Source: Roseococcus microcysteis
GTDB lineage: Bacteria > Pseudomonadota > Alphaproteobacteria > Acetobacterales > Acetobacteraceae
Reading direction: 5' to 3'
Assembly: GCF_014764365.1 (NCBI RefSeq)
Contig: NZ_CP061718.1
Coordinates: forward strand, 1,736,001-1,800,000
Length of the DNA stretch: 64,000 nt
Under the pieces are notes generated by a model. The model was given only the letters and a program-made list of their open reading frames with translations, was not told where the DNA came from and made no database searches. Numbering within the stretch: the stretch's first letter is position 1; each line of letters opens with the position of its first letter. Positions 1-64,000 of this stretch are shown one piece after another. The position numbers and the translations under genes were made by a program.

Positions 1-1259
1 GCGGGGAAGGACCAGCCCAGCGAGCCCGCCGCGCGCAGGTAGGACTGTCCCGCGCCGTTCAGCTCCACCAGATTGCCGGTCCAGATGCCCGAATAGCCCG
101 TATCGGCCACCAGGATGCCGTCTTCGGGCAAGGCCGCGCTGATCTCGGCGCAGAGCCGGGCCGGGTCTATGGGCGCGTCATTGGAGGCCATGCGCGGCGC
201 CATCGCCGCGCGCCATTCGCGCATGGCGGTCGCGGCGCGCAGCGCGTAGCCACCATCACGCTCCGGCCGGCCGATCAGCGTGTTGAGCGCGGCCAGGCTC
301 AGCTTCGGGTCGCCGCACAGCGCATGTTCCAGCGCGTAGCTGCGCTCGAACTCCAGCGGGTCGGCGTCGAGCTGGATGCAGCGCCGGCCCAGGCGCGGCG
401 TGCGCCAATAGTTCGTCAGCATGTCCGAGGTGTCGGCGCCGATGAAGAAGACCAGCTCCGCCTCATCCACCACCGCGTTCGCCGGTGGGCCGGCATAGGC
501 GCCCAGCACGCCCAGATGCAGCGGGTGGCGCGTCGGCACGATGCCCCGCGCGCCGAGGGAAAGCGCGATCGGCGCCTGCAAGGCCTCGGCCAGCGCCAGC
601 AATTCCGGGCCGCAGCCCGAGAGCAGCGCGCCCTCGCCCACCACCAGCGCCACGCGCTTCGCGCCCAGCAGCAGCGCGGCCGCACGGTCCAGCCCATCGG
701 CGATGGAGCGATGGCGCGGGGCGCGCCAATCGGCCAGTTCCAGCGGCGCGTCCGTGATCTCGCCGCGCTCGATCACCTCGCCCATCAGCCCGTGCAGATC
801 GAGATGCGCGGGGCGCGGCGGCGGCGCCAGCATGGCGGACCAGGCCTGTCGCAGTTGGCGCGGGAAATCCTCCGCGCGCTCCACCAGCGCCGCGTGCTTC
901 GTCACCGCCTGGAAGAGCGGCCCATGCGGCAATTCCTGATAGGCGTTGCGGTGTTGGTGGCCGAGCGGCTTGCGCCCCGTCAGCGCCAGCACCGGCGCGC
1001 GGCCGAGATAGGCATCCTGCAACCCGGCCGCGAGGTTCGCCGCCCCGACCGCCTGCGCCGCCACGACACCCGGCCGGCCGGCGATGCGCGCATAGCCATC
1101 GGCCATGTAGGCGGCGGATTTCTCGGCATGGGCGAGGACGGGCTGCACGCCCACCCGTTCCAGCGCCAGCAGCGTCCGCCGCAGCACCGCATCCACGAAG
1201 AAGAAATGCGAGACGCCCGACCCTCGCAATGACCGGGCGAGCCATTCGGCCCCTTCCAT
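1..1259 (-). CDS. ThDP-dependent enzyme, acetolactate-synthase-like (3' end cut by window edge)
   Basis: Translating the reverse strand from the ATG at 1259 gives about 419 residues before the window ends, so the C-terminal cofactor-binding domain is mostly missing. The N-terminal pyrimidine-binding domain is clear. The motif HAEKSAAYMADGYAR places the cofactor-activating glutamate at about residue 46, as in acetolactate synthase and related decarboxylases. The central transhydrogenase-like domain follows (GAKRVALVVGEGALLSG and FFIGADTSD segments). The start is supported by a purine-rich site (AAGGAAGGGGGAAGC) just upstream. It lies 69 bases after the gene for a periplasmic binding protein on the same strand, so the two may be co-transcribed. 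Substrate cannot be decided. Orphan ThDP enzymes of this type, without an ilvN-like regulatory subunit nearby, are often not true acetolactate synthases. Confidence 0.8.
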   Translation of the reverse strand, partial: MEGAEWLARSLRGSGVSHFFFVDAVLRRTLLALERVGVQPVLAHAEKSAAYMADGYARIAGRPGVVAAQAVGAANLAAGLQDAYLGRAPVLALTGRKPLGHQHRNAYQELPHGPLFQAVTKHAALVERAEDFPRQLRQAWSAMLAPPPRPAHLDLHGLMGEVIERGEITDAPLELADWRAPRHRSIADGLDRAAALLLGAKRVALVVGEGALLSGCGPELLALAEALQAPIALSLGARGIVPTRHPLHLGVLGAYAGPPANAVVDEAELVFFIGADTSDMLTNYWRTPRLGRRCIQLDADPLEFERSYALEHALCGDPKLSLAALNTLIGRPERDGGYALRAATAMREWRAAMAPRMASNDAPIDPARLCAEISAALPEDGILVADTGYSGIWTGNLVELNGAGQSYLRAAGSLGWSFP

Positions 1260-1328
1260 CCGCTTCCCCCTTCCTTGACGGGAAGGAGGGTCGCGCGGGG
1301 GGCCCGCCCGGTCAATCCGCGGGCAGCT

Positions 1329-2288
1329 TCAGCGGCTGCGCTCGATCCCGATGGCGCGAACCACCCGGCCCAGCGCCTCGCTTTCCGCCGCGATCAGGCG
1401 GGCGGATTCCTCGGGACCGCGGAACTGCGGCGTCACGCCGCTGCGGGCCAGCTGCTGCTGGAAGCGCTCGGTGCGCCAGGCGGCCTCGAAGGCCGTCATC
1501 AGCGCGGCGCGGCGGTCGGCGGGCAGGCCGCGCGGGGCCAGCATGCCCCACCAGATCAGCGTCTCCTCCTCCGGGATGCCCAGCGCGTCGAGGCCGCTGC
1601 CCGTGGGCACCGCCGGGTGCTGGTCACGCTGCGTCAGGATCAGGCAGCGGGCGCGCCCGTCGCGGATGGCCGGCATGGCGACCGCGATGGAGCCGCCATA
1701 GAGCTGGATATGCCCGCCGCTGAAGGCCGTCAGCGTCTGCGCGGCGCCCTGGAAGGGCACCATGGTCCCCTCCACGCCCAGCCGGCGGAAGACGCGCTCG
1801 GCGGCCAGGTGCATGTTCCCGCCCACGCCGTCGGTGCCATAGGTGTAGCCGCCCGGGTCGGCGCGCATGGCCGCGATCAGGCTCCGCGCGTCCTGGTGGG
1901 GGCTGTCATTCCGCACGCAGAGGGTGAAGCCCACATGGCCCACCATGAACATCGGCTCCAGCTGGTCCACGGTGTAGCGCACGTTCATCACATGCGGCGC
2001 GGCGGTGATGGGCGAGTTGGCGGTGAACATCAGCGTGTGGCCATCGGGCCGCTGGTCCACCACGAACTGCGTGCCGATGGTGGAGGAGGCGCCGGGCCGG
2101 TTCTCCACCGCGATGGGCTGGCCGAGCGAGTTCCCCACCAGCTCCGCCAGCAGCCGCGCGAAGACGTCCGTACCGCCGCCTGGCGCGATGGGAACGATGA
2201 TGCGGATGGGCCGTTCGAAGGATTGGGCGGCCGCGGGGGCGATGGCGGCGAAGGCAAGGCCGCAGGCAAGCAGGGCGCGCTTCAGCAT
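1329..2288 (-). CDS. Bug/TctC-family tripartite tricarboxylate transporter substrate-binding protein
   Basis: A protein of 319 residues. It starts with a Sec-type signal peptide (MLKRALLACGLAFAAIAPAAA, cleavage near AQS), then the family N-terminus RPIRIIVPIAPGGGTDVFAR. Downstream blocks such as VENRPGASSTIGTQFV and the C-terminal lobe match periplasmic Bug proteins. These bind small carboxylates or amides and normally feed a TctAB-type permease. No tctA or tctB lies next to it. This is common for the family in Acetobacteraceae and Burkholderiales, where many orphan receptors exist. It precedes the ThDP enzyme on the same strand. The start at 2288 was chosen because it gives the signal peptide; upstream in-frame codons would bury it. 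The ligand is unknown. Confidence 0.88.
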   Translation of the reverse strand: MLKRALLACGLAFAAIAPAAAQSFERPIRIIVPIAPGGGTDVFARLLAELVGNSLGQPIAVENRPGASSTIGTQFVVDQRPDGHTLMFTANSPITAAPHVMNVRYTVDQLEPMFMVGHVGFTLCVRNDSPHQDARSLIAAMRADPGGYTYGTDGVGGNMHLAAERVFRRLGVEGTMVPFQGAAQTLTAFSGGHIQLYGGSIAVAMPAIRDGRARCLILTQRDQHPAVPTGSGLDALGIPEEETLIWWGMLAPRGLPADRRAALMTAFEAAWRTERFQQQLARSGVTPQFRGPEESARLIAAESEALGRVVRAIGIERSR

Positions 2289-2439
2289 GGACGGGTTTCT
2301 CCCTGAGGGGTCGAGGTTCGCGCGCAACTTCGCACGCGCCACCCAGGGAACAACCCTTTCGCCCCCGCAAACCATCCGGACAAATCCCAGCCTGCCCGAC
2401 AAAGCGGCAGGCTGGGGCCCATTCAGGGGGCAGCGCCGC

Positions 2440-3377
2440 TCAGCGCGCCCAGGGGTTCCGCCGCTGCGGCGCCTGGCCCCAGGGCGAACCGCCCACCGAG
2501 GCCGGCTTGGCCCAGCCGCCCGGCGCCACGCCCGCACCGCCGCCACTGCCCCGCATGGCCATGAGGCGCGCGATGCGCTCCTCCGTCGGCGGGTGGGTGG
2601 AAAACAGCCCATCAATCCGGAAGCCCGAGAGCGGGTTGATGATGAACATATGCGCCGTGGCCGGATTGGCCTCCGCCGCCTGGTTCACCCGCCCCTGCTT
2701 GTAGCGCTCGAGCTGCGCCAGCCCGTTCGCCAGCCAGGCCGGGTCGCCGCAGATGCGCGCGCCCTCGGCGTCCGCCTCGTATTCGCGCGAACGGCTGATG
2801 GCCATCTGCACCACCATGGCGGCGATCGGGCCCAGGATCATCAGCAGGATCATGCCGATCAGGCCGAAGGGGCTTCGGCTGTCGCGGTTGCCGCCCATCA
2901 TGAAGCCGAACTGCGCGAGGAAGCCGATGGCGCCCGCGATGCTCGCCGTCACGGCCATGATCAGCGTGTCGCGGTTCTTGATGTGCGCCATCTCGTGCGC
3001 GATGACGCCGGCCACCTCCTGCTCGCTCATCATGTTCAGCAGGCCGGTGTTCAGCGCCACCACACCCTTTTCCGGGCTGCGGCCGGTGGCGAAGGCGTTG
3101 GGCTGGTCCTCATGGATGATGTAGAGCGCGGGCATGGGAATGCCGGCCCGCTGCGCCAGGCGCTCGGTCATGGCGTAGAGCTGCGGCGCCTCCTGCGGCG
3201 TCACGGGCTGGGCGTTGTGCATGCGCAGCACCATCCCGTCGCCGCCCCACCAGGCGAACAGGTTCATGCCGCCCGCGATCAGCAGCGCGATCATGGCACC
3301 GCCCTGCCCCCCACCAGATAGCCGACCGCCAGAAACAAGGCCGTCATGCCCGCCAGCAGGATGAACGTCTTGGCCAT
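2440..3377 (-). CDS. htpX: Zinc metalloprotease HtpX (M48B), interrupted by an apparent 1-base deletion
   Basis: Membrane-bound quality-control protease. Joined across the defect it is about 312 residues. The first membrane segment is [20 protein letters not shown]. The zinc site HEMAH has His128, Glu129 and His132, and a third ligand Glu lies in REYEADAEG (about residue 201). Two further hydrophobic segments lie between the zinc motif and the third ligand. The reading frame breaks in a run of six C on the + strand (3307-3312). One extra G in the coding strand would restore [16 protein letters not shown]. As written, the first frame ends after 28 residues, and its TGA overlaps an in-frame ATG (3294) that opens the remaining 284 residues (ATGA overlap). 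A sequencing error, a real mutation, or a coupled split product are all possible. A Shine-Dalgarno-like GGAAG precedes the ATG at 3377. It is divergent from the DUF1674 gene. Confidence 0.85.
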
Positions 3378-3413
3378 CTTCCGAAACTCCTTCCAAACCC
3401 CCAGATCGTGTGC

Positions 3414-3602
3414 ATGAACGCGCCAGACAAGCCGACAGACGCCATCCCCGGCGGCAAGCCCCGCACCGCACCCCCGCTGACGAAGATCGAGCGGCCGAAA
3501 CACCCGCCCGCACCACCCGGAAGCGAAGACGGCGGCCCCACCGGCCCCGAGCCCACGCGCTACAACGACTGGGAACGCAAGGGCCGGGTCAGCGATTTCT
3601 GA
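3414..3602 (+). CDS. DUF1674 / SDHAF4-like small protein
   Basis: A 62-residue soluble protein. Its C-terminus carries the family signature ([17 protein letters not shown] then VSDF), typical of DUF1674 and of the eukaryotic/alphaproteobacterial succinate dehydrogenase assembly factor 4. That factor binds flavinylated SdhA during complex II assembly. The N-terminus is Pro/Lys-rich and looks disordered. An alternative GTG start lies two codons upstream at 3408; the ATG at 3414 is preferred. The gene is divergent from htpX, with 36 bases between start codons, so the promoters must overlap. No sdh genes are in the window, so the functional link comes from family knowledge only. Confidence 0.8.
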
Positions 3603-3613
3603 GGGCGCGCCGC

Positions 3614-3819
3614 GGGGAGGACGCCGTCCTCCCCACACCCCACCTGCCAGAGGCCGAGGGCCTCTGGACACCCATTCGATTGTTGGGGTTTTCGGGAGGG
3701 GGCGTCACGGGCGCGCCGCTGATCACGGGCGGGCCATGCCCCCTCCCGCAAACCCCAAAACTGACGGTTTCCAAAGGCCATGGCCTTTGGCAGGGGGTGC
3801 GGGGGACAGCGTCCCCCGC
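3614..3819. repeat. Nested multi-hairpin palindromic intergenic element (about 206 bp)
   Basis: Five inverted repeats are packed between the DUF1674 stop and the ychF stop. 3614-3623/3625-3634 has perfect 10-bp arms. 3647-3655/3659-3667 has perfect 9-bp arms around GAG. 3683-3703 pairs with 3738-3758 (TTGGGGTTTTCGGGAGGGGGC-type arms, nearly perfect, 34 bases apart). 3771-3790 is a perfect 20-bp palindrome. 3799-3807/3811-3819 has perfect 9-bp arms around AGC. The outer hairpins on the left are also partly complementary to those on the right, so the whole element can fold as one imperfect cruciform. It lies between convergent genes and could end transcription from both sides. It resembles a dispersed intergenic repeat, but no second copy is in this window. 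Confidence 0.75.
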
Positions 3820-3827
3820 GATGCCCC

Positions 3828-4922
3828 TCAGACGTTGAACCGGAACAGCATCACGTCGCCGTCGCGGACGATGTAGGTCTTGCCTTCCACCCGCATCTTG
3901 CCCGCTTCCTTGGCGCCCTGTTCGCCGCCGAGCTTCACGTAGTCGTCGAAGGCGATGGTTTCGGCGGCGATGAAGCCGCGTTCGAAATCGCCATGGATGA
4001 CGCCGGCGGCCTGGGGCGCGGTCATGCCCTGGGTGATGGTCCAGGCGCGGGTTTCCTTGGGGCCGCAGGTGAAATAGGTGACCAGCCCCAGCAACTCATA
4101 GCCCGCGCGGATGACGCGATCGAGGCCGCTGTCGCTGAGGCCCAGGGTTTCGAGGAATTCGCCGCGGTCGGCCTCGGCCATCTGCGCGATCTCGGCCTCG
4201 ATGGCGGCGGAGACGACGACGGCGCGCGCGCCCTCGGCCTTGGCGCGGGCCATCACCTTCTCGCTGTGCGCATTGCCGGTGGCGGCGGAGCCCTCCTCGA
4301 CATTGCAGACATAGAGCACGGGCTTGGTGGTCATCAGCCCCAGGCGGCGCGCGGCCTCCTCCTCGCCCTTGGGGACGGCGGTGCGGGCGGGGCGGCCAGC
4401 GGAAAGGGCTGGGATCAGCACCTCGACCAAGGCGAGCTGCGCGGCCGCTTCCTTGTCATTGCCGCGCGCCTTCTTCTGGAGTTGCGGCACGCGCTTCTCC
4501 AGGCTGTCGAGGTCGGCGAGCATGAGCTCGGTCTCGACCGTCTCGGCGTCGCGCAGCGGGTCCACGCTGCCATCCACATGGGTGACGTCGCCATCCTCGA
4601 AGCAGCGCAGGACGTGGACGATGGCGTCCACCTCGCGGATATTGCCGAGGAACTGGTTGCCCAGCCCCTCCCCGCGCGAGGCGCCGCGCACCAGCCCCGC
4701 GATGTCCACGAATTCGAGGCTGGTGGGAACGATCTTCTGGCTCTTCGCGATGGCGGCGAGCTGGCCGAGGCGCGGGTCCGGCACCGCGACCCGGCCCACA
4801 TTGGGCTCGATGGTGCAGAAGGGGTAGTTGGCCGCCTGGGCTGCCACCGTCTGCGTCAGCGCGTTGAAGAGGGTGGATTTGCCCACATTGGGCAGGCCCA
4901 CGATGCCGCAGTTGAAACCCAT
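3828..4922 (-). CDS. ychF: Redox-regulated ATPase/GTPase YchF (OLA1 family)
   Basis: 364 residues, the usual length. The protein opens MGFNCGIVGLPNVGKST, with the P-loop at residues 9-17. The G3-type block DIAGLVRGASRGEGLGNQFL follows, then the family's NxxE-type base-recognition segment (VCNVEEG). The C-terminal TGS-like domain ends in IVRDGDVMLFRFNV. YchF is a ribosome-associated TRAFAC ATPase involved in translation and stress control. The start at 4922 gives the canonical N-terminus. It is the last gene of the rplY-pth-(unknown)-ychF row, 28 bases after the unknown gene. The rplY-pth-ychF arrangement is conserved in alphaproteobacteria. Confidence 0.97.
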   Translation of the reverse strand: MGFNCGIVGLPNVGKSTLFNALTQTVAAQAANYPFCTIEPNVGRVAVPDPRLGQLAAIAKSQKIVPTSLEFVDIAGLVRGASRGEGLGNQFLGNIREVDAIVHVLRCFEDGDVTHVDGSVDPLRDAETVETELMLADLDSLEKRVPQLQKKARGNDKEAAAQLALVEVLIPALSAGRPARTAVPKGEEEAARRLGLMTTKPVLYVCNVEEGSAATGNAHSEKVMARAKAEGARAVVVSAAIEAEIAQMAEADRGEFLETLGLSDSGLDRVIRAGYELLGLVTYFTCGPKETRAWTITQGMTAPQAAGVIHGDFERGFIAAETIAFDDYVKLGGEQGAKEAGKMRVEGKTYIVRDGDVMLFRFNV

Positions 4923-4950
4923 GGAATTGGCCTTGGCGGTAAGGGGTGTG

Positions 4951-5397
4951 TCAGCCGGCGATCGCGGCGGCGAGGTCCTGCACGCGGATGGCGGCCGCGA
5001 TCCGGGCCGAGGCGTCATCCGTGGGCAGGCTGAGGGCGGCGGCGCGCAGCAGCGGCACCAGCACGGTGGGCGGCAGGCCCACGCGCTTGGTCGCGGCGGC
5101 GAGTGCCGCGCCGAGCTCGGGCGCCGGCCCGCCGGGAGCGATGATGTCGGCCGCCTCCAGCAGCAGGGCCGCGCGGATGGCGGCCTCGCCGGCCGCGGCG
5201 GAGACGGCGCGCAGGCGCCGCACGTCGGAGAGGGGGCCGGCTTCGGTCGGCGTGGGCAGGCAGGCGCGCAGCCCGGCGGCCGCCTGCGCCTCGGTGGCCG
5301 CGAATTGCCGCAGCGCCTGGGCGATGGCGGCGGCGGCATTGGCCATGTCCTCGGGACCGGGCCCGCCGAAGAATTCCTCCACGACCATGGGCTCCAT
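4951..5397 (-). CDS. Uncharacterised 148-residue Ala-rich protein between pth and ychF
   Basis: A 148-residue, Ala-rich, helix-prone protein with no signal peptide or membrane segment and no motif I recognise. Its ATG shares one base with the pth stop codon (TGATG), implying translational coupling, and ychF starts 28 bases after its end. Its place inside a conserved translation-related operon, together with coupled translation, argues that it is a real gene rather than chance coding in GC-rich DNA. Function unknown. The predicted chain of amphipathic helices could be a small helical-repeat or regulatory domain. Confidence 0.65.
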   Translation of the reverse strand: MEPMVVEEFFGGPGPEDMANAAAAIAQALRQFAATEAQAAAGLRACLPTPTEAGPLSDVRRLRAVSAAAGEAAIRAALLLEAADIIAPGGPAPELGAALAAATKRVGLPPTVLVPLLRAAALSLPTDDASARIAAAIRVQDLAAAIAG

Positions 5398-5975
5398 CAG
5401 GGGGTCTCCTGGGTCAGATAGGCCACGCGGGTCATGAATTCCTCCGCCTTGCCGGTGGCGAGCAAGGGGGCCGCATCGGCCAGCGCGTCCAGCAGGGGTT
5501 CGACCCAGGTGTCGGCCTTGGCGAAATTGCCCAGCACATGTCCGGTCACGCGGTCCTTGTGGCCGGGGTGGCCGATGCCGAGGCGCACGCGGCCGAAATC
5601 GGGCGTGGCCAGCGCGCGCTGCATGTCGCGCAGTCCGTTATGGCCGGCGGTGCCGCCGCCCTTCTTCACCCGGACCTTGCCGGGGGCGAGGTCCAGCTCG
5701 TCATGCCAGGCCCAGATGTCGGCGGGGGGGATCTTGTGGAAGGCGCAGGCGGCCTGCACCGCCTCGCCGCTCAAATTCATGTAGGTCATGGGCTTGAGCA
5801 GCAGCAGGCGTTGCCCGCCCACGCTGCCATCGCAAACCTCGCCCTTGAACTTGGACCGCCACGGCGCGAAGCCGTGGCGGCGTGCGATGGCGTCGAGCGC
5901 CATGAAGCCGATGTTGTGGCGCTGCTTCGCATGTTCGGACCCCGGATTGCCGAGGCCCACCCAAAGCCGCACCAC
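5397..5975 (-). CDS. pth: Peptidyl-tRNA hydrolase
   Basis: 192 residues, normal for bacterial Pth. It hydrolyses the ester bond of peptidyl-tRNAs dropped by the ribosome. The N-terminus reads MVRLWVGLGNPG with substrate-binding Asn10. Catalytic His20 lies in the RHNIGF motif. The MTYMNLSGEAV and WHDELDL blocks hold the other conserved active-site residues, and GHNGLRD supplies the usual Gly-His-Asn segment. It starts 12 bases after rplY and its stop overlaps the next ATG, so it sits inside the operon. Confidence 0.97.
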   Translation of the reverse strand: MVRLWVGLGNPGSEHAKQRHNIGFMALDAIARRHGFAPWRSKFKGEVCDGSVGGQRLLLLKPMTYMNLSGEAVQAACAFHKIPPADIWAWHDELDLAPGKVRVKKGGGTAGHNGLRDMQRALATPDFGRVRLGIGHPGHKDRVTGHVLGNFAKADTWVEPLLDALADAAPLLATGKAEEFMTRVAYLTQETP

Positions 5976-5987
5976 GAACCTCCCGGC

Positions 5988-6683
5988 TTACTTCTTCTTC
6001 GCCGGGGCGGCGGCGGCGGCGGCGGCAGGCGCCTTCGCGGCCGGCTTGGCCGCGGCCTTGCCGCCCTTCTTCGCGGGCTCGGCGGCGGCGACCGGGGCGG
6101 CCACCTCCTCGACCACGGTCGGCGGGGCGATGGTGGCCACCACGAAGTCGCGGCCGGTGATCACGGGCTTGGCGTCCGCCTTGTCCACCACGGCCGACCA
6201 GCGGATGCTGTCGCCGATCTTGGCTTCGGCCAGGTCAATGTGGAAGGTCTCGGGCACCGCCTCGGGGTCCACCAGCACTTCCAGTTCACGCCGGACCACG
6301 TTCAGCACGCCGCCCGCCTTCAGGCCGGGGCAGCTCTCCTCATGCTTGAACACGACCGGCACCTTGATGCGGATGCGGGCCCCCGGCGCCAGGCGCTGGA
6401 AGTCAATGTGGATGGGGCGGTCGGTCACGGGGTGGAACTGCACCTCGCGCAGAAGGGCGCGCTCGGTCGGGCCGTCCTTCACCACCACGTCATAGACGTG
6501 CGACTGCCAGGAGCCCTTGTGCAGCTCCTTCATGATGTCGCGGGGGTCGAAGGCGACCAGCGTGGCCTCCCGCTTCGCCCCATAGACGACACCGGGGACA
6601 AGCCCCTCTCGCCGGGTCGCGCGCGCCGCCCCCTTACCGGCACGCCCGCGCGCCTCGGCCTCGATCCGAATGGTCTGGACCAT
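5988..6683 (-). CDS. rplY: 50S ribosomal protein bL25, Ctc form
   Basis: 231 residues, the long TL5/Ctc-type bL25 that binds 5S rRNA. The N-terminal 5S-binding domain (TRREGLVPGVVYGAKREATLVAF) is followed by the beta-rich C-terminal domain. The last 40 or so residues are an Ala/Lys/Pro-rich tail ending in KKK, as in many Rhodospirillales. The start at 6683 is supported by AAGGAG seven bases upstream. It is the first gene of the rplY-pth-unknown-ychF row. The prs gene often found upstream in alphaproteobacteria is replaced here by a chemoreceptor gene. Confidence 0.95.
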   Translation of the reverse strand: MVQTIRIEAEARGRAGKGAARATRREGLVPGVVYGAKREATLVAFDPRDIMKELHKGSWQSHVYDVVVKDGPTERALLREVQFHPVTDRPIHIDFQRLAPGARIRIKVPVVFKHEESCPGLKAGGVLNVVRRELEVLVDPEAVPETFHIDLAEAKIGDSIRWSAVVDKADAKPVITGRDFVVATIAPPTVVEEVAAPVAAAEPAKKGGKAAAKPAAKAPAAAAAAAPAKKK

Positions 6684-6810
6684 GCCAGAAACTCCTTGCT
6701 GCGGGTATGTTTCGCCCCTGCCCAGGCAGATGCCCGAACGGAAGCAGGCGGCCTCCAGGGGTGCCGCCCTGGCGCGGGGTGTAGGCGATGCCGGCGCCGC
6801 CGGCAAGGTC

Positions 6811-8274
6811 TCAGGCGGCGCGCAGGCCCTCTGTCGTGTCCTGCAAGGTGTTGCGGAGGATCACGGCCTCGTTCCGGAGGGCATCGGCCATGCTTTCAAG
6901 CTCCGACACCGCCTCGGCCGTGCGCCCCATGCGGTCCACCGCCCGGCTCACCGCCGCCGCGGCGGCTTCGGTGCCCTGCGACACGGTGGCGCTGGCGCCC
7001 GCGATCTCACGCGTGGCCGTCCCCTGCTCCTCCACGGCCGAGGCGATGGTGCCGGCCACCTCATTCACCTCGCCCACCACCTGGCTGATGGCCTGGATGG
7101 CCGCCACGGCATCAGCGGTCGCGGCGCGGATGGCGCTGATCTGCTGGCCGATCTCCTCCGTGGCGCGGGCGGTCTGCCCGGCCAGGTTCTTTACCTCGCT
7201 CGCCACCACGGCGAAGCCCTTGCCGGCCTCACCGGCCCGCGCCGCCTCGATCGTCGCGTTCAGCGCCAGCAGGTTCGTCTGCCCCGCGATGTCGCTGATC
7301 AGGCGCAGCACGTCGCCGATGCGCTGCGCGCTATCCGACAGGCCGTTCACGATGGCCCCGGTGCTCTCGGTCTGGGCGGCGGCGCGGCCCGCGACCTGGC
7401 TGGCCTGGGCCACGCGCCGGGTGATCTCGCACACCGCCGCGGCCAGCTCCTCCGAGGCGGCGGCCACGGTCTGCACGCCGCTCGCCGCCTCGGCCACGGC
7501 GCTGCGGGCGGCCTCGGCCTGTTCCGCCGCGGCATTGGCTTCCCCGCTGATGCGGCGCGCGGCCTCGTCCAGCGCGGCCGATGCCGTGTCCACCTCGCGG
7601 GCCACGCCGCCCAGGGCGTGCTCCACGCTGTCCGCGGTGGCGGCGCGGGTGCGGCGGCTGGCGGCCTGGGATTCCGCCTCGCCGGCCAGGCGGCGCTGCG
7701 CCTCGACGGCCTCGGCGGCGCGGGCGGCGCGGGCCTCGGCCAGCGCGGCATCGGCCGCCGCCGCAGCCCGGGGCAGGCCACGCACCAGCAGCAGCAGCCC
7801 GCCCGCCTCCACCAGCAGGATGGCGGCATGCAGCAGCACCCGGCCGAGATTGCCGTCCGGCACGCCGAACACGGCCATGGGGGCCAGGTAGCTCAGCACC
7901 AGGTGGTGCAGGGCGACGGTGACGGTGGCCACCAGCACGGCGCGCCAGTCGCAATAGCCTGCCAGCAGCGCGAGGCCGGCGAAATAGGCCATATGCGCGT
8001 CCAGGGTCCAGGCGGCGGGCGCCAGCCAGACCTGGACGGAGATGGCCGCCATCAGCGCCACCGCCATGGTCTGCCCGGCCACGGGGCTGCCGGCGCCACG
8101 CCGTGCCGCGAGGCCCGCGGCCAGGGCCAGCAGCGCCACCCCGAGCGTGCCGAGGAGAAGGTCCTCCATCGGGGCGCTGGAGGAGAGCCCGACCAGGGGC
8201 GTCAATAGGATCATCCCCGCCATCAGGCACAGGAGGAAGCGGCCCGTCTGGGCGCGGAAATGCGTGAGGTCCAT
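6811..8274 (-). CDS. Methyl-accepting chemotaxis protein with a multi-span membrane sensor
   Basis: 487 residues. The N-terminal 165 or so residues hold about six hydrophobic segments (starting [18 protein letters not shown]) with short connecting loops, and no large periplasmic ligand domain. A long Ala-rich coiled coil follows. The signalling hairpin tip matches the family ([20 protein letters not shown] then [18 protein letters not shown]). The protein therefore couples an integral membrane sensor to CheA/CheW signalling. No HAMP domain is obvious. The start at 8274 places a short cytoplasmic tail ([12 protein letters not shown]) before the first membrane segment. A small membrane-protein gene lies 10 bases upstream on the same strand. 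No other che genes are nearby, so it is an orphan receptor. Confidence 0.88.
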
Positions 8275-8284
8275 GGTGTAGCCC

Positions 8285-8590
8285 CTACAGGCACCCGCCG
8301 GAGCGGGTGGAGTTGATGGCCAGCCAGCCGCCCGTCTGCCGCAGCAGCGCCATGGGGCTGGCCTGCGGGTGATCGGGCTGGAGGTGGAGAAGGCGCAGCG
8401 GTCCCAGGTCACGCCAGCCCGTCACGCGCCAGCCGGCGACGGCAAGCACGGAGGGCGACGCGGCGGCGGGAAGTGTCAGGAGAACCGGCTGCCCCGCGCG
8501 CGGCCACAGCACGGCCAGCAGCAGGAAGATGCAACTGGCCCCGAGCAGAACCAGAACGAATGGGTGGCTGGAAGCTTCCTGGTCCCGCAT
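8285..8590 (-). CDS. Small membrane-anchored protein preceding the chemoreceptor
   Basis: A 101-residue protein of unknown family. One strong hydrophobic segment ([20 protein letters not shown]) spans residues 11-30 and could be a membrane anchor or an uncleaved signal. A hydrophilic domain with several Trp, Arg and Leu residues follows. The gene ends 10 bases before the chemoreceptor start, so the two are probably co-transcribed, and the domain may lie in the periplasm. I do not recognise a homologue. A real gene is favoured by the membrane segment plus the spacing. Confidence 0.55.
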
Positions 8591-8672
8591 GCGGCAAGAA
8601 ATGCCAGGAAGTCTTGAAGATTTCCTTGCGTCCGTGCGGCGCCGTGCGGCCCGTCAGGCCGCGCGCGGCCCC

Positions 8673-8724
8673 GGCCAAAACGTCATCCGCGCGCCCCGGG
8701 CCAAAACTTCACCCGCGCGCCCCG
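8673..8724. repeat. Two tandem 26-bp copies across a gene 3' end
   Basis: Unit 1 is 8673-8698 and unit 2 is 8699-8724. They differ at two positions. Unit 2 contains the last codons and stop of the HMG-CoA-lyase-like gene (PGARG-stop), and unit 1 repeats the same end just downstream. This looks like a local slippage duplication of a gene end. Confidence 0.8.
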
Positions 8725-9596
8725 GGCACGCCACGCACCCGCCCACCCGGCATGGCGCCCGGGATGGCGGCGGCCATGTCCGCGGCCTCCAGCAGCTTCG
8801 GCCAGTTCAGCCCGGTCGAGACGCCCATGCGCTCGAACATCCAGACCGCATCCTCCATCGCCGTGTTGCCCGTTGCACCCGGCGCATAGGGGCAGCCCCC
8901 GATACCGCCCGAGCCCGCGTCGAAGACGCGGCACCCAGCCTCCCAGGCAGCCAGCATGTTGGCCAGGCCGAGGCCGTAGGTGTCATGCCCATGGAAGGCG
9001 AAGCGGTTGCCCCAGCTCTCGATCGCGTGGGTGAAGACGCGGCGCACCTGATCCGGGGCCGCATTGCCGGTGGTGTCGGCGATGGCCACCTCCATGTCGG
9101 CGTCCAGCGCCTGGGCGCGCTCGATCCAGTCCAGCGCCTCGGCCTCCGGCACCACGCCCTCGAAGGGGCAGTGGAAGGAGCAGGAGAGGTTGAAGCGGAT
9201 CTTCGTGCCCTTCGGCGTCTCCTGCACCAGCTTGGCGAGTTCCGCGAAGCTCTCCATGCGCGTGCGGTTCAGGTTCGCCTTGTTGTGGCTCTCCGTCACC
9301 GACATGAAGAAGCCCAGCCGGTCCGCGCCCGCCTGGATGGCCGTGTCGAAGCCGCGCCGGTTGGGCACCAGCACCGTGCATTCCAGCCCATCGAGCTGCT
9401 TGGCCGCCTTCAGCACCTCATTCGTGTCGGCCATCTGCGGGATGGCCTTGGGGCTGACGAAGCTGCCCACCTCCATGCGCGTGACGCCGGCCGCGTGCAG
9501 GGCGCGCACCAGCGCCACCTTGGTCTCGGTCGGCACCCATTCCTTGATGGGCTGCAGCCCGTCGCGCGGGGAGACTTCGGAGAGGGTGACGTTCAT
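8709..9596 (-). CDS. Hydroxymethylglutaryl-CoA lyase-family protein
   Basis: 295 residues with a DRE-TIM metallolyase barrel. The SPRDGLQ motif at the N-terminus carries the metal-binding and catalytic Asp. The HGHDTYGLGLANMLAAWEAG block supplies the metal-ligating histidines. The glycine-rich GGIGGCPYAPGATGN region includes the catalytic Cys seen in HMG-CoA lyases. HMG-CoA lyase splits 3-hydroxy-3-methylglutaryl-CoA into acetyl-CoA and acetoacetate. The ATG overlaps the stop of the CoA-transferase gene (ATGA), so activation of an acid to its CoA ester and cleavage are probably linked. With no leucine-degradation genes nearby, another branched 3-hydroxyacyl-CoA substrate is possible. Confidence 0.9.
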   Translation of the reverse strand: MNVTLSEVSPRDGLQPIKEWVPTETKVALVRALHAAGVTRMEVGSFVSPKAIPQMADTNEVLKAAKQLDGLECTVLVPNRRGFDTAIQAGADRLGFFMSVTESHNKANLNRTRMESFAELAKLVQETPKGTKIRFNLSCSFHCPFEGVVPEAEALDWIERAQALDADMEVAIADTTGNAAPDQVRRVFTHAIESWGNRFAFHGHDTYGLGLANMLAAWEAGCRVFDAGSGGIGGCPYAPGATGNTAMEDAVWMFERMGVSTGLNWPKLLEAADMAAAIPGAMPGGRVRGVPGARG

Positions 9597-10759
9597 CGGG
9601 CTTCTCCCAGCAATTCATGGAACACATGGTCATTGTCCGCCCCCGCCGCGCGGCCGGGCCAGCGGATCATCTCGGCGGGGCTGACGCCGTCGAAGCGGAA
9701 GGGGGGTGCCGGGTGCAGCACCTCGCCCAGCAGGGGGTCCGCCACCTTCTGCACCATGCCGCGCGCGAGGAAATGCGGGTCCGTCGCGCAATCCGCGATG
9801 TCGTAGAGGCGCGAGCACGGCACCTCCGCCCCTTCCAGCAGCGCCTCGGCCTCCTTGGCGGGCAGGGTGCGCGTCCAGTCGGCGATGGCGGCGTCCAGCT
9901 CCGCCGCGTGCTCGCAGCGGCCGCCATTGGTGGCCATGCGCGGATCGGCCGCGAGGTCCGGCCGGCCGATCAGCGCCATCAGCCGCGCGAAGATCAAATC
10001 CGAATTGCCGGCGACGCACAGCCACTTCCCATCGGCGCAGGGATAGGTGTTGGTGGGGGCCGCGGTCGGGATGGCCGCCCCCGCCGGCTGGCGCACCCAG
10101 CCGAAGAGGCCGTGCTCGGGCAGCATGCCCTCCATCAGCGAGAACACCGAACTCACCAGGTCAAGGTCCAGCACCTTGCCCGCATTGTTCCCCCGCTCCC
10201 GCCCCCAGCAGGCCGAGGCGATGGCGAGCGCCGCATACATCCCCGCCAGATCATCGCTGATGGAGACGCCGCAGCGCGGCGGCGGATACTCGCTCTGGCC
10301 CGGATTGGCCGTCAGGTGGCGCAAGCCCCCCATGGCCTCGCCGATGGCGCCGAAGGCCGGCTTGTCGCGATAGGGCCCGTCCTGCCCATAGCCCGAAATG
10401 CGCGCGATGATGAGGTTCGGGTTCGCCGCGTGCAGCACCTCGGGGCCGAGGCCGATGCGCTCCAGGTAGCCCGGGCGGAAATTCTCCACCACGGCATCCG
10501 CGCGGGCGCAGAGCGCCTTCACCCGGCGCTTCCCTTCCTCGCTCTTGAGGTCGAGCGTGACCGAGAGCTTGTTGCGCCCATGCACGCTGAACCAGACGGA
10601 ATGCCCGTTGTGCTTGGCGCCCCAGCCGCGGAAGGGGTCGCCGCCGGGCGGCTCCACCTTGATGACCTCGGCGCCCAGATCGGCCAGCAGCCGCGTGCAG
10701 AAGGGGGCGGCGATGTAGTGCCCGAGTTCCACCACCTTGAGGCCCGTGAGCGGCAGCAT
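9593..10759 (-). CDS. CaiB/BaiF (class III) CoA-transferase
   Basis: 388 residues. The N-terminus LTGLKVVELGHYIAAPFCTR then LLADLGAEVIKVEPP is diagnostic of the interlocked-dimer class III CoA-transferases. The catalytic Asp is probably in SISDDLAGMYAALAIA, around residue 169. These enzymes move CoA between carboxylic acids, for example formyl, carnitinyl or succinyl donors. It is the first gene of a two-gene unit with the HMG-CoA-lyase-like protein, joined by a 4-base overlap. The exact donor and acceptor cannot be deduced. It is divergent from the AtzG-like/amidase operon. Confidence 0.9.
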   Translation of the reverse strand: MLPLTGLKVVELGHYIAAPFCTRLLADLGAEVIKVEPPGGDPFRGWGAKHNGHSVWFSVHGRNKLSVTLDLKSEEGKRRVKALCARADAVVENFRPGYLERIGLGPEVLHAANPNLIIARISGYGQDGPYRDKPAFGAIGEAMGGLRHLTANPGQSEYPPPRCGVSISDDLAGMYAALAIASACWGRERGNNAGKVLDLDLVSSVFSLMEGMLPEHGLFGWVRQPAGAAIPTAAPTNTYPCADGKWLCVAGNSDLIFARLMALIGRPDLAADPRMATNGGRCEHAAELDAAIADWTRTLPAKEAEALLEGAEVPCSRLYDIADCATDPHFLARGMVQKVADPLLGEVLHPAPPFRFDGVSPAEMIRWPGRAAGADNDHVFHELLGEAR

Positions 10760-11061
10760 CCGTCATCCTTCCCAGATCCGGCCCCCGGCATAGACCCGGC
10801 CGCCGCCCGCGACAATTCGTGCGGCACCGGCAACACTTCCGTAACTCGGCCTCCCCACATTGCGGCATGGGATGTGTTCTCCCCCCGAGCACTCCCGTCT
10901 CTCCCGGACCTCCCAGGGCGGCGCCTCGCCGCCAGGGAGCCCAACTTCAGGGGGCGGCCGCGCCAAATCTCCCCCCCGACTGCGGCCGCCCCCTGCTTTT
11001 CCCCCCTTTTCCGCCTCTCCCGCCCGGCCCAAGCTGCGCGCGGACAGCAGGGGTGCCCACC
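10760..11061. other. Divergent intergenic region, no gene seen
   Basis: About 300 bases between the CoA-transferase start (-) and the AtzG-like start (+). It must hold both promoters. The right half is strongly pyrimidine-rich on the + strand (runs of C and T around 10990-11020). I see no convincing ORF, hairpin or operator. Confidence 0.5.
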
Positions 11062-11241
11062 ATGACCGATGAAGAGATCGCCGCCCTCGTGAAGGCCGCG
11101 GGGCTGGAGGACACCGCCGCGCGCTACCCGGCCGATGTGCGGGCGGCGCTGGCGCAGCTGGCCCGGCAGCGCGGGCAATTGCCCCGCAGCGGCGACCCCG
11201 CGCTGGAACCGACGCCTGCTTTCGTGGCGCCCCGCCCGTGA
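11062..11241 (+). CDS. AtzG-like small subunit (DUF4089 / GatC-like)
   Basis: A 59-residue protein, MTDEEIAALVKAAGL followed by a short helical segment and a Pro-rich tail. In the AtzE amidase system of cyanuric-acid degradation, the small AtzG protein (GatC-like fold) stabilises the amidase. This gene has the same size, position and general sequence. Its stop overlaps the amidase GTG start by four bases (GTGA), so equimolar coupled production is likely. The related C-terminal family in other bacteria is called DUF4089. That it works with AtzE-type chemistry is inferred from context; no other atz genes are present. Confidence 0.7.
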   Translation: MTDEEIAALVKAAGLEDTAARYPADVRAALAQLARQRGQLPRSGDPALEPTPAFVAPRP

Positions 11242-12593
11242 GCCCGCACCTTCTGACGCTGGCCGAGGCCGCCGCCCTCATCGCCGCCCGCAAGCTCTCG
11301 CCGGTGGAGCTGCTGGAGGATTGCCTCGCGCGCATCGCCGCTCTGCAGCCGCGACTCGACGCCTTCATCCGCATGACCATCGCAGAGGCCGAGGCGGCCG
11401 CGCGCGAGGCCGAGGCCGAGATCACCCGGCACGGCCCGCGCTCGCCCCTGCATGGCATCCCGGTGGGGCTGAAGGACATCATCGACCTCAAGGGCCACCC
11501 CACCACCTGCCATTCGAAGCAGCGCCTGGACCATATGGCCGATGCGGATGCGGCGGTGGTGGCGCGGCTGCGCGCGGCGGGGGCGGTGTTCCCGGGCAAG
11601 CTCGCCACCCATGAATTCGCCATCGGCGGACCGGCCTTCGACCTGCCCTTCCCGCCCGCCCGCAACCCCTGGAACCGGGCGCATCATCCAGGCGGTTCCT
11701 CCTCCGGCTCCGGTGCGGCGGTGGCGGCGCGCATGCTGCCGGCGGCGCTGGGCACGGACACGGGCGGCTCGGTGCGGCACCCGGCCAGCCATTGCGGCAT
11801 CGTGGGTCTCAAGCCCACCTATGAGCTGGTGCCGCGCGCGGGCGTCTTCCCGCTGGCCTTCTCGCTCGACCATGTGGGGCCGCTGACGCGCACGGTGCGC
11901 GACGCCGCGCTGATGCTGAACGTGATGGCCGATGGCGGGCAGGACTACACGCGCGGCCTGACGGACGGGCTGCGCGGCCTGCGCATCGGCTATGTCCGGC
12001 ACTTCCATGAGAAGGACCAGCCGGCCTCGGCCGAGATGGCGGCCGCCCTGGACGAGGCGGCAAGGCTGCTGGCGGCCGAGGGCGCCATCGTCATGGACGT
12101 GACGCTGCCCAGCCTCGACGAGTTCGCCGCGGTGAACCGCACCATCCTGGCCGCGGAGAGCAGCGTGGTGCACGAGGAATGGCTCAAGACCCGCCCGCAG
12201 GACTATGCCGCCGTCACGCGCCGCCGCCTGCTGCCTGGCATGTTCCTGCCGGCGGTGGACTACATGCACGCCGCCCGCCGCCGCACCCAGTTGCTGGCGC
12301 GGGTGAACGAGGTCTTCGGCCAGGTGGACCTGCTGCTGACCGCGAGCAGCATGGAGGAAGCCGCCCTCATTGACGACGAGCCCGAGGTGGAACGCACCTA
12401 TCCCCGCCAGGCCCGCACGCCCTTCAACGTGACCGGCCAACCCGCCATCACGCTGATGAGCGGGCTGTCGTCGAAGGGATTGCCGCTCTCGCTGCAACTG
12501 GCCGCGCCCGCCCATGCCGAGGCGCTGCTGCTGCGCGCCGCCCATGGCTATGAGCGCGCCGCCCCCTGGAAGGACTACGCGCCCCCTTGCTGA
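11238..12593 (+). CDS. Amidase-signature hydrolase (AtzE-like)
   Basis: 451 residues with the full amidase-signature catalytic set. Lys79 lies in HGIPVGLKDIID, the cis-Ser154 region in HHPGGSSSGSGAAVAA, and the nucleophile Ser178 in GTDTGGSVRHPA. It hydrolyses an amide or urea-type C-N bond in the cytoplasm. It starts at GTG 11238, overlapping the AtzG-like gene, which supports assignment to the AtzE/GatA-like group rather than to stand-alone amidases. A phosphorylase/nucleosidase gene overlaps its 3' end. The substrate is unknown; biuret-type amides, small amides or ureido compounds are all reasonable. Confidence 0.9.
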   Translation: MSPHLLTLAEAAALIAARKLSPVELLEDCLARIAALQPRLDAFIRMTIAEAEAAAREAEAEITRHGPRSPLHGIPVGLKDIIDLKGHPTTCHSKQRLDHMADADAAVVARLRAAGAVFPGKLATHEFAIGGPAFDLPFPPARNPWNRAHHPGGSSSGSGAAVAARMLPAALGTDTGGSVRHPASHCGIVGLKPTYELVPRAGVFPLAFSLDHVGPLTRTVRDAALMLNVMADGGQDYTRGLTDGLRGLRIGYVRHFHEKDQPASAEMAAALDEAARLLAAEGAIVMDVTLPSLDEFAAVNRTILAAESSVVHEEWLKTRPQDYAAVTRRRLLPGMFLPAVDYMHAARRRTQLLARVNEVFGQVDLLLTASSMEEAALIDDEPEVERTYPRQARTPFNVTGQPAITLMSGLSSKGLPLSLQLAAPAHAEALLLRAAHGYERAAPWKDYAPPC

Positions 12594-13203
12594 TCCCGGA
12601 TGGCGCGGTTGTGGCGGTGGGGCTGGCGAGCGAGGCCGCGCTGCTGCCGGCCGGCACGCGCGTGCTGGTCTCGGGCGGCGATGCGGCGCGGCTGGCGGCG
12701 ATGCTCGACGCCCTGCCCGCCGATGTGACCTGCGTGCTGTCCTTTGGCATCGCCGGAGGTCTGGCGCCGGAGGCCCGCACCGGCGATGTGCTGCTGGCCG
12801 GCACGCTGCATGCGGGCCGACCCTTCGCCCCCGATGAGGGCTGGACCACAGCGCTGGCCATCGGCACGGGGGCGCGCGTGGTGCCGCTCGCCGCCAGCGA
12901 CACCTTGCTGGCCGATGTCCAGGCCAAGCGCGCCCTGCACGCCGCAACCGGCGCCGAGGCGGTGGACATGGAAAGCGGCGCCGTGGCGCGCTTCGCAGCG
13001 GCGCGCGGCCTGCCCTTCGCCGTGCTGCGCGCCGTGGCCGATGGGCCGGAGGACGCCCTGCCGCACGCCGCCCGTCACGCGCTGACCCCGGATGGGCGCC
13101 CCGCCTTGTGGCCCGTCCTGGCCGGGCTCGCACGGCGGCCCTGGGAATTGCCCGCCCTGATCCGCCTGGGCCGCGCCAGCGCGCGCGCCCATGCGGCGCT
13201 GGC

Positions 13204-15935
<2,732 letters not shown>

Positions 15936-15939
<4 letters not shown>

Positions 15940-17687
15940 GCGCCGAGCAACGCCACGGTGGTGCGCGCCGGAAGCGTGCCGGCCGCGAGCGCGGCGGCGG
16001 CCCCTTCCCGCCCCTCGAACAGCAAGGCGCCGCGTGCCGTGCAGGCGGCGGGCGCCTCTCCCAGATTGCAGGCCAGAGTCAGTTCCTCCTGGTTGGACAG
16101 GCGCCAGCGCGCCAGCACGGCCTTCTCGCCCACCGCCTCGGCGCCCAGCGCGCGCGCGCCGGGCAGATGCGGGATGATGCGCGCGTGGCGCAGGCCGAGC
16201 AGGTGCTTGTAAAGCGCCAGCACCGTCGCATGGGGTTCGCGCGCGGCCTCCGCCACATCCGGGATGGAGGCGGTGAAGGTCGTGGCGTCGTTCGGGTCGG
16301 GGATGCGGGCGCGCATCGCGGGGTCCGCGAAGGCGGCGAAGCGCGCGAATTCGCGCCGTCGTCCCTCGCGCACCAACGGCGCCAGCTCCGCATTGTGGTC
16401 GGTGAAGAAGAGGAAGGGGGAAGTGGCCCCCCATTCCTCGCCCATGAAGAGCAGCGGGATCTGTGGGCAGAGCAGCAGCAGCGCGGTGGCCGCCGCCAGC
16501 GCCTCGGGGTCGGCCAGGGCGGGCAGACGTTCGCCGAAGGCGCGGTTGCCCACCTGGTCGTGGTTCTGGAGGAACAGCACGAAGGCGGTGGGCGGCAGAT
16601 GGGCCGAGGGCTCTCCCCGCGTGGCGCCCAGATGCGCCGAATGCTGCCCCTGGAAGAGGAAGCCCTGCCCCAGCACGGTGGCGAGCTTGGCCGCGCCATC
16701 CTCGGCGAAGTCCTCGTAATAGCCCTCCCGCTCGCCCGTCAGCAGCGGGTGCAGGATGTTGTGGCCGTCATCATTCCATTGCGCGTCGAAGGGGCCGTCC
16801 GGCGCCAGGTGGCGCGCGGCGTTGCGCTCATTCTCCAGCACCAGGTGGATGTGGCGGCCGGGAAGCTCCGCGCGGATGCGACGCGCCAGGTGATCCAGCC
16901 AGTCGGCGTCGGGAATGGCGTGCACAGCATCGAGGCGCAGCCCGTCGAAGCGGTAGTCGCGCAGCCAATGCAGCGCGCATTCCTCGAAATAGGCGCGCAC
17001 CGCGGGCTCGGCGAAGTTGATGGCGGCACCCCAGGGCGTGTGCACGCCCTCGTCGAAGAAGCGCTTCGCATAGGCGTGCAGATAGGCGCCATCCGGCCCG
17101 AAATGGTTGAACACCACGTCGAGCAGGACCATCAGCCCCTCGCCATGAGCGGCGTCCACCAGCGCTTGCAGGTCTTGCGGCGAACCCAGCGCCGCGTGCG
17201 GCGCGAAGGGCAGCACGCCGTCATAGCCCCAGCCGCGCGCGCCGGGCGCCTCGGCCACGGGCATGAGTTCGATGGCGGTGACGCCCAGCGCCTTCAGCCG
17301 CGGCAGGGCTTCGCGCACGCCCTCGAAGCCGCCCATGGCGCCGGCATGGACCTCGTAGATCACGGCCTCATGCCAGGGGCGGCCCTGCCATTCGTCATGC
17401 CGCCACGAGAAGGTGGCAAGGTCCGTCAGCACAGAGGCCCCATGCACCCCGCCCGCCTGCGCGCGCGAGGCCGGGTCCGGCACCACCAGCCCCGGCGAGA
17501 CGCGGAAGCGATAACGCGCGCCCTCCCCCACCGGCGCGTCCAGCGTGAACCAGCCCTGCGCCTGCGCGGCCATGGGGATGGGGGCCTGGCCCTCCACCTC
17601 CAGCAGCACCGCGTCGCTGTCCGGCGCCCAGAGGCGGAAGCGCGTGCCGCCGCCGGGCCGTGCCACCGGCCCCCAGAGCGTGGTCAT
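15936..17687 (-). CDS. treZ: Malto-oligosyltrehalose trehalohydrolase
   Basis: 583 residues of GH13_10 type. It releases trehalose from the end produced by TreY. An N-terminal beta-sandwich (FRLWAPDSDAVLLEVEG) precedes the barrel. Catalytic residues are Asp253 ([11 protein letters not shown]), Glu285 (LVLENERNAA) and Asp377 (FLQNHDQVGNRA). The motif VIYEVHAGAM matches the family's VYELHVG-type entry strand. The gene overlaps glgX upstream (ATGA) and treY downstream (ATGA), so the three are translationally coupled. Confidence 0.95.
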
Positions 17688-19789
17688 TCGGGCGGCAACC
17701 GGGTGGCCATCAGCACCACCGAATGCGCCGCCACCAGCACCGAGCGCCCGGCTGCCGGGTGTTCGGCGAGATCCGGATGGGCGCTGTCCAGCACCATGGT
17801 CCAGTCCATCGCGGGCTCGGGCAGGGTGAAGCGGTGGCCGTCGGAATCCGCGTTCAGCAGCAGCAGCACCGCATCCACATGCCCCTCCGGCGCCACCACC
17901 GCACGGCGCAAGATCAATGTGCGCGCCTCCGGCTCGGCCCAGGCCTCGGGCGTCATCCCCTGGCCGTGCTGGTCGAACCAGCCGATGGCGGAAAGGCCGG
18001 GACGCAGCTCCGCCTCGCCATGCTCATAGACCGCCGGGCGCAGCGGCGGCAGTTGCTGGCGCAGGCCAGCGAGGCGCGCGGTGAAGCGTTGGAGGGATTG
18101 CGCCTCCTCCGTCTCCGCGTGTTCCCAGTCGAACCAGGAGATGTCGTTGTCCTGGCAATAGGCGTTGTTGTTGCCGCCCTGGCTGCGCGCCATCTCGTCG
18201 CCGCCCAGCAGCATGGGCGTGCCGGCCGAGGCGAAGAGCGTGGTCAGCATGGCGCGCGCCACACGGGCGCGGGTGGCGCGGATGCCCGCATCCTCCGTCT
18301 CGCCCTCATGGCCCCAGTTGCGGCTGTGGTTGTCGGAATGGCCGTCGCGGCCATCCTCGCCATTGGCCTCGTTGTGGCGCTGCTCATAGGCCGTGAGGTC
18401 ATAGAGGGTGTAGCCGTCATGGCTCGCCAGGAAGTTGACGCTGGCCCAGGGGCGGCGGCGGCGGCGATCAAACATCTCGGCCGAGCCAGTCAGCCGCGCC
18501 GCGAGGTCGCTTCGCATGCCGCTGTCGCCCCGCCAGAAGCGGCGCACGCCATCGCGATAGCGGTCATTCCACTCGGCCCAGCCGGGCGGGTGGTTGCCCA
18601 CCTGATAGCCGCCCGGCCCGATGTCCCACGGCTCCGAGATCAGCTTCACGCGCGCCAGCACGGGGTCCTGGCGGATGGCGTCGAAGAAGCCGCTGCCGGG
18701 GTCGAAGCCATGCGCCTCGCGCCCCAGGATGGTGCCGAGGTCGAAGCGGAAGCCGTCGATGTGGAAGTGCTGCACCCAGTAGCGCAGGCTGTCCATCACC
18801 ATCTGCAACACGCGCGGGTGGCTGATGTTCAGCGTGTTGCCCGTGCCGGTGTCGTTGATGAGGTGGCGCGGGTTGTCGGGCAGCAGCCGGTAGTAGGAGG
18901 CGTTGTCCAGGCCGCGCCAGGAGAGCGTCGGCCCCAGCTCGCTGCCCTCGCAGGTGTGGTTGTACACCACATCCAGGATCACCTCGATGCCCGCGGCGTG
19001 CAGGCGGCGCACGGCCACCTTCAGCTCGTTCCGCATCCAGGGCTCGATGAGGTAGCGCGGCTCGGGCGCGAAGAAGGAGAGGGTGGAATAACCCCAGTAG
19101 TTCCTGAGGCCCTTCTCCACCAGGAAGCGGTCCTGGAGGAAGGCATGGATGGGCAGCAGTTCCACCGCCGTCACGCCGATGCGCTTCAGGTGCTCGATCA
19201 TGCCCGGATCGGCGAGCGCGGCGAAGGTGCCGCGCTCGCGGGGTGCCACGTCCTCGCGCAGCTTGGTCAGGCCGCGGACATGCGCCTCGTAGATGACGGT
19301 GCGGTCCCAGGGGATTTCCGGCGGGCGGTCGTCGCCCCAGTGGAAGCTCTCATCCACCACCACGCCCTTGGGCATGGCGGGCGCGCTGTCGCGCCGGTCG
19401 AAGGTGAGGTCCCCGCGGCCCGCGCCGAGGCGATAGCCGAACAGCGCATCGGACCAGCGCACCTCGCCCGAGAGCTGCCGCGCATACGGGTCCAGCAGCA
19501 GCTTGTTCGGATTGAAGCGGTGGCCGTTGCGCGGATCATAGGGACCATGCGCGCGATAGCCATAGAGCATGCCCGGCCGCGCCTCGGGCAGGTAGCCGTG
19601 CCACACCTCGTCGGTGCATTCGGGCAGGGGCAGGCGCGCGATCTCGCGCCGGCCGGCCGGGTCGAAGAGGCACAGGTCAATGCGCTCGGCATGGGCCGAG
19701 AACACCGCGAAGTTCACGCCGAGCCCATCCCAATGGGCGCCGAGCGGGTCCGCGCGGCCAGGCAGCAGCCGGTCCGGGAGGGGGGCCAT
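17684..19789 (-). CDS. glgX: Glycogen debranching enzyme GlgX
   Basis: 701 residues, a normal GlgX/isoamylase length. It cuts alpha-1,6 branches of glucan, preferring short outer chains. An N-terminal CBM48-like domain (GLGVNFAVFSAHAERIDLCL) precedes the barrel. The catalytic triad is Asp350 (DGFRFDLGTILG), Glu386 (LISEPWDIGPGGYQVGN) and Asp458 (LASHDGYTLYDL). It begins one base after the glgB stop and ends with a 4-base overlap into treZ. In this operon it supplies linear maltodextrins to TreY/TreZ. Confidence 0.96.
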   Translation of the reverse strand: MAPLPDRLLPGRADPLGAHWDGLGVNFAVFSAHAERIDLCLFDPAGRREIARLPLPECTDEVWHGYLPEARPGMLYGYRAHGPYDPRNGHRFNPNKLLLDPYARQLSGEVRWSDALFGYRLGAGRGDLTFDRRDSAPAMPKGVVVDESFHWGDDRPPEIPWDRTVIYEAHVRGLTKLREDVAPRERGTFAALADPGMIEHLKRIGVTAVELLPIHAFLQDRFLVEKGLRNYWGYSTLSFFAPEPRYLIEPWMRNELKVAVRRLHAAGIEVILDVVYNHTCEGSELGPTLSWRGLDNASYYRLLPDNPRHLINDTGTGNTLNISHPRVLQMVMDSLRYWVQHFHIDGFRFDLGTILGREAHGFDPGSGFFDAIRQDPVLARVKLISEPWDIGPGGYQVGNHPPGWAEWNDRYRDGVRRFWRGDSGMRSDLAARLTGSAEMFDRRRRRPWASVNFLASHDGYTLYDLTAYEQRHNEANGEDGRDGHSDNHSRNWGHEGETEDAGIRATRARVARAMLTTLFASAGTPMLLGGDEMARSQGGNNNAYCQDNDISWFDWEHAETEEAQSLQRFTARLAGLRQQLPPLRPAVYEHGEAELRPGLSAIGWFDQHGQGMTPEAWAEPEARTLILRRAVVAPEGHVDAVLLLLNADSDGHRFTLPEPAMDWTMVLDSAHPDLAEHPAAGRSVLVAAHSVVLMATRLPPE

Positions 19790-19790
19790 C

Positions 19791-21944
19791 CTAGGCGCGC
19801 CGCCCCAGGACCAGGGTGGCCAGCGGCGGCAGCGTCACCGTGACCGATTGCGCGAAGCCGTGCGCCCCATGGGGCTCGGCCCTCACCGCGCCGCCATTGC
19901 CCATGTTCCCGCCGCCATAGAGGCCGGCATCTGTATTGAGCAGCTCGGCCCATTCGCCCGTGGCGGGGACGCCCAGGCGATAGCCGTGCCGGGGCACGGG
20001 TGTCATGTTGCAGGCGACCAGCACGGGTTCGTCTCCTTCCGCGCCCAGCCTGAGCCAGGCCAGCACGCTGTGATCGGCATCGTCGGCGGTGATCCAGCGG
20101 AAGCCCTCGGGCCGCGCATCGGCGCGGTGCAAGGCGGGCTGCGCGCGGTAGAGGGCATTCAAGTCCCGCAGCAGGTGCTGCACGCCGCGATGCGCGGGCT
20201 GGTCCAGCAACGGCCAGGCGAGGGCGGCGTCGTGGTTCCATTCGGCGGGCTGTGCCAGCTCATTGCCCATGAAGAGCAGTTTGCGGCCCGGGTGCATCCA
20301 CATGAAGCCCAGATAGGCGCGGAGATTGGCCAGCTTCTGCCATGGGTCGCCGGGCATCTTGCCCAGCAGCGAGCCCTTCCCATGCACCACCTCGTCATGG
20401 CTGATGGGCAGGATGAAGTTCTCGCTCCAGGCATAAACGAGGCCGAAGGTCATGGCGCCATGATGGTGGCGACGATGGATCGGCTCCTGGTGCATGTAGC
20501 CGAGCGTGTCGTTCATCCAGCCCATGTTCCACTTGTAGTGGAAGCCCAGGCCGCCCTCGTCCACCGCCTTGGTCACGCCGGGCCAGGCGGTGCTCTCCTC
20601 CGCGATCATCACCGCGCCGGGGCAACGTTCGCGCACGATGGTGTTCAATTCGCGCAGGAAGGCCACGGCCTCCAGATTCTCGCGCCCGCCATGGCGGTTG
20701 GGAATCCATTCGCCCTGCGGCCGCGAATAGTCACGGTAGAGCATGGAGGCCACCGCATCCACGCGCAGCCCGTCCACATGGAAGCGTTCCAGCCAGTGCA
20801 GCGCGGAGGAGATCAGGAAGGACCGCACCTCGTTCCGCCCGAAATTGTAGATGGCGGTGTTCCAGTCGCGGTGGAAACCCTCGCGCGCATCGGCGTGCTC
20901 ATAGAGCGGGCTGCCGTCGAAGCGATACAGCCCGTGCGGGTCGGTCGGGAAATGCGCCGGCACCCAGTCGAGCAGCACGCCGAGCCCCGCCGCATGGGCG
21001 CGATCCACGAAGCGCGCGAAGCCCGCCGCATCGCCGAACCGCGCGCTGGGCGCGAAGAGCGACAGCGGCTGGTAGCCCCAGGAACCGCCGAAAGGGTGCT
21101 CCGTGATGGGCAGGAATTCCAGATGCGTGAAGCCCAGCCCCTGCGCGTAAGGGATCAGGCGGTCGGCCAGCCGGTCCCAGTCGGGCGCGTCGCCATTCGC
21201 ATCGCGCCACCAGGAACCGGGATGGACCTCGTAGATGGAGATCGGTGCGTCCAGTGCCTGGCGCGCCTCGCGGCCGGCCATCCAGGCCTCATCCGTCCAG
21301 TGGAAAGGTGCGGCGTCCGGCACGCGCGAGGCGGTGGCGGGCGGCGCCTCGGTGGAAAGCGCCACCGGGTCCGCCTTCAGCGGCAGCACGGAACCATCGG
21401 CGGCCAGCATCTCGTAACTGTAGGCGGTGCCGGGGGCGAGGCGCGGGACGAACAGCTCCCACACCCCCGCCTCGCGCCGCAGCCGCATGGGGTGGCGGCG
21501 GCCATCCCAGCCGTTGAAGTCGCCCACCACGGAGACGCGGCGCGCATTGGGCGCCCAGACGGCGAAGCGCACGCCGGGGATGCCCTCGATCTCCATGGGC
21601 TGCGCGCCGAAGACGCGGCCCATCTCGAAATGCCGGCCCTCGGCCAGCAAATGCAGGTCCAGCGGCCCCAACAGCAGGCCGAAATCATAGGGGTCCTCGG
21701 TCTCCTGGACCGAACCGGGCCATTCGATCCGCAGCCGGTAGGGCGCCTCCCGCGCCGGGCCGGCAAACAGGCCGCCGGGGTGGACGGGTTCCAGCCGGCC
21801 CATTTCCTGCCCGCCCTCGCGCGCCAGCAGCGTCACGGCGCGCGCGCCGGGTTGGAAGGTGCGAACCTCCCCGCCCTGACGGCCCAGGATGGCGAAGGGG
21901 TCTCCGTGATGGCCGGTAACCAGCTCCTCCAATCCTGCGATCAT
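19791..21944 (-). CDS. glgB: 1,4-alpha-glucan branching enzyme
   Basis: 717 residues of GH13_9 type with two N-terminal sandwich modules. The CBM48 is recognisable from [20 protein letters not shown]. The catalytic residues are Asp396 ([18 protein letters not shown]), Glu449 ([13 protein letters not shown]) and Asp517 ([13 protein letters not shown]). The barrel entrance IYEVHPGSW is typical. It branches the linear glucan made by GlgE. The ATG overlaps the treS-mak stop by four bases. Confidence 0.97.
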
Positions 21945-24900
21945 GATGTCATCCTTTCGGCGAGCTCCACGAGGCCGCGCAAGGGAACGCCGATCCAGGT
22001 GGGGCGGTTGGCGGCCTCGTAACGTATTTCGTAGGCGGCCTTCTCCAGCAGGAAGAGGTCGAGCAGCGCGGCCTCCGCCCCCGCCGGCACCCAGGGCTCG
22101 GGTGCCGCGGCATGCACCTCGCGATAGGCGTCGAGGAAGACCGTCGCGGTCTCCTGCTTCCAGCGCGCGAAGAGGGCGGCGCGGCGATCGGCCGGGGCCG
22201 CGGCCACGGTGTCGTTGCCCTCGCCCACATGCGCCGCGTAGTCGAGGCTGCGGAGAAGCCCCGCCACGTCCCGCAGCGGGCTGCCCTTGGCGCGGCGTTC
22301 CTCCAGCGTGCGCGCGGGCTCGCCCTCGAAATCCACGATCACGGCATCGCCCTGGGCCACCAGCACCTGGCCCAGGTGGAAGTCGCCATGCACGCGCGTC
22401 TTGAGCGCGCCCTCCGCCGATTGCGCGAGGCGCTTGGCCGCCTCGTGCAGGGCCTTGCGCTTCCCGATGACGAAGCGGGCACGTTCGGCATCCGCCTCAT
22501 CCAGCTCGGCGCGGGCCAGCAGGTCCAGCGCGGGGTCGAGCTGTTCCAGCACGCCCTTCGCCCAGGCCGCACGGTCGGCCTCGGTGGCGGTCTCCGGGGC
22601 GAAGGCCTCGTCGCGGCTGGCCGAGGCCAGGGTGGCGTGGAGCTCGCCCAGGCGGCGGCCCAGCAGCGCGGCAAAGCCCTGGTAGCCCGCGAAGACATCC
22701 TCCGGCGTTTCGTCATGCAGCGCCGCGTCGTCAATGGCGCGGCCCAGCCAGTCGAGCGTCCAGCCCCAGCCATCGCCCTGGTTGCGGACGAAGCCCTGCA
22801 CCAGCATCAGCGTGTGCGGCATGCCGTCGGGGGACACGCGCACCACCTCGCCCAGCAGGGGCGCGATGTTGGCGAAGCCCGCCTCGGTCAGGTGGCGCGT
22901 CATCTCCGCCTCCGGGTGGATGCCCGGGTTGATGCGGCGGATGATCTTCAGCACCACCTGCTCGCCATAAATCAGGGAGGAGTTGGACTGCTCCGCGGAA
23001 AGCCGCCGCACTTCGGCGGCTTCCGGCATCACGATGTCGGTGAGGCGCGAGGTGGCGTTGAAGCGGATCTCCCCCGCATCGCTGTTCAGGCGCAGCCCGG
23101 CGCGCAAGGCGGACAGCACGGCGGCCGGCATGCGGTCATCGGCGAAGGCGTCGGTGAGGTAGCCCACGCGCCGCCCCTGCCGCAGCCGGGCCAGCGCCAG
23201 CTGCGAGGAGAGCGGGCCGCTGCCCTCCATGTCCTCCATGCCGGCCAATGGCAGGGCGTAGCGCTCGGTGCGGCCGGGGAGGTTCACCTCCACCTCGGCC
23301 ATCACCACCGCACCCTGCGTCTCGGGCAGTGTCGCGATGGCGTCGAGGCGCAGCGCGCCGAGCTTCTCTCCCTTCGACGCGAACCAGCGCCGCTTGGGCA
23401 GGTATTCGGGCAGCACCTGCTGCTCCAGCTCCGCCCTCGTGGTGGCGCCCAGCATCTCCTTCACATTGGCGCGCAGCACCAGCGTGCGCAGGTCCGGCAG
23501 GGGCTCCGGCGAGGGCGTGTGCCAGGCCGGCAGCGCCTGGTCCGCCGCCAGCACGAACCAGTAGAAGCCATAGGGCGGCAGCGTCAGCAGGTAGGGAAGC
23601 TGGCCCACGGGCGGGAAGCTCGTGCCACCCAGCATCTCCACCGGCACGCGGCCGGCCATGGCCGAGAGGTCCAGCTCCACCGCCTGGGCCGAGCGCGAGA
23701 GATTGAACACGCAGAGAATCGTGTCCTCCTCATACTCGCGCACATAGGCCAGCACCTTGCGGTTCGCAGGGTAGAGCAGCCGCATGCCGCCGCGGCCAAA
23801 GGCCTGGCTGCGCTTGCGCACGCCCAGCATGCGGCGCATCCAGTTCAGCAGCGAATGCGGGTCGCGCGCCTGCATCTCCACATTCACGGCCTGGAAGCCG
23901 TACATCGGGTCCTGCAGGGGCGGCAGCACCAGGGCGGCGGGGTCGGCGCGGCTGAACCCGCCATTCCGGTCGGGCGACCACTGCATGGGCGTGCGCACGC
24001 CGTCACGATCGCGCAGGAAGATGTTGTCCCCCATGCCGATCTCGTCGCCGTAGTAGATGACGGGCGTGCCGGGCATGGAGAGCAGCAGCCCGTTCATCAG
24101 CTCGATGCGCCGGCGGTCGCGTTGCAGCAGCGGCGCCAGGCGACGGCGGATGCCGAGGTTGATGCGCGCGCGGTTGTCCGCGGCATAGGTGCTCCAGAGG
24201 TAGTCACGCTCCTTGTCGGTCACCATTTCGAGCGTCAGCTCGTCATGGTTCCGCAGGAAGATGGCCCATTGGCAGCCCTCGGGGATGTCCGGCGTCTGGC
24301 GCAGGATGTCCGTGATGGGGAAACGGTCCTCCTGCGCGATGGACATGTACATGCGCGGCATCAGCGGGAAGTGGAATGCCATGTGGCATTCATCGCCCTC
24401 GCCGAAATAGACCTGCGTGTCCTCGGGCCACTGGTTCGCCTCGGCCAGCAGCATCTTGTCCGGGAAGTCCTGGTCCAGCTTGGCGCGGATGCGCTTCAGG
24501 ATGGCGTGGGTCTCTTCCAGGTTCTCGTTGTTGGTGCCCTCGCGCTCCACCAGGTAGGGCACGGCGTCGAGCCGCAGCCCATCCACGCCGATGTCGAGCC
24601 AGAACTTCATGGCCCCCAGCACTTCGGTCATCACGCGCGGGTTGTCGAAGTTCAGGTCGGGCTGGTGGCTGTAGAATCGGTGCCAGAAATAGGCCTTCGC
24701 CTTGTCGTCCCAGGTCCAGTTGGACTTCTCGGTGTCGCAGAAGATGACGCGCGTGCCGTCATACTTCTCGTCCGTGTCGGACCACACATAGAAATCCCGC
24801 GCGGGCGAGCCGGGCTTGGATTCGCGGGCCTTCTGGAACCACGGGTGCTGGTCGCTGGTGTGGTTGATGACCAGCTCCGTGATGACGCGCAGGCCGCGCG

Positions 24901-25174
24901 CATGCGCCTCGCGCACGAAGCGCTTGGCGTCGCGGAGATTGCCGTAGCTCGGGTTCACGCCGCGGTAGTCCGCGATGTCATAGCCATCATCGCGCAGCGG
25001 GCTCGGGTAGAAGGGCAGCAGCCACAGCGTGTCCACGCCGAGTTCCGAAATGTAGTCCAGCTTCTGCATCAGCCCGGCGAAATCGCCGATGCCGTCGTCA
25101 TTGCCGTCGAAGAAGCTCTTGACGTGAAGCTGGTAGATGACCGCGTCGCGGTACCAGTGCGGATCCTGCGCCAT
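21941..25174 (-). CDS. treS: Trehalose synthase fused to maltokinase (TreS-Mak)
   Basis: 1077 residues. Residues 1 to about 550 are a GH13_16 trehalose synthase with Asp203 ([10 protein letters not shown]), Glu245 (LLAEANQW) and Asp311 ([10 protein letters not shown]). From about residue 580 onward comes a maltokinase domain. Its N-cap region holds [15 protein letters not shown], and its kinase core includes the [12 protein letters not shown] catalytic loop and the [11 protein letters not shown] metal-binding motif. The fusion converts trehalose to maltose and then to alpha-maltose-1-phosphate with ATP, the donor for GlgE. It starts three bases after the glgE stop. Fusions of this kind are established in GlgE-pathway clusters. 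Confidence 0.96.
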
Positions 25175-25177
25175 GGC

Positions 25178-28100
25178 TCAGACGCCCCCCGCCGGGCGGA
25201 CGCGCCAGATGCCGAAGGGCAGTTCATGGGGATCAAGCGTGATCTGCTGCACTTTTCCGCTCCATGTGAAGCTGTGTCCGCGCATGAGGTCTTCCACCTC
25301 CAGCGCCGCGTGGTCGGGCAGGCCCCATTCCCAGAGCGGCACCTCCACCGAGGCCTGCTGCACCGCATGCGGGTCGAGGCTGACGGCAATGAGCAGCACG
25401 TTGCTCCGGTCCGCGCTCTGCTTGCGGAACCACAGCACCTGGTCGTTGAAGGCGTGGTGGAAGGCGAGGCCCAGATGGCTTTGCAGCGCCGGGTTGCCGC
25501 GGCGGATGGCGTTCAGCCGCGTCACCTCGTCCACGATGTCGCCCGGCGCGCGGTCGGGCCAGACGCGGAGCTGGTATTTCTCGCTGTCGAGATACTCTTC
25601 CTTGCCCGGCATGGCGCGCGCCTCGCAATACTCGAAGCCCTGGTAGAGGCCCCACAGCCCCGAGAGCGTGGTGGCCAGCGCCGCACGGATCAGGAAGCCT
25701 GGCCGCCCCGATTGCTGCAGGAATTTCGGATTGATGTCCGGCGTGTTCACGAAGAAGTGCGGGCGGAAGAAATCCTTCGGCGCCGTCGTGGTCAGCTCCG
25801 TCAGATACTCCGTCAGCCCCGCCTTGTCGTTGCGCCAAGTGAAGTAGGTGTAGCTCTGGCTGTAGCCGACCTTGGCAAGGCGATACATCACCTTGGGCCG
25901 CGTGAAGGCCTCGGAGAGGAACGCCGCATCGGGAAATTCCGCGCGGATGTCCGCGATCAGCCACTCCCAGAAGGGGAAGGGCTTGGTGTGCGGGTTGTCC
26001 ACACGGAACAGCCTGACACCCTGCACGCACCAGAAGCGCACCACGTCGCGCAAGGCGTTCCACAGCGCGGGCTTCGCACCCTTCGCGTAGAAATCGACGT
26101 TGACGATGTCCTCGTACTTCTTGGGCGGGTTCTCGGCGTAGCGGATGGAGCCGTCGGGCCGCCACTCGAACCAGTCCTTGTGGTCGCGCAGCCAGGGGTG
26201 GTCGGGGCTGCACTGGATGGCGAAATCCAGCGCCAGCTCCAGCCCATGCTCCCGCGCCGCGCGCACCAGCCGAAGGAAATCCTCCAGCGTGCCGAGTTCC
26301 GGGTGCAGCGCGTCATGCCCGCCCGCCTCGGAACCGATGGCGTAGGGGCTGCCCGGATCATCGGGCCCCGGCGTCAGGCTGTTGTTGCGGCCCTTGCGGT
26401 TCTTCCGCCCGATCGGGTGGACGGGCGGGAAGTACAGCACGTCGAAGCCCATGCCGCGGATGCGCGGCAGCTGGCGGATCACATCGTCGAAGGTGCCGTG
26501 CCGCGTCTCGCTGCCGGACTGGCTGCGGGGGAAGATTTCGTACCAGCTGGCGAAGCCCGCGCCGGTACGTTCCGCCTCCACCGGCATCTCGGCCGAGCGA
26601 AGCTTGAAGGGACGGTCATCGGCGGCCGCCATCAGCCGCGCCGTGTCGGGCGCCAGCAACAGGGCCAGCTTCTCCGCATCGCCCGCCGCGGTGATGCGCG
26701 CGGCCAGCGCCGCCACCTCCCCGCCCGCGCGCTGGCCCGCGGCCTCGACCAGGCGGCGGCCCTCTTCCAGTTCGACGCCGATGGCGACACCGGCGGCGTG
26801 CTTCTTCTGCAACTCGTCGTGGAAGCTGGCGAAGGCGTCGCGCCAGGCTTCGATCACGAAGAGGTAGCGGCCCATGCGCTCCAGCGGGAAGCGCGCGGTC
26901 CAGGCGTCATTGCCGAGCGGCGTCAGGCGCACCTCGCGCCACGAATCCTCATCCACCGCGCGCCAGAGCAGGGCGGCGCCCAGCTTGTCATGCCCGTCGC
27001 AGATGATGTCGCAGGTGACCTCGACCACCTCGCCCACGATGCGCTTCACGGCGAAGCGGCCATCCTCCACGCTGGGGGTAATGGCCTCGATGCCCAGGCG
27101 CGGCGCCTCGGTCGCGGCGGGCAGGGCCGCGCCACGGATGGGCGCGGATGCCTCGGCGCGATAGATGCGGGTCTCGCCGCCGCGCAGCGTGACCTCACCG
27201 TCCGGCAGCAAGGGCGCGCCCTCCTCCGGACAGCAGGGGGTGAAGCGGGTGAAGACGCCGCCCGTGCCAGGCAACAACGCCGCGGCCGTCACGCTGGCCA
27301 CCTGGTGCAGGTCGGTGTTGGCGAGGGTGAGGGTGGCCCCCTCCGCCCCCCGCGCATCCGTCCCATGGGCGCGCAGCAGCGCGGCCACGGGGGCGCCGGG
27401 GCCGGTCAGCGGCCGCAGCTCACCCGCCGCCAGCGCCTGGCCTTGCAGGGCGGCGTTGGTGGCGCGCAGCTCGTCTTCCAGATCGAAGCCGGAATTGCGG
27501 CGCAGCCATTCCCAGTCGCCGGGGCGGTCGCGCGCGGCGTCCAGCGGGCGGCGCGCGCCGAATTCGAAGCCCATGGGCACGAGCAACCCCGCCCCCATGC
27601 CGGCGGCGAGGCGCAGATGGCGCAGCGCGGCCAGCCGGGCGAGGCCGGGGTCGGCCTCCTGCGCCGCAAGGCGCGGTCCGAAGGGTGCCTCCACCGTGGC
27701 GAGGGTGGGGCCGAGGGGGGCGAGGCGCTGCGCCTCCTCCGCCAGCCAGCCGCCCCGCAAATCCCACCAGGCCAGGCTGTTGAAGGCGCCGGCGAAGCCA
27801 AGGCCCGCGAGGCCCGGCACGGCCTCGGCCGGCAGGCCGGGCGTCCAGGCGAGGAAGCGCGCCCGGGGGACGGCGGCCATCAGCCGGCGCCAGACGCTGG
27901 CCGGCACGGAGGCCGGCGCATGGCAGCGGAAACCGGCCAGGCCCGCCTCGACGAAGCGGCGCAGACGTTCCTCCCACCAGGCGCCCAGCGCCTCCAGCGC
28001 TTCCGCGTCATTCCAGCGGGCCAGGGCGATGGCGCGGTCGGGCGGCGGCAGGCGGGGGTCCGGCAGGGCATCGGCGCCAGGGGCCTCGAACCAGCCGGCA

Positions 28101-28552
28101 TGGTCATGGGCCAGGCGCCCATCGGCCGCCACGCGGTCCAGAACCAGGTCCATGTAGAGATCGAGCCCGCGCGCGCGCGCCTTGTCCGCGAGCTGCTTCA
28201 GCGCGGCGGCGCTGTCGCCCGCGGCCTCCAGCACGGGGTGCGCCGCATCAGGATCGCCCATCTGATAGAGGTGGCCGGCACCGCCGGGGGCGACGGGGGG
28301 CGGGATCAGCACGCCGTTGAAGCCAAGCGCCGCGGCGCGGTCCAGCGCCGCATCCCAGGCCGGCAGGGCGCCCACCAGCAGCGGATGCAGCAGGTAGAGC
28401 CGGGGTGCGGGCGGTGCGGCGGGTGACGGCGCGCGGGCAACCGCCTCGGACGGGCGCGGCTTGGGCACCGCCTTGGCGCGGGCGGGTGCTGGACCCGCGG
28501 CGCGGGCCTTCGGTTGGGCCGTCTTGGGCTTGCTCGGGCGGGCTTCCGCCAT
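25178..28552 (-). CDS. glgE: Alpha-1,4-glucan:maltose-1-phosphate maltosyltransferase with a long N-terminal extension
   Basis: 1124 residues from the ATG at 28552, preceded by GGAGGT; an ATG four codons upstream lacks such a site. Residues 484-1124 are GlgE of GH13_3. The N-domain ([16 protein letters not shown]) is followed by a barrel with nucleophile Asp852 ([16 protein letters not shown]), Glu881 ([13 protein letters not shown]) and Asp939 (NTPDINP), at the spacing seen in characterised GlgE. Residues 1-45 are Ala/Pro/Lys-rich. Residues 46 to about 480 look like a second amylase-type barrel whose catalytic positions are lost, for example GFRCHAPA where GxRxDAxx is expected. GlgE alone is normally about 660-700 residues, so this is nearly double. 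It is the first gene of the operon. Confidence 0.95.
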
Positions 28553-28979
28553 CCGGACCTCCATTCGCGCAGTTTCACCGCGCCGGAGGGGCCGGCGTGG
28601 CAGCGGCTCCCTTGGGTCTGGGAACCAGGATCGGGCAGCACGGCACGACGCTCAGTATCCTCTGCGGAAAAAACTCAACCGCAGATGATCCGACCGGAAC
28701 ACCACGCTTCCAGAGCCCAACGCACGACCAACAACAACAGATGCATCGAATCAGAGGCGAATTTCTCGACGGCAGGTTGACCGTCATTCCGATTCGACAA
28801 CTGGTCGGCCTTGGGCCGTGCGGGACGGATTCATACGAAATCCGGCCCGCATGACCTGATGGATTGTCCGAATATTTAGCAGCGTCTGGGCGCGTGGGAA
28901 AGCCATCAAGGGTGACGACCCGCCCCCGGAGGGGTAGACAGGGCCGCGCCCTTGAACCGCCCTCGCTGGAAGGCTTGCC
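28553..28979. other. Long divergent intergenic region upstream of the glucan operon
   Basis: About 427 bases between glgE (-) and the K+ channel (+). It is clearly less GC-rich than the flanks, mainly 28640-28890. A stem-loop has arms at 28661-28667 and 28679-28685 (TCTGCGG/CCGCAGA) around an A-rich loop, and lies about 110 bases upstream of glgE. It must contain the promoter of the six-gene operon. I could not identify a confident -35/-10 pair, a gene or a known RNA. Confidence 0.5.
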
Positions 28980-29798
28980 TTGGCACCCGACCGCCCCTCG
29001 CTCCGCCGCCGCCTCTTCGTGCAGCTCAGCCCGCGGCAATGGCCGGCCGAGGGCATGTCCCCCGCCAACAAAACGATCGGCGGGCTGATCCTGTTCTCGG
29101 TGGCGGTGGCGACGCTGGAGAGCGAGATCACCATCTATGAGGGCAATGAGGCGATCTTCTCCTGGCTGGAGATCATCCTCGGCGGCATCTTCCTGCTGGA
29201 ATACCTCACCCGCATCTGGGTGGCCCCGGAGGCCGACCCGGACGGCTCCGCCTGGCGCGCGCGGCTGCGCTTCATCACCTCGCCCGCCGGCATCCTGGAC
29301 CTGCTGGCACTGAGCCCGCTGCTGCTGGAGGAGATGGGGCCGCAGGCCTTCCTGCTGCGGCTGGCGCGCATGCTGCGCATCCTGCGCTTCGCGCGGCTGG
29401 GGCAGTTTTCCGGCGCCTTCGCCTTCCTGAAGGAGGCGATCGCCTCACGCCGGCACGAGTTGTTCCTGGGGCTGTGCGTGGCGAGCGGGCTGCTCGTGCT
29501 CTCGGCCACGCTGCTCTATGTGGTGGAGGGGGATGCCCAGCCCGAGGCCTTCGGCTCCATCCCGCGCTCCATGTGGTGGGCCATCGCGACACTCACCACG
29601 GTGGGCTATGGCGATGTGGCGCCGATCACCTGGCTCGGCCGGCTTTGCGCGGGCTTCATCGCGGTGCTGGGCATCGGCCTCATCGCCATCCCGACGGGCA
29701 TCCTCGCCGCCGCCTTCAGCGACGCGGCGGAGCAGCAGCGCATCCGCAAGGAGGCGGCGCGCAAGGCTCATGCCCAGCGCCATGGGGAGCCGCACTGA
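28980..29798 (+). CDS. Voltage-gated potassium channel (six-transmembrane)
   Basis: 272 residues with the complete Kv-type plan. The S4 voltage sensor has Arg at every third position (Arg127, 130, 133, 136 and 139 in LLRLARMLRILRFARLG). The pore helix MWWAIATL leads into the selectivity filter TTVGYGD (residues 206-212). The C-terminal tail is short, basic and probably cytoplasmic. The start is probably TTG at 28980, with GGAAGG eight bases upstream; the first in-frame ATG (29055) would remove only the cytoplasmic N-terminus. It is convergent with the aminotransferase gene, 22 bases apart. It likely conducts K+ in response to membrane potential. Confidence 0.9.
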   Translation: MAPDRPSLRRRLFVQLSPRQWPAEGMSPANKTIGGLILFSVAVATLESEITIYEGNEAIFSWLEIILGGIFLLEYLTRIWVAPEADPDGSAWRARLRFITSPAGILDLLALSPLLLEEMGPQAFLLRLARMLRILRFARLGQFSGAFAFLKEAIASRRHELFLGLCVASGLLVLSATLLYVVEGDAQPEAFGSIPRSMWWAIATLTTVGYGDVAPITWLGRLCAGFIAVLGIGLIAIPTGILAAAFSDAAEQQRIRKEAARKAHAQRHGEPH

Positions 29799-29820
29799 GC
29801 CCCCCGGGCGTTGCCTCGCC

Positions 29821-31149
29821 TTACGCGGCTTCCTTGTGGATCGCGTCGGCCAGCGTGCCGAAGATGCGGTCCACCTGCGGCTTCTCGATGATGAGCGGGG
29901 GCGAGAGGGCGATGATGTCGCCCGTCACGCGGATCAGCACGCCCTCGTCGAAGCAGCGGCGGAAGACGCGCATGGCACGATCGCCGGGCGCCCCCTCGCG
30001 CGGGGAAAGCTCGATCCCCGCGATCAGGCCGTGGTTGCGGGTATCAATGACGTTGGGGGCGGAGCGCATGGCGTGCGTCGCCTCCTCCCAATAGCCCTCG
30101 ATGGCGCGCACCCGGCCGGGCAGATCCTCGCGCACATGGATGTCAATGGCGGCGATGGCGGCGGCGGCGGCCAGCGGGTGGCCCGAATAGGTGTAGCCAT
30201 GGAAGAACTCGATGCCCGCCTGGGTGCCGTCCACGATGGTCTGGTAGATCTCGTTGCGCACCGCCACCGCGCCCATGGGCACGGCGGCATTGGTCAGCCC
30301 CTTGGCCATGGTCATGATGTCCGGCGTAACACCCAGCCGCTCGGCGCCGAAATGCGTGCCGATGCGGCCGAAGCCCGTGATCACCTCGTCGAAGATCAGC
30401 AGGATGCCGTGCTTGTCGCAGAGCGCCCGCAGCCGCTCCAGATAGCCCTTGGGCGGCACCAGCACGCCGGTCGAGCCCGCCACCGGCTCCACCATCACCG
30501 CCGCGATGGTGTCGCCATGCAGCGCCACCAGTGATTCCAGATGGTCCGCCAGATGGGCGCCATGCTCGGGCTGGCCCTTGGCGAAGGCGTTCTGCGCCGG
30601 CAAATGGGTGTGCGGCAGGTGGTCCACGTAAGGCAGCATGGCGCCGAACTGCTTGCGGTTGGGGCCGATGCCGCCCACCGACATGCCGCCGAAGCCCACG
30701 CCGTGATAGCCGCGCTCCCGCCCCACCAGGCGCACCCGCTGCGCCTGGCCGCGGGCGCGCTGGTAGGCCAGCGCGATCTTGAGCGCGGTGTCGGCGCTCT
30801 CGCTACCCGAATTGGTGAAGAAGACCCGGTCCAGCCCGTCCGGCGTCAGGTCGGCCACGCGCGCCGCCGCCTCGAAGGCGATGGGGTGGCCGAGCTGGAA
30901 GGTGGGGGCGAAGTCCAGGATGGCGGCCTGCTTCTGGATGGCCTCCACGATCTCGCGCCGCCCATGGCCGGCATTGCAGCACCACAGGCCCGCCGTGCCG
31001 TCCAGCACCTCGCGGCCCTCCGGCGTGTAGTAATGCATGCCCTCCGCCCGGGCGAGCAGCCGCGGGGTGCCCTTGAAATACTTGTTGTCCGAGTAGGGCA
31101 TCCAGAACGCGTCGAGGTTGTTCGGACGCGGGACCGAGATCTCGTTCAT
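29821..31149 (-). CDS. Class III aminotransferase, omega-amino acid:pyruvate type
   Basis: 442 residues. PLP-dependent fold type I; Lys283 in MTMAKGLTNAAVPMG forms the Schiff base and Asp254 in LLIFDEVITGFGR pairs with the pyridine nitrogen. The N-terminus (NNLDAFWMPYSDNKYFKGTP) is characteristic of beta-alanine/omega-amino acid:pyruvate transaminases, which move amino groups from omega-amino acids or amines to pyruvate. It stands alone, in convergent orientation to the channel gene. Whether beta-alanine, taurine or another amine is the natural donor cannot be told. Confidence 0.9.
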   Translation of the reverse strand: MNEISVPRPNNLDAFWMPYSDNKYFKGTPRLLARAEGMHYYTPEGREVLDGTAGLWCCNAGHGRREIVEAIQKQAAILDFAPTFQLGHPIAFEAAARVADLTPDGLDRVFFTNSGSESADTALKIALAYQRARGQAQRVRLVGRERGYHGVGFGGMSVGGIGPNRKQFGAMLPYVDHLPHTHLPAQNAFAKGQPEHGAHLADHLESLVALHGDTIAAVMVEPVAGSTGVLVPPKGYLERLRALCDKHGILLIFDEVITGFGRIGTHFGAERLGVTPDIMTMAKGLTNAAVPMGAVAVRNEIYQTIVDGTQAGIEFFHGYTYSGHPLAAAAAIAAIDIHVREDLPGRVRAIEGYWEEATHAMRSAPNVIDTRNHGLIAGIELSPREGAPGDRAMRVFRRCFDEGVLIRVTGDIIALSPPLIIEKPQVDRIFGTLADAIHKEAA

Positions 31150-31216
31150 GGCACGGGGCTCCTTCGCGGGGCAGGATAGGCCCTGCCGCGCCCGGCGTCA
31201 GGCCCCCGTCCGTGGC

Positions 31217-32038
31217 CTATCCGATGCGCGTGGCGCGCAGCGAGAGGGAAAGCGGCAGCCAGGCCTTGTCCGGCCAGCGCCAGAAGCCGTCGGGGCCGCG
31301 CGGCAGGCCGGGAAACAGCGCCCAGGGCAGGGCGTCATGCTCCTCGAAGCGGTCCAGGCGGAAGCCCGCCTCCAGCAGCGCGCCCAGTATGTCCGAGAGC
31401 GGGTGCTGGAATTCGATGGTGCGGGAGTGGGAGAGGCGCGCCTCGGGGTCCGCATAGTCCTCGGTGCTGTCGAAGGGCAGGGGTGCGCGGGCGAAATAGG
31501 GGTAGGACCAGCGCGGATGGTCCCCCTCCCACCCGTCGAAGACCAGGGCGGCGGGGTGGGCGTCGGCGAAGGCCAGGCTGCCGCCCGGGCGCAGGAAATG
31601 GGCCATGCTCCGCGCCCAGGCGCGCACATCCGGCAGCCAGGTGATGGTGCCCCAGGAGGCGAAGGCCAGGTCGAAGCGCCCGGCCTCGGCGGGCAGGGTC
31701 TCGGCGCAGGCCTGCGCGTCGGACAAGGCGAAGCGGCAGGCGGAGGCGCCGCATTCGGCGGCGAGCGCGCGGGCCGCGTCCAGCGCGGCGGGGCTGAAAT
31801 CCACGCCCAGCACCTCCTTGGCCCCCGCCTGGGCGATGGCGATGCTGTCATGGCCGATATGGCATTGCAGATGCGCCACCCTGAGCCCCGCCACCGGCCC
31901 CAGCACCCCCGTCACGATGCCATCGAGCCGCCCCCGCCCCGCCCGGTGCGAGGTCAGGTCATAGCCACGCGGGCCGAGATGCACCCCGACCCTCTCATCC
32001 CAATTCGCGCGGTTCAGGCGCTGCCATTCCGTTTCCAT
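31217..32038 (-). CDS. Class I SAM-dependent methyltransferase
   Basis: 273 residues. Motif I is a variant (VAHLQCHIGHDSIAIAQAGA, Cys-His-Ile-Gly instead of GxGxG), followed by motif II acidic VLGVDFSPAALDAAR and a motif IV block FDLAFASWGTITWLPD. Proteins with the LQCHIGxDT variant are a recognised group of small-molecule methyltransferases. The start at 32038 was chosen because it precedes the conserved WQRLNRANWDERV segment. The gene is divergent from lutB with 73 bases between them. The substrate is unknown. Confidence 0.82.
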   Translation of the reverse strand: METEWQRLNRANWDERVGVHLGPRGYDLTSHRAGRGRLDGIVTGVLGPVAGLRVAHLQCHIGHDSIAIAQAGAKEVLGVDFSPAALDAARALAAECGASACRFALSDAQACAETLPAEAGRFDLAFASWGTITWLPDVRAWARSMAHFLRPGGSLAFADAHPAALVFDGWEGDHPRWSYPYFARAPLPFDSTEDYADPEARLSHSRTIEFQHPLSDILGALLEAGFRLDRFEEHDALPWALFPGLPRGPDGFWRWPDKAWLPLSLSLRATRIG

Positions 32039-32111
32039 GCGGCCCGGCTTAGCACCCGGGGGCCGCGGGCGCAGCATTCCGGTCGCGGCGCGGCTGCGCT
32101 ATGCTGGGGGC

Positions 32112-33533
32112 ATGCTCACCACCTCCCCCGCCTTCAAGGACAATGCCGCGCGCGCCCTGGACGATGCCGGGCTGCAGAAGGCGCTGGGCAAGGCCAAGGG
32201 CGCCTTCCTCCAGCGCCGGGCCGAGGCCGTCTCCCGCCTGCCGGAATTCGAGGCGCTGCGCGACATCGGCCGCGACATCAAGAACCACACGCTGGCGAAC
32301 CTGGATTTCTACCTGGAGACCTTCGCCGCCAATGTGGAGCGCGCGGGGGGACATGTGCATTGGTGCAGCACGGCGGAGGAGGCCCGCGCCGCCGTGCTGG
32401 AAATCTGCCGCAAGGCCGGCGCGAAGACCGTCACCAAGGGCAAGTCCATGATCTCCGAGGAGCTCGGGATCAATGACCACCTGGAGAAGCACGGGATCGA
32501 GCCGGTCGAGACGGACCTCGGCGAATACATCATCCAGCTGCGGCGCGAGACGCCCTCCCACATCATCGCCCCCGCCTTCCATTTGAACCGTGAGGATTGG
32601 GAGGCGGATTTCCGCCGCGCCCACACGGACCTCGACCCCGATCGCGTCTTCCACGAACGCCGCGACATCCTGACCGAGGCGCGCACCCGGCTGCGCCAGA
32701 AATTCCTGGCGGCCGATGTCGGCATCACCGGCGCCAACTTCCTGGTGGCCGAGACGGGCAGCAGCGTGATCGTCACCAATGAGGGCAATGGCGACCTGAC
32801 GCAGACCCTGCCGCGCGTGCATATCGCGCTGGCCAGCATCGAGAAGGTGGTGCCCACGCTGGAGGATTGCGTGAGCCTGCTGCGTCTGCTGGCGCGTTCC
32901 GCCACCGGCCAGGATTTTTCCGTCTACACCACCTTCAGCACCGGCGCCCGGCGCGAGGCCGAGATTGACGGCCCGCAGGAATACCATGTGGTGCTGGTGG
33001 ACAATGGCCGCTCCAGCATGGTCGGCACCGAGTTCCAGGAGATGCTGCGCTGCATCCGCTGCGCCGCCTGCATGAACCATTGCCCGGTCTATGGCGCGGT
33101 GGGCGGGCATGCCTATGGCTGGGTCTATCCGGGGCCGATGGGGTCCGTGCTGACGCCCTCGCTGATCGGCGTGGAGAAGGCCGGCCATCTGCCCAACGCC
33201 TCCACCTTCTGCGGCAAGTGCGAGAGCGTCTGCCCCGTGAAGATCCCGCTACCCAAAATGATGCGCCATTGGCGCGAGCGCGAGTTCGAGCGGCATCTGT
33301 CGCCACAAGGGGTCCGCAGCGGCCTCGGGCTCTGGGCCTGGTTCGCGCAACGGCCTGGCGCCTACCGTCTGGCCTCGCGCCTCGGGGTGGGGCTGATGGG
33401 GCTGTTGGGGCGTGGCAAGGGGGCGTTCAAGTCGCTGCCGCTGGCCGGCGGCTGGACGGCGGGGCGGGATTTGCCCGTGCCCCAGGGCGGCACCTTCATG
33501 GCGCAATACGCGAAGCGGATGCGGAACCGATGA
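32112..33533 (+). CDS. lutB: LutB-type iron-sulfur lactate-utilisation protein
   Basis: 473 residues. An N-terminal LUD-like domain (KGKSMISEELGINDHLE) is followed by two cysteine clusters for 4Fe-4S centres: Cys314-Cys317-Cys320-Cys324 (CIRCAACMNHCP) and Cys367-Cys370-Cys374 (CGKCESVCP). LutB works with LutA and LutC to oxidise L-lactate to pyruvate in the cytoplasm. The start ATG at 32112 gives the family N-terminus. Its last base pairs overlap lutC (ATGA). No lutA lies upstream, where a divergent methyltransferase is found instead, so the third subunit must be elsewhere or absent. Confidence 0.93.
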   Translation: MLTTSPAFKDNAARALDDAGLQKALGKAKGAFLQRRAEAVSRLPEFEALRDIGRDIKNHTLANLDFYLETFAANVERAGGHVHWCSTAEEARAAVLEICRKAGAKTVTKGKSMISEELGINDHLEKHGIEPVETDLGEYIIQLRRETPSHIIAPAFHLNREDWEADFRRAHTDLDPDRVFHERRDILTEARTRLRQKFLAADVGITGANFLVAETGSSVIVTNEGNGDLTQTLPRVHIALASIEKVVPTLEDCVSLLRLLARSATGQDFSVYTTFSTGARREAEIDGPQEYHVVLVDNGRSSMVGTEFQEMLRCIRCAACMNHCPVYGAVGGHAYGWVYPGPMGSVLTPSLIGVEKAGHLPNASTFCGKCESVCPVKIPLPKMMRHWREREFERHLSPQGVRSGLGLWAWFAQRPGAYRLASRLGVGLMGLLGRGKGAFKSLPLAGGWTAGRDLPVPQGGTFMAQYAKRMRNR

Positions 33534-34237
33534 GCAAGGACGCCATTCTCACCGCCATCCGGCGCGGGCTGCGCCGCGGCCCCCTGCCCGCCGACCAGCA
33601 GGCCATGCTGGGTGGCCGGCTCGCCACGCATCCGCGCCACCTCATCCCCGCGCGCTCCCGCGTGGCGCGGCCTGAGCAGGTGGCGCTGTTCATCCGCAAT
33701 GTGGAGAAGGAATTCGGCACCGTCCGCCGCGTGGCCGACGCCGCCGACATCCCCGCCGCCATCGCCGAATACCTGGCGGCCCAAAACCTGCCCCAGCGCC
33801 TCGCCATCGCCCCGCATCCGGAATTGCAGGGGCTGGACTGGGCCTCGCGCCCCATGCTGCAGGTCGAGGCGCGGCGCGGTGACCCGGAGGATTCCGTCAG
33901 CCTCCAGCACGGCTATGCCGGCATCGCGGAGACGGGGACGCTGATGCTGCCCTCCTCGCCCCAGCGCCCCACCACGCTGAACCTGCTGCCCGACACCGAG
34001 ATGGTGTTCCTCCGCGCCAGCCGCATCGTCGGCGCCTATGAGGAGGCCTGGGACCTGCTGCGCGCCGAGAACCAGGACGCCCGCACCGGCGGCTTCATGC
34101 CCCGCAACGTGATGTTCGTGACCGGCCCCTCGCGCAGCGCCGACATCGAGCAGACGCTGGAACTGGGCGCGCATGGGCCGCGCCGGCTTCACATCCTGCT
34201 TCTGGATGACGAACGCGAGGCCGCGGCCCATGCTTGA
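33530..34237 (+). CDS. lutC: LutC/LUD-domain protein
   Basis: 235 residues of the LUD family. The core blocks YAGIAETGTLMLPSSPQRPT and LNLLPDTEMVFL match LutC. It starts with a 4-base overlap with lutB. The C-terminus (GPRRLHILLLDDEREAAAHA) ends within the first copy of a 38-bp duplication. The second copy, 88 bases downstream, would continue as DDDPASLPAS-stop and overlap the next gene's GTG, so the present end is probably a recent rearrangement. Confidence 0.92.
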   Translation: MSKDAILTAIRRGLRRGPLPADQQAMLGGRLATHPRHLIPARSRVARPEQVALFIRNVEKEFGTVRRVADAADIPAAIAEYLAAQNLPQRLAIAPHPELQGLDWASRPMLQVEARRGDPEDSVSLQHGYAGIAETGTLMLPSSPQRPTTLNLLPDTEMVFLRASRIVGAYEEAWDLLRAENQDARTGGFMPRNVMFVTGPSRSADIEQTLELGAHGPRRLHILLLDDEREAAAHA

Positions 34238-34300
34238 AGCTGAGGCTCGCTCCGCGAGCGGGGGGCCGCGCCGGCTTCACATCCTGCTTCTGGATGACGA
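34175..34300 (+). repeat. 38-bp perfect direct repeat duplicating the lutC 3' end
   Basis: Copies at 34175-34212 and 34263-34300 are identical and 88 bases apart. Both encode GPRRLHILLLDD in the lutC frame. The 50 bases between them include the current lutC stop and a small CTCGC-TCC-GCGAG hairpin. Because 88 is not a multiple of three, the event changed the lutC tail and separated lutC from the smr gene. Confidence 0.9.
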
Positions 34301-34321
34301 CCCCGCGTCCCTCCCCGCGTC

Positions 34322-34855
34322 GTGAAGCGCCGCCGCGGGCTCTCGCCCGAGGACCGCGCGGCCTGGGCGGCGGTGGCGCGCACCATCACCCCCCTGCCCG
34401 GCAAGGCGCTGGCCGAACCGGAAGCGCCCCCAGCCCCGCCCAGCGTCACCATCACGCCGCCGCCACGCGCCCCGGCACCGCCCGCGCCACCCCCTCCCCG
34501 CCGCCCCCCGCCCGAGCTGAATGTCGGCATCCAGCCCGACGGGCTGGACGCGAAGCGCTGGCGCGACCTGCGCCGCGGCACGCTGCGGCCCGAGCGCAAG
34601 CTGGACCTGCACGGCATGACCGCCGAGCGCGCGCATGGCGCCGTCCGCACCTTCCTGCGCGCGGCGCAAATGGATGGCGCGCGGGTGGTGTGCATCGTCA
34701 CCGGCAAGGGCAGCAGCACGGAGGGGGGCGTGCTGCGCCGCGAATTGCCGCACTGGCTGAACGCGCCCGACCTGCGCAGCGTGATCCTCGGCGCCGCCCA
34801 CCCGCACCGGGCCAATGCGGGCGCGGTGCACCTGCTGCTGCGGCGGGCCAGGTGA
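34322..34855 (+). CDS. Smr/MutS2-type domain protein
   Basis: 177 residues. A Pro-rich, disordered N-terminal half (to about residue 70) is followed by an Smr domain. It contains LDLHGMTAERA, the CIVTGKGSS motif with the conserved Thr-Gly-Lys-Gly, and LGAAHPHRANAGAVHLLLRR. Smr domains are nicking or RNA/DNA endonuclease modules found at the MutS2 C-terminus and as small stand-alone proteins. The GTG start overlaps the TGA that ends the second copy of the lutC duplication. An Smr-XRE gene pair is common in alphaproteobacteria. The stop overlaps a tiny downstream ORF by four bases. Confidence 0.88.
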   Translation: MKRRRGLSPEDRAAWAAVARTITPLPGKALAEPEAPPAPPSVTITPPPRAPAPPAPPPPRRPPPELNVGIQPDGLDAKRWRDLRRGTLRPERKLDLHGMTAERAHGAVRTFLRAAQMDGARVVCIVTGKGSSTEGGVLRRELPHWLNAPDLRSVILGAAHPHRANAGAVHLLLRRAR

Positions 34856-35040
34856 GCCGCAGACGCGGCCCGGCCCAGCGCGCCCAGCGCGACTTTGCCG
34901 GCAACGAGCAATGCTCCGAGGATGCGGCCGCACAGCGGCCGCCGCGCCCCGACCGCCCGCTGGTTCAGGAGCGTCAGCGCGTGGCGCGCAAGCCAAGCGC
35001 GCGGAGCGCGCGCCCGGCGCCTGAGGGCACAATAACATGA
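34852..35040 (+). CDS. Possible 62-residue basic protein between smr and the XRE gene
   Basis: The frame opens with GTG overlapping the smr stop (GTGA) and closes with TGA overlapping the XRE ATG (ATGA). This double 4-base overlap is typical of real coupled genes. The product is Arg/Pro-rich and polar, with the segment RDFAGNEQCSEDAAAQRPPR in the middle, and has no recognisable domain. Its last third (from about residue 47) is encoded by a 37-bp dispersed repeat also found near the right end of the window. It could be a degraded or repeat-extended gene, or chance coding. Confidence 0.4.
   Translation: MSRRRGPAQRAQRDFAGNEQCSEDAAAQRPPRPDRPLVQERQRVARKPSARSARPAPEGTIT
34992..35028 (+). repeat. 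37-bp GC-rich dispersed repeat, copy 1
   Basis: Starts GCCAAGCGCGCGG and ends CCCGGCGCCTGAGGGC. It matches 63862-63898 in the same orientation except for one base (A at 35005, C there). It contains a GCGCGC-GGA-GCGCGC hairpin. It lies just upstream of the XRE start and inside the small ORF. Confidence 0.8.
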
Positions 35041-35393
35041 CCCCCTTCGGCCTGCGCCTGCGCGCGCTGCGCGAACAGCGCGGCGTCACCCTCAGCGAGT
35101 TGGCGGCGGCGGTGCATGTCTCGCCCGCCTATCTCTCGGCGCTGGAGCATGGCAAGCGCGGCCGTCCCTCGGCCGGGCTGGTGCACCAGGTGAACGAGTT
35201 CTTCGGGCTGATCTGGGACGAGGCGGAGGAGCTGGTCCGCCTCGCGCGCATCTCCCACCCGAGGGTTGTGGTGGACACCTCGGGCCTGAGCCCGCGCGCC
35301 ACGGAGCTGGCGAACCAGTTGGCCCGTCGCATCCGCGAGCTGCCGGAGGAAAGGGTGGAAGCCCTCCTCCAGGAGCTGAACAAGCCCGGCTAG
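35037..35393 (+). CDS. XRE-family helix-turn-helix regulator
   Basis: 118 residues. An N-terminal HTH_3 domain (LRALREQRGVTLSELAAAVH then VSPAYLSALEHGKRG) recognises DNA. A C-terminal helical region (about 65-118) probably mediates dimerisation. It has no membrane or ligand domain. It follows smr and the tiny ORF, and its ATG overlaps the tiny ORF's stop. In alphaproteobacteria this regulator is a regular neighbour of Smr genes; its targets are unknown. It converges with hyuA, 26 bases apart. That gap holds a short GAGCG/CGCTC inverted repeat beginning CTAGAGCG. Confidence 0.87.
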   Translation: MTPFGLRLRALREQRGVTLSELAAAVHVSPAYLSALEHGKRGRPSAGLVHQVNEFFGLIWDEAEELVRLARISHPRVVVDTSGLSPRATELANQLARRIRELPEERVEALLQELNKPG

Positions 35394-35419
35394 AGCGTCT
35401 TCAAGCCGAGCGGACGCGC

Positions 35420-37462
35420 TCAGCGCCGCAGCAGCAGCGCGCCCGTGGCCCCCACCTCCGCCCGCCAGCCCTCCGGCACCAGCGTCGTGGCGTCGAGCTG
35501 CACGATGATCGCGGGGCCGGCCACAGAGGCCCCCACGCCCAGCCCCGCGCGCGCGATGACCGGCGCCTCCGCCACCCGGCCTTCCAGCCGCATGGCCTGG
35601 GTGCCCAGGGTGGCTGCCGCCACATCGCCGCCGCTGGGCGGCAGGGGCGGCAGGGCGTGCAGCTTGCCGGTCGCCGTCACCCGCAACGTCACCACCTCGA
35701 TGGCGATGCCCGGCAGATCGAAGCCATAGAGGGAATGGTGGGCGGCGGCGAAGTCCCGGCCCAGCGCCGCCACCGGGGCGAAGGGGATGGGCAGCTCGAA
35801 GCCCTGCTCGGCATAGCGCATCAGCACCGCCCGGCTGCGGGATTGCGCCTCGGGGGGCACTTCCTCCTCGGCGAACCATTGGGCGGCCTCGGCCTCCAGC
35901 GCGGCGAAGCCGGCCTCCAGCACCGCGTCCGTCATCGCGTCCAGGGGGCGCGCCAGGCTGCGGCTGAACTCGGCGCGCAGGTCGGCGGCCACCAGCCCCT
36001 GCGCGCAAAGCACGCCGGGCGCGGGCGGGACCAGGACCGTCCGCATGCCCAGCAGATCGGCCAGCGCCGCCCCGTGCAGCGGCCCCGCGCCGCCGAAGGG
36101 CACCAGCGCGAAGCCGCGGGGGTCATGCCCCCGCTCGACCGACACCACGCGGATGGCGCCGACCATGTTGTTGTCGGCGATGGCCAGGATGCCGCGCGCG
36201 GTCGCCTCCAGCGAGAGGCCAAGCGGCCCCGCCACCCGCGCCAGCGCCGCCTCGGCCAGCGCCGGGTCGAGCGCCATGCGCCCGTCCAGCAGGCGCGGCG
36301 GCAGATGGCCCAGGTAGAGATGCGCGTCGGTGACGGTGGGCTCCGTGCCGCCACGCCCGTAGCAGGCGGGCCCCGGCTCCGCGCCCGCGCTGGCCGGGCC
36401 GACGGTGAGCCCCCCCGCCCCCGCACGGGCCAGCGAACCGCCGCCGGCGCCGATCGTCACCATGTCCAGCATGGGCAGCGGCAGCGGCCAGGGGCCGATG
36501 CGGCCCGATTGCGTGAGGCCGATGCGCCCGCCCTCGATCAGGCAGATATCCGCGCTGGTCCCGCCGATATCCACGGTGATGAGGTCCGCCACCCCTTCCG
36601 CCGCCGCCATGGCGCGCGCGCCCACCACCCCCGCGGCGGGGCCGGAAAGCGCCGTCTGCGCCGGGCTGCGGCGGATGGCGGCCGCCCCCGCCACCCCGCC
36701 ATTGGACTTCATCAGCAGCAGCGGCGCCGCGATGCCGGCCTCGGCCAGCCGCGCCTGCAGCCGCGCGATATAGGTCGAGACCGCGGGCATGACGGCGGCG
36801 TTCAGCACCGCGGCCATGCTGCGTTCGTATTCCCGCAGCACCGGCAAAACCTCGGTCGAGGCGGTGATGGCCAGTCCCGGCAGCAGCTCGCGCAGCAGGG
36901 CGGCGGCGCGCTGCTCATGCGCCGGGTTGGCGTAGGCGTGCAGGAAGCAGATGGCCACCGCCTCCGCGCCCATGGCCGCGATGGAATGTGCCGCCGCCGC
37001 AACGCCCGCCTCGTCCAGCTCCGCCAGCTCGGTGCCATCCGCCGCGATGCGGCCCGCCACCTCGAAGACATGCTCGGGCGGCACGGGCCGTCGCGGCTTC
37101 ACCCAGGCCCAGAGGTTGTCGCGGCGCGGCAAATCCGCCCGCCCGATCTCCAGCACATGGCGGAAGCCCGAAGTGGTCACGAGGGCGGTGCGCGCCGTGC
37201 GGCCCTCCAGGATCATGTTGGTGGCGACGGTCGTGCCGTGCAGCACGCGGCCGATCTCGCCAGGGTCGCGGCCCGCCAGGTCCAGCGCCAGGCGCAGCCC
37301 GGTGAGGAAGGCTTCCGACGGGTCGCGCGGGGTGGAGGGCGTCTTGGCCGTCCAGGCACGGCCCGTGGTCGCCTCCTGCAAGGTGATGTCCGTGAAGGTG
37401 CCGCCGATGTCCACCGCGGCCAGCAAGGGGCCCCTCTTTAGTCCCAGGTCAGTCGAGGGCAT
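35420..37462 (-). CDS. hyuA: Hydantoinase/oxoprolinase subunit A
   Basis: About 680 residues. The ASKHA-type ATPase motifs are intact: VDIGGTFTDITL at the N-terminus, LHGTTVATN, the second phosphate motif LITVDIGGTSADICL, and FGGAGPLHG. HyuA works with HyuB in ATP-dependent opening of five-membered amide rings (5-oxoproline, N-methylhydantoin and similar). The start at 37462 overlaps hyuB by 14 bases; an ATG two codons further upstream is equally possible. It is the last gene of the dpp-hyu operon. Confidence 0.92.
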   Translation of the reverse strand: MPSTDLGLKRGPLLAAVDIGGTFTDITLQEATTGRAWTAKTPSTPRDPSEAFLTGLRLALDLAGRDPGEIGRVLHGTTVATNMILEGRTARTALVTTSGFRHVLEIGRADLPRRDNLWAWVKPRRPVPPEHVFEVAGRIAADGTELAELDEAGVAAAAHSIAAMGAEAVAICFLHAYANPAHEQRAAALLRELLPGLAITASTEVLPVLREYERSMAAVLNAAVMPAVSTYIARLQARLAEAGIAAPLLLMKSNGGVAGAAAIRRSPAQTALSGPAAGVVGARAMAAAEGVADLITVDIGGTSADICLIEGGRIGLTQSGRIGPWPLPLPMLDMVTIGAGGGSLARAGAGGLTVGPASAGAEPGPACYGRGGTEPTVTDAHLYLGHLPPRLLDGRMALDPALAEAALARVAGPLGLSLEATARGILAIADNNMVGAIRVVSVERGHDPRGFALVPFGGAGPLHGAALADLLGMRTVLVPPAPGVLCAQGLVAADLRAEFSRSLARPLDAMTDAVLEAGFAALEAEAAQWFAEEEVPPEAQSRSRAVLMRYAEQGFELPIPFAPVAALGRDFAAAHHSLYGFDLPGIAIEVVTLRVTATGKLHALPPLPPSGGDVAAATLGTQAMRLEGRVAEAPVIARAGLGVGASVAGPAIIVQLDATTLVPEGWRAEVGATGALLLRR

Positions 37463-39206
37463 CGGCATAGGTCCCGCGATGGAAGGCGTCGGCGGGCGGG
37501 CGCTGGGCGCGCAGCCGTGCCGTGGCCGCTTCGTCCAGCGCGCCATCGGCGATGGCCACGCCATAGTCGCGCCGCGCGGCCTCGGCGCTGACGAAGCCGC
37601 CGCGCACATCGGCCAGCACCGCCTCGGCCGGCCGGTCATGCGGGTGCCCCCAGCCCCCGCCGCCACCGGTGCTGAGCCGCAGGATGTCGCCGCGCCGCAG
37701 CACCGTACCGTCGGAGAGGCTGGGCAAATGCCGCTCTCCCGGCGTGCCGGGATTGACCACGGCGGCGCCCGCACCCCCGCTCATGCCGCCGGCCACGCCC
37801 CAGGGCGGGTTCTTCACGGTGTCGAGGCGGATGGCCAGCACCGCCTGCTCGGCCAGGATTTCATACTCGCGCACCACGCCGCAGCCGCCGCGGAACCGCC
37901 CTGCCCCGCCTGAATCCATGTGCAGCGCGTAGCGGTGCAGGCGAACGGGGTAGGAATGCTCCATGAACTCGGCCGGGTAGTTCTCCTGCGCGACGAAGTA
38001 GACGGCGTCCGTGCCATCGGCGAAGGGGCGCGCGCCATAGCCCACGCCCACGCCATCGCTCATCAGGAAGGGCTTGCCTTCGTGCATGCCGCGCAGCGCC
38101 AGCACGACATAGGCGGAGTGGGCGGCGGGCGCCTCGCCGCCGCGGGCCACCGCCACCAGCCCGTGCAGCGCGGCCAGCAGCCGCATCATGGTGATGCCGC
38201 GCAGACCAAGCGGCGCGGGCGCGCGCGGCGCGAGCAAGGAGCCCTCGCGCCGCCGCACCTCGTCCAGCGCGCGCGGCGCTCCGGCGTTGAGCACCTGCCC
38301 CGTCTCGCTCTGCAGGAAGTAGAGGCCGAGCGCCATGCCCGGCACGTCCGGATGCATGAGGAAGTTCACCGGGCCCGGCGCCTGGTCGTCGGTGGCGGAG
38401 GTGTCCAGCAGGAAGCGGTCATCTTCCGTGCGGGTGAGGGCGAGGCGCAGGTGGAAGGGACCATTCCCCTGCCCGTCGCTGTCTATCGCGTCGGTGAAGC
38501 GCGTGGTGCCGATGGGGAAGGCCTCGCGCAATTTCGCGCGCACCACGGCCTCGGTGCGGGCGAGCAGTTGGGCGAAGGCGTCGGCCAGCGTGTCCGCGCC
38601 GAAGCGCCGCGCGATCTCCTCCAGGCGGCGCTCGCCCAGGCGCACGGCGGCCATCAGCGCGCGCGTGTCCCCGCGCGACTGGGTGGGGAAGCGGCCATTG
38701 CGCCAGAACACCTCCAGCAGCGCGTCATTGGTCTCGCCATCGCGCATGAGGCGCACGGGCGGGATGATGATGCCCTCCTGGAAATGATCGGTGGCGTCGG
38801 GGCTGAGCGAGCCCGCGCGCAGCCCGCCCACATCTGAGAAATGCGCCCAACCCATGACGAAGCCGACGCGCACGCCATCGAGGAAGGCGGGGGCGAGAAA
38901 CACCTGGTCATTGGTGTGGGAGACGGCGCCCTGGCTGCCGTAGCAGTCATTGTACCAGTAGAGGTCGCCCGGCCGCATCGTCTCCAGCGGGAATTTTTTC
39001 GCGACCGGACCCACGATATCGCCGAAGATGGGCAGATCGCTGCCCACGACCATGGTGCCGTCTGCATCAAACAGAGCGGTATAAAAATCCTTCTTCTCGC
39101 GGATGAAGGCGGACATGGCGGTGCGTTCGAGCAACGCCTCCATCTCGGCCTGGGCGGCGCGGGCGGCGCCACGGATGATCTCGAGGGTGACGGCGTCGCA
39201 GCTCAT
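37449..39206 (-). CDS. hyuB: Hydantoinase/oxoprolinase subunit B
   Basis: 585 residues. It starts MSCDAVTLEIIRGAARAAQA, with the characteristic DLYWYNDCYGSQGAVSHTND block and the C-terminal GGGGGWGHP region. It forms the partner subunit of HyuA in ATP-driven cyclic amide hydrolysis. Its ATG overlaps the stop of the upstream ABC ATPase gene (ATGA), which links it directly to the transporter. The frame is open further upstream, but 39206 is the first start with the family N-terminus. Confidence 0.93.
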   Translation of the reverse strand: MSCDAVTLEIIRGAARAAQAEMEALLERTAMSAFIREKKDFYTALFDADGTMVVGSDLPIFGDIVGPVAKKFPLETMRPGDLYWYNDCYGSQGAVSHTNDQVFLAPAFLDGVRVGFVMGWAHFSDVGGLRAGSLSPDATDHFQEGIIIPPVRLMRDGETNDALLEVFWRNGRFPTQSRGDTRALMAAVRLGERRLEEIARRFGADTLADAFAQLLARTEAVVRAKLREAFPIGTTRFTDAIDSDGQGNGPFHLRLALTRTEDDRFLLDTSATDDQAPGPVNFLMHPDVPGMALGLYFLQSETGQVLNAGAPRALDEVRRREGSLLAPRAPAPLGLRGITMMRLLAALHGLVAVARGGEAPAAHSAYVVLALRGMHEGKPFLMSDGVGVGYGARPFADGTDAVYFVAQENYPAEFMEHSYPVRLHRYALHMDSGGAGRFRGGCGVVREYEILAEQAVLAIRLDTVKNPPWGVAGGMSGGAGAAVVNPGTPGERHLPSLSDGTVLRRGDILRLSTGGGGGWGHPHDRPAEAVLADVRGGFVSAEAARRDYGVAIADGALDEAATARLRAQRPPADAFHRGTYADALD

Positions 39207-40168
39207 GCCGCCTCCCGCCAATGGTGGCATGCGACCTGGTGCGCGGGGCCGGCGGCCTCCGTGGGCGGCGCCTGCGCGGCGCAAAGCGCGGTGGCCCGCG
39301 TGCAGCGCGGATGGAAGCGGCATCCCGCCGGGATGCGGCGCAGCGAGGGCGGCTCGCCCGGCAGCGAAGGGCCAGCGGCGCGCCCGTCGAGATGCGGCGC
39401 GGCGGCCAGAAGCGCGCGGGTGTAGGGGTGCGCGGGGTTGGCGAAGAGCGACTCCGCCGGCCCCTCCTCCACCACCTGGCCGAGATACATCACCGCCACG
39501 CGGTCACAGACGCGGCGCACCACCGTCAGGTCGTGCGAGATGAAGAGGTAGGTCAGGCCGAAGCGCGCGCGCAGCTCCGCCAGCAGCCGCAGCACCGAGG
39601 CCTGCACGGAGAGGTCGAGCCCCGCCGTGGGCTCGTCGAGGATGACCAGCTTCGGCCGCAGCAGCAGGATGCGCGCGAGCCCGATGCGCCGCTGCTGGCC
39701 GCCCGACAGCTCATGCGGGTAGCGCTGCCCGAAATCCGCATCGAGGCCCACGGCCGCCAGCATTTCCGCGATGCGCGCGGCGCGTTCTTCCGCGCTGCCG
39801 ACGCCATGGATTCGCAGCCCCTCATCCAGTGTGGCCCCCACGCGCCACCAGGGGTCGAGCGCCGCGCCCGGGTCCTGGTGGACATATTGGATGTCGGCGC
39901 GCAGGCGGCGCGCCTCGGCCGGCGCAAGGCCCGAGACGCGCCGGCCGCCCAGCGTGATCTCGCCCGCCGCCTCGCGCTGGAGGCCCAGCAGCGTGCGCGC
40001 CAGCGTCGTCTTGCCGCAGCCGCTTTCGCCCACCACGCCAAAGGCCTCGCCCTCGGCGATGGAAAGCGTCACGCCATCCACCGCGCGCAGGGAGACGGCG
40101 GGGCGGAGGAAGCCCGCGCGGCGCCCGAGATCGGTGGTGAGCGCCTCGGCGCGCAGCAGTTCAGGCAA
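39203..40168 (-). CDS. Peptide/opine-type ABC transporter ATPase, DppF-like
   Basis: 321 residues from TTG at 40168. It contains Walker A GESGCGKTT, signature LSGGQQRR, Walker B LVILDEPTAGLD and the switch His (FISHDLTVV). The C-terminal oligopeptide-transporter extension (GCRFHPRCTRATALC) holds the cysteines that bind an Fe-S cluster or metal in related ATPases. The start overlaps the DppD-like stop by eight bases. It energises import together with the DppD-like subunit. Confidence 0.93.
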   Translation of the reverse strand: MPELLRAEALTTDLGRRAGFLRPAVSLRAVDGVTLSIAEGEAFGVVGESGCGKTTLARTLLGLQREAAGEITLGGRRVSGLAPAEARRLRADIQYVHQDPGAALDPWWRVGATLDEGLRIHGVGSAEERAARIAEMLAAVGLDADFGQRYPHELSGGQQRRIGLARILLLRPKLVILDEPTAGLDLSVQASVLRLLAELRARFGLTYLFISHDLTVVRRVCDRVAVMYLGQVVEEGPAESLFANPAHPYTRALLAAAPHLDGRAAGPSLPGEPPSLRRIPAGCRFHPRCTRATALCAAQAPPTEAAGPAHQVACHHWREAA

Positions 40169-41126
40169 GGGCGTGCGCCTCCATGCGCGCGGTGTGCGGG
40201 CAGGCCACGGCGCGCCCGCCGGACCAGGGGAGCAGGGGCGGCACGTCCTGGCGGCAATCGGGCTGGGCCACCGGGCAGCGCGGATGGAAGCGGCAGCCGG
40301 CGGGCTGCGCGGTGGCGGGCGGCACCGCACCCGGAATGCCCAGCAGCTCCACCGCGCGGTCCGGATGGCAGGCCAGCAGCATGCGCGTGTAGGGGTGGGT
40401 GGGCGTGTCGAGCACGGCGCGCGTGGGCCCGCTTTCGGCCACGCGCCCGGCGTAGAGCACGCTCATCTGGTCGCAGAGGCTGGCCAGCACGCCGAAGTCA
40501 TGCGTGACGAAGAGCATGGACAGGCCGCGCGCCCGCACGAGTTCGCGCAGCAGGCCCAGGATCTCACGCTGGGTGGTGACGTCGAGCGCGGTGGTCGGTT
40601 CATCCGCCACGATCAGCGCCGGGTCGCAGCACAGCGCCGCCGCGATCAACAGGCGCTGCCGCTGCCCGCCGGAGAATTGATGTGGGTATTTGCGCAGCGC
40701 CGCCTCGGGGTCGGGGAGCTGCACGGCGCGGAAGAGTTCCACCAGCTTCGCGCGATGCTCGGCGCGGGTGCCGGGGGCGTGGCGGCGCATGATTTCCAGG
40801 ATCTGGTCGCCGGCGCGAAAGACGGGGTTCAGCGAGAGATAGGGGTCCTGCGGGACGAAGCCTATGCGCCCATGGGGTTTGGCCGCGCGGGCGGGCAGGA
40901 TGTCGCGCCCCTCGAAGAGGATGCGGCCGCGCGGCGTGGTGGCCCGGCCGGGCAGGATGCCCAGGATGGCGCGCAGCAGCGTGGATTTGCCGCAGCCGCT
41001 CTCCCCCACCACGCCGGTGACGCTGCCGCGCGGCACGGTGAGGGTGATGCCGTCCAGGATGTCCGCCACCTCGCCCCGGCCGCGCAGCTGCACGGCCAGG
41101 TCCTCGATGACCAGGGCGGCGTCCAT
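40161..41126 (-). CDS. Peptide/opine-type ABC transporter ATPase, DppD-like
   Basis: 321 residues with Walker A GESGCGKST, signature FSGGQRQR, Walker B LIVADEPTTALDV and FVTHDFGVLA. The C-terminal GCRFHPRCPVAQPDC extension is typical of DppD/OppD. Its ATG shares a base with the dppC-like stop (TGATG). It pairs with the DppF-like ATPase on the cytoplasmic face of the importer. Confidence 0.93.
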   Translation of the reverse strand: MDAALVIEDLAVQLRGRGEVADILDGITLTVPRGSVTGVVGESGCGKSTLLRAILGILPGRATTPRGRILFEGRDILPARAAKPHGRIGFVPQDPYLSLNPVFRAGDQILEIMRRHAPGTRAEHRAKLVELFRAVQLPDPEAALRKYPHQFSGGQRQRLLIAAALCCDPALIVADEPTTALDVTTQREILGLLRELVRARGLSMLFVTHDFGVLASLCDQMSVLYAGRVAESGPTRAVLDTPTHPYTRMLLACHPDRAVELLGIPGAVPPATAQPAGCRFHPRCPVAQPDCRQDVPPLLPWSGGRAVACPHTARMEAHALA

Positions 41127-41968
41127 CACTTGCGGCTCCGACGCAGCCGAGGATCGGCCGCGTCGCGCAGCCCGTCGCCCAGCAGGTTGAAGCCCAGCAC
41201 CAGCAGCATGATGGCGAGGCCGGGGAAGGTCGCGTACCACCAGGCGTCGGGCAGGTGCTGGCGGGCCTCGGCCACGGCCAGGCCCCAATCGGGTGCGGGG
41301 GGTGCGGCGCCGACACCCAGGAAGCCCAGCAGCGCCGCCGTCAGGATGGTGAAGCCCATGCCGATGGTGGCGCGCACCAGCACCGCCGGCGCGGCATTGG
41401 GCAACACATGCAGCAGCAGGATGCGCATGGGGTGCGCGCCGATGCCGGCCAGCGCGTCCACGAACAGCGCGCCACGCAGCCGCCGCGTCTCGGCGAAGAC
41501 GGTGCGCGCGAAGAAGGGCCAGTAGGTCAGCGCCAGCGCCACCATGGCCGTGGTCAGGCCGGGCGCCAGCAACTGGCCCAGAGCGAGCGCCAGGATCAGT
41601 TGCGGCACGGCCAGGAACACGTCGGTGACGCGCATCAGCACCTCCGACAGCCAGCCATCGCGCCACCCCGCCGCCAGCCCGATGGGCACGCCGATCACGA
41701 TGGCCGCCAGCACGACGGACACCGCCACGACCAATGCGCTGCGCGTGCCCAGGATGACGCGCGAGAAGATGTCGCGCCCGAGGTCATCGGTGCCGAAGGG
41801 GAATTCCGCCGAGGGTGGTTGCAGGCGGAGCATGATGTTGCTCTCGAAGGCATCCTCCGGCCGCGGCGCGATCCAGGGTGCGAAGATGGCGACGAACAGC
41901 GCGAAGACCACGATCAGCAGGCCCAGCGCGGCCACGGGATCACGCAGCAAATGGCGCAGCGCGGTCAT
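41126..41968 (-). CDS. Peptide-type ABC transporter permease, DppC-like
   Basis: 280 residues. It has an N-terminal cytoplasmic segment, a first membrane span (LGLLIVVFALFVAIFAPWIA), the loop PFGTDDLGRDIFSRVILGTR that is highly conserved in DppC/OppC, and five further spans. The EAA-type coupling loop is around EARQHLPDAWWY, following the ETRRLRGALFVDALAGIGA segment. The ATG shares a base with the dppB-like stop. The start at 41968 gives the usual DppC length. Confidence 0.93.
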   Translation of the reverse strand: MTALRHLLRDPVAALGLLIVVFALFVAIFAPWIAPRPEDAFESNIMLRLQPPSAEFPFGTDDLGRDIFSRVILGTRSALVVAVSVVLAAIVIGVPIGLAAGWRDGWLSEVLMRVTDVFLAVPQLILALALGQLLAPGLTTAMVALALTYWPFFARTVFAETRRLRGALFVDALAGIGAHPMRILLLHVLPNAAPAVLVRATIGMGFTILTAALLGFLGVGAAPPAPDWGLAVAEARQHLPDAWWYATFPGLAIMLLVLGFNLLGDGLRDAADPRLRRSRK

Positions 41969-42975
41969 CACTGGTCCGCCACGCGGGGGTCTATGATGGC
42001 CTGCGCCACATCCACCGCCACGTTCACCACCGCATAGACCACGCCGATGACGAGGGTCACGGCCAGCAGCGCCTTGTAGTCGGCGGACAGGATGGCCTGC
42101 ACCGCATAGGTGCCGAGGCCCGGCCAGTCGAACACCGCCTCCACCGCCACCGCGCCCGAGACCAGCGCGCCGAACAGCAGCCCCACCTGCGTGACGGTCA
42201 CGGTGACGGCATTGCGCAGCACATAGATGGCGGCGAGGCGAAAGCGCCCATAGCCCGCCGCGCGCGCGTAGAGCACATAGTCCTTCTGCAACACCTCCAG
42301 CACGCCACTGCGGGTGAAGCGCGCGATGGTGGCAAGGCCCGGCAGCGCCAGCGTGAAGGCCGGCAGCGCCAAATGGCGCAGCGCGTCGAGGAACAGGTCG
42401 AAGCGCCCGATCGCCAGCGTGTCCACCAGCATGAAGCCCGTCAGCCGCGGCACCTGCCCCAGCGCCACATCCAGGCGCCCGCGCAGCGGCAGCAGGTTCC
42501 ACTCCATCGAGAATTGCAGCTGCAACATGATGGCGAGCCAGAAGGAGGCGATGGCCAGCCCGCCCACCGACACCACCCGCACCAGGTGATCGAGCGGCCC
42601 GTTGTGATCCAGCGCCGCCACGAGGCCGAGCCCGATGCCCAGCAGCGTGGCGAGGAACAGCGCCACGAAGGTCAATTCCAGCGTCGCCGGCAGGCGCTGC
42701 CAGATTTCCTCCGCGACCGGCCGGCCGGAGAAGATGGAATTGCCCAGATCGCCCGACAGCACCTGCCGCACATGGATCACCGCCTGTTCCAGGATGGGCC
42801 GGTCCAGCCCGTATTGCGCGCGGATCTGCGCGATCTGCGCCGGAGTGGCGGCATCGCCCGCCAATGTCGCCGCCGGGTCGCCGGGCACCACGCGCGAGAG
42901 CACGAAGGTGAGCAGGATCAACCCCAGCAGCGCCGGGATCGAGAGGGCGATGCGCCGCAGGATGTAGAGGGCCAC
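41968..42975 (-). CDS. Peptide-type ABC transporter permease, DppB-like
   Basis: 335 residues with the usual first span (ILRRIALSIPALLGLILLTF). The periplasmic loop contains VVPGDPAATLAG and YGLDRPILEQ. The EAA-type loop is YVLYARAAGYGRFRLAAIYV, followed by spans ending VDVAQAIIDPRV. It forms the transmembrane pathway with the DppC-like permease. It starts 10 bases after the binding-protein gene. Confidence 0.94.
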   Translation of the reverse strand: MALYILRRIALSIPALLGLILLTFVLSRVVPGDPAATLAGDAATPAQIAQIRAQYGLDRPILEQAVIHVRQVLSGDLGNSIFSGRPVAEEIWQRLPATLELTFVALFLATLLGIGLGLVAALDHNGPLDHLVRVVSVGGLAIASFWLAIMLQLQFSMEWNLLPLRGRLDVALGQVPRLTGFMLVDTLAIGRFDLFLDALRHLALPAFTLALPGLATIARFTRSGVLEVLQKDYVLYARAAGYGRFRLAAIYVLRNAVTVTVTQVGLLFGALVSGAVAVEAVFDWPGLGTYAVQAILSADYKALLAVTLVIGVVYAVVNVAVDVAQAIIDPRVADQ

Positions 42976-42985
42976 CCGCCTGCCC

Positions 42986-44569
42986 TCAATTCTCCAGCGA
43001 CATCAGCCGCACCTCGCCACCCGAGCCGACGGGCGAGAAGCTGTAGCCCGAGACGCGGCGCGAGAGGCCGCGCAGGTTCACGGTGTTGTAGACCCAGATG
43101 TCCGGGCTGTCCGCCACCACCAGCGCCGTCGCCTCGGCATAGAGGCGCTGGCGTTCCTCCTGGCTGAGGCTCTCGCGCGCGGCGCGCAGCAGCGTGTCCA
43201 CGCGCGGATTGCTGTACCAGGAGGAGGCCTTCCAGGTGCCGTGGAACTGGCTGTCATACATCTGGCCGATCCAGTTCTCCGGGTCCACGAAGTAGGTCGA
43301 GACCCAGTGGATCCACATGTCCGGCGTGGTCTCGGCGCGCGCCGTGGCGCTGGTGATGTTGGGCCAGGTGTTGGGCACGATGCGCAGGTTGATGCCGATG
43401 CGCCGCAGGTCGGACTGGAAAAGCTGCGCGGCCTGGGTGGTCTGCTGCAGCTCGTTCTGCACATGGATCTCGAGGGGCCGGGAGAGGTCCACGCCCGCCG
43501 CCCGCGCGCGGTCGCAATGGGTGCGGGCGCGGGCCAGGTCGAAGGCGTAGGGCGCCAGGTTCTCGGGGTTGCCCCAGAGGTTGTTGGGGTTCGGCCCCGC
43601 GTTGCGCGCGACGAAGCCGCGCAGCACCACATTGTTGAAACCCTCATAGTTGAAGGCATGGGCGAGGCAGAGCCGCACGTCGTGGTTGTCGAAGGGCGGG
43701 CGCTGGTTGTTCATGCGGATGACGAAGACGCGCATGCTCTCGTCGCGCGCCACGCGCGTGCCGGGGTTGCGGTCCACGCGCTCCACCTGGTCGGCGGGCA
43801 GGTAGCTGTCGGTGGCGTCAATCTCGCCGCGCAGCAGCGCCAGCACGCGGGTGGAGGTTTCGAGCACGGGGCGCACGCGCACCGCCTCTATGGGCCGCGG
43901 GTTGCCGGCGAAGCCGCTGAAATGCTCGGGGAAGCGCTCCAGGTCCAGCGAGACGCGCGGCTGGTAGTTGGTGGCGTTCACGCGATAGGCCCCCGAGCCC
44001 GCGCTGTTGGCGGCGAGCCAGGCGCTGCCCCAGTCATCCCCCGCCACGTGCTGCGAGAGCACGCGCGGGTTCACCACCGCCACCAGCGGCAGTGCGGAGA
44101 GGAAGGGCGCGTAGGGGCGGCTCAACACGAAGCGCACGGTGCGGGGGTTCACCGCCGTCACCGCCTCGGCCGTCAGCACGGGCGTGAAGGCGGCGGCCGG
44201 CGCGCGGCGCATGGCCAGCAGGCGGCGGAAGGAATAGACCACGTCCTCGGCCGTGATCTCGCTGCCATCGTGGAACTTCGCCCCGGCGCGCAGCGTGAAC
44301 TCCCAGGTCAGCCCATCCGCGGAGACGGTGTGCGATTCCGCGAGCCAGGGCTCCAGGCGCGGCGGGTTGCCCTGGTAGCGGTACAGCCCGTCATAGACGT
44401 TCAGCAGAATGAACTGGCTCGGCACGTCGAAGATGGCGTGCGGGTCGAGCGTGGCCGGCAGGGTGTCACCCCAGACGAGGGGGCGCGGCGCGGTCTGCGC
44501 GCTGGCCATCAGGGGCGCGGCGGCGAGAAGCAGCACAAGGCGCGCGCAGCGGAGCAGACGGTGCATCAT
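42986..44569 (-). CDS. Peptide-type ABC transporter substrate-binding protein (SBP family 5)
   Basis: 527 residues. A Sec signal peptide (RLVLLLAAAPLMASAQ) is followed by the family 5 signature around EPWLAESHTVSADGLTWEFT and LRAGAKFHDGSEITAEDVVY. The C-terminal lobe includes PDMWIHWVSTYFVDPENWIG. It captures small peptides or similar solutes in the periplasm. It heads the seven-gene operon that ends with HyuA, so the ligand may be a cyclic amide or a peptide releasing 5-oxoproline. A second ATG lies one codon downstream. Confidence 0.93.
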   Translation of the reverse strand: MMHRLLRCARLVLLLAAAPLMASAQTAPRPLVWGDTLPATLDPHAIFDVPSQFILLNVYDGLYRYQGNPPRLEPWLAESHTVSADGLTWEFTLRAGAKFHDGSEITAEDVVYSFRRLLAMRRAPAAAFTPVLTAEAVTAVNPRTVRFVLSRPYAPFLSALPLVAVVNPRVLSQHVAGDDWGSAWLAANSAGSGAYRVNATNYQPRVSLDLERFPEHFSGFAGNPRPIEAVRVRPVLETSTRVLALLRGEIDATDSYLPADQVERVDRNPGTRVARDESMRVFVIRMNNQRPPFDNHDVRLCLAHAFNYEGFNNVVLRGFVARNAGPNPNNLWGNPENLAPYAFDLARARTHCDRARAAGVDLSRPLEIHVQNELQQTTQAAQLFQSDLRRIGINLRIVPNTWPNITSATARAETTPDMWIHWVSTYFVDPENWIGQMYDSQFHGTWKASSWYSNPRVDTLLRAARESLSQEERQRLYAEATALVVADSPDIWVYNTVNLRGLSRRVSGYSFSPVGSGGEVRLMSLEN

Positions 44570-44810
44570 GGGGCGTCCCTCATCTTCCGGAGGGAAGTTG
44601 AAGCGATGCCCGAGAGGCGCACAACGGCCCGCGCCCGGCGCATATGCTTACCATCAGGACATCTGCCCGCACGCGAGGCGAAACCCGCACCAACCGACTT
44701 TCATTTGGGCATTTCCTGTGCGGACGCCCGAGGTCTTGCCCATGCCCCCGGGCAGCCGCACCGGCCCGCCGGCGGCATGATCGGCACATCGTCAGGCAGG
44801 CGGGGAAAGC

Positions 44811-46109
44811 ATGTCCAGCACACACCGGCAGATGCATCTGGGCGTCTTCGTCCTCGGCACCGGCAACCACATCGCGGGCTGGCGCTATCCGGGTGCCGCC
44901 GACAGCTTCGTGCGCCTCGATGTCGTGCAGCAGATCGCCCGCACGGCCGAGCGCGGGAAGTTCGACCTGCTCTTCGTGGGCGACGGGCTTTCGGCGCAGA
45001 TGGGCGCGCACCCTTCCTTCCTCGTGCGCTTCGAGCCGCTGACCATGCTGGCCGCGCTGGCCGGCACCACGACGCATGTGGGCCTCGGCGGCACCGCCAG
45101 CACCACCTACAACGAGCCCTACAACCTGGCGCGGCAATTCGCCTCGCTGGACCATCTCACCTCCGGCCGCGCGGCGTGGAATGCCGTCACCAGCAGTGAG
45201 CCGGGCGCCGGTCCCAATTTCGGCCGCGAGCACCCGCGCCATGACGCCCGCTACGAGGTGGCGGAGGAGTTCGTGGACGTGGTGCGCGGCCTCTGGGATT
45301 GCTGGGATGACGACGCCGTGGTGGCGGACCGCGAAACGGGCCTCTACGTGGACCCATCCAAGGTGCGGACGCTGGACCACAAGGGCCGCTTCTTCCAGGT
45401 GAAGGGCCCGTTGAACGCCAGCCGCTCGCCGCAGGGGCGGCCTGTCATCATCCAGGCGGGTTCCTCGCCACCGGGCCTCGCGCTTGCCGCGCGCACGGCA
45501 GATGTGGTGTTCTCGGTGGTGCAGGATCTGGGCGAGGCGCGCGTCGCCTGGGCCGCGCTGAAATCCCGCATGGGAGATTTCGGCCGCGAGGGGCGGGAGG
45601 TGGCGCTGCTGCCCGGCGTCATGCCCGTGCTGGGCGCCACCGAGGCCGAGGCGCGCGACAAGCTCAACACGCTGCAGAGCTTCGTCACCGGCGACAACGC
45701 GGCCACCATGCTCAAGAACCGGCTGGGCATGGATGTCTCGGGCTTCGCCATGGACGATCTGGTGCCCGACTTGCCCCTGCCCGACACCTCGCACGGCTTC
45801 GCCCGCGCCATGCTCTCCAAGGCCCGGCGCGAGAAGATGACCTGGCGCGACCTGCACAATTTGACCGGCGCGGCGCGCGGCCATTGGGTGGTGTGCGGCA
45901 CGCCCACCCAGGTGGCCGACACCTTGCAGGAATGGTTCGAGGCCGATGCCGCGGACGGCTTCAACATCCTGCCGCCCTATTTCCCCGGCGGCTTCGACGA
46001 TTTCGTGGACCAGGTGGTGCCCATCCTGCAATCACGCGGGCTGTTCCGACATGACTACACGGGGCGCACGCTGCGCGACCATCTGGGCCTGGCGCGGCCC
46101 GCGGTGTGA
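44811..46109 (+). CDS. LLM-class flavin-dependent monooxygenase (NtaA/SnaA/DszA type)
   Basis: 432 residues. The bacterial luciferase-like barrel of the nitrilotriacetate/pristinamycin/dibenzothiophene-sulfone group is clear from MHLGVFVLGTGNHIAGWR, ARTAERGKFDLLFVGDGL, HLTSGRAAWNAVTSS and PVIIQAGSSPPGLALAA. These enzymes use FMNH2 from a separate reductase to oxidise organosulfur, amine or chelator substrates. No flavin reductase is adjacent. The gene is divergent from the binding-protein gene of the dpp-hyu operon (about 240 bases between) and convergent with piuC (6 bases). Confidence 0.9.
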   Translation: MSSTHRQMHLGVFVLGTGNHIAGWRYPGAADSFVRLDVVQQIARTAERGKFDLLFVGDGLSAQMGAHPSFLVRFEPLTMLAALAGTTTHVGLGGTASTTYNEPYNLARQFASLDHLTSGRAAWNAVTSSEPGAGPNFGREHPRHDARYEVAEEFVDVVRGLWDCWDDDAVVADRETGLYVDPSKVRTLDHKGRFFQVKGPLNASRSPQGRPVIIQAGSSPPGLALAARTADVVFSVVQDLGEARVAWAALKSRMGDFGREGREVALLPGVMPVLGATEAEARDKLNTLQSFVTGDNAATMLKNRLGMDVSGFAMDDLVPDLPLPDTSHGFARAMLSKARREKMTWRDLHNLTGAARGHWVVCGTPTQVADTLQEWFEADAADGFNILPPYFPGGFDDFVDQVVPILQSRGLFRHDYTGRTLRDHLGLARPAV

Positions 46110-46115
46110 TGCGCG

Positions 46116-46799
46116 TCACATCTCGACGAAGTGCCGCAGCAGGTTGTGATAGGCCGCGGTCATGGCCAGCACGCCCGGATGGTCGTCCGCCAGGTCCCGC
46201 CGCAGGGCGATGATGCCCATGTCCATCTCGTAGAGCAGCGCGCGCGTCGCATCCTCCTTCACCATGGACTGCGTCCAGAAGAAGGAGGCCCAGCGGCTGC
46301 CGCGGGTGACGGGGTTCACGCTGTGCAGGCTGGTGGCGGGATAGACCACCATGTCGCCCGCCTCGGGCTTCACCTCGTGCCGGCCATAGGTGTCGTGGAT
46401 CACCAGCTCGCCCCCGTCATAGCTGTCGGGCGGCGAGAGGAAGAGGGTGGAGGAGACATCGGTGCGGATGCGCTGCCCGGTGCCGGGCACCGGGCGGATG
46501 GCGTTGTCCACATGCGCGTGGAAGGTCATCCCCTCGTCATAGCGGTTGAACAGGGGTGGGAAGACCTTCAGCGGCAGGGCCGCCGTGGCGAAGAGCGCGT
46601 TGCGGCCGAGCGCGCGCAGCACAAGCTCCCCCAGCTCCCGGCACTCAGGTGAATCCTGCGGCACTTGCAGGTTGAACTTCGCCTTCGCGGATTGCTGCCC
46701 GGCCGTGGCCTTGCCGTCGATCCACGGCGCGGCCTCCAGCCTTTCGCGGCAATACGCCACCTCCGCTTGAGTCAGCAATTGGGGGATCAGGACCAGCAC
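46116..46799 (-). CDS. piuC: Fe(II)/2-oxoglutarate dioxygenase, PiuC/YbiX type
   Basis: 227 residues. The 2-His-1-Asp metal site is His96-Asp98 ([11 protein letters not shown]) and His159 (TSLHSVNPV), with the 2-oxoglutarate-binding Arg probably Arg169. The family is iron-regulated and almost always encoded next to a TonB-dependent siderophore receptor, as here, four bases after its stop. Its reaction is not established; a hydroxylase acting in iron uptake is the usual proposal. Confidence 0.92.
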
Positions 46800-46803
46800 G
46801 CGC

Positions 46804-49038
46804 TCAGAACTCCGCCGCCACCGTGACCAGCACGGTGCGCCCCGCCGCGACGGTCGCCCGGTTGCCGAACAGCGCGTCGTAGTTGCGGCGGTCGGTCAGG
46901 TTGTAGCCGTTCACGCGCACCGTCAGGTTCTCGTGCACGCGGTGCTGCACCATGGCGTCGAAGGTGAAGTTGGCGGGGACCTCGGCCGTGTTGTCGGCCG
47001 TCAGGAAAACCTGGTCGCGCCAGGTGACGCCGCCGCCGAGGGTCAGGTTCCACCGCTCGCCCGGCGCGATGTCATAGGTGGTCCAGAGCGAGGCCGCGTG
47101 CGTGGGCACATACTGCACGCGCCGGCCGACATTGGCGGGCGTGGTGGAGCGCGTCGTCTCGCTGTCCATGTAGCTGTAGGCCGCCTGGACGGACCAGGCG
47201 GGCGTGATGCGCCCCGCCACGCCCAGCTCCACCCCGCGCACGCGCTGGCGGTCGCCGGTCTGGATCAGCGAGGTCGGGTCCGCCGCGTCCTGCACCAGCG
47301 CATTGCCCTTCTCCGACTGGAACAGCGCGCCGCTGAGGCCGAGACGGCCGTTGAACAGCTCGAACCGCGCGCCGATCTCGTGCGTGGTGTTGCGCTCCGG
47401 CTGGAAGCCGGCGTTGAAGTTGGCGGCACTGGCCGGGAATGTCGTGAAGAAGGTGCCGGGCGGCGTCGTGGAGGTCGAGTAGGAGTAGTAGTAGGTCTGC
47501 GCCGGCGTCGGCTCGAAGATCACGCCCATGCGCGGGTCGAGGTAGTTCTCCCGGATGTTGATGGCGGTGGTGGGCGCGGCCCCCGGCGTGCCCGCGCGGT
47601 AGTCCAGGTCGAAATGCGTCCAGCGGACGCCGCCGAACACCGACAGGGTGGGCAGCAGCCACAGCCGCTCATTCACGAAGAGGCCGAGATTGGTGGAGAC
47701 CGTCTCGCGCAGATTGTTCGCCGGGCCCGTCTCCAGGGTCAGCTCATTGTTGGTGAAGGCGCTCAGCAGTCGCACGGAGGGCCGCGCCGACGCATAGGGG
47801 AAGGCGCGACGCTCCACCACCTCATGGGCCACGTCCACGCCGGCGACCAGTTCGTGGCGGAAGGGGCCGGTGTTGAAGCGCGCCGTCACACTGGTGACGT
47901 TCTGGATGGCGCGGTTGATCTGCTGGAAGGGCGCGTTGCTGCCGCCGCCATAGGTCAGCACCGGGTTCAACCCGCGGAAGAACTGACCCGAACAGCTGCT
48001 GGCGTAGGCCGTCGCCGTCGTTCCGCCAGGGCAGCTCACGGCCGTCAGCGCGGTGGTGCGGTCCACCCGCATCAGCCGCGTGTCGTTGTTGAAGGTGATG
48101 CCGTTGTCGAAGCGGTGCTGGAAGCGAGCGGTCAGCCGATCCACCGTCACATCGTCGCGGTCATTCTGGATGCCATACCAGTTGCCGCGCCGCACGCCGT
48201 ATTCCGAGGCGGGGCGCCCGATGGCCCCCGGCCCCGAGAAGACGATGGGCATGCCGCTGTCCACGATCCGCCGGTCCTCATAGTGCAGGTATTCCAGCGA
48301 GAAGGTGGTGGGCGTGCCGATGCCGAAGGCGATGGAGGGCGCGATGCCCCAGCGCCGCGTGTCCTGCCCGTCGCGGCCCACCAGGCTGCTGTGCTGGCCC
48401 ATCAGGTTGAGGCGCATGGCGGCGGTGTCGCTGATCGCGCGGTTCACATCGGCGGTGAAGCGACCATAGGGCCCCATGCCGCCCGTCATCGCGAAGGCGG
48501 CGCGGTTGGTGAGGCTGGGCATGCGGCTGTTCACATTGATGCCGCCGCCGATGGCGCTGGTGCCGATGGCGAGGCCCCCGGCCCCCTTCAGCACCTGCAC
48601 ATCCTCATAGGTGAAGGCGTCGCGCTGGTAGGAGCCGAAGTCGCGCAAGCCATCCATCAGCACGTCGTTCTGGGCCGAGAAGCCGCGGATGCGGAACTGG
48701 TCGCCGCTGACGCCGCCATTGCCCTCGCCGATGGTGGAGGTGATGCCCGGCACGTTGCGCAGCGCCTGGTCCAGCGTGGTGACATTCTGCTCGCGCAGCA
48801 CCTGCTGCGGCACGACGGTGATGGTCTGTGGCACGTCGCGCACCGTGCCGGGCTGGCGCGGATTGCCCGTGGGCGCGCGCAGGGGGGCATTGGCCGTGCC
48901 GGCCTCGATCGCGACCTCGGGGATGGACATGGCGGGCGATGGCGTCTGGGCCAGGGCGAAGCCGCCCACCATGGCCGCGCCCAGGCTCAAGCTGGCGATG
49001 GCGGCCATGCCACCCGTTGCGCGTGTCGACTCTTGCAT
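46804..49038 (-). CDS. TonB-dependent siderophore receptor
   Basis: 744 residues from the ATG at 49038. A signal peptide ([18 protein letters not shown]) is followed by the plug domain ([20 protein letters not shown], then [17 protein letters not shown]). The 22-strand barrel ends in the expected terminal aromatic (LVTVAAEF). It imports Fe(III)-siderophores across the outer membrane. An upstream ATG (49071) is in frame, but it lies inside the Fur-like site and would add a polar N-tail, so 49038 is preferred. The gene pairs with piuC. Confidence 0.94.
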
Positions 49039-49053
49039 GGCTCCGGGCCCCTT

Positions 49054-49072
49054 TATGCGAGTGCGAGTCATT
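49054..49072 (-). promoter_or_regulatory. Fur-box-like operator upstream of the siderophore receptor
   Basis: On the coding strand the sequence reads AATGACTCGCACTCGCATA. It agrees with the AATGAGAATCATTCTCATT-type Fur consensus at 12 of 19 positions and lies 15 bases upstream of the receptor ATG. The context (receptor plus piuC) supports iron control, but the match is imperfect. Confidence 0.45.
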
Positions 49073-49447
49073 CTTAATTGCGGCTTGCCAATGGGTCAAC
49101 GTGGCCGGAGACCGTGAAGCAATCGTCGCTGAAGCTTGCCGCGGCTCATCGACAGGGTTGCTGAAGGCACGTCGATGCCGGTCCATCGTTGGTCGCGGAT
49201 AGGGGGAGCGTTGGGACAAGACATCCCCGCGAGCAGGCGAGGCCATCTGCAAGGAAGGCGGCGGACGGGTCGGGCCAAGCCCAAACCCGGCTAGATCCTG
49301 TACGCCCGCATGGTGCACGTCATCCCGAGATGCCGGCGCGCACAGAACAAAATGCCGACATCACGGCCACACGCGTAACTCAACCACAACATGTCCGTGA
49401 CTTTTTCAGGATATACTTACTCTTGATTGATTTAAACCCGGCATGGT
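49073..49447. other. Intergenic region between the siderophore receptor and a small secreted protein
   Basis: About 375 bases with lower GC than average, dropping sharply around 49370-49470. Open frames on both strands here have no recognisable content. No repeat or RNA gene is seen. The right end leads into a promoter. Confidence 0.5.
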
Positions 49448-49475
49448 TTGACAGTCATTTATCAGCGCCTATCCT
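49448..49475 (+). promoter_or_regulatory. Sigma-70-type promoter for the small secreted protein
   Basis: TTGACA (49448-49453), a 16-base spacer and TATCCT (49470-49475) lie 30 bases upstream of the ATG at 49506. The -35 hexamer is perfect and the region is unusually AT-rich for this genome. A GGAGAG ribosome site follows at about 49491. Confidence 0.6.
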
Positions 49476-49505
49476 TTCCTCAACATGACTGAGGAGAGAC
49501 CATCC

Positions 49506-49940
49506 ATGCGCGCCATGCTCTTTGGCCTTGCCCTCGCGCTCGCGCCATCGCTCGCCTTCGCCCAGCTCTATGACAGCGGCTGGCGGCGCGTCGCCTCGTC
49601 GGATCTCGAACACCTGGACCTTTCCGGCGGCGGGATGCGGGTCAACAATTTCATGGTCTATGCCGAGGAGCGCGCCGGCCGGGCCAGCCCCGCGGAGGAC
49701 GCGCTCCGCACCCATCTCTTCACCGTCTCCGCCACGCGGCAGGATGAGGCGGCGCGCGAGGTCTTCGTGCAGATCGTGGGCGCGCGGGAAGATGGCACGC
49801 CCACCGTCTCGGCGGCGGCGCGCGCCAATTTCAGCCCTCGGGGCGGCAACCGGATGCAGGCGCTGCGCACCCAGACCCCGACGAGCGAGAGCGAAATGGG
49901 ACAGACGCAGAGCTACTTCATCCGCGTCATCGTCCAGTAG
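49506..49940 (+). CDS. Small secreted protein of unknown function
   Basis: 144 residues. The start at 49506 is chosen because GGAGAG lies about nine bases upstream and the N-terminus (MRAMLFGLALALAPSLAFA) is a clean Sec signal peptide with an AFA-Q cleavage site. The mature part of about 125 residues is polar and probably beta-rich (DSGWRRVASSDLEHLDLSGG). It has no cysteines and no family I recognise. It stands alone between the iron-uptake unit and a Bug protein, with a strong promoter. It is likely periplasmic. Confidence 0.75.
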   Translation: MRAMLFGLALALAPSLAFAQLYDSGWRRVASSDLEHLDLSGGGMRVNNFMVYAEERAGRASPAEDALRTHLFTVSATRQDEAAREVFVQIVGAREDGTPTVSAAARANFSPRGGNRMQALRTQTPTSESEMGQTQSYFIRVIVQ

Positions 49941-49967
49941 GGTGGAGGGGCGAGATGCCCCGGTCGC

Positions 49968-50939
49968 TCACTGCCCCCAGGGCCTGATCTGCCACAGCTC
50001 CTGCACGCGGTTGTCCACCTCCTGCACCAGCTGGCGGTAGTCGGCGCCGATGGCGATGCGCAGCGGCAGCGAGGCGCGGGCCGCGTCGCGCAGGAAGTCC
50101 GGGTCGGCCAGGGCGGCGCGGAAGCCCTGTTCCAGCCGCAGGCGGATGGCATCCGGCAGGCCGGGGGGTGCGATGATGCCTCGGGCCGAACCCGCCACCA
50201 GGTCGAAGCCCTGCTCGCGGAAGGTCGGCAAGTCGGGTGCCGCGGACCAGCGCTCGGCCGCCGCCTGGCCCAGCGCGCGCACGCGGCCTTCGCGCATCGG
50301 GCCCAGGATTTCGGCGACATTGCCCACGCCCACCTCGATATGCCCGCCCAGCACCTGCGCCAGCAGGGGGGCGGCGCCGGCGAAGGGCACGTGCTCCAGC
50401 GGTTCCAGCCGCGCCTGGGCCTGCAAGGCGAGCATGAGGATATGGTCGTCCGAACCCACGCCCGTCGTGCCGTAGTTGATGCGCCCCGGCCGCGCGCGGG
50501 CGGCCTGCACCAGGTCATCCACCGTGCGGAAAGGCGAGTTGGGCGGCACGAAGATGGTGTTCGGGTCGTCCACCACATTGGCCAGGAAGGTGTAGTCCAT
50601 CGGACGGTAGCGCGCGGCCCGCTCGCGCGGGATGGTGTTGATGGCGGGCACGGCGACGGCGCCGATGGTGTAGCCGTCCGGGGCGGAATTGAAGCTCGCC
50701 TCGAAGCCGATCTGCCCGCCCGCGCCGGCGCGGTTCTGAACCACGAAGCGCGCGCCGGGCAGGTGCTTCTCCACCACCGGCAGGACGAGGCGCGTCATCA
50801 CGTCCACGCCGCCCCCGGGCGGATAGGGCACGATGGCCTGGATGGGCTTCTCGGTGGGCCAGGCGGGCTGGGCGCGGAGCGCGGCGGGGGCGGCGAGCAG
50901 GCCAATGCCCGCGCCCGCCAGTTGGCGGCGAGTGATCAT
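49968..50939 (-). CDS. Bug/TctC-family substrate-binding protein
   Basis: 323 residues. The signal peptide has a twin-arginine look (MITRRQLAGAGIGLLAAPAA). The mature protein starts with the family block KPIQAIVPYPPGGGVDVMTR and includes VVQNRAGAGGQIGFE and GRINYGTTGVGSDDHI. It lies 79 bases after a 3-hydroxyacyl-CoA dehydrogenase-like gene on the same strand, so the imported acid may be the substrate of that pathway. No permease genes are adjacent. Confidence 0.9.
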   Translation of the reverse strand: MITRRQLAGAGIGLLAAPAALRAQPAWPTEKPIQAIVPYPPGGGVDVMTRLVLPVVEKHLPGARFVVQNRAGAGGQIGFEASFNSAPDGYTIGAVAVPAINTIPRERAARYRPMDYTFLANVVDDPNTIFVPPNSPFRTVDDLVQAARARPGRINYGTTGVGSDDHILMLALQAQARLEPLEHVPFAGAAPLLAQVLGGHIEVGVGNVAEILGPMREGRVRALGQAAAERWSAAPDLPTFREQGFDLVAGSARGIIAPPGLPDAIRLRLEQGFRAALADPDFLRDAARASLPLRIAIGADYRQLVQEVDNRVQELWQIRPWGQ

Positions 50940-51018
50940 CGTGTTTCCTCCGGTTCGTTGTCGTTGCCCGGATGCTATCCCCGCTTGTCCGCCAAGGCCA
51001 AGCCGCGCCGTGTTTGCA

Positions 51019-51951
51019 TCAATCCGCATCGGCCTCGCGCAGCACGTGGAGTGCGGCCTGGAGCGCCTTCTCGTAGCGCGCCTGCTCCCGCGCCACGCGC
51101 GCGGGCGGCCATTCGCGGAAGCCCTGGCCGGTCTTGGCGCCGTAATGGCCCGCCTCCACCAGGCGGCGCAGCCCCGGCGAAGGCTCGGGCGAGGTGTTGA
51201 GCGAAGGGTAGATGGAACTGGCCGCCGCGAGCTGCGTCTCCAGCCCCGCCAATTCCTTCTGCAAGATCGGCCCGCCCGCGATGTAGCGGAAGCCGAAGGT
51301 GTAGCGCACCGCCGCGTCCACATCATCGGCGGAGGCGAGGCCCTCCTCGATCGCGGCGAAGGCCTCGCGCATCATCGCGTGCTGGAGGCGGTTGGCGAGG
51401 AAGCCCGGCACGTCGCGCGCCACCATGATGGGCTTGCGGCCAAGCGCCGCCATGATGGCGGCGAGGCGTTCGCACACCGCTTGGTCCGTGTGTTCGCCGC
51501 GCACCACCTCCACCCCGGGCACGAGGTGCGCGGGCAGGAAGAAGTGCAAATTGGCCATGCGCGACTGTGTGGCGCAGCCGGCCGCGATGTCGGTGATGCG
51601 CAGCCCCGAGGCGTTGGTGGCCACGGGCACGCCCGCCGGCACCAGCTTGTCCAGCCGCGCGAAAAGGTCGCGCTTGATGGCGAGGTTCTCCGGCACCGCC
51701 TCGATCACCACACCCGCGTCGCTGTAGTCCACCCCCTCGGGCGCGGCCACGATCTGCGCCTCGGCCGCCGCGCCGCCCAGCTGCGCGACGGCGCGCGCCA
51801 TGCGCTCGCGCGCCGCGGGCCAGACGGCCTCGCGCGGTTCCACCGCCGTCACGCGCCAGCCGCCGGCCAGGAAGATCGCCGCGATGTCGCAGCCCATCAG
51901 GCCAAGGCCCAGCACCACCGCATGTCCGGGCGGCAAGGATCGTTCAGGCAT
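51019..51951 (-). CDS. 3-hydroxyacyl-CoA dehydrogenase-family NAD(P)-dependent oxidoreductase
   Basis: 310 residues. An N-terminal Rossmann domain (VVLGLGLMGCDIAAIFLAGG, Gly-rich loop with acidic end VEPRE) is followed by the helical 3HCDH C-terminal domain (DVPGFLANRLQHAMMREAFA and the GAKTGQGFREW ending). The fold oxidises 3-hydroxyacyl-CoA or related short hydroxy acids such as carnitine or gulonate. The catalytic His is probably in NLHFFLPAHLVPGVEVV. It precedes a Bug protein gene. The exact substrate is open. Confidence 0.88.
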   Translation of the reverse strand: MPERSLPPGHAVVLGLGLMGCDIAAIFLAGGWRVTAVEPREAVWPAARERMARAVAQLGGAAAEAQIVAAPEGVDYSDAGVVIEAVPENLAIKRDLFARLDKLVPAGVPVATNASGLRITDIAAGCATQSRMANLHFFLPAHLVPGVEVVRGEHTDQAVCERLAAIMAALGRKPIMVARDVPGFLANRLQHAMMREAFAAIEEGLASADDVDAAVRYTFGFRYIAGGPILQKELAGLETQLAAASSIYPSLNTSPEPSPGLRRLVEAGHYGAKTGQGFREWPPARVAREQARYEKALQAALHVLREADAD

Positions 51952-52107
51952 GTTTCGCTCCCCTTGGATGGGAACAGCTTGGACCAGGGTGGCCGTTTCC
52001 CGGAAATCCGCCCTGGCCTTGCCGGGGCGCGGGGCTTTGCGGCAGCCTCGCCGCATGGTCATGAAACGCTTCCCTGGAAACGCGCACCGCCGGCGGGGCG
52101 CGGGCCG

Positions 52108-52659
52108 ATGATGGACGCCGCCAAATCCGCCCTGCGCCGCGAGGCCATGGCCCGCCGCGCCAGCGCGGACCCGGCGCTGGGCGCGCGCATCACGGCCCAT
52201 ATCCTGGCCGAGGCGCCCCCGCCCCCCGGCGCCGTGGTGGCGGGCTTCTGGCCCATGGGCAGCGAGCCCGACATCCGTCCGCTGCTGGAGGCGCTCCACG
52301 CGCGCGGCCATGCCATCGCCCTGCCCGTGACGCCGCCGCGCGGGCAGCCTTTGCAATTCCGCGCCTGGGCGCCGGGCGCGGCCATGGCGCGCGGCCCGCT
52401 CGGCACGCAATTCCCGGAGGAGGGCGCCACCCTCACGCCCGACTGGCTGGCCGTGCCGCTGCTGGCCTTCGACCGCACGGGCGCCAGGCTCGGCTATGGC
52501 GGCGGCTATTACGACCGCACCCTGGCCGCGCTGCCGCGCGCCACGGCCATCGGCATCGCCTATGCCTTCCAGGAGGTGCCGCAGCTGCCCACCGGCCCGC
52601 ACGACATCCGCCTGCCGGCCATCGCCACCGAGGCGGGGCTGCTGCGAACCGGGGCGTGA
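52108..52659 (+). CDS. 5-formyltetrahydrofolate cyclo-ligase
   Basis: 183 residues. It catalyses ATP-dependent conversion of 5-formyl-THF to 5,10-methenyl-THF. N-terminal basic residues (KSALRREAMARR) are followed by PMGSEPDIRPLL and the nucleotide-binding signature LGYGGGYYDRTLA near the C-terminus. An ATG three bases downstream is also possible. The gene is close to ymdB, as in many alphaproteobacteria, but two other genes separate them here. The 156 bases upstream are shared with the divergent dehydrogenase gene. Confidence 0.92.
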   Translation: MMDAAKSALRREAMARRASADPALGARITAHILAEAPPPPGAVVAGFWPMGSEPDIRPLLEALHARGHAIALPVTPPRGQPLQFRAWAPGAAMARGPLGTQFPEEGATLTPDWLAVPLLAFDRTGARLGYGGGYYDRTLAALPRATAIGIAYAFQEVPQLPTGPHDIRLPAIATEAGLLRTGA

Positions 52660-52719
52660 CCGCCGGCTGCAACCCACCCGCCAGGCCAGGCTTGATGGAG
52701 GGCAGCCAGGAGACACCCC

Positions 52720-53271
52720 ATGCCGGACATCGCCGAGATTCTGCGCGAGCGCCACGCCACGCCCGCCGCGCTGCCCGCCCTCTTCGACGCGCTGGCGCCC
52801 GTCGCCGTCGAGGAGATGCAGGGCCGCTGGAAAGGCTTCGAGATCACGACCGGCCATCCCATGGACGGGTTGCTGGAAGCCTCGGGCTGGTATGGCAAGC
52901 TCTTCGCCAGCGCGGAGGAGGTCCACCCCCTGCTCATGCACAACCAGGACCGCACGGAGGTCTTCGCGATGGACCCCGGCCGACTGCCATTGTCGCTGGC
53001 GGGATGGGTGCCGCGGGCGGCGCGGCTGTCGCGGGTGGTCGCGGCCTCGCGCCTGCTGCTGCGGACGCGCGAACCCCGGGCGCGGCTGCGGATGGTGGAA
53101 TATCGCGGCCGCCCGACCGCGACCATGATCTACGACCAGATCCCCGTCATGGACCACTTCGCCCGCGTGGACGCGAACACGATGCTCGGCCTGATGGACA
53201 TGCGCGGCATGCCCCACCCCTACGCCTTCGTGCTGGAACGCGACGAGGGCGGCCCCAGGCTCGACCTGTGA
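52720..53271 (+). CDS. GXWXG / DUF4334 domain protein
   Basis: 183 residues. The N-terminal GXWXG module shows the name-giving motif (EMQGRWKGFEITTGHPMDGL), and the C-terminal DUF4334 module the block MIYDQIPVMDHFARVDANTM. Proteins of this arrangement are widespread in actinobacteria and proteobacteria. They are thought to bind small hydrophobic ligands, but no activity is established. It ends seven bases before the UbiB-like kinase gene, so the two are likely co-transcribed. No signal peptide. Confidence 0.88.
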   Translation: MPDIAEILRERHATPAALPALFDALAPVAVEEMQGRWKGFEITTGHPMDGLLEASGWYGKLFASAEEVHPLLMHNQDRTEVFAMDPGRLPLSLAGWVPRAARLSRVVAASRLLLRTREPRARLRMVEYRGRPTATMIYDQIPVMDHFARVDANTMLGLMDMRGMPHPYAFVLERDEGGPRLDL

Positions 53272-53278
53272 CCACGCC

Positions 53279-54790
53279 ATGATCGGCACGCTGCTGCTTT
53301 CGCGGCGCGACCGCGCGCGGTTGCAGGAGGTGGTGGGCATCGCCTCGCGCTTCGGGCTGGGCGTGCTGCTGGCGCGGCTGGGCCTGGAACGCGGCGCGGC
53401 GGCGGAGGGGGCGCCGGGGGAGACGCGAAGCCTGCCCGTCCGCACGCGCCTCGCGCTGGAGGCGCTGGGGCCCACCTATGTGAAGCTCGGCCAGATCCTC
53501 GCCATGCGGGGCGACCTGCTGCCCCCCGAATGGACGAATGAGCTGGAGCGGCTGCACAGCCACGCCCCCACCCTGCCCTTCGAGGAACTGCGCCCGGCCG
53601 TGGAGGAGGCGCTGGGCCAGCCGCCGGAAGAGGCCTTCGCCACTGTGGACACCACGCCGCTGGCCGCCGCCTCCATGGCGCAGGTGCATCGCGCCACGCT
53701 GCACGACGGGCGGGAGGTGGTGCTGAAGATCCGCCGCCCCGGCATCCGCCCGCGCATCGAATCCGACCTGCGGCTGATGGCGCAGCTCGCCGCCGCGCTG
53801 GAAGCCACCAGCGCCGAGGCCCGCCGCTTCGGCCCCGTCGGCATGACGCGCCAATTGGCCGACGCGATCCTGGCCGAACTGGATTTCACCCAGGAAGGCC
53901 GCAACGCCGATCGCCTGCGCGCCGATTTCGCGGGCGATGCGCGCGTGGTGCTGCCCGAGATCCATTGGGCCTGGACCTCCGAGACGCTTCTGGTGATGGA
54001 CCACATCGCCGGCATCCCGCCGCGCGATGGCGACACGCTGCGCGCGGCCGGAATTGACCCTGAATCCATCGCCGCGCTGGGCGCCGACATCGTGCTGGAC
54101 ATGGTGCTGATCCATGGCCGCTTTCACGGCGACCCGCACCCGGGAAACATGCTCTGCCTGCCCGGCAACCGCATCGCGCTGCTGGACATGGGCATGATCG
54201 GCCATGTCTCGCCCAAGCGGCGGGAGGAGTTCATCGGCTTCGTGCAATCCCTCGCGGCCGGCGACCCCGCGCTGCTGGCCGATGTGCTCGCCGCCTGGTC
54301 GGAGGGCGGGGAGGTGCCGCGCGCCCGGTTGCGCGCGGTGGCGGACCGGCTGGTGGCACGCCATGGCGGCGGCCGGGTGGTGCTGAGCGACATGGTGGCC
54401 GATTTCCTGCCCCTGCTGCGCGAGGAGGGCGTCACCCTCCCGCCCGACCTGCTGCTGGCCTTCAAGGCGATGGTGACGCTGGATGGCGTGGTGACGCGCA
54501 TCGCGCCAGGCTTCGACCTGTCCGACGCCATGCGCCGCGCCACGCTGCGGATCGCCCGCGCGCGCCTCTCGCCGGAGCGCTGGTGGCCCATCCTGCAATC
54601 CCTGCTCTGGGAGCTGGGGCGGGTCAGCGAGGACGCGCCGCGCCTGCTGCGGGCCCTGCTGCGGCGGCTGGAGGCAGAGCCCGCCCCGCCCTCGGTGCAG
54701 CCCGACGCCATCCGCGCGGCGGGGCGCTGGATCGCGGGCGCCATCCTGGCCGGCACGGCGCTGCTGGCCGCGGCCATTTTCCTGCGATGA
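53279..54790 (+). CDS. AarF/UbiB (ABC1) atypical kinase-like protein
   Basis: 503 residues. The KxGQ motif (YVKLGQILAMRGDLLP), the Ala-rich nucleotide loop (AAASMAQVHRA), the catalytic loop (FHGDPHPGNMLC) and the metal-binding LLDMGMIG are intact. The C-terminus ends in a hydrophobic anchor (IAGAILAGTALLAAAIFL). UbiB-like proteins support ubiquinone biosynthesis, probably by ATP-driven extraction of lipid intermediates. Since ubiE and ubiG are not nearby, this may be a second ABC1 paralogue. Confidence 0.9.
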   Translation: MIGTLLLSRRDRARLQEVVGIASRFGLGVLLARLGLERGAAAEGAPGETRSLPVRTRLALEALGPTYVKLGQILAMRGDLLPPEWTNELERLHSHAPTLPFEELRPAVEEALGQPPEEAFATVDTTPLAAASMAQVHRATLHDGREVVLKIRRPGIRPRIESDLRLMAQLAAALEATSAEARRFGPVGMTRQLADAILAELDFTQEGRNADRLRADFAGDARVVLPEIHWAWTSETLLVMDHIAGIPPRDGDTLRAAGIDPESIAALGADIVLDMVLIHGRFHGDPHPGNMLCLPGNRIALLDMGMIGHVSPKRREEFIGFVQSLAAGDPALLADVLAAWSEGGEVPRARLRAVADRLVARHGGGRVVLSDMVADFLPLLREEGVTLPPDLLLAFKAMVTLDGVVTRIAPGFDLSDAMRRATLRIARARLSPERWWPILQSLLWELGRVSEDAPRLLRALLRRLEAEPAPPSVQPDAIRAAGRWIAGAILAGTALLAAAIFLR

Positions 54791-54875
54791 CGGCACGCTC
54801 TTGCGCGGCCCGCGGGCGGCGGCCAGAACACCGCATGCCCGCTTCCAGACCCGCCCCCGCCACCGGCCTCCGCGC

Positions 54876-55691
54876 ATGAGGCTGCTCTTCCTCGGCGATG
54901 TGGTGGGCCGTTCGGGGCGCGATGCGCTGGTGCGTGAATTGCCGGGCCTGCGCGCCAGGCTGGCGCTCGACCTCGTGGTGGTGAATGGCGAGAACGCCAG
55001 CCACGGCTTCGGCCTCGCCCCCGACATGGCGCGCGCCTTCCTGGCCGCCGGCGCGGACGTCATCACGCTCGGCAACCACGCCTGGGACCGGCGTGAGATC
55101 ATTCCCTATCTGGAGGAGGAACGCCGCGTGATCCGCCCCATCAACTTCCCCCCCGGCACGCCGGGCCAGGGGGCGGTGGTGGTGGAGGTGCCGGGCAACC
55201 GCCGCGCTTTGGTGGTGAACGTGATGGGCCGCCTCTTCATGGACCCGTTGGACGACCCCTTCCGCGCCGTCCAGGCGGAGCTGGCGAAGCACAAGCTCGG
55301 CCAGACCATCCAGGCCGCCATCATTGACGTGCATGCCGAGGCGACGAGCGAGAAGCAGGCCTTCGGCCATTCCTTCGACGGGCTGGCCAGCCTCGTCGTC
55401 GGCACCCACACCCATGTGCCGACCGCCGACCACCAGATCCTGCCCGGCGGCACGGCCTACCAGACCGATGCGGGCATGTGCGGCGACTATGACAGCGTGA
55501 TCGGCATGGGAAAGGGCGGCGCCTCGCTGCGCTTCTGGCGCAAGATGCCCGGCGAGCGCCTCGCACCCGCCGAGGGCGAGGCCACGCTGTGCGGCCTCTT
55601 CGTGGAAACCCAGGACGCCACGGGGCTCGCGCGGCGGGTGGAGCCGCTGCGGATGGGCGGGCGCCTCAGCCCCATCATGCCCGCCGTCTGA
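54876..55691 (+). CDS. YmdB-family metallophosphoesterase (TIGR00282)
   Basis: 271 residues. The dimetal phosphoesterase motifs are all visible: LFLGDVVGRSGRDAL, VVNGENASHGFG, TLGNHAWDRREI and VVGTHTHVPTADHQI. The family hydrolyses 2',3'-cyclic nucleotides and influences biofilm and sporulation decisions in Bacillus; its role in alphaproteobacteria is unclear. The start at 54876 gives the canonical MRLLFLGD N-terminus. It is 85 bases after the UbiB-like gene. Confidence 0.93.
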   Translation: MRLLFLGDVVGRSGRDALVRELPGLRARLALDLVVVNGENASHGFGLAPDMARAFLAAGADVITLGNHAWDRREIIPYLEEERRVIRPINFPPGTPGQGAVVVEVPGNRRALVVNVMGRLFMDPLDDPFRAVQAELAKHKLGQTIQAAIIDVHAEATSEKQAFGHSFDGLASLVVGTHTHVPTADHQILPGGTAYQTDAGMCGDYDSVIGMGKGGASLRFWRKMPGERLAPAEGEATLCGLFVETQDATGLARRVEPLRMGGRLSPIMPAV

Positions 55692-55809
55692 ACTGCCCAG
55701 CCGGCGCGCAGCCTGCCGCCGCGCTGGGCGGGCTGTGCGGGGCGGCGGCGCGAAATCCGCGCATCGTATCGCCCCGGGCCGCTTGCACGCTTTTTGCAAG
55801 GCCGGGCGC

Positions 55810-56778
55810 ATGATGAACCGTCGCACCCTCCTGGCCGCCGCGCCTCTGCTGGCCGCCCCCGCCCTCGTCGCCGCCCAGCCGGCCTGGCCCACGCGGCCCG
55901 TCCGCATCACGATCCCGTTCACGGCCGGCGGCGCCTCCGACATCATGGTGCGGCCGGTGGCCCAGCGCCTGGAGCAGATGTTCAACCAGCCCTTCACGGT
56001 GGACAACCGCGCGGGCGGCGGCGGCGCGGTGGGCGTGGGCTTCGCGGCCAACCAGCCGGCCGATGGCTATTCGCTGCTGGTGACCACCCCCGGCCCCCTG
56101 GTCCTGCTGCCGCAGATGCAGTCGGGCGGTGCCTTCGCCTATGACAGCGCGCGCAGCTTCACCTACATCTCGCTCATGGCCGGCGCGCCCATCCTCTGCG
56201 CGGTCAAGGCCGACAGCCCCATCACGAACCTCGCGGAATACGCCGCCGCCGCCCGCCGCGCGCCGGAGGCGATGAATTTCGGCTCCTCGGGCATCGGCTC
56301 CATGGGGCATTTGACGGGCACGCTGTTCGGCATGCAGGCGGATGCGCGCATGGTCCATGTGCCCTTCCGCGGCGCGCCCGAGGCGCAGGCGGCCGTGCTG
56401 GGCAACACCACCATCTCGCTGTGGGACACGGCGGCGGGCAATGTGGCGGCGGTGCGGGGCGGCACGCTGCGCGGCCTCGCCGTCTCCTCCGCCACCCGCG
56501 CCGCGACGCTGCCCGACGTGCCCACCGCGGCCGAGGCGGGCTTCCCCAATGTGGTCAGCCTGAACTGGTTCATGCTGTGCGGCCCCGCCGGCCTCTCCCC
56601 CGCCATCGCGGAGCGGCTGCACGCGGCCATCAACACCATCCTGGACGAAGCCGACATCGTGAACCGCATGAACGCGGCCGCCTTCGTGCGTGCGGAGGGC
56701 GTGGCCCAGCCGCAACTCGCGGGCTGGGTGGCGGCCGAGCAGGCGCGCTGGACGCCGGTGATCCGGGCGGCGGGGTGA
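55810..56778 (+). CDS. Bug/TctC-family substrate-binding protein
   Basis: 322 residues with a twin-arginine-like signal (MMNRRTLLAAAPLLAAPALV). The family start is RPVRITIPFTAGGASDIMVR, with DNRAGGGGAVGVGF and MNFGSSGIGSMGHLTG further on. It is the third Bug protein in the window, again without tctA or tctB. It is transcribed alone and ends in a palindromic element shared with the convergent FkbM-like gene. Ligand unknown. Confidence 0.9.
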   Translation: MMNRRTLLAAAPLLAAPALVAAQPAWPTRPVRITIPFTAGGASDIMVRPVAQRLEQMFNQPFTVDNRAGGGGAVGVGFAANQPADGYSLLVTTPGPLVLLPQMQSGGAFAYDSARSFTYISLMAGAPILCAVKADSPITNLAEYAAAARRAPEAMNFGSSGIGSMGHLTGTLFGMQADARMVHVPFRGAPEAQAAVLGNTTISLWDTAAGNVAAVRGGTLRGLAVSSATRAATLPDVPTAAEAGFPNVVSLNWFMLCGPAGLSPAIAERLHAAINTILDEADIVNRMNAAAFVRAEGVAQPQLAGWVAAEQARWTPVIRAAG

Positions 56779-56887
56779 GCTAGAGCGGGATGCGTTGAGG
56801 TGGAATCACCGAGAACGCTGAATCCCGCTCTCAACAAAGGTGAGAGCAGGCTGCGTGAACGCATGTGAACGCAGCATGCTCTAGAGA
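56779..56887. repeat. Double-hairpin element between convergent genes
   Basis: Two long stem-loops. The first pairs 56782-56791 (AGAGCGGGAT) with 56822-56831. The second pairs 56843-56856 with 56869-56882 (13 of 14 matches). Both outer ends carry TCTAGAGC-like sequence in inverted orientation, and the right end contains the TAG stop of the FkbM-like gene. It probably acts as a bidirectional terminator. The CTAGAGCG end also occurs at 35391 between another convergent pair, suggesting a dispersed element. Confidence 0.6.
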
Positions 56888-57939
56888 CCCGCCCGCCAGC
56901 CGGAATCGGTGGAAAGCACCAGGGTGGCGGGCCGCGCCAGCGCCCCCAGAAGGAAGCGGGTGACGGCGCCCTCCTCCTCCAGCCCATAGGCCTCGCCTTC
57001 CGGCGTGAAGGCGGTGGCGTGGGGGTAGAGCGCGCGCCAGGCCTCGACCACGGCGCGGGGATGGGTGGCGGGGTCGGCCAACGCCTCGGCCAGGTCGAAT
57101 TCCACCACCAGCAGCGTGCCGCGCGCGGCCAGGGCGGGCGCCCAGGCGGCCAGCCGCGCGCCCACCCCCGGCCCCGCCAGGCGCAGCACGTCGAGGCGCG
57201 AGAGCCCTTCCCGCGCCAGCAGCGCCTCGGGGTCATCCAGCGGCACGGCCAGGGCGCGGGCGCGCGGAAGGTCATTGGCCGCGATATGGGCCGAGAGCAG
57301 CGCGGCCGCGTGCAGGTCGGCCTCGAAGCCCAGCAGCGCGGCGTGGCCCGGCGCGCCGGCGGCAAGGCCCAGCAGCGACAACCCGATGCCCGCGCCATCA
57401 TCCAGGATCACGGCGCCCTCACCGCCTTCGGGCAGGGCGGCCCGCAGCAGCCGCGCCAACAGCGGCGCCGCGCCAGGGAAATCGGGCATGCCGAGGGCGC
57501 GGAGGGTGAAGCTGCGGCCCGCAAGGTGCAAGGCGCGCTCCGCGGGCGCTGGCAAAGCGGGCAGCCGGGCCAGGATTTCCGGCGCCTCCAGCAACAGGCG
57601 GCGCAGGCGGCGCAAATCCGGGCAGGCGGCGCGGACCGCTTCCACGGCGTCGGGTGCCGGCTGCACGCCATCGCGCAGCGCCAGCAGCGCGGCCACCGCC
57701 TCGGGCGTCACGGGGCCGAGCGTCCAGCCGCCGCGCTCCACGAAGCCGCCCAGCGCATGAGAGACGAATTCGGAGCTGCTCAGCACGCCTTCGCGCAGGC
57801 CGGTGAAATCGTCGCTGCCGGCCCAGGCGGCCAGCACGGACTCGCTCTCGGGCTCGCGGCCCAGCGCGAAGCGGTAGGTCCAGCGCACGAGGGAACGGCT
57901 CAGCCGGGGGGGCGCGCCGGCGCCGGTCTCTGCGTCCAT
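56881..57939 (-). CDS. FkbM-like methyltransferase with an N-terminal DUF4214-like region
   Basis: 352 residues. Residues 15-60 (RWTYRFALGREPESESVLAA and LSSSEFVSHAL) resemble the DUF4214 repeat of S-layer and glycosylation-linked proteins. From about residue 160 there is a Rossmann-like methyltransferase core of FkbM type: VILDDGAGIGLSLLGLAAGA, FEADLHAAALLSAHIAANDL, LDVLRLAGPG and LLVVEFDLA. The SAM-binding glycine motif is weak (DDGAGIG). A role in glycan or lipid modification is possible. It lies 55 bases after the DUF1194 gene on the same strand. The assignment is moderate because both halves are diverged. Confidence 0.65.
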   Translation of the reverse strand: MDAETGAGAPPRLSRSLVRWTYRFALGREPESESVLAAWAGSDDFTGLREGVLSSSEFVSHALGGFVERGGWTLGPVTPEAVAALLALRDGVQPAPDAVEAVRAACPDLRRLRRLLLEAPEILARLPALPAPAERALHLAGRSFTLRALGMPDFPGAAPLLARLLRAALPEGGEGAVILDDGAGIGLSLLGLAAGAPGHAALLGFEADLHAAALLSAHIAANDLPRARALAVPLDDPEALLAREGLSRLDVLRLAGPGVGARLAAWAPALAARGTLLVVEFDLAEALADPATHPRAVVEAWRALYPHATAFTPEGEAYGLEEEGAVTRFLLGALARPATLVLSTDSGWRAGL

Positions 57940-57994
57940 GCCGCCATATCCGGCCGCCGCCCGCGCGCCGTCAAGCCGAAGCCCCATGCGGGGC

Positions 57995-58699
57995 TCAGGC
58001 GATCTCGCGGATCAGCTTGCGGCGCACGGCCTGGGCGAAGACGTTGAAATCCTCGGCCACGATCATGAAGGCGCCGGGGCCGCCGATGACGTTCTGCGCG
58101 AAATACTGGTCCAGAGGCATGGGCGGCATCCGGCCGAAGGTGGGCCGGTCGTTCACGATGGGCAGGCCGTTGATGACGATGCCCTCGGCCACCGCCTCGT
58201 CCCGCGCCAGTTCCGAGGGGCGCCCGGAATTGTTCACCCCGTCGCCCGAGACATCAATGACGCGGCGCGTGCCCTCGAAGGGCGCCTCGGCCAGCACGCG
58301 GCGCGAGAAGTCGATCGCGCCCGAGATCGAGGTCCAGGAAATGGAGTTGCGCGGCGCCTCGGCCAGCGCGTCCACCCAGCGGTCGGCGTCGGCCTGGCTC
58401 GCGATGCGTGCCCAGGGCAGGATCAGGCGCTGGTACTCGATGCCCGCCCATTCGACATAGGCGACGGCGATGGCGCCGATCATGCCGCGGCCGATGGCCT
58501 CCACCACGCGCGGGTCGCCCAGCGCCTCGCGGTAGCCCTCGCGTTGCAGCCGGGCCTCCTCCTCGTCAATCGAGCGCGAGACATCCACGGCCAGCACCAG
58601 CAGCACATCCACGGGTTCGGCGGCGCGGGCGGGGCGGGGCGGGGCCGCCGCGGGCACGGCCAGGGCCGCGCCGGTCGTGAGAAGGGAACGCCGGTGCAT
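57995..58699 (-). CDS. DUF1194 protein with a von Willebrand A-like fold
   Basis: 234 residues. A twin-arginine-like signal (MHRRSLLTTGAALAVPAAA) precedes a VWA-type domain. The metal-ion-dependent adhesion motif AVDVSRSID appears at about residue 38, together with GVNNSGRP and RVIDVSGDG for the remaining metal ligands. DUF1194 is common in alphaproteobacteria and has no defined function; a periplasmic protein-protein binding role is likely. It is 94 bases downstream of the catalase-like gene and upstream of the FkbM-like gene. Confidence 0.9.
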   Translation of the reverse strand: MHRRSLLTTGAALAVPAAAPPRPARAAEPVDVLLVLAVDVSRSIDEEEARLQREGYREALGDPRVVEAIGRGMIGAIAVAYVEWAGIEYQRLILPWARIASQADADRWVDALAEAPRNSISWTSISGAIDFSRRVLAEAPFEGTRRVIDVSGDGVNNSGRPSELARDEAVAEGIVINGLPIVNDRPTFGRMPPMPLDQYFAQNVIGGPGAFMIVAEDFNVFAQAVRRKLIREIA

Positions 58700-58793
58700 G
58701 GGCAGGCCTCCATTCGATCAAGCGTCATGGAAGCGAAACCGGGGCGCGAGGTGCAAGCTTATTCGGCACCGCAGCCATGGGTTGTGGCGCGCG

Positions 58794-59783
58794 CTACTCG
58801 GCCGCCCGCAGGAAGGGGCGCGGCCGCAGGCGGCGCAGCAGCCCCGCGCCCAGTTCGGCATCCGCCGCGGTGAAGAGGTCCAGCAGCCGGCGCGTGGTCG
58901 CCTCCGGCAGGCCGTGCAGGGCGGCGGCCAGGCGGTCCATCAGCCTTGCGCGTTCGGCGCCCTCCAGCCCGCGGTAGAAGGCGCCGGCGGGCGGCTCCCC
59001 CGCGCCGGGCCGCCGTGGCGCGCGCGGTGCCAGGGCCATGCCGGGCAAGGCAGGCCGGGCGGCCAGGCGGGGCGCGATGTCCAGCCGCCCCTCCAGCGCG
59101 ACGATTCCCACCTCGATCAGCGGCCAGCGCACGCTGGGCCAGAGGCGCGTCGCGTCGAAGGCGTCGAAGGGGGCCTCACGCGCCTCGGCCTCGGACATGA
59201 TCTGCACGCAGAGCCGCCAGCGCGCGGGCGCCTCGGGGGTCAAGGCGCCGAACAGGGCGCGCGGGTCCAGCCCCTCGGCGGGCCCTTCCCCCTGCAAGGG
59301 CACCAGGTGCAGCCGGCACCAGAGCTGGCGCCCGTCGCGCTCCAGCGCATAGGCCTCGGCACCGAAGAAGGGCGCGGCGCGCCAGGACCGCGGCCAGGCG
59401 GCATCGGCGAAGCCGTGCAGGATGGCGTGCAGCGTCGGCGGGTGGTGCGCGCAGAATTCCCACAGCGCCGCCGGGCCTTGGGTCACGGCCTCGCCCATGG
59501 CGGCGCGCTGGTCCGGGCGGCGCAGGAATTCCACCGGCAGGCGGCGCAGCGGCAATTCCCAGGGGCCATCCTCGGTGTGCAGCGTCAGCGTGAGTGGCGC
59601 CGGCGGGAACACCGCCTCCCCCTCGGCGGGCAGCCGCAGCCAGAGCGGGGTGGCCTTCCCCCGTTCCGCGAACAGCCGCGCGCGGGTGAGGCAGGTGATG
59701 TCGCCGGTCACGACCAACCGGCCCCGCGCGGCGGGTGCGGCGGGGCCGCGCCGGGGCATCGCCGGCAAGGGGCGCTGCGCCAT
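58794..59783 (-). CDS. Catalase-fold protein lacking heme and catalytic residues (probable pseudoenzyme)
   Basis: 329 residues with a strong ribosome site (AGGGAGG). Alignment by eye to monofunctional catalases is clear over residues 20-250. GRLVVTGDITCLTRARLF matches the catalase THDIT-YTRAKLF block, and TLHTEDGPWEL, GPAALWEFCAHHPPTLH, CVQIMSEAEAREAPFDAFD and RLWPSVRWPLIEVG all have counterparts. The C-terminal helical part (FYRGLEGAERARLMDRLAAA) is also catalase-like. The catalytic His region (VVHARG) is replaced by Pro/Ala sequence, the distal Asn segment (GNNTPIFF) reads LPLRRLPVEFL, and the segment carrying the heme-ligand Tyr is absent. It is therefore unlikely to bind heme in the usual way. 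oxyR lies about 0.8 kb away. Confidence 0.8.
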   Translation of the reverse strand: MAQRPLPAMPRRGPAAPAARGRLVVTGDITCLTRARLFAERGKATPLWLRLPAEGEAVFPPAPLTLTLHTEDGPWELPLRRLPVEFLRRPDQRAAMGEAVTQGPAALWEFCAHHPPTLHAILHGFADAAWPRSWRAAPFFGAEAYALERDGRQLWCRLHLVPLQGEGPAEGLDPRALFGALTPEAPARWRLCVQIMSEAEAREAPFDAFDATRLWPSVRWPLIEVGIVALEGRLDIAPRLAARPALPGMALAPRAPRRPGAGEPPAGAFYRGLEGAERARLMDRLAAALHGLPEATTRRLLDLFTAADAELGAGLLRRLRPRPFLRAAE

Positions 59784-59893
59784 GTCTCGTTCCTCCCTGG
59801 ACGGGTGTCGCGCCCCCGGAAGGGCACGCCCCGACCTTGTGATTGCAGGAAGGCTAGAACGGGCCGCCGACGGATTGCCAGCTTTCCGGTGGC

Positions 59894-60517
59894 TCAGCGC
59901 TGGGCGATCACATAGCCGCGCCGCGAGGGGTATTCATGGCCTTCCACCGGCGGGCGGGCCCGGCTCTCGACCAGGGTGAAGCCCGCCGCCCGCAGCGCCG
60001 CCTCCAATTCGCCGGGGGCGAAGAGGCGGAAGCCCAGCCCCACCTCCACGCCCCACATCCGCCCCGGCCGCAGCACGCCCTCGCCCAGATGGACCGCGGC
60101 GCGGAACTGCCCGCCTGGCCGCAGCGCGGCATGGCAGGCGGCGAGCGCGCGCGGCAGGTCCGAACCTTCCAGATGGATCAGCGAATACATGGCGAGCAGC
60201 CCAGCGAAGCGACCCGGCGCCGCGTCGAGCGCCCGCAGGTCCCCCACCTCGAAGCGCAGCCCGGGATGGGCGGCACGGGCGGCCTCCACCATGCCGGGCG
60301 AGAGGTCGAGGCCCAGCACCTCCGCGCCTTCTTCCGCCAAAAAGGCCGTGACGTGGCCTGGGCCGCAGCCCGCATCTCCCACCAGGCCGCGCCCGGCCAT
60401 GGCGCGGGCGAAACCCCGCAGCCATTCGCGGTCCATGGGCTTGTGCGCCAGTTCGCCCGAAACCTCGCGCCGGTAGGCGGAGGCGAGGGCGTCGTAGTCG
60501 CGTGCGACAGGGTCCAT
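59894..60517 (-). CDS. Class I SAM-dependent methyltransferase
   Basis: 207 residues. It has motif I VGDAGCGPGHVTAFLAEEGA, motif II LGLDLSPGMVEAAR, LRFEVGDLRALD, and a motif IV region FAGLLAMYSLIHLE. It belongs to the methyltransferase 11/25-type small-molecule group. The start at 60517 precedes MDPVARDYDALASAYRREV, the usual N-terminal helix. It is divergent from oxyR with 76 bases between starts, so OxyR could control it. Substrate unknown. Confidence 0.85.
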   Translation of the reverse strand: MDPVARDYDALASAYRREVSGELAHKPMDREWLRGFARAMAGRGLVGDAGCGPGHVTAFLAEEGAEVLGLDLSPGMVEAARAAHPGLRFEVGDLRALDAAPGRFAGLLAMYSLIHLEGSDLPRALAACHAALRPGGQFRAAVHLGEGVLRPGRMWGVEVGLGFRLFAPGELEAALRAAGFTLVESRARPPVEGHEYPSRRGYVIAQR

Positions 60518-60593
60518 GCGGCGCAGCCTGCCCCGGATACGCCCCGCGCGCACGCTTGACCGATGCTGCATCGCGGGATCATGGGTGGGGGAG

Positions 60594-61526
60594 ATGATCC
60601 TCCCTTCGCCACAGCAGCTTCGCTACCTGACCGCCTTGGCCGAGCACGGGCATTTCGGGCGCGCGGCGGCGGCCTGCGCGGTGACGCAATCCACGCTCTC
60701 CGCCGGGCTGCTGGCGCTGGAACGGCAGCTCGACGCCGCGCTGATCGAGCGCGGGGCCTCGAAGCGCCCCGTCTTCACGCCCACGGGGCTGGAGGTGGTG
60801 GCACGCGCCCGCGTGGCGCTGGCGGCACTCGAGGCGGTGGCGGAAAGCGCTTCGGCGGGGCGCGACCCGCTCTCCGGGCCACTGCGCCTGGGCGTGATCC
60901 CGACCATCGGCCCCTTCCTGCTGCCGCGGCTGATGCCCGCGCTGCGCGCCGCCTTCCCGCGCTTGAAGCTCTACCTGCGCGAGGACATGACCGAGCGGCT
61001 GATGGCCCAGCTCGACGCCGGCAAGCTCGACCTGTTGCTGCTCGCCCTGCCCTGCGACTGCGCGGCGGCGGAGGTGGAGCCCATCGGCCGCGACCCCTTC
61101 CTGCTGGCCCTGCCCCCCGGCCACCGGCTGGCCTCCCAGCCCGAGGTGCGGCTCTGCGCCCTGGCCGCCGAGACGGTGCTGCTGCTGGAGGATGGCCATT
61201 GCCTGCGCGCCCAGGCGCAGGAGGCCTGCGGCCTGCCGCGTGGCCTCAGCGCCCATGAGGGCTTCGCCGCCACCTCACTGCACACGCTGGTGCAGATGGT
61301 GGCCGGCGGCCTGGGCGTCACGCTGCTGCCGCGCCTGGCCGCGGAGGGCGGCGTGCTGGCGGGCACGGAGCTGGTGCTGCGCCCCTTGGTGGCGGATGCG
61401 GCGGGCGAGGCCGTGCCGGCCCGCACCCTCGCCCTGGCCTGGCGGCCGCGCAGCCCCCGCGCGGGCGCCTTCCGCGACCTGGCGCGGGCCATCGCGCAGC
61501 GGCTGGAACCGGCCGCCGGCGTCTGA
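60594..61526 (+). CDS. oxyR: Hydrogen-peroxide sensor regulator OxyR (LysR family)
   Basis: 310 residues. The N-terminal LysR winged helix (LRYLTALAEHGHFGRAAAAC and VTQSTLSAGLLALERQL) is followed by a substrate-binding-like sensor domain. The redox pair is present: Cys203 and Cys212 in LLEDGHCLRAQAQEAC, at the same eight-residue spacing as Cys199/Cys208 of E. coli OxyR. TSLHTLVQMVAGGLGVTLLP also matches OxyR. The start at 60594 follows GGGGGAG. No true katG, katA or ahpC is in the window; the nearest possible partner is the degenerate catalase-like gene. Confidence 0.92.
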   Translation: MILPSPQQLRYLTALAEHGHFGRAAAACAVTQSTLSAGLLALERQLDAALIERGASKRPVFTPTGLEVVARARVALAALEAVAESASAGRDPLSGPLRLGVIPTIGPFLLPRLMPALRAAFPRLKLYLREDMTERLMAQLDAGKLDLLLLALPCDCAAAEVEPIGRDPFLLALPPGHRLASQPEVRLCALAAETVLLLEDGHCLRAQAQEACGLPRGLSAHEGFAATSLHTLVQMVAGGLGVTLLPRLAAEGGVLAGTELVLRPLVADAAGEAVPARTLALAWRPRSPRAGAFRDLARAIAQRLEPAAGV

Positions 61527-61546
61527 TCCGCGAAGGCGGGAGCGCC

Positions 61547-61568
61547 GGAGCGCTGAATCCATCGCTCC
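61547..61568. terminator. Weak hairpin between convergent oxyR and yjbH
   Basis: GGAGCG (61547-61552) pairs with CGCTCC (61563-61568) around a 10-base loop, 20 bases after the oxyR stop. No U-run follows, so an intrinsic terminator is only tentative. Confidence 0.3.
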
Positions 61569-61571
61569 AGA

Positions 61572-63833
61572 TCACCTGCCGAACCCCACATAGCCCGCCC
61601 GCAACGCCGCCGCCCGCCCGTCGCGCGTCACGCCCCACAGCCCATTGTCCACCGACAGGCGCTGCCCGCCATCGCGCTGCACGGGGCGGATGTTGAGGTT
61701 GGCGCGGGAGCGGGTTTCCAGCCCCAGGAAGTCGAAGGGCACGCGCACATAGATGCCCTTGTCGAAGCTGCCCTCGCCGAAGTCGCGGAAGCGGACATTG
61801 GTGAGGGTGGCGAAGCCGCCCACCTCGATGCCGCTGTCGAAGCGCCGGCCGAGCTCGATGGTCCCGCCCCAGTCGCCCGCAAGATACCGCCCGGCCCGCA
61901 GCACGCCATAGAGGTTGTGCCAGGGCAGGTCCGCGTAGAGCGACACATGGCCGGTGGTGACGCTGTAGCCCAGCGTGTCGAAGAGCTGGCGGTAGCCGCG
62001 CTGGGCGACGTGTGCGACCTCCAGACCCACGGCCCAGGGGCGGTCCTGCGGGCGCCACAGGATTTCGGCCGAGATGCCGGCGAACATCGGTTCCAGATAC
62101 CCGCCCGTGACGCGCGCGAAGACATCCGGCGCCGGGTTCCACAGCCGCTCCAGATACAGCGCCGGGATGGTGGTGGACCCTGCCCTGGCATAGCGCGCGA
62201 AGTCGCTGCGGACACGGGGCAGGACGGAATCGCTGGGCAGCCCACCGCCGAGATTGCCCGCGATGCGCTGCTCCACCGCGCCGGCCAGGCCCATGTTCCA
62301 GCCGAGCCCGATGCGCCCGCCCGCCGCGATGCCCGCCTGCCAGCGCACCGAGGTCTGCGGGTCACCCACCTGCAGGTTCAGGCGTGGCTCGATGCCCCAG
62401 CTGAAGCGCGGCGTGGCGGCGCGTGCCTCGCCCGGGCGGTGCTCCGCGGTGGCGGGCAGCAGGGTGGTGAGGGCGTAGATCTCCTCCGCGCTGCCCTGGT
62501 GTCGGCCCAGCGCCTCGAAGCCCGTCCGCAGCGTGACCAGGCGGGCGGTGACGGCGCCTTCATGCTCGAACACCAGGCGCAGGCGCTCGATTTCGGGCGG
62601 GAGGTGCGGCTGGGCGGCGCGGACCACGCGGGCGGTGGATTGCGCGAGGGTGCGGAAGGGGCCGCCCGCGACATGGATGCGCGCCTCCGCGCCCTCGAGG
62701 TCCAAGGCGAGCGGCGTGAAGCCCGCGGCACGCAGGGCGGGAAAGAGGCGCGCCGCCACCGCCGCGTTGCGCGGGCTGCCACCCGCGAGCCCCGCGCGCG
62801 CGCCGCCACCCACGCCGCCCGCCAGCGCAGCCATCAGCCGCACGGCGGGGGTGCCGGGGCGCGCAGCGACGGGCGGGGCGATGCTTTCCGCCACCGGCTC
62901 CGGCCGCGCCAGCATCGGCGGCGGGGGGCGGCGCGGCAGGTCGGGCGGGTCGTCGGGGTGCAGGCGCAGCGAGGCGCGCACCAGCAGGTCCGTGCCGTGC
63001 AGGAAGGAGAGGCCGAGGTCCAGATGCCGGTTGGGCTGCCATTGCAGCCCGGCATTGATGCGCGAGGCCGCATCCCCCCGCGCGTTGCGGCGCGGGCCCG
63101 GGAAACCGCCGCGCTCATCGCGCAGGGAGTCGGCGGAGTATTCGATCTTGGCGCGCAGCCCCTCGATCTCGCCCCAGGGGGTGGTGATGGGCGGGATGGA
63201 GTATTCCAGCCCCGCGAAGACCCCCACGCGCCCGCCCCGGAAGAAGGAATTGGCCGAGACGGTGCCGCCCGCCCCCACGCCGCGCGGGCGCGTGAGGAAG
63301 CGCGCGTCGAGCTGCCCCAGCGGGTTGGGGAAGTCCGCGCCCGTGGCGAGCCGCCCCCAGCCCAGCCCCACCGTCGCGTCCAAGCCCCAGAAGCGCTTGG
63401 AGGCCACGATGTATTCGCCCTGGTAGATGCCGGTGCCGATCAGGTCCTGCAGGCCGATGGCCAGCGCCGGCATCCATTCATCCTCTTCCCAGAGGCGCAG
63501 CTTCAGGTCGAAGGCGCGGTCATTGCTGGTGCCTCGGCCCAAGGTGGCGTTCAGGCGCTCGGTCAGGCGGAAGGTGGTCTCCAGATAGGGCAGCGCCTGG
63601 AAGTTCACCGTCCAGAAGGAGCGTTGGCGACGGATGGCGATGCCCGTCTCGATGGTGCCGTCCGGGCGGAAGCGGGCGTTCGGCATTTCCAGCAGGCCCA
63701 CGCGGCCGAAATTGGAGCCGGTGGGCTGGAAGCCGTCCTGGGCGAGGGCGGGCAGCGGAAGCAGCCCCACAACCAGAGCGGCCCCGACAACCCACCGGCC
63801 GCAAGGCGGCCGGCGCGCCCAGACCGCCCTCAT
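61572..63833 (-). CDS. YjbH-domain exopolysaccharide-associated outer-membrane protein
   Basis: 753 residues from the ATG at 63833. A signal peptide (VVGAALVVGLLPLPALAQ) leads into the YjbH/GfcD block (GSNFGRVGLLEMPNARFRPD and IYQGEYIVASKRFWGLDATV). Two beta-barrel-like regions flank a central linker (around 280-360) with Pro-rich stretches. The protein is presumed to be an outer-membrane beta-barrel used in extracellular polysaccharide production, as in the yjbEFGH and gfc operons. A longer start at 63914 overlaps the upstream stop, but it would begin inside a terminator hairpin and pass through a dispersed repeat, so 63833 is preferred. Confidence 0.85.
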   Translation of the reverse strand: MRAVWARRPPCGRWVVGAALVVGLLPLPALAQDGFQPTGSNFGRVGLLEMPNARFRPDGTIETGIAIRRQRSFWTVNFQALPYLETTFRLTERLNATLGRGTSNDRAFDLKLRLWEEDEWMPALAIGLQDLIGTGIYQGEYIVASKRFWGLDATVGLGWGRLATGADFPNPLGQLDARFLTRPRGVGAGGTVSANSFFRGGRVGVFAGLEYSIPPITTPWGEIEGLRAKIEYSADSLRDERGGFPGPRRNARGDAASRINAGLQWQPNRHLDLGLSFLHGTDLLVRASLRLHPDDPPDLPRRPPPPMLARPEPVAESIAPPVAARPGTPAVRLMAALAGGVGGGARAGLAGGSPRNAAVAARLFPALRAAGFTPLALDLEGAEARIHVAGGPFRTLAQSTARVVRAAQPHLPPEIERLRLVFEHEGAVTARLVTLRTGFEALGRHQGSAEEIYALTTLLPATAEHRPGEARAATPRFSWGIEPRLNLQVGDPQTSVRWQAGIAAGGRIGLGWNMGLAGAVEQRIAGNLGGGLPSDSVLPRVRSDFARYARAGSTTIPALYLERLWNPAPDVFARVTGGYLEPMFAGISAEILWRPQDRPWAVGLEVAHVAQRGYRQLFDTLGYSVTTGHVSLYADLPWHNLYGVLRAGRYLAGDWGGTIELGRRFDSGIEVGGFATLTNVRFRDFGEGSFDKGIYVRVPFDFLGLETRSRANLNIRPVQRDGGQRLSVDNGLWGVTRDGRAAALRAGYVGFGR

Positions 63834-63861
63834 GGCCTGGCGCGCCAGCGCGCGGCGCGCC

Positions 63862-63898
63862 GCCAAGCGCGCGGCGCGCGCGCCCGGCGCCTGAGGGC
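63862..63898 (+). repeat. 37-bp GC-rich dispersed repeat, copy 2
   Basis: Matches 34992-35028 with one difference. On the minus strand it lies between the terminator hairpin and the preferred yjbH start, and in the extended yjbH frame it reads PQAPGARAARLA. Confidence 0.8.
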
Positions 63899-63899
63899 G

Positions 63900-63934
63900 A
63901 AAAAAAGCTGTCATCTCCCCCGGGAGATGACAGC
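63900..63934 (-). terminator. Rho-independent terminator of the rightmost minus-strand gene
   Basis: On the minus strand GCTGTCATCTCCC (63922-63934) pairs perfectly with GGGAGATGACAGC (63907-63919), followed at once by seven T (63906-63900). This is the only classical intrinsic terminator seen in the window. The last codons and stop of the preceding gene form the stem. Confidence 0.85.
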
Positions 63935-64000
63935 CAGCGCCGCCGCCGAAATCGCCACCTGGCTCGCGAGCTGGGTGATATCTCGGAGAAAGCCCCAGCG
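63911..64000 (-). CDS. 3' end of a probable polysaccharide-export gene (partial)
   Basis: The reverse strand from the window edge is open for 29 residues (RWGFLRDITQLASQVAISAA then ALAVISRGR) and ends at TGA 63913-63911. Thirty codons are too few to assign a family. The position directly upstream of a yjbH-type gene suggests a Wza/SLBB export or related exopolysaccharide protein, as in yjb and gfc operons. The final codons and stop lie in the terminator stem. Confidence 0.4.
   Translation of the reverse strand, partial: RWGFLRDITQLASQVAISAAALAVISRGR

Follow-up and report, generated by a model that had tools for sequence, protein, structure and literature searches.

The window analysed here, i.e., the whole stretch of 64,000 nucleotides from Roseococcus microcysteis, encodes on its minus strand (58794..59783) a protein of 329 amino acids, designated pCat, which is probably a pseudoenzyme of the catalase family, free of heme, specific to one clade and retained for a function other than catalysis; we infer that this role is probably one in peroxide stress. 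By the sequence features tested, pCat is a catalase-family pseudoenzyme, a relative of the catalases by descent and not a catalase itself. The parts of this reading differ in strength: judging from its residues, pCat is very likely to work without heme and without catalysis, its retention for a non-catalytic role is likely, and its involvement in peroxide stress is plausible.

The preliminary description of this DNA, made from the letters alone, had proposed an intact frame of 329 codons with a ribosome site and with recognisable parts of a catalase, and these points were recovered in our analysis. The frame is intact and starts with ATG, and GGAGG is located 8 nt before this codon. The 26-nt leader that includes this site (59784..59809, minus strand) is identical in all three species found to carry the gene, and a block starting with GTTCTAG (59829..59860, minus strand) is a candidate promoter, inferred from conservation among three species only. 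The protein is composed of the barrel (residues 16–237), a shortened linker (238–265) and C-terminal helices (266–327). The Pfam Catalase profile (PF00199), a search proposed in the preliminary description, covers residues 18–231 well above its cut-off (4.2e-26; 92.4 bits against 25), as it does for both orthologs (89.5 and 97.3 bits), and Catalase-rel covers residues 266–315 at its margin (5e-7; 30.2 bits against 30.1); the NCBIfam model for catalase HPII gave 38.6 bits, far below its cut-off of 1102. The best solved chain by sequence is the Proteus mirabilis catalase (PMC, 1m85; E 1.4e-30), and the best 60 of 91 distinct PDB sequences found at E of 0.001 or less are catalases or catalase-phenol oxidases.

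Two AlphaFold2 runs were made with 10 and 13 input sequences, and the alignment was made of catalases, which favours a catalase fold in the models. Their quality was moderate (mean pLDDT 66.9 and 73.2; pTM 0.63 and 0.71), and the second model has eight long strands, fitting the catalase barrel, plus the C-terminal helices. When both models were searched with Foldseek, the best 50 rows of each search were all catalases (best E 1.5e-17 and 5.1e-20). Whole-chain TM scores by query length among the rows listed were 0.49–0.54 (rmsd 9–12 A) for the first model and 0.51–0.59 (7–11 A) for the second, and because these values are low, only the core of the fold is secure. Within this limit, profile matches and predicted models show that pCat keeps a recognisable catalase barrel and C-terminal helices.

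The active site was examined in an alignment of the three pCats and 49 catalases, with columns numbered as in PMC and residues given their usual roles in catalases (distal, stacking, axial, etc.); a PDB title, 'Inactive mutant H54F', agrees with the role of His54. The 49-catalase set leaves aside three SrpA-like rows (L053, L057 and L069), retains near-identical Paenibacillus rows and includes three catalases without the distal Asn (L027, L036 and L081). Before counting, 11 ORFs were left out, namely duplicate pCat loci (L001, L003, L004, L060 and L063), duplicates of other loci (L005 and L030), fragments (L052 and L068), a long ORF taken for SrpA-like (L062) and L080, whose frame was misread, and N-terminal extensions of other rows were trimmed; ten PF00199 loci of the genus (L054–L056, L058, L059, L061 and L064–L067) gave no row at the E limit of 1e-8 and stand outside the count.

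The distal His (PMC H54) is His in all 49 catalases and in none of the three pCats; it cannot be present there because the first His of every pCat is residue 69. The distal Ser (S93; 49 of 49) is Pro in the three pCats (P52), the distal Asn (N127; 46 of 49) is Arg (R80), and the heme-stacking Phe (F140; 49 of 49) is Arg (R93); the distal Phe (F132; 48 of 49) is Glu in pCat (E85). Arg333 and the axial Tyr337, present in 49/49 catalases, fall in a segment deleted from all three pCats, whose sole two Tyr residues (145 and 270; 145 and 276 in Roseococcus suduntuyensis) do not align with Tyr337. The losses of the distal His, Ser and Asn, the stacking Phe and the axial Arg/Tyr are identical across the three species. 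The preliminary description was thus right that the His, Asn and axial-Tyr segments are replaced or deleted, and the list is to be extended by S93, F132, F140 and Arg333; it had called the lost His proximal, and here the loss stands and the adjective does not, the catalytic His of catalases being the distal one. The chain has also been shortened: 12 residues (ungapped) or 14 (MAFFT) precede the His54 position, against 53 in PMC, and the axial-Tyr loop is reduced, with residues 246–253 (LPGMALAP) echoing VPGIGFSP, the sequence that immediately precedes the axial Tyr in catalases. PMC R51 and R91, which we take to be heme-propionate contacts, align with Arg in 3/3 pCats, although the N-terminal alignment is uncertain. 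On the level of sequence, Arg80, Glu85 and Arg93, in place of Asn127, Phe132 and Phe140, argue against heme and in favour of a polar cavity or of salt bridges inside the protein.

Among the matches listed, pCat orthologs occur in three Roseococcus species only (3 of 397 genomes of the family, the genus providing 14 of those listed): the window copy, that of R. suduntuyensis DSM 19979 (93% identity; 91% by tblastn) and that of R. thiosulfatophilus RB-3 (88%). The R. suduntuyensis gene (L034, approximately 6001–7005) carries an in-frame, Gly-Glu-rich insertion of 6 codons in a loop. No further full-length relative was found in the 397 family genomes (among the matches listed), 395 order genomes (E limit 1e-25) and 398 phylum genomes (1e-20), these sets overlapping; under these limits and the family listing, the searches could have overlooked a strongly diverged relative. 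The nearest matches beyond the pCats, among those listed, had E values of 9e-40 (L005) and 1.5e-31 (G1135). A class search of 385 genomes, with a profile that included a true catalase, gave 633 bits for the window gene and 327 for the next match with none between; eight of nine other loci were examined (L081–L088) and all have the His and Tyr, L080 and weak short matches in G707, G731 and G466 standing outside this check. None of the 453 plasmid records matching pCat covers 80% of it at a single site, nine loci on viral contigs match at 32% identity or less, and PADLOC gave no match. The preliminary description had asked whether the losses mark a clade; they do so for three Roseococcus species, and a widespread family was not found among the genomes searched.

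The pCat gene is the sole PF00199 match in its own one-contig genome. Some PF00199 match exists in 17 of 21 genomes of the genus. These matches include the three pCats, a full-length match within a 786-codon frame in G322 and catalase fragments in G402, and most of the others are short proteins that we class as SrpA-like; R. thiosulfatophilus has one such short protein in addition to pCat. This last protein (L069; G044:C12:340570-341406) has Gly in the distal-His column, where the alignment is uncertain.

In a first tree pCat joined L081 (82/93) on a very long stem branch, and in a tree made without far outgroups it fell outside the catalases with a branch length of 6.3 (in a midpoint drawing only). 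Long-branch attraction is therefore likely, the placements differing with the outgroups and the branch being so long. An earlier loss of the distal Asn than of the other pCat residues is therefore no more than hinted at. Three catalases that have the His and Tyr and are without the distal Asn, i.e., L036 (5917–7200; His), L027 (127–1302; Ser) and L081 (from approximately 1507; Ser), may be partly altered catalases; that of L081 is divergent from an OxyR of 46% identity.

Comparison with known proteins can be made on several levels. The monofunctional heme catalases PMC and Pseudomonas KatA, presumably members of 'clade 3', have the barrel and C-terminal helices in common with pCat, which has 24% identity to PMC in the fold alignment; unlike them, pCat is without the distal His, Ser and Asn, the stacking Phe and the axial Arg/Tyr, as well as the N-terminal arm and the loop that leads into the C-terminal helices, and has 329 residues against approximately 480. 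Beyond the three species, the relative with the highest score among the matches listed is a catalase of the Acetobacteraceae MAG clean385 (L036/L005), with a barrel identity of 40% (tblastn) to 44% (genome search). It has likewise lost the distal Asn (to His) and has a short N-terminus (428 residues, if the chosen Met is the start), but in contrast to pCat it keeps the His, Ser, stacking Phe and axial Arg/Tyr, scores 3.7e-121 with Pfam Catalase and has no oxyR match in its 12.7-kb locus. The catalase-related peroxidases of the genus that we label SrpA-type (L053, L057 and L069) belong to the same superfamily and are near pCat in size, but they keep the axial Arg/Tyr, which is absent from the pCats. 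The catalase-related allene oxide synthases and hydroperoxide lyases are, as pCat would be, relatives of catalase that took up another use; they are heme enzymes. In PMC10441885 the terms 'pseudo-catalase' and 'heme-free catalase' denote manganese catalases; these belong to another protein family and have only the name in common with pCat. PMC10836395 mentions iron-poor loading of a normal catalase.

Whether pCat is a gene in use or a catalase in decay can be judged from its evolution. We estimated pairwise dN/dS by NG86 with 1000 codon bootstraps, for three pairs that are not independent and whose GC-rich third positions can bias dS, and obtained 0.216 (0.131–0.352), 0.218 (0.141–0.317) and 0.298 (0.197–0.436). 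Neutrality would give 4.2, 6.6 and 5.9 stops in the respective pairs and none was observed; changes at the first, second and third codon positions number 15, 14 and 49; 20, 19 and 77; and 23, 26 and 71, the third position taking most, and the sole change in length involves complete codons. The frame is therefore under purifying selection and the gene is maintained, as the preliminary description had claimed. The neighbouring genes for YmdB, OxyR, YjbH, DUF1194 and the methyltransferase have values of 0.03–0.18 and an FkbM-like gene 0.19–0.23; because the pCat values exceed those of most neighbours, though close to the FkbM-like gene, the constraint is relaxed. Opposite-strand coding in a long ORF (58677..59915, plus strand) was rejected as the source of the constraint, its phase having a dN/dS of 1.8–2.7; another antisense phase gave 0.31–0.41, a value that we regard as artefactual, since this phase shares its third codon positions with pCat.

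A recently inactivated catalase, open by chance, functionless and heading for loss, would account for the very long stem branch, the dN/dS above that of most neighbours, the restriction to three species and the presence of other scavengers in the genome. Such decay is nevertheless unlikely, when three copies are intact against four to seven neutral stops expected per pair, the upper bounds of dN/dS lie below 0.44, changes and the single length difference respect the codon frame, and the leader is identical in the three species.

The surroundings of the gene suggest a connection with peroxide. On the minus strand of the window genome, the order is a class I methyltransferase (59894..60517; start set by homolog comparison), pCat, a DUF1194 protein (57995..58699) and a presumably FkbM-like gene (56881..57987) with no Pfam match; an OxyR-type LysR regulator (60594..61526, plus strand; best NCBIfam model OxyR, 240 bits, below the cut-off of 329) is divergent from them. 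The nearness to oxyR noted in the preliminary description is thus real, but oxyR is the next-but-one gene, with the methyltransferase gene between, an arrangement found in two of the three pCat species; in the 13-kb locus of R. suduntuyensis no methyltransferase match was found and pCat is directly divergent from oxyR. Among the matches listed, 10 of 18 other genus members have an OxyR ortholog with 74% identity or more, and none of these ten regions (L070–L079), three of which extend for just 3.1, 3.6 and 7.2 kb before the contigs end, has a pCat match. A peroxide scavenger (KatG, AhpC or Mn-catalase) is near oxyR in seven of the ten: a KatG-type peroxidase adjoins it in four (one a contig-end fragment), an Mn-catalase with AhpC is near it in two (an AhpD-like CMD gene was checked in L078), and AhpC lies beyond the methyltransferase in one (the AhpC of L079 was read by eye). 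The gene on the upstream side of oxyR varies in Roseococcus: it may be KatG, an Mn-catalase followed by AhpC, a methyltransferase (accompanied by AhpC or not) or pCat. From these gene contents, the upstream side of oxyR is evidently a hotspot of peroxide genes in the genus, and pCat therefore sits where the genus keeps them. This location is circumstantial support for an oxidative-stress origin of pCat, not proof of current regulation.

The DUF1194 protein, proposed earlier as a partner of pCat, is rejected as such and is a neighbour only. Its homologs exist in 21 of 21 genus genomes, and among nine loci examined outside the three-species group (of 18 such genomes), with at most 1.5 kb on each side, none has a pCat match in that stretch and eight have the FkbM-like gene adjoining. 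The window genome itself has five DUF1194 matches, the one at 57995–58699 and four in other places, one of them read through a TGA stop.

Besides pCat, the window genome encodes a KatG (two half-domain matches in one 779-aa frame), two Mn-catalases and one peroxiredoxin (a 1-Cys-Prx-C protein); peroxide removal would therefore not need to depend on pCat. On the preferred reading of a maintained pseudoenzyme, the ancestor would be a monofunctional heme catalase in which the N-terminal arm and the loop between the barrel and the C-terminal helices were cut down, so that pCat would neither bind heme in the catalase pocket nor dismutate peroxide. Scavenging would be left to KatG, the Mn-catalases and the peroxiredoxin, and pCat would be kept for a non-catalytic role in a peroxide-response neighbourhood, most likely by binding a partner protein or a small ligand inside or close to what was once the heme cavity, now furnished with Arg80, Glu85 and Arg93.

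A more specific function can be imagined, in which this charged cavity together with Cys31, Cys111 and Cys156 would detect peroxide itself or bind a ligand derived from it, with input to the OxyR-centred response; as a peroxide-responsive regulator of this kind, pCat is a rather doubtful candidate. A thiol redox protein, with the three Cys as a peroxide-reactive or disulfide switch on the catalase scaffold, is improbable. The OxyR neighbourhood would suit it, and the three Cys are present in 3/3 pCats and new in the clade, catalases having mostly R/K/Q at the column of Cys31, W/F/A at that of Cys111 and V at that of Cys156 (one Cys in 49). However, at 88–93% identity three residues would be expected to persist by chance, so that their presence is weak evidence, and the sequence has no CXXC motif. 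A heme protein with a new axial ligand (e.g., H69, C111, H114 or H123), such as a peroxidase or heme carrier, would fit the Arg in both presumed propionate columns and the new His at 69, 114 and 123, but it is very improbable with Arg for the stacking Phe140, Glu for the distal Phe132 and the axial segment deleted.

Our literature search, which covered few subscription papers, found no recognisable report of a catalase-fold protein without heme ligands, and a search on Roseococcus and catalase found nothing on the pCat gene. For annotation, pCat serves as a warning, in that it passes the Pfam Catalase cut-off and could be called a catalase though it is hardly one. The fold of catalase, a textbook enzyme, goes together with heme, and a maintained relative without the known heme contacts would show the fold persisting without its cofactor. 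If the regulator reading is true, pCat would represent a class of sensors built on the catalase fold without heme. The protein would be a small natural system in which to study what else, apart from peroxide breakdown, the catalase scaffold can do, and a famous enzyme fold appears here to have been kept for some other job.
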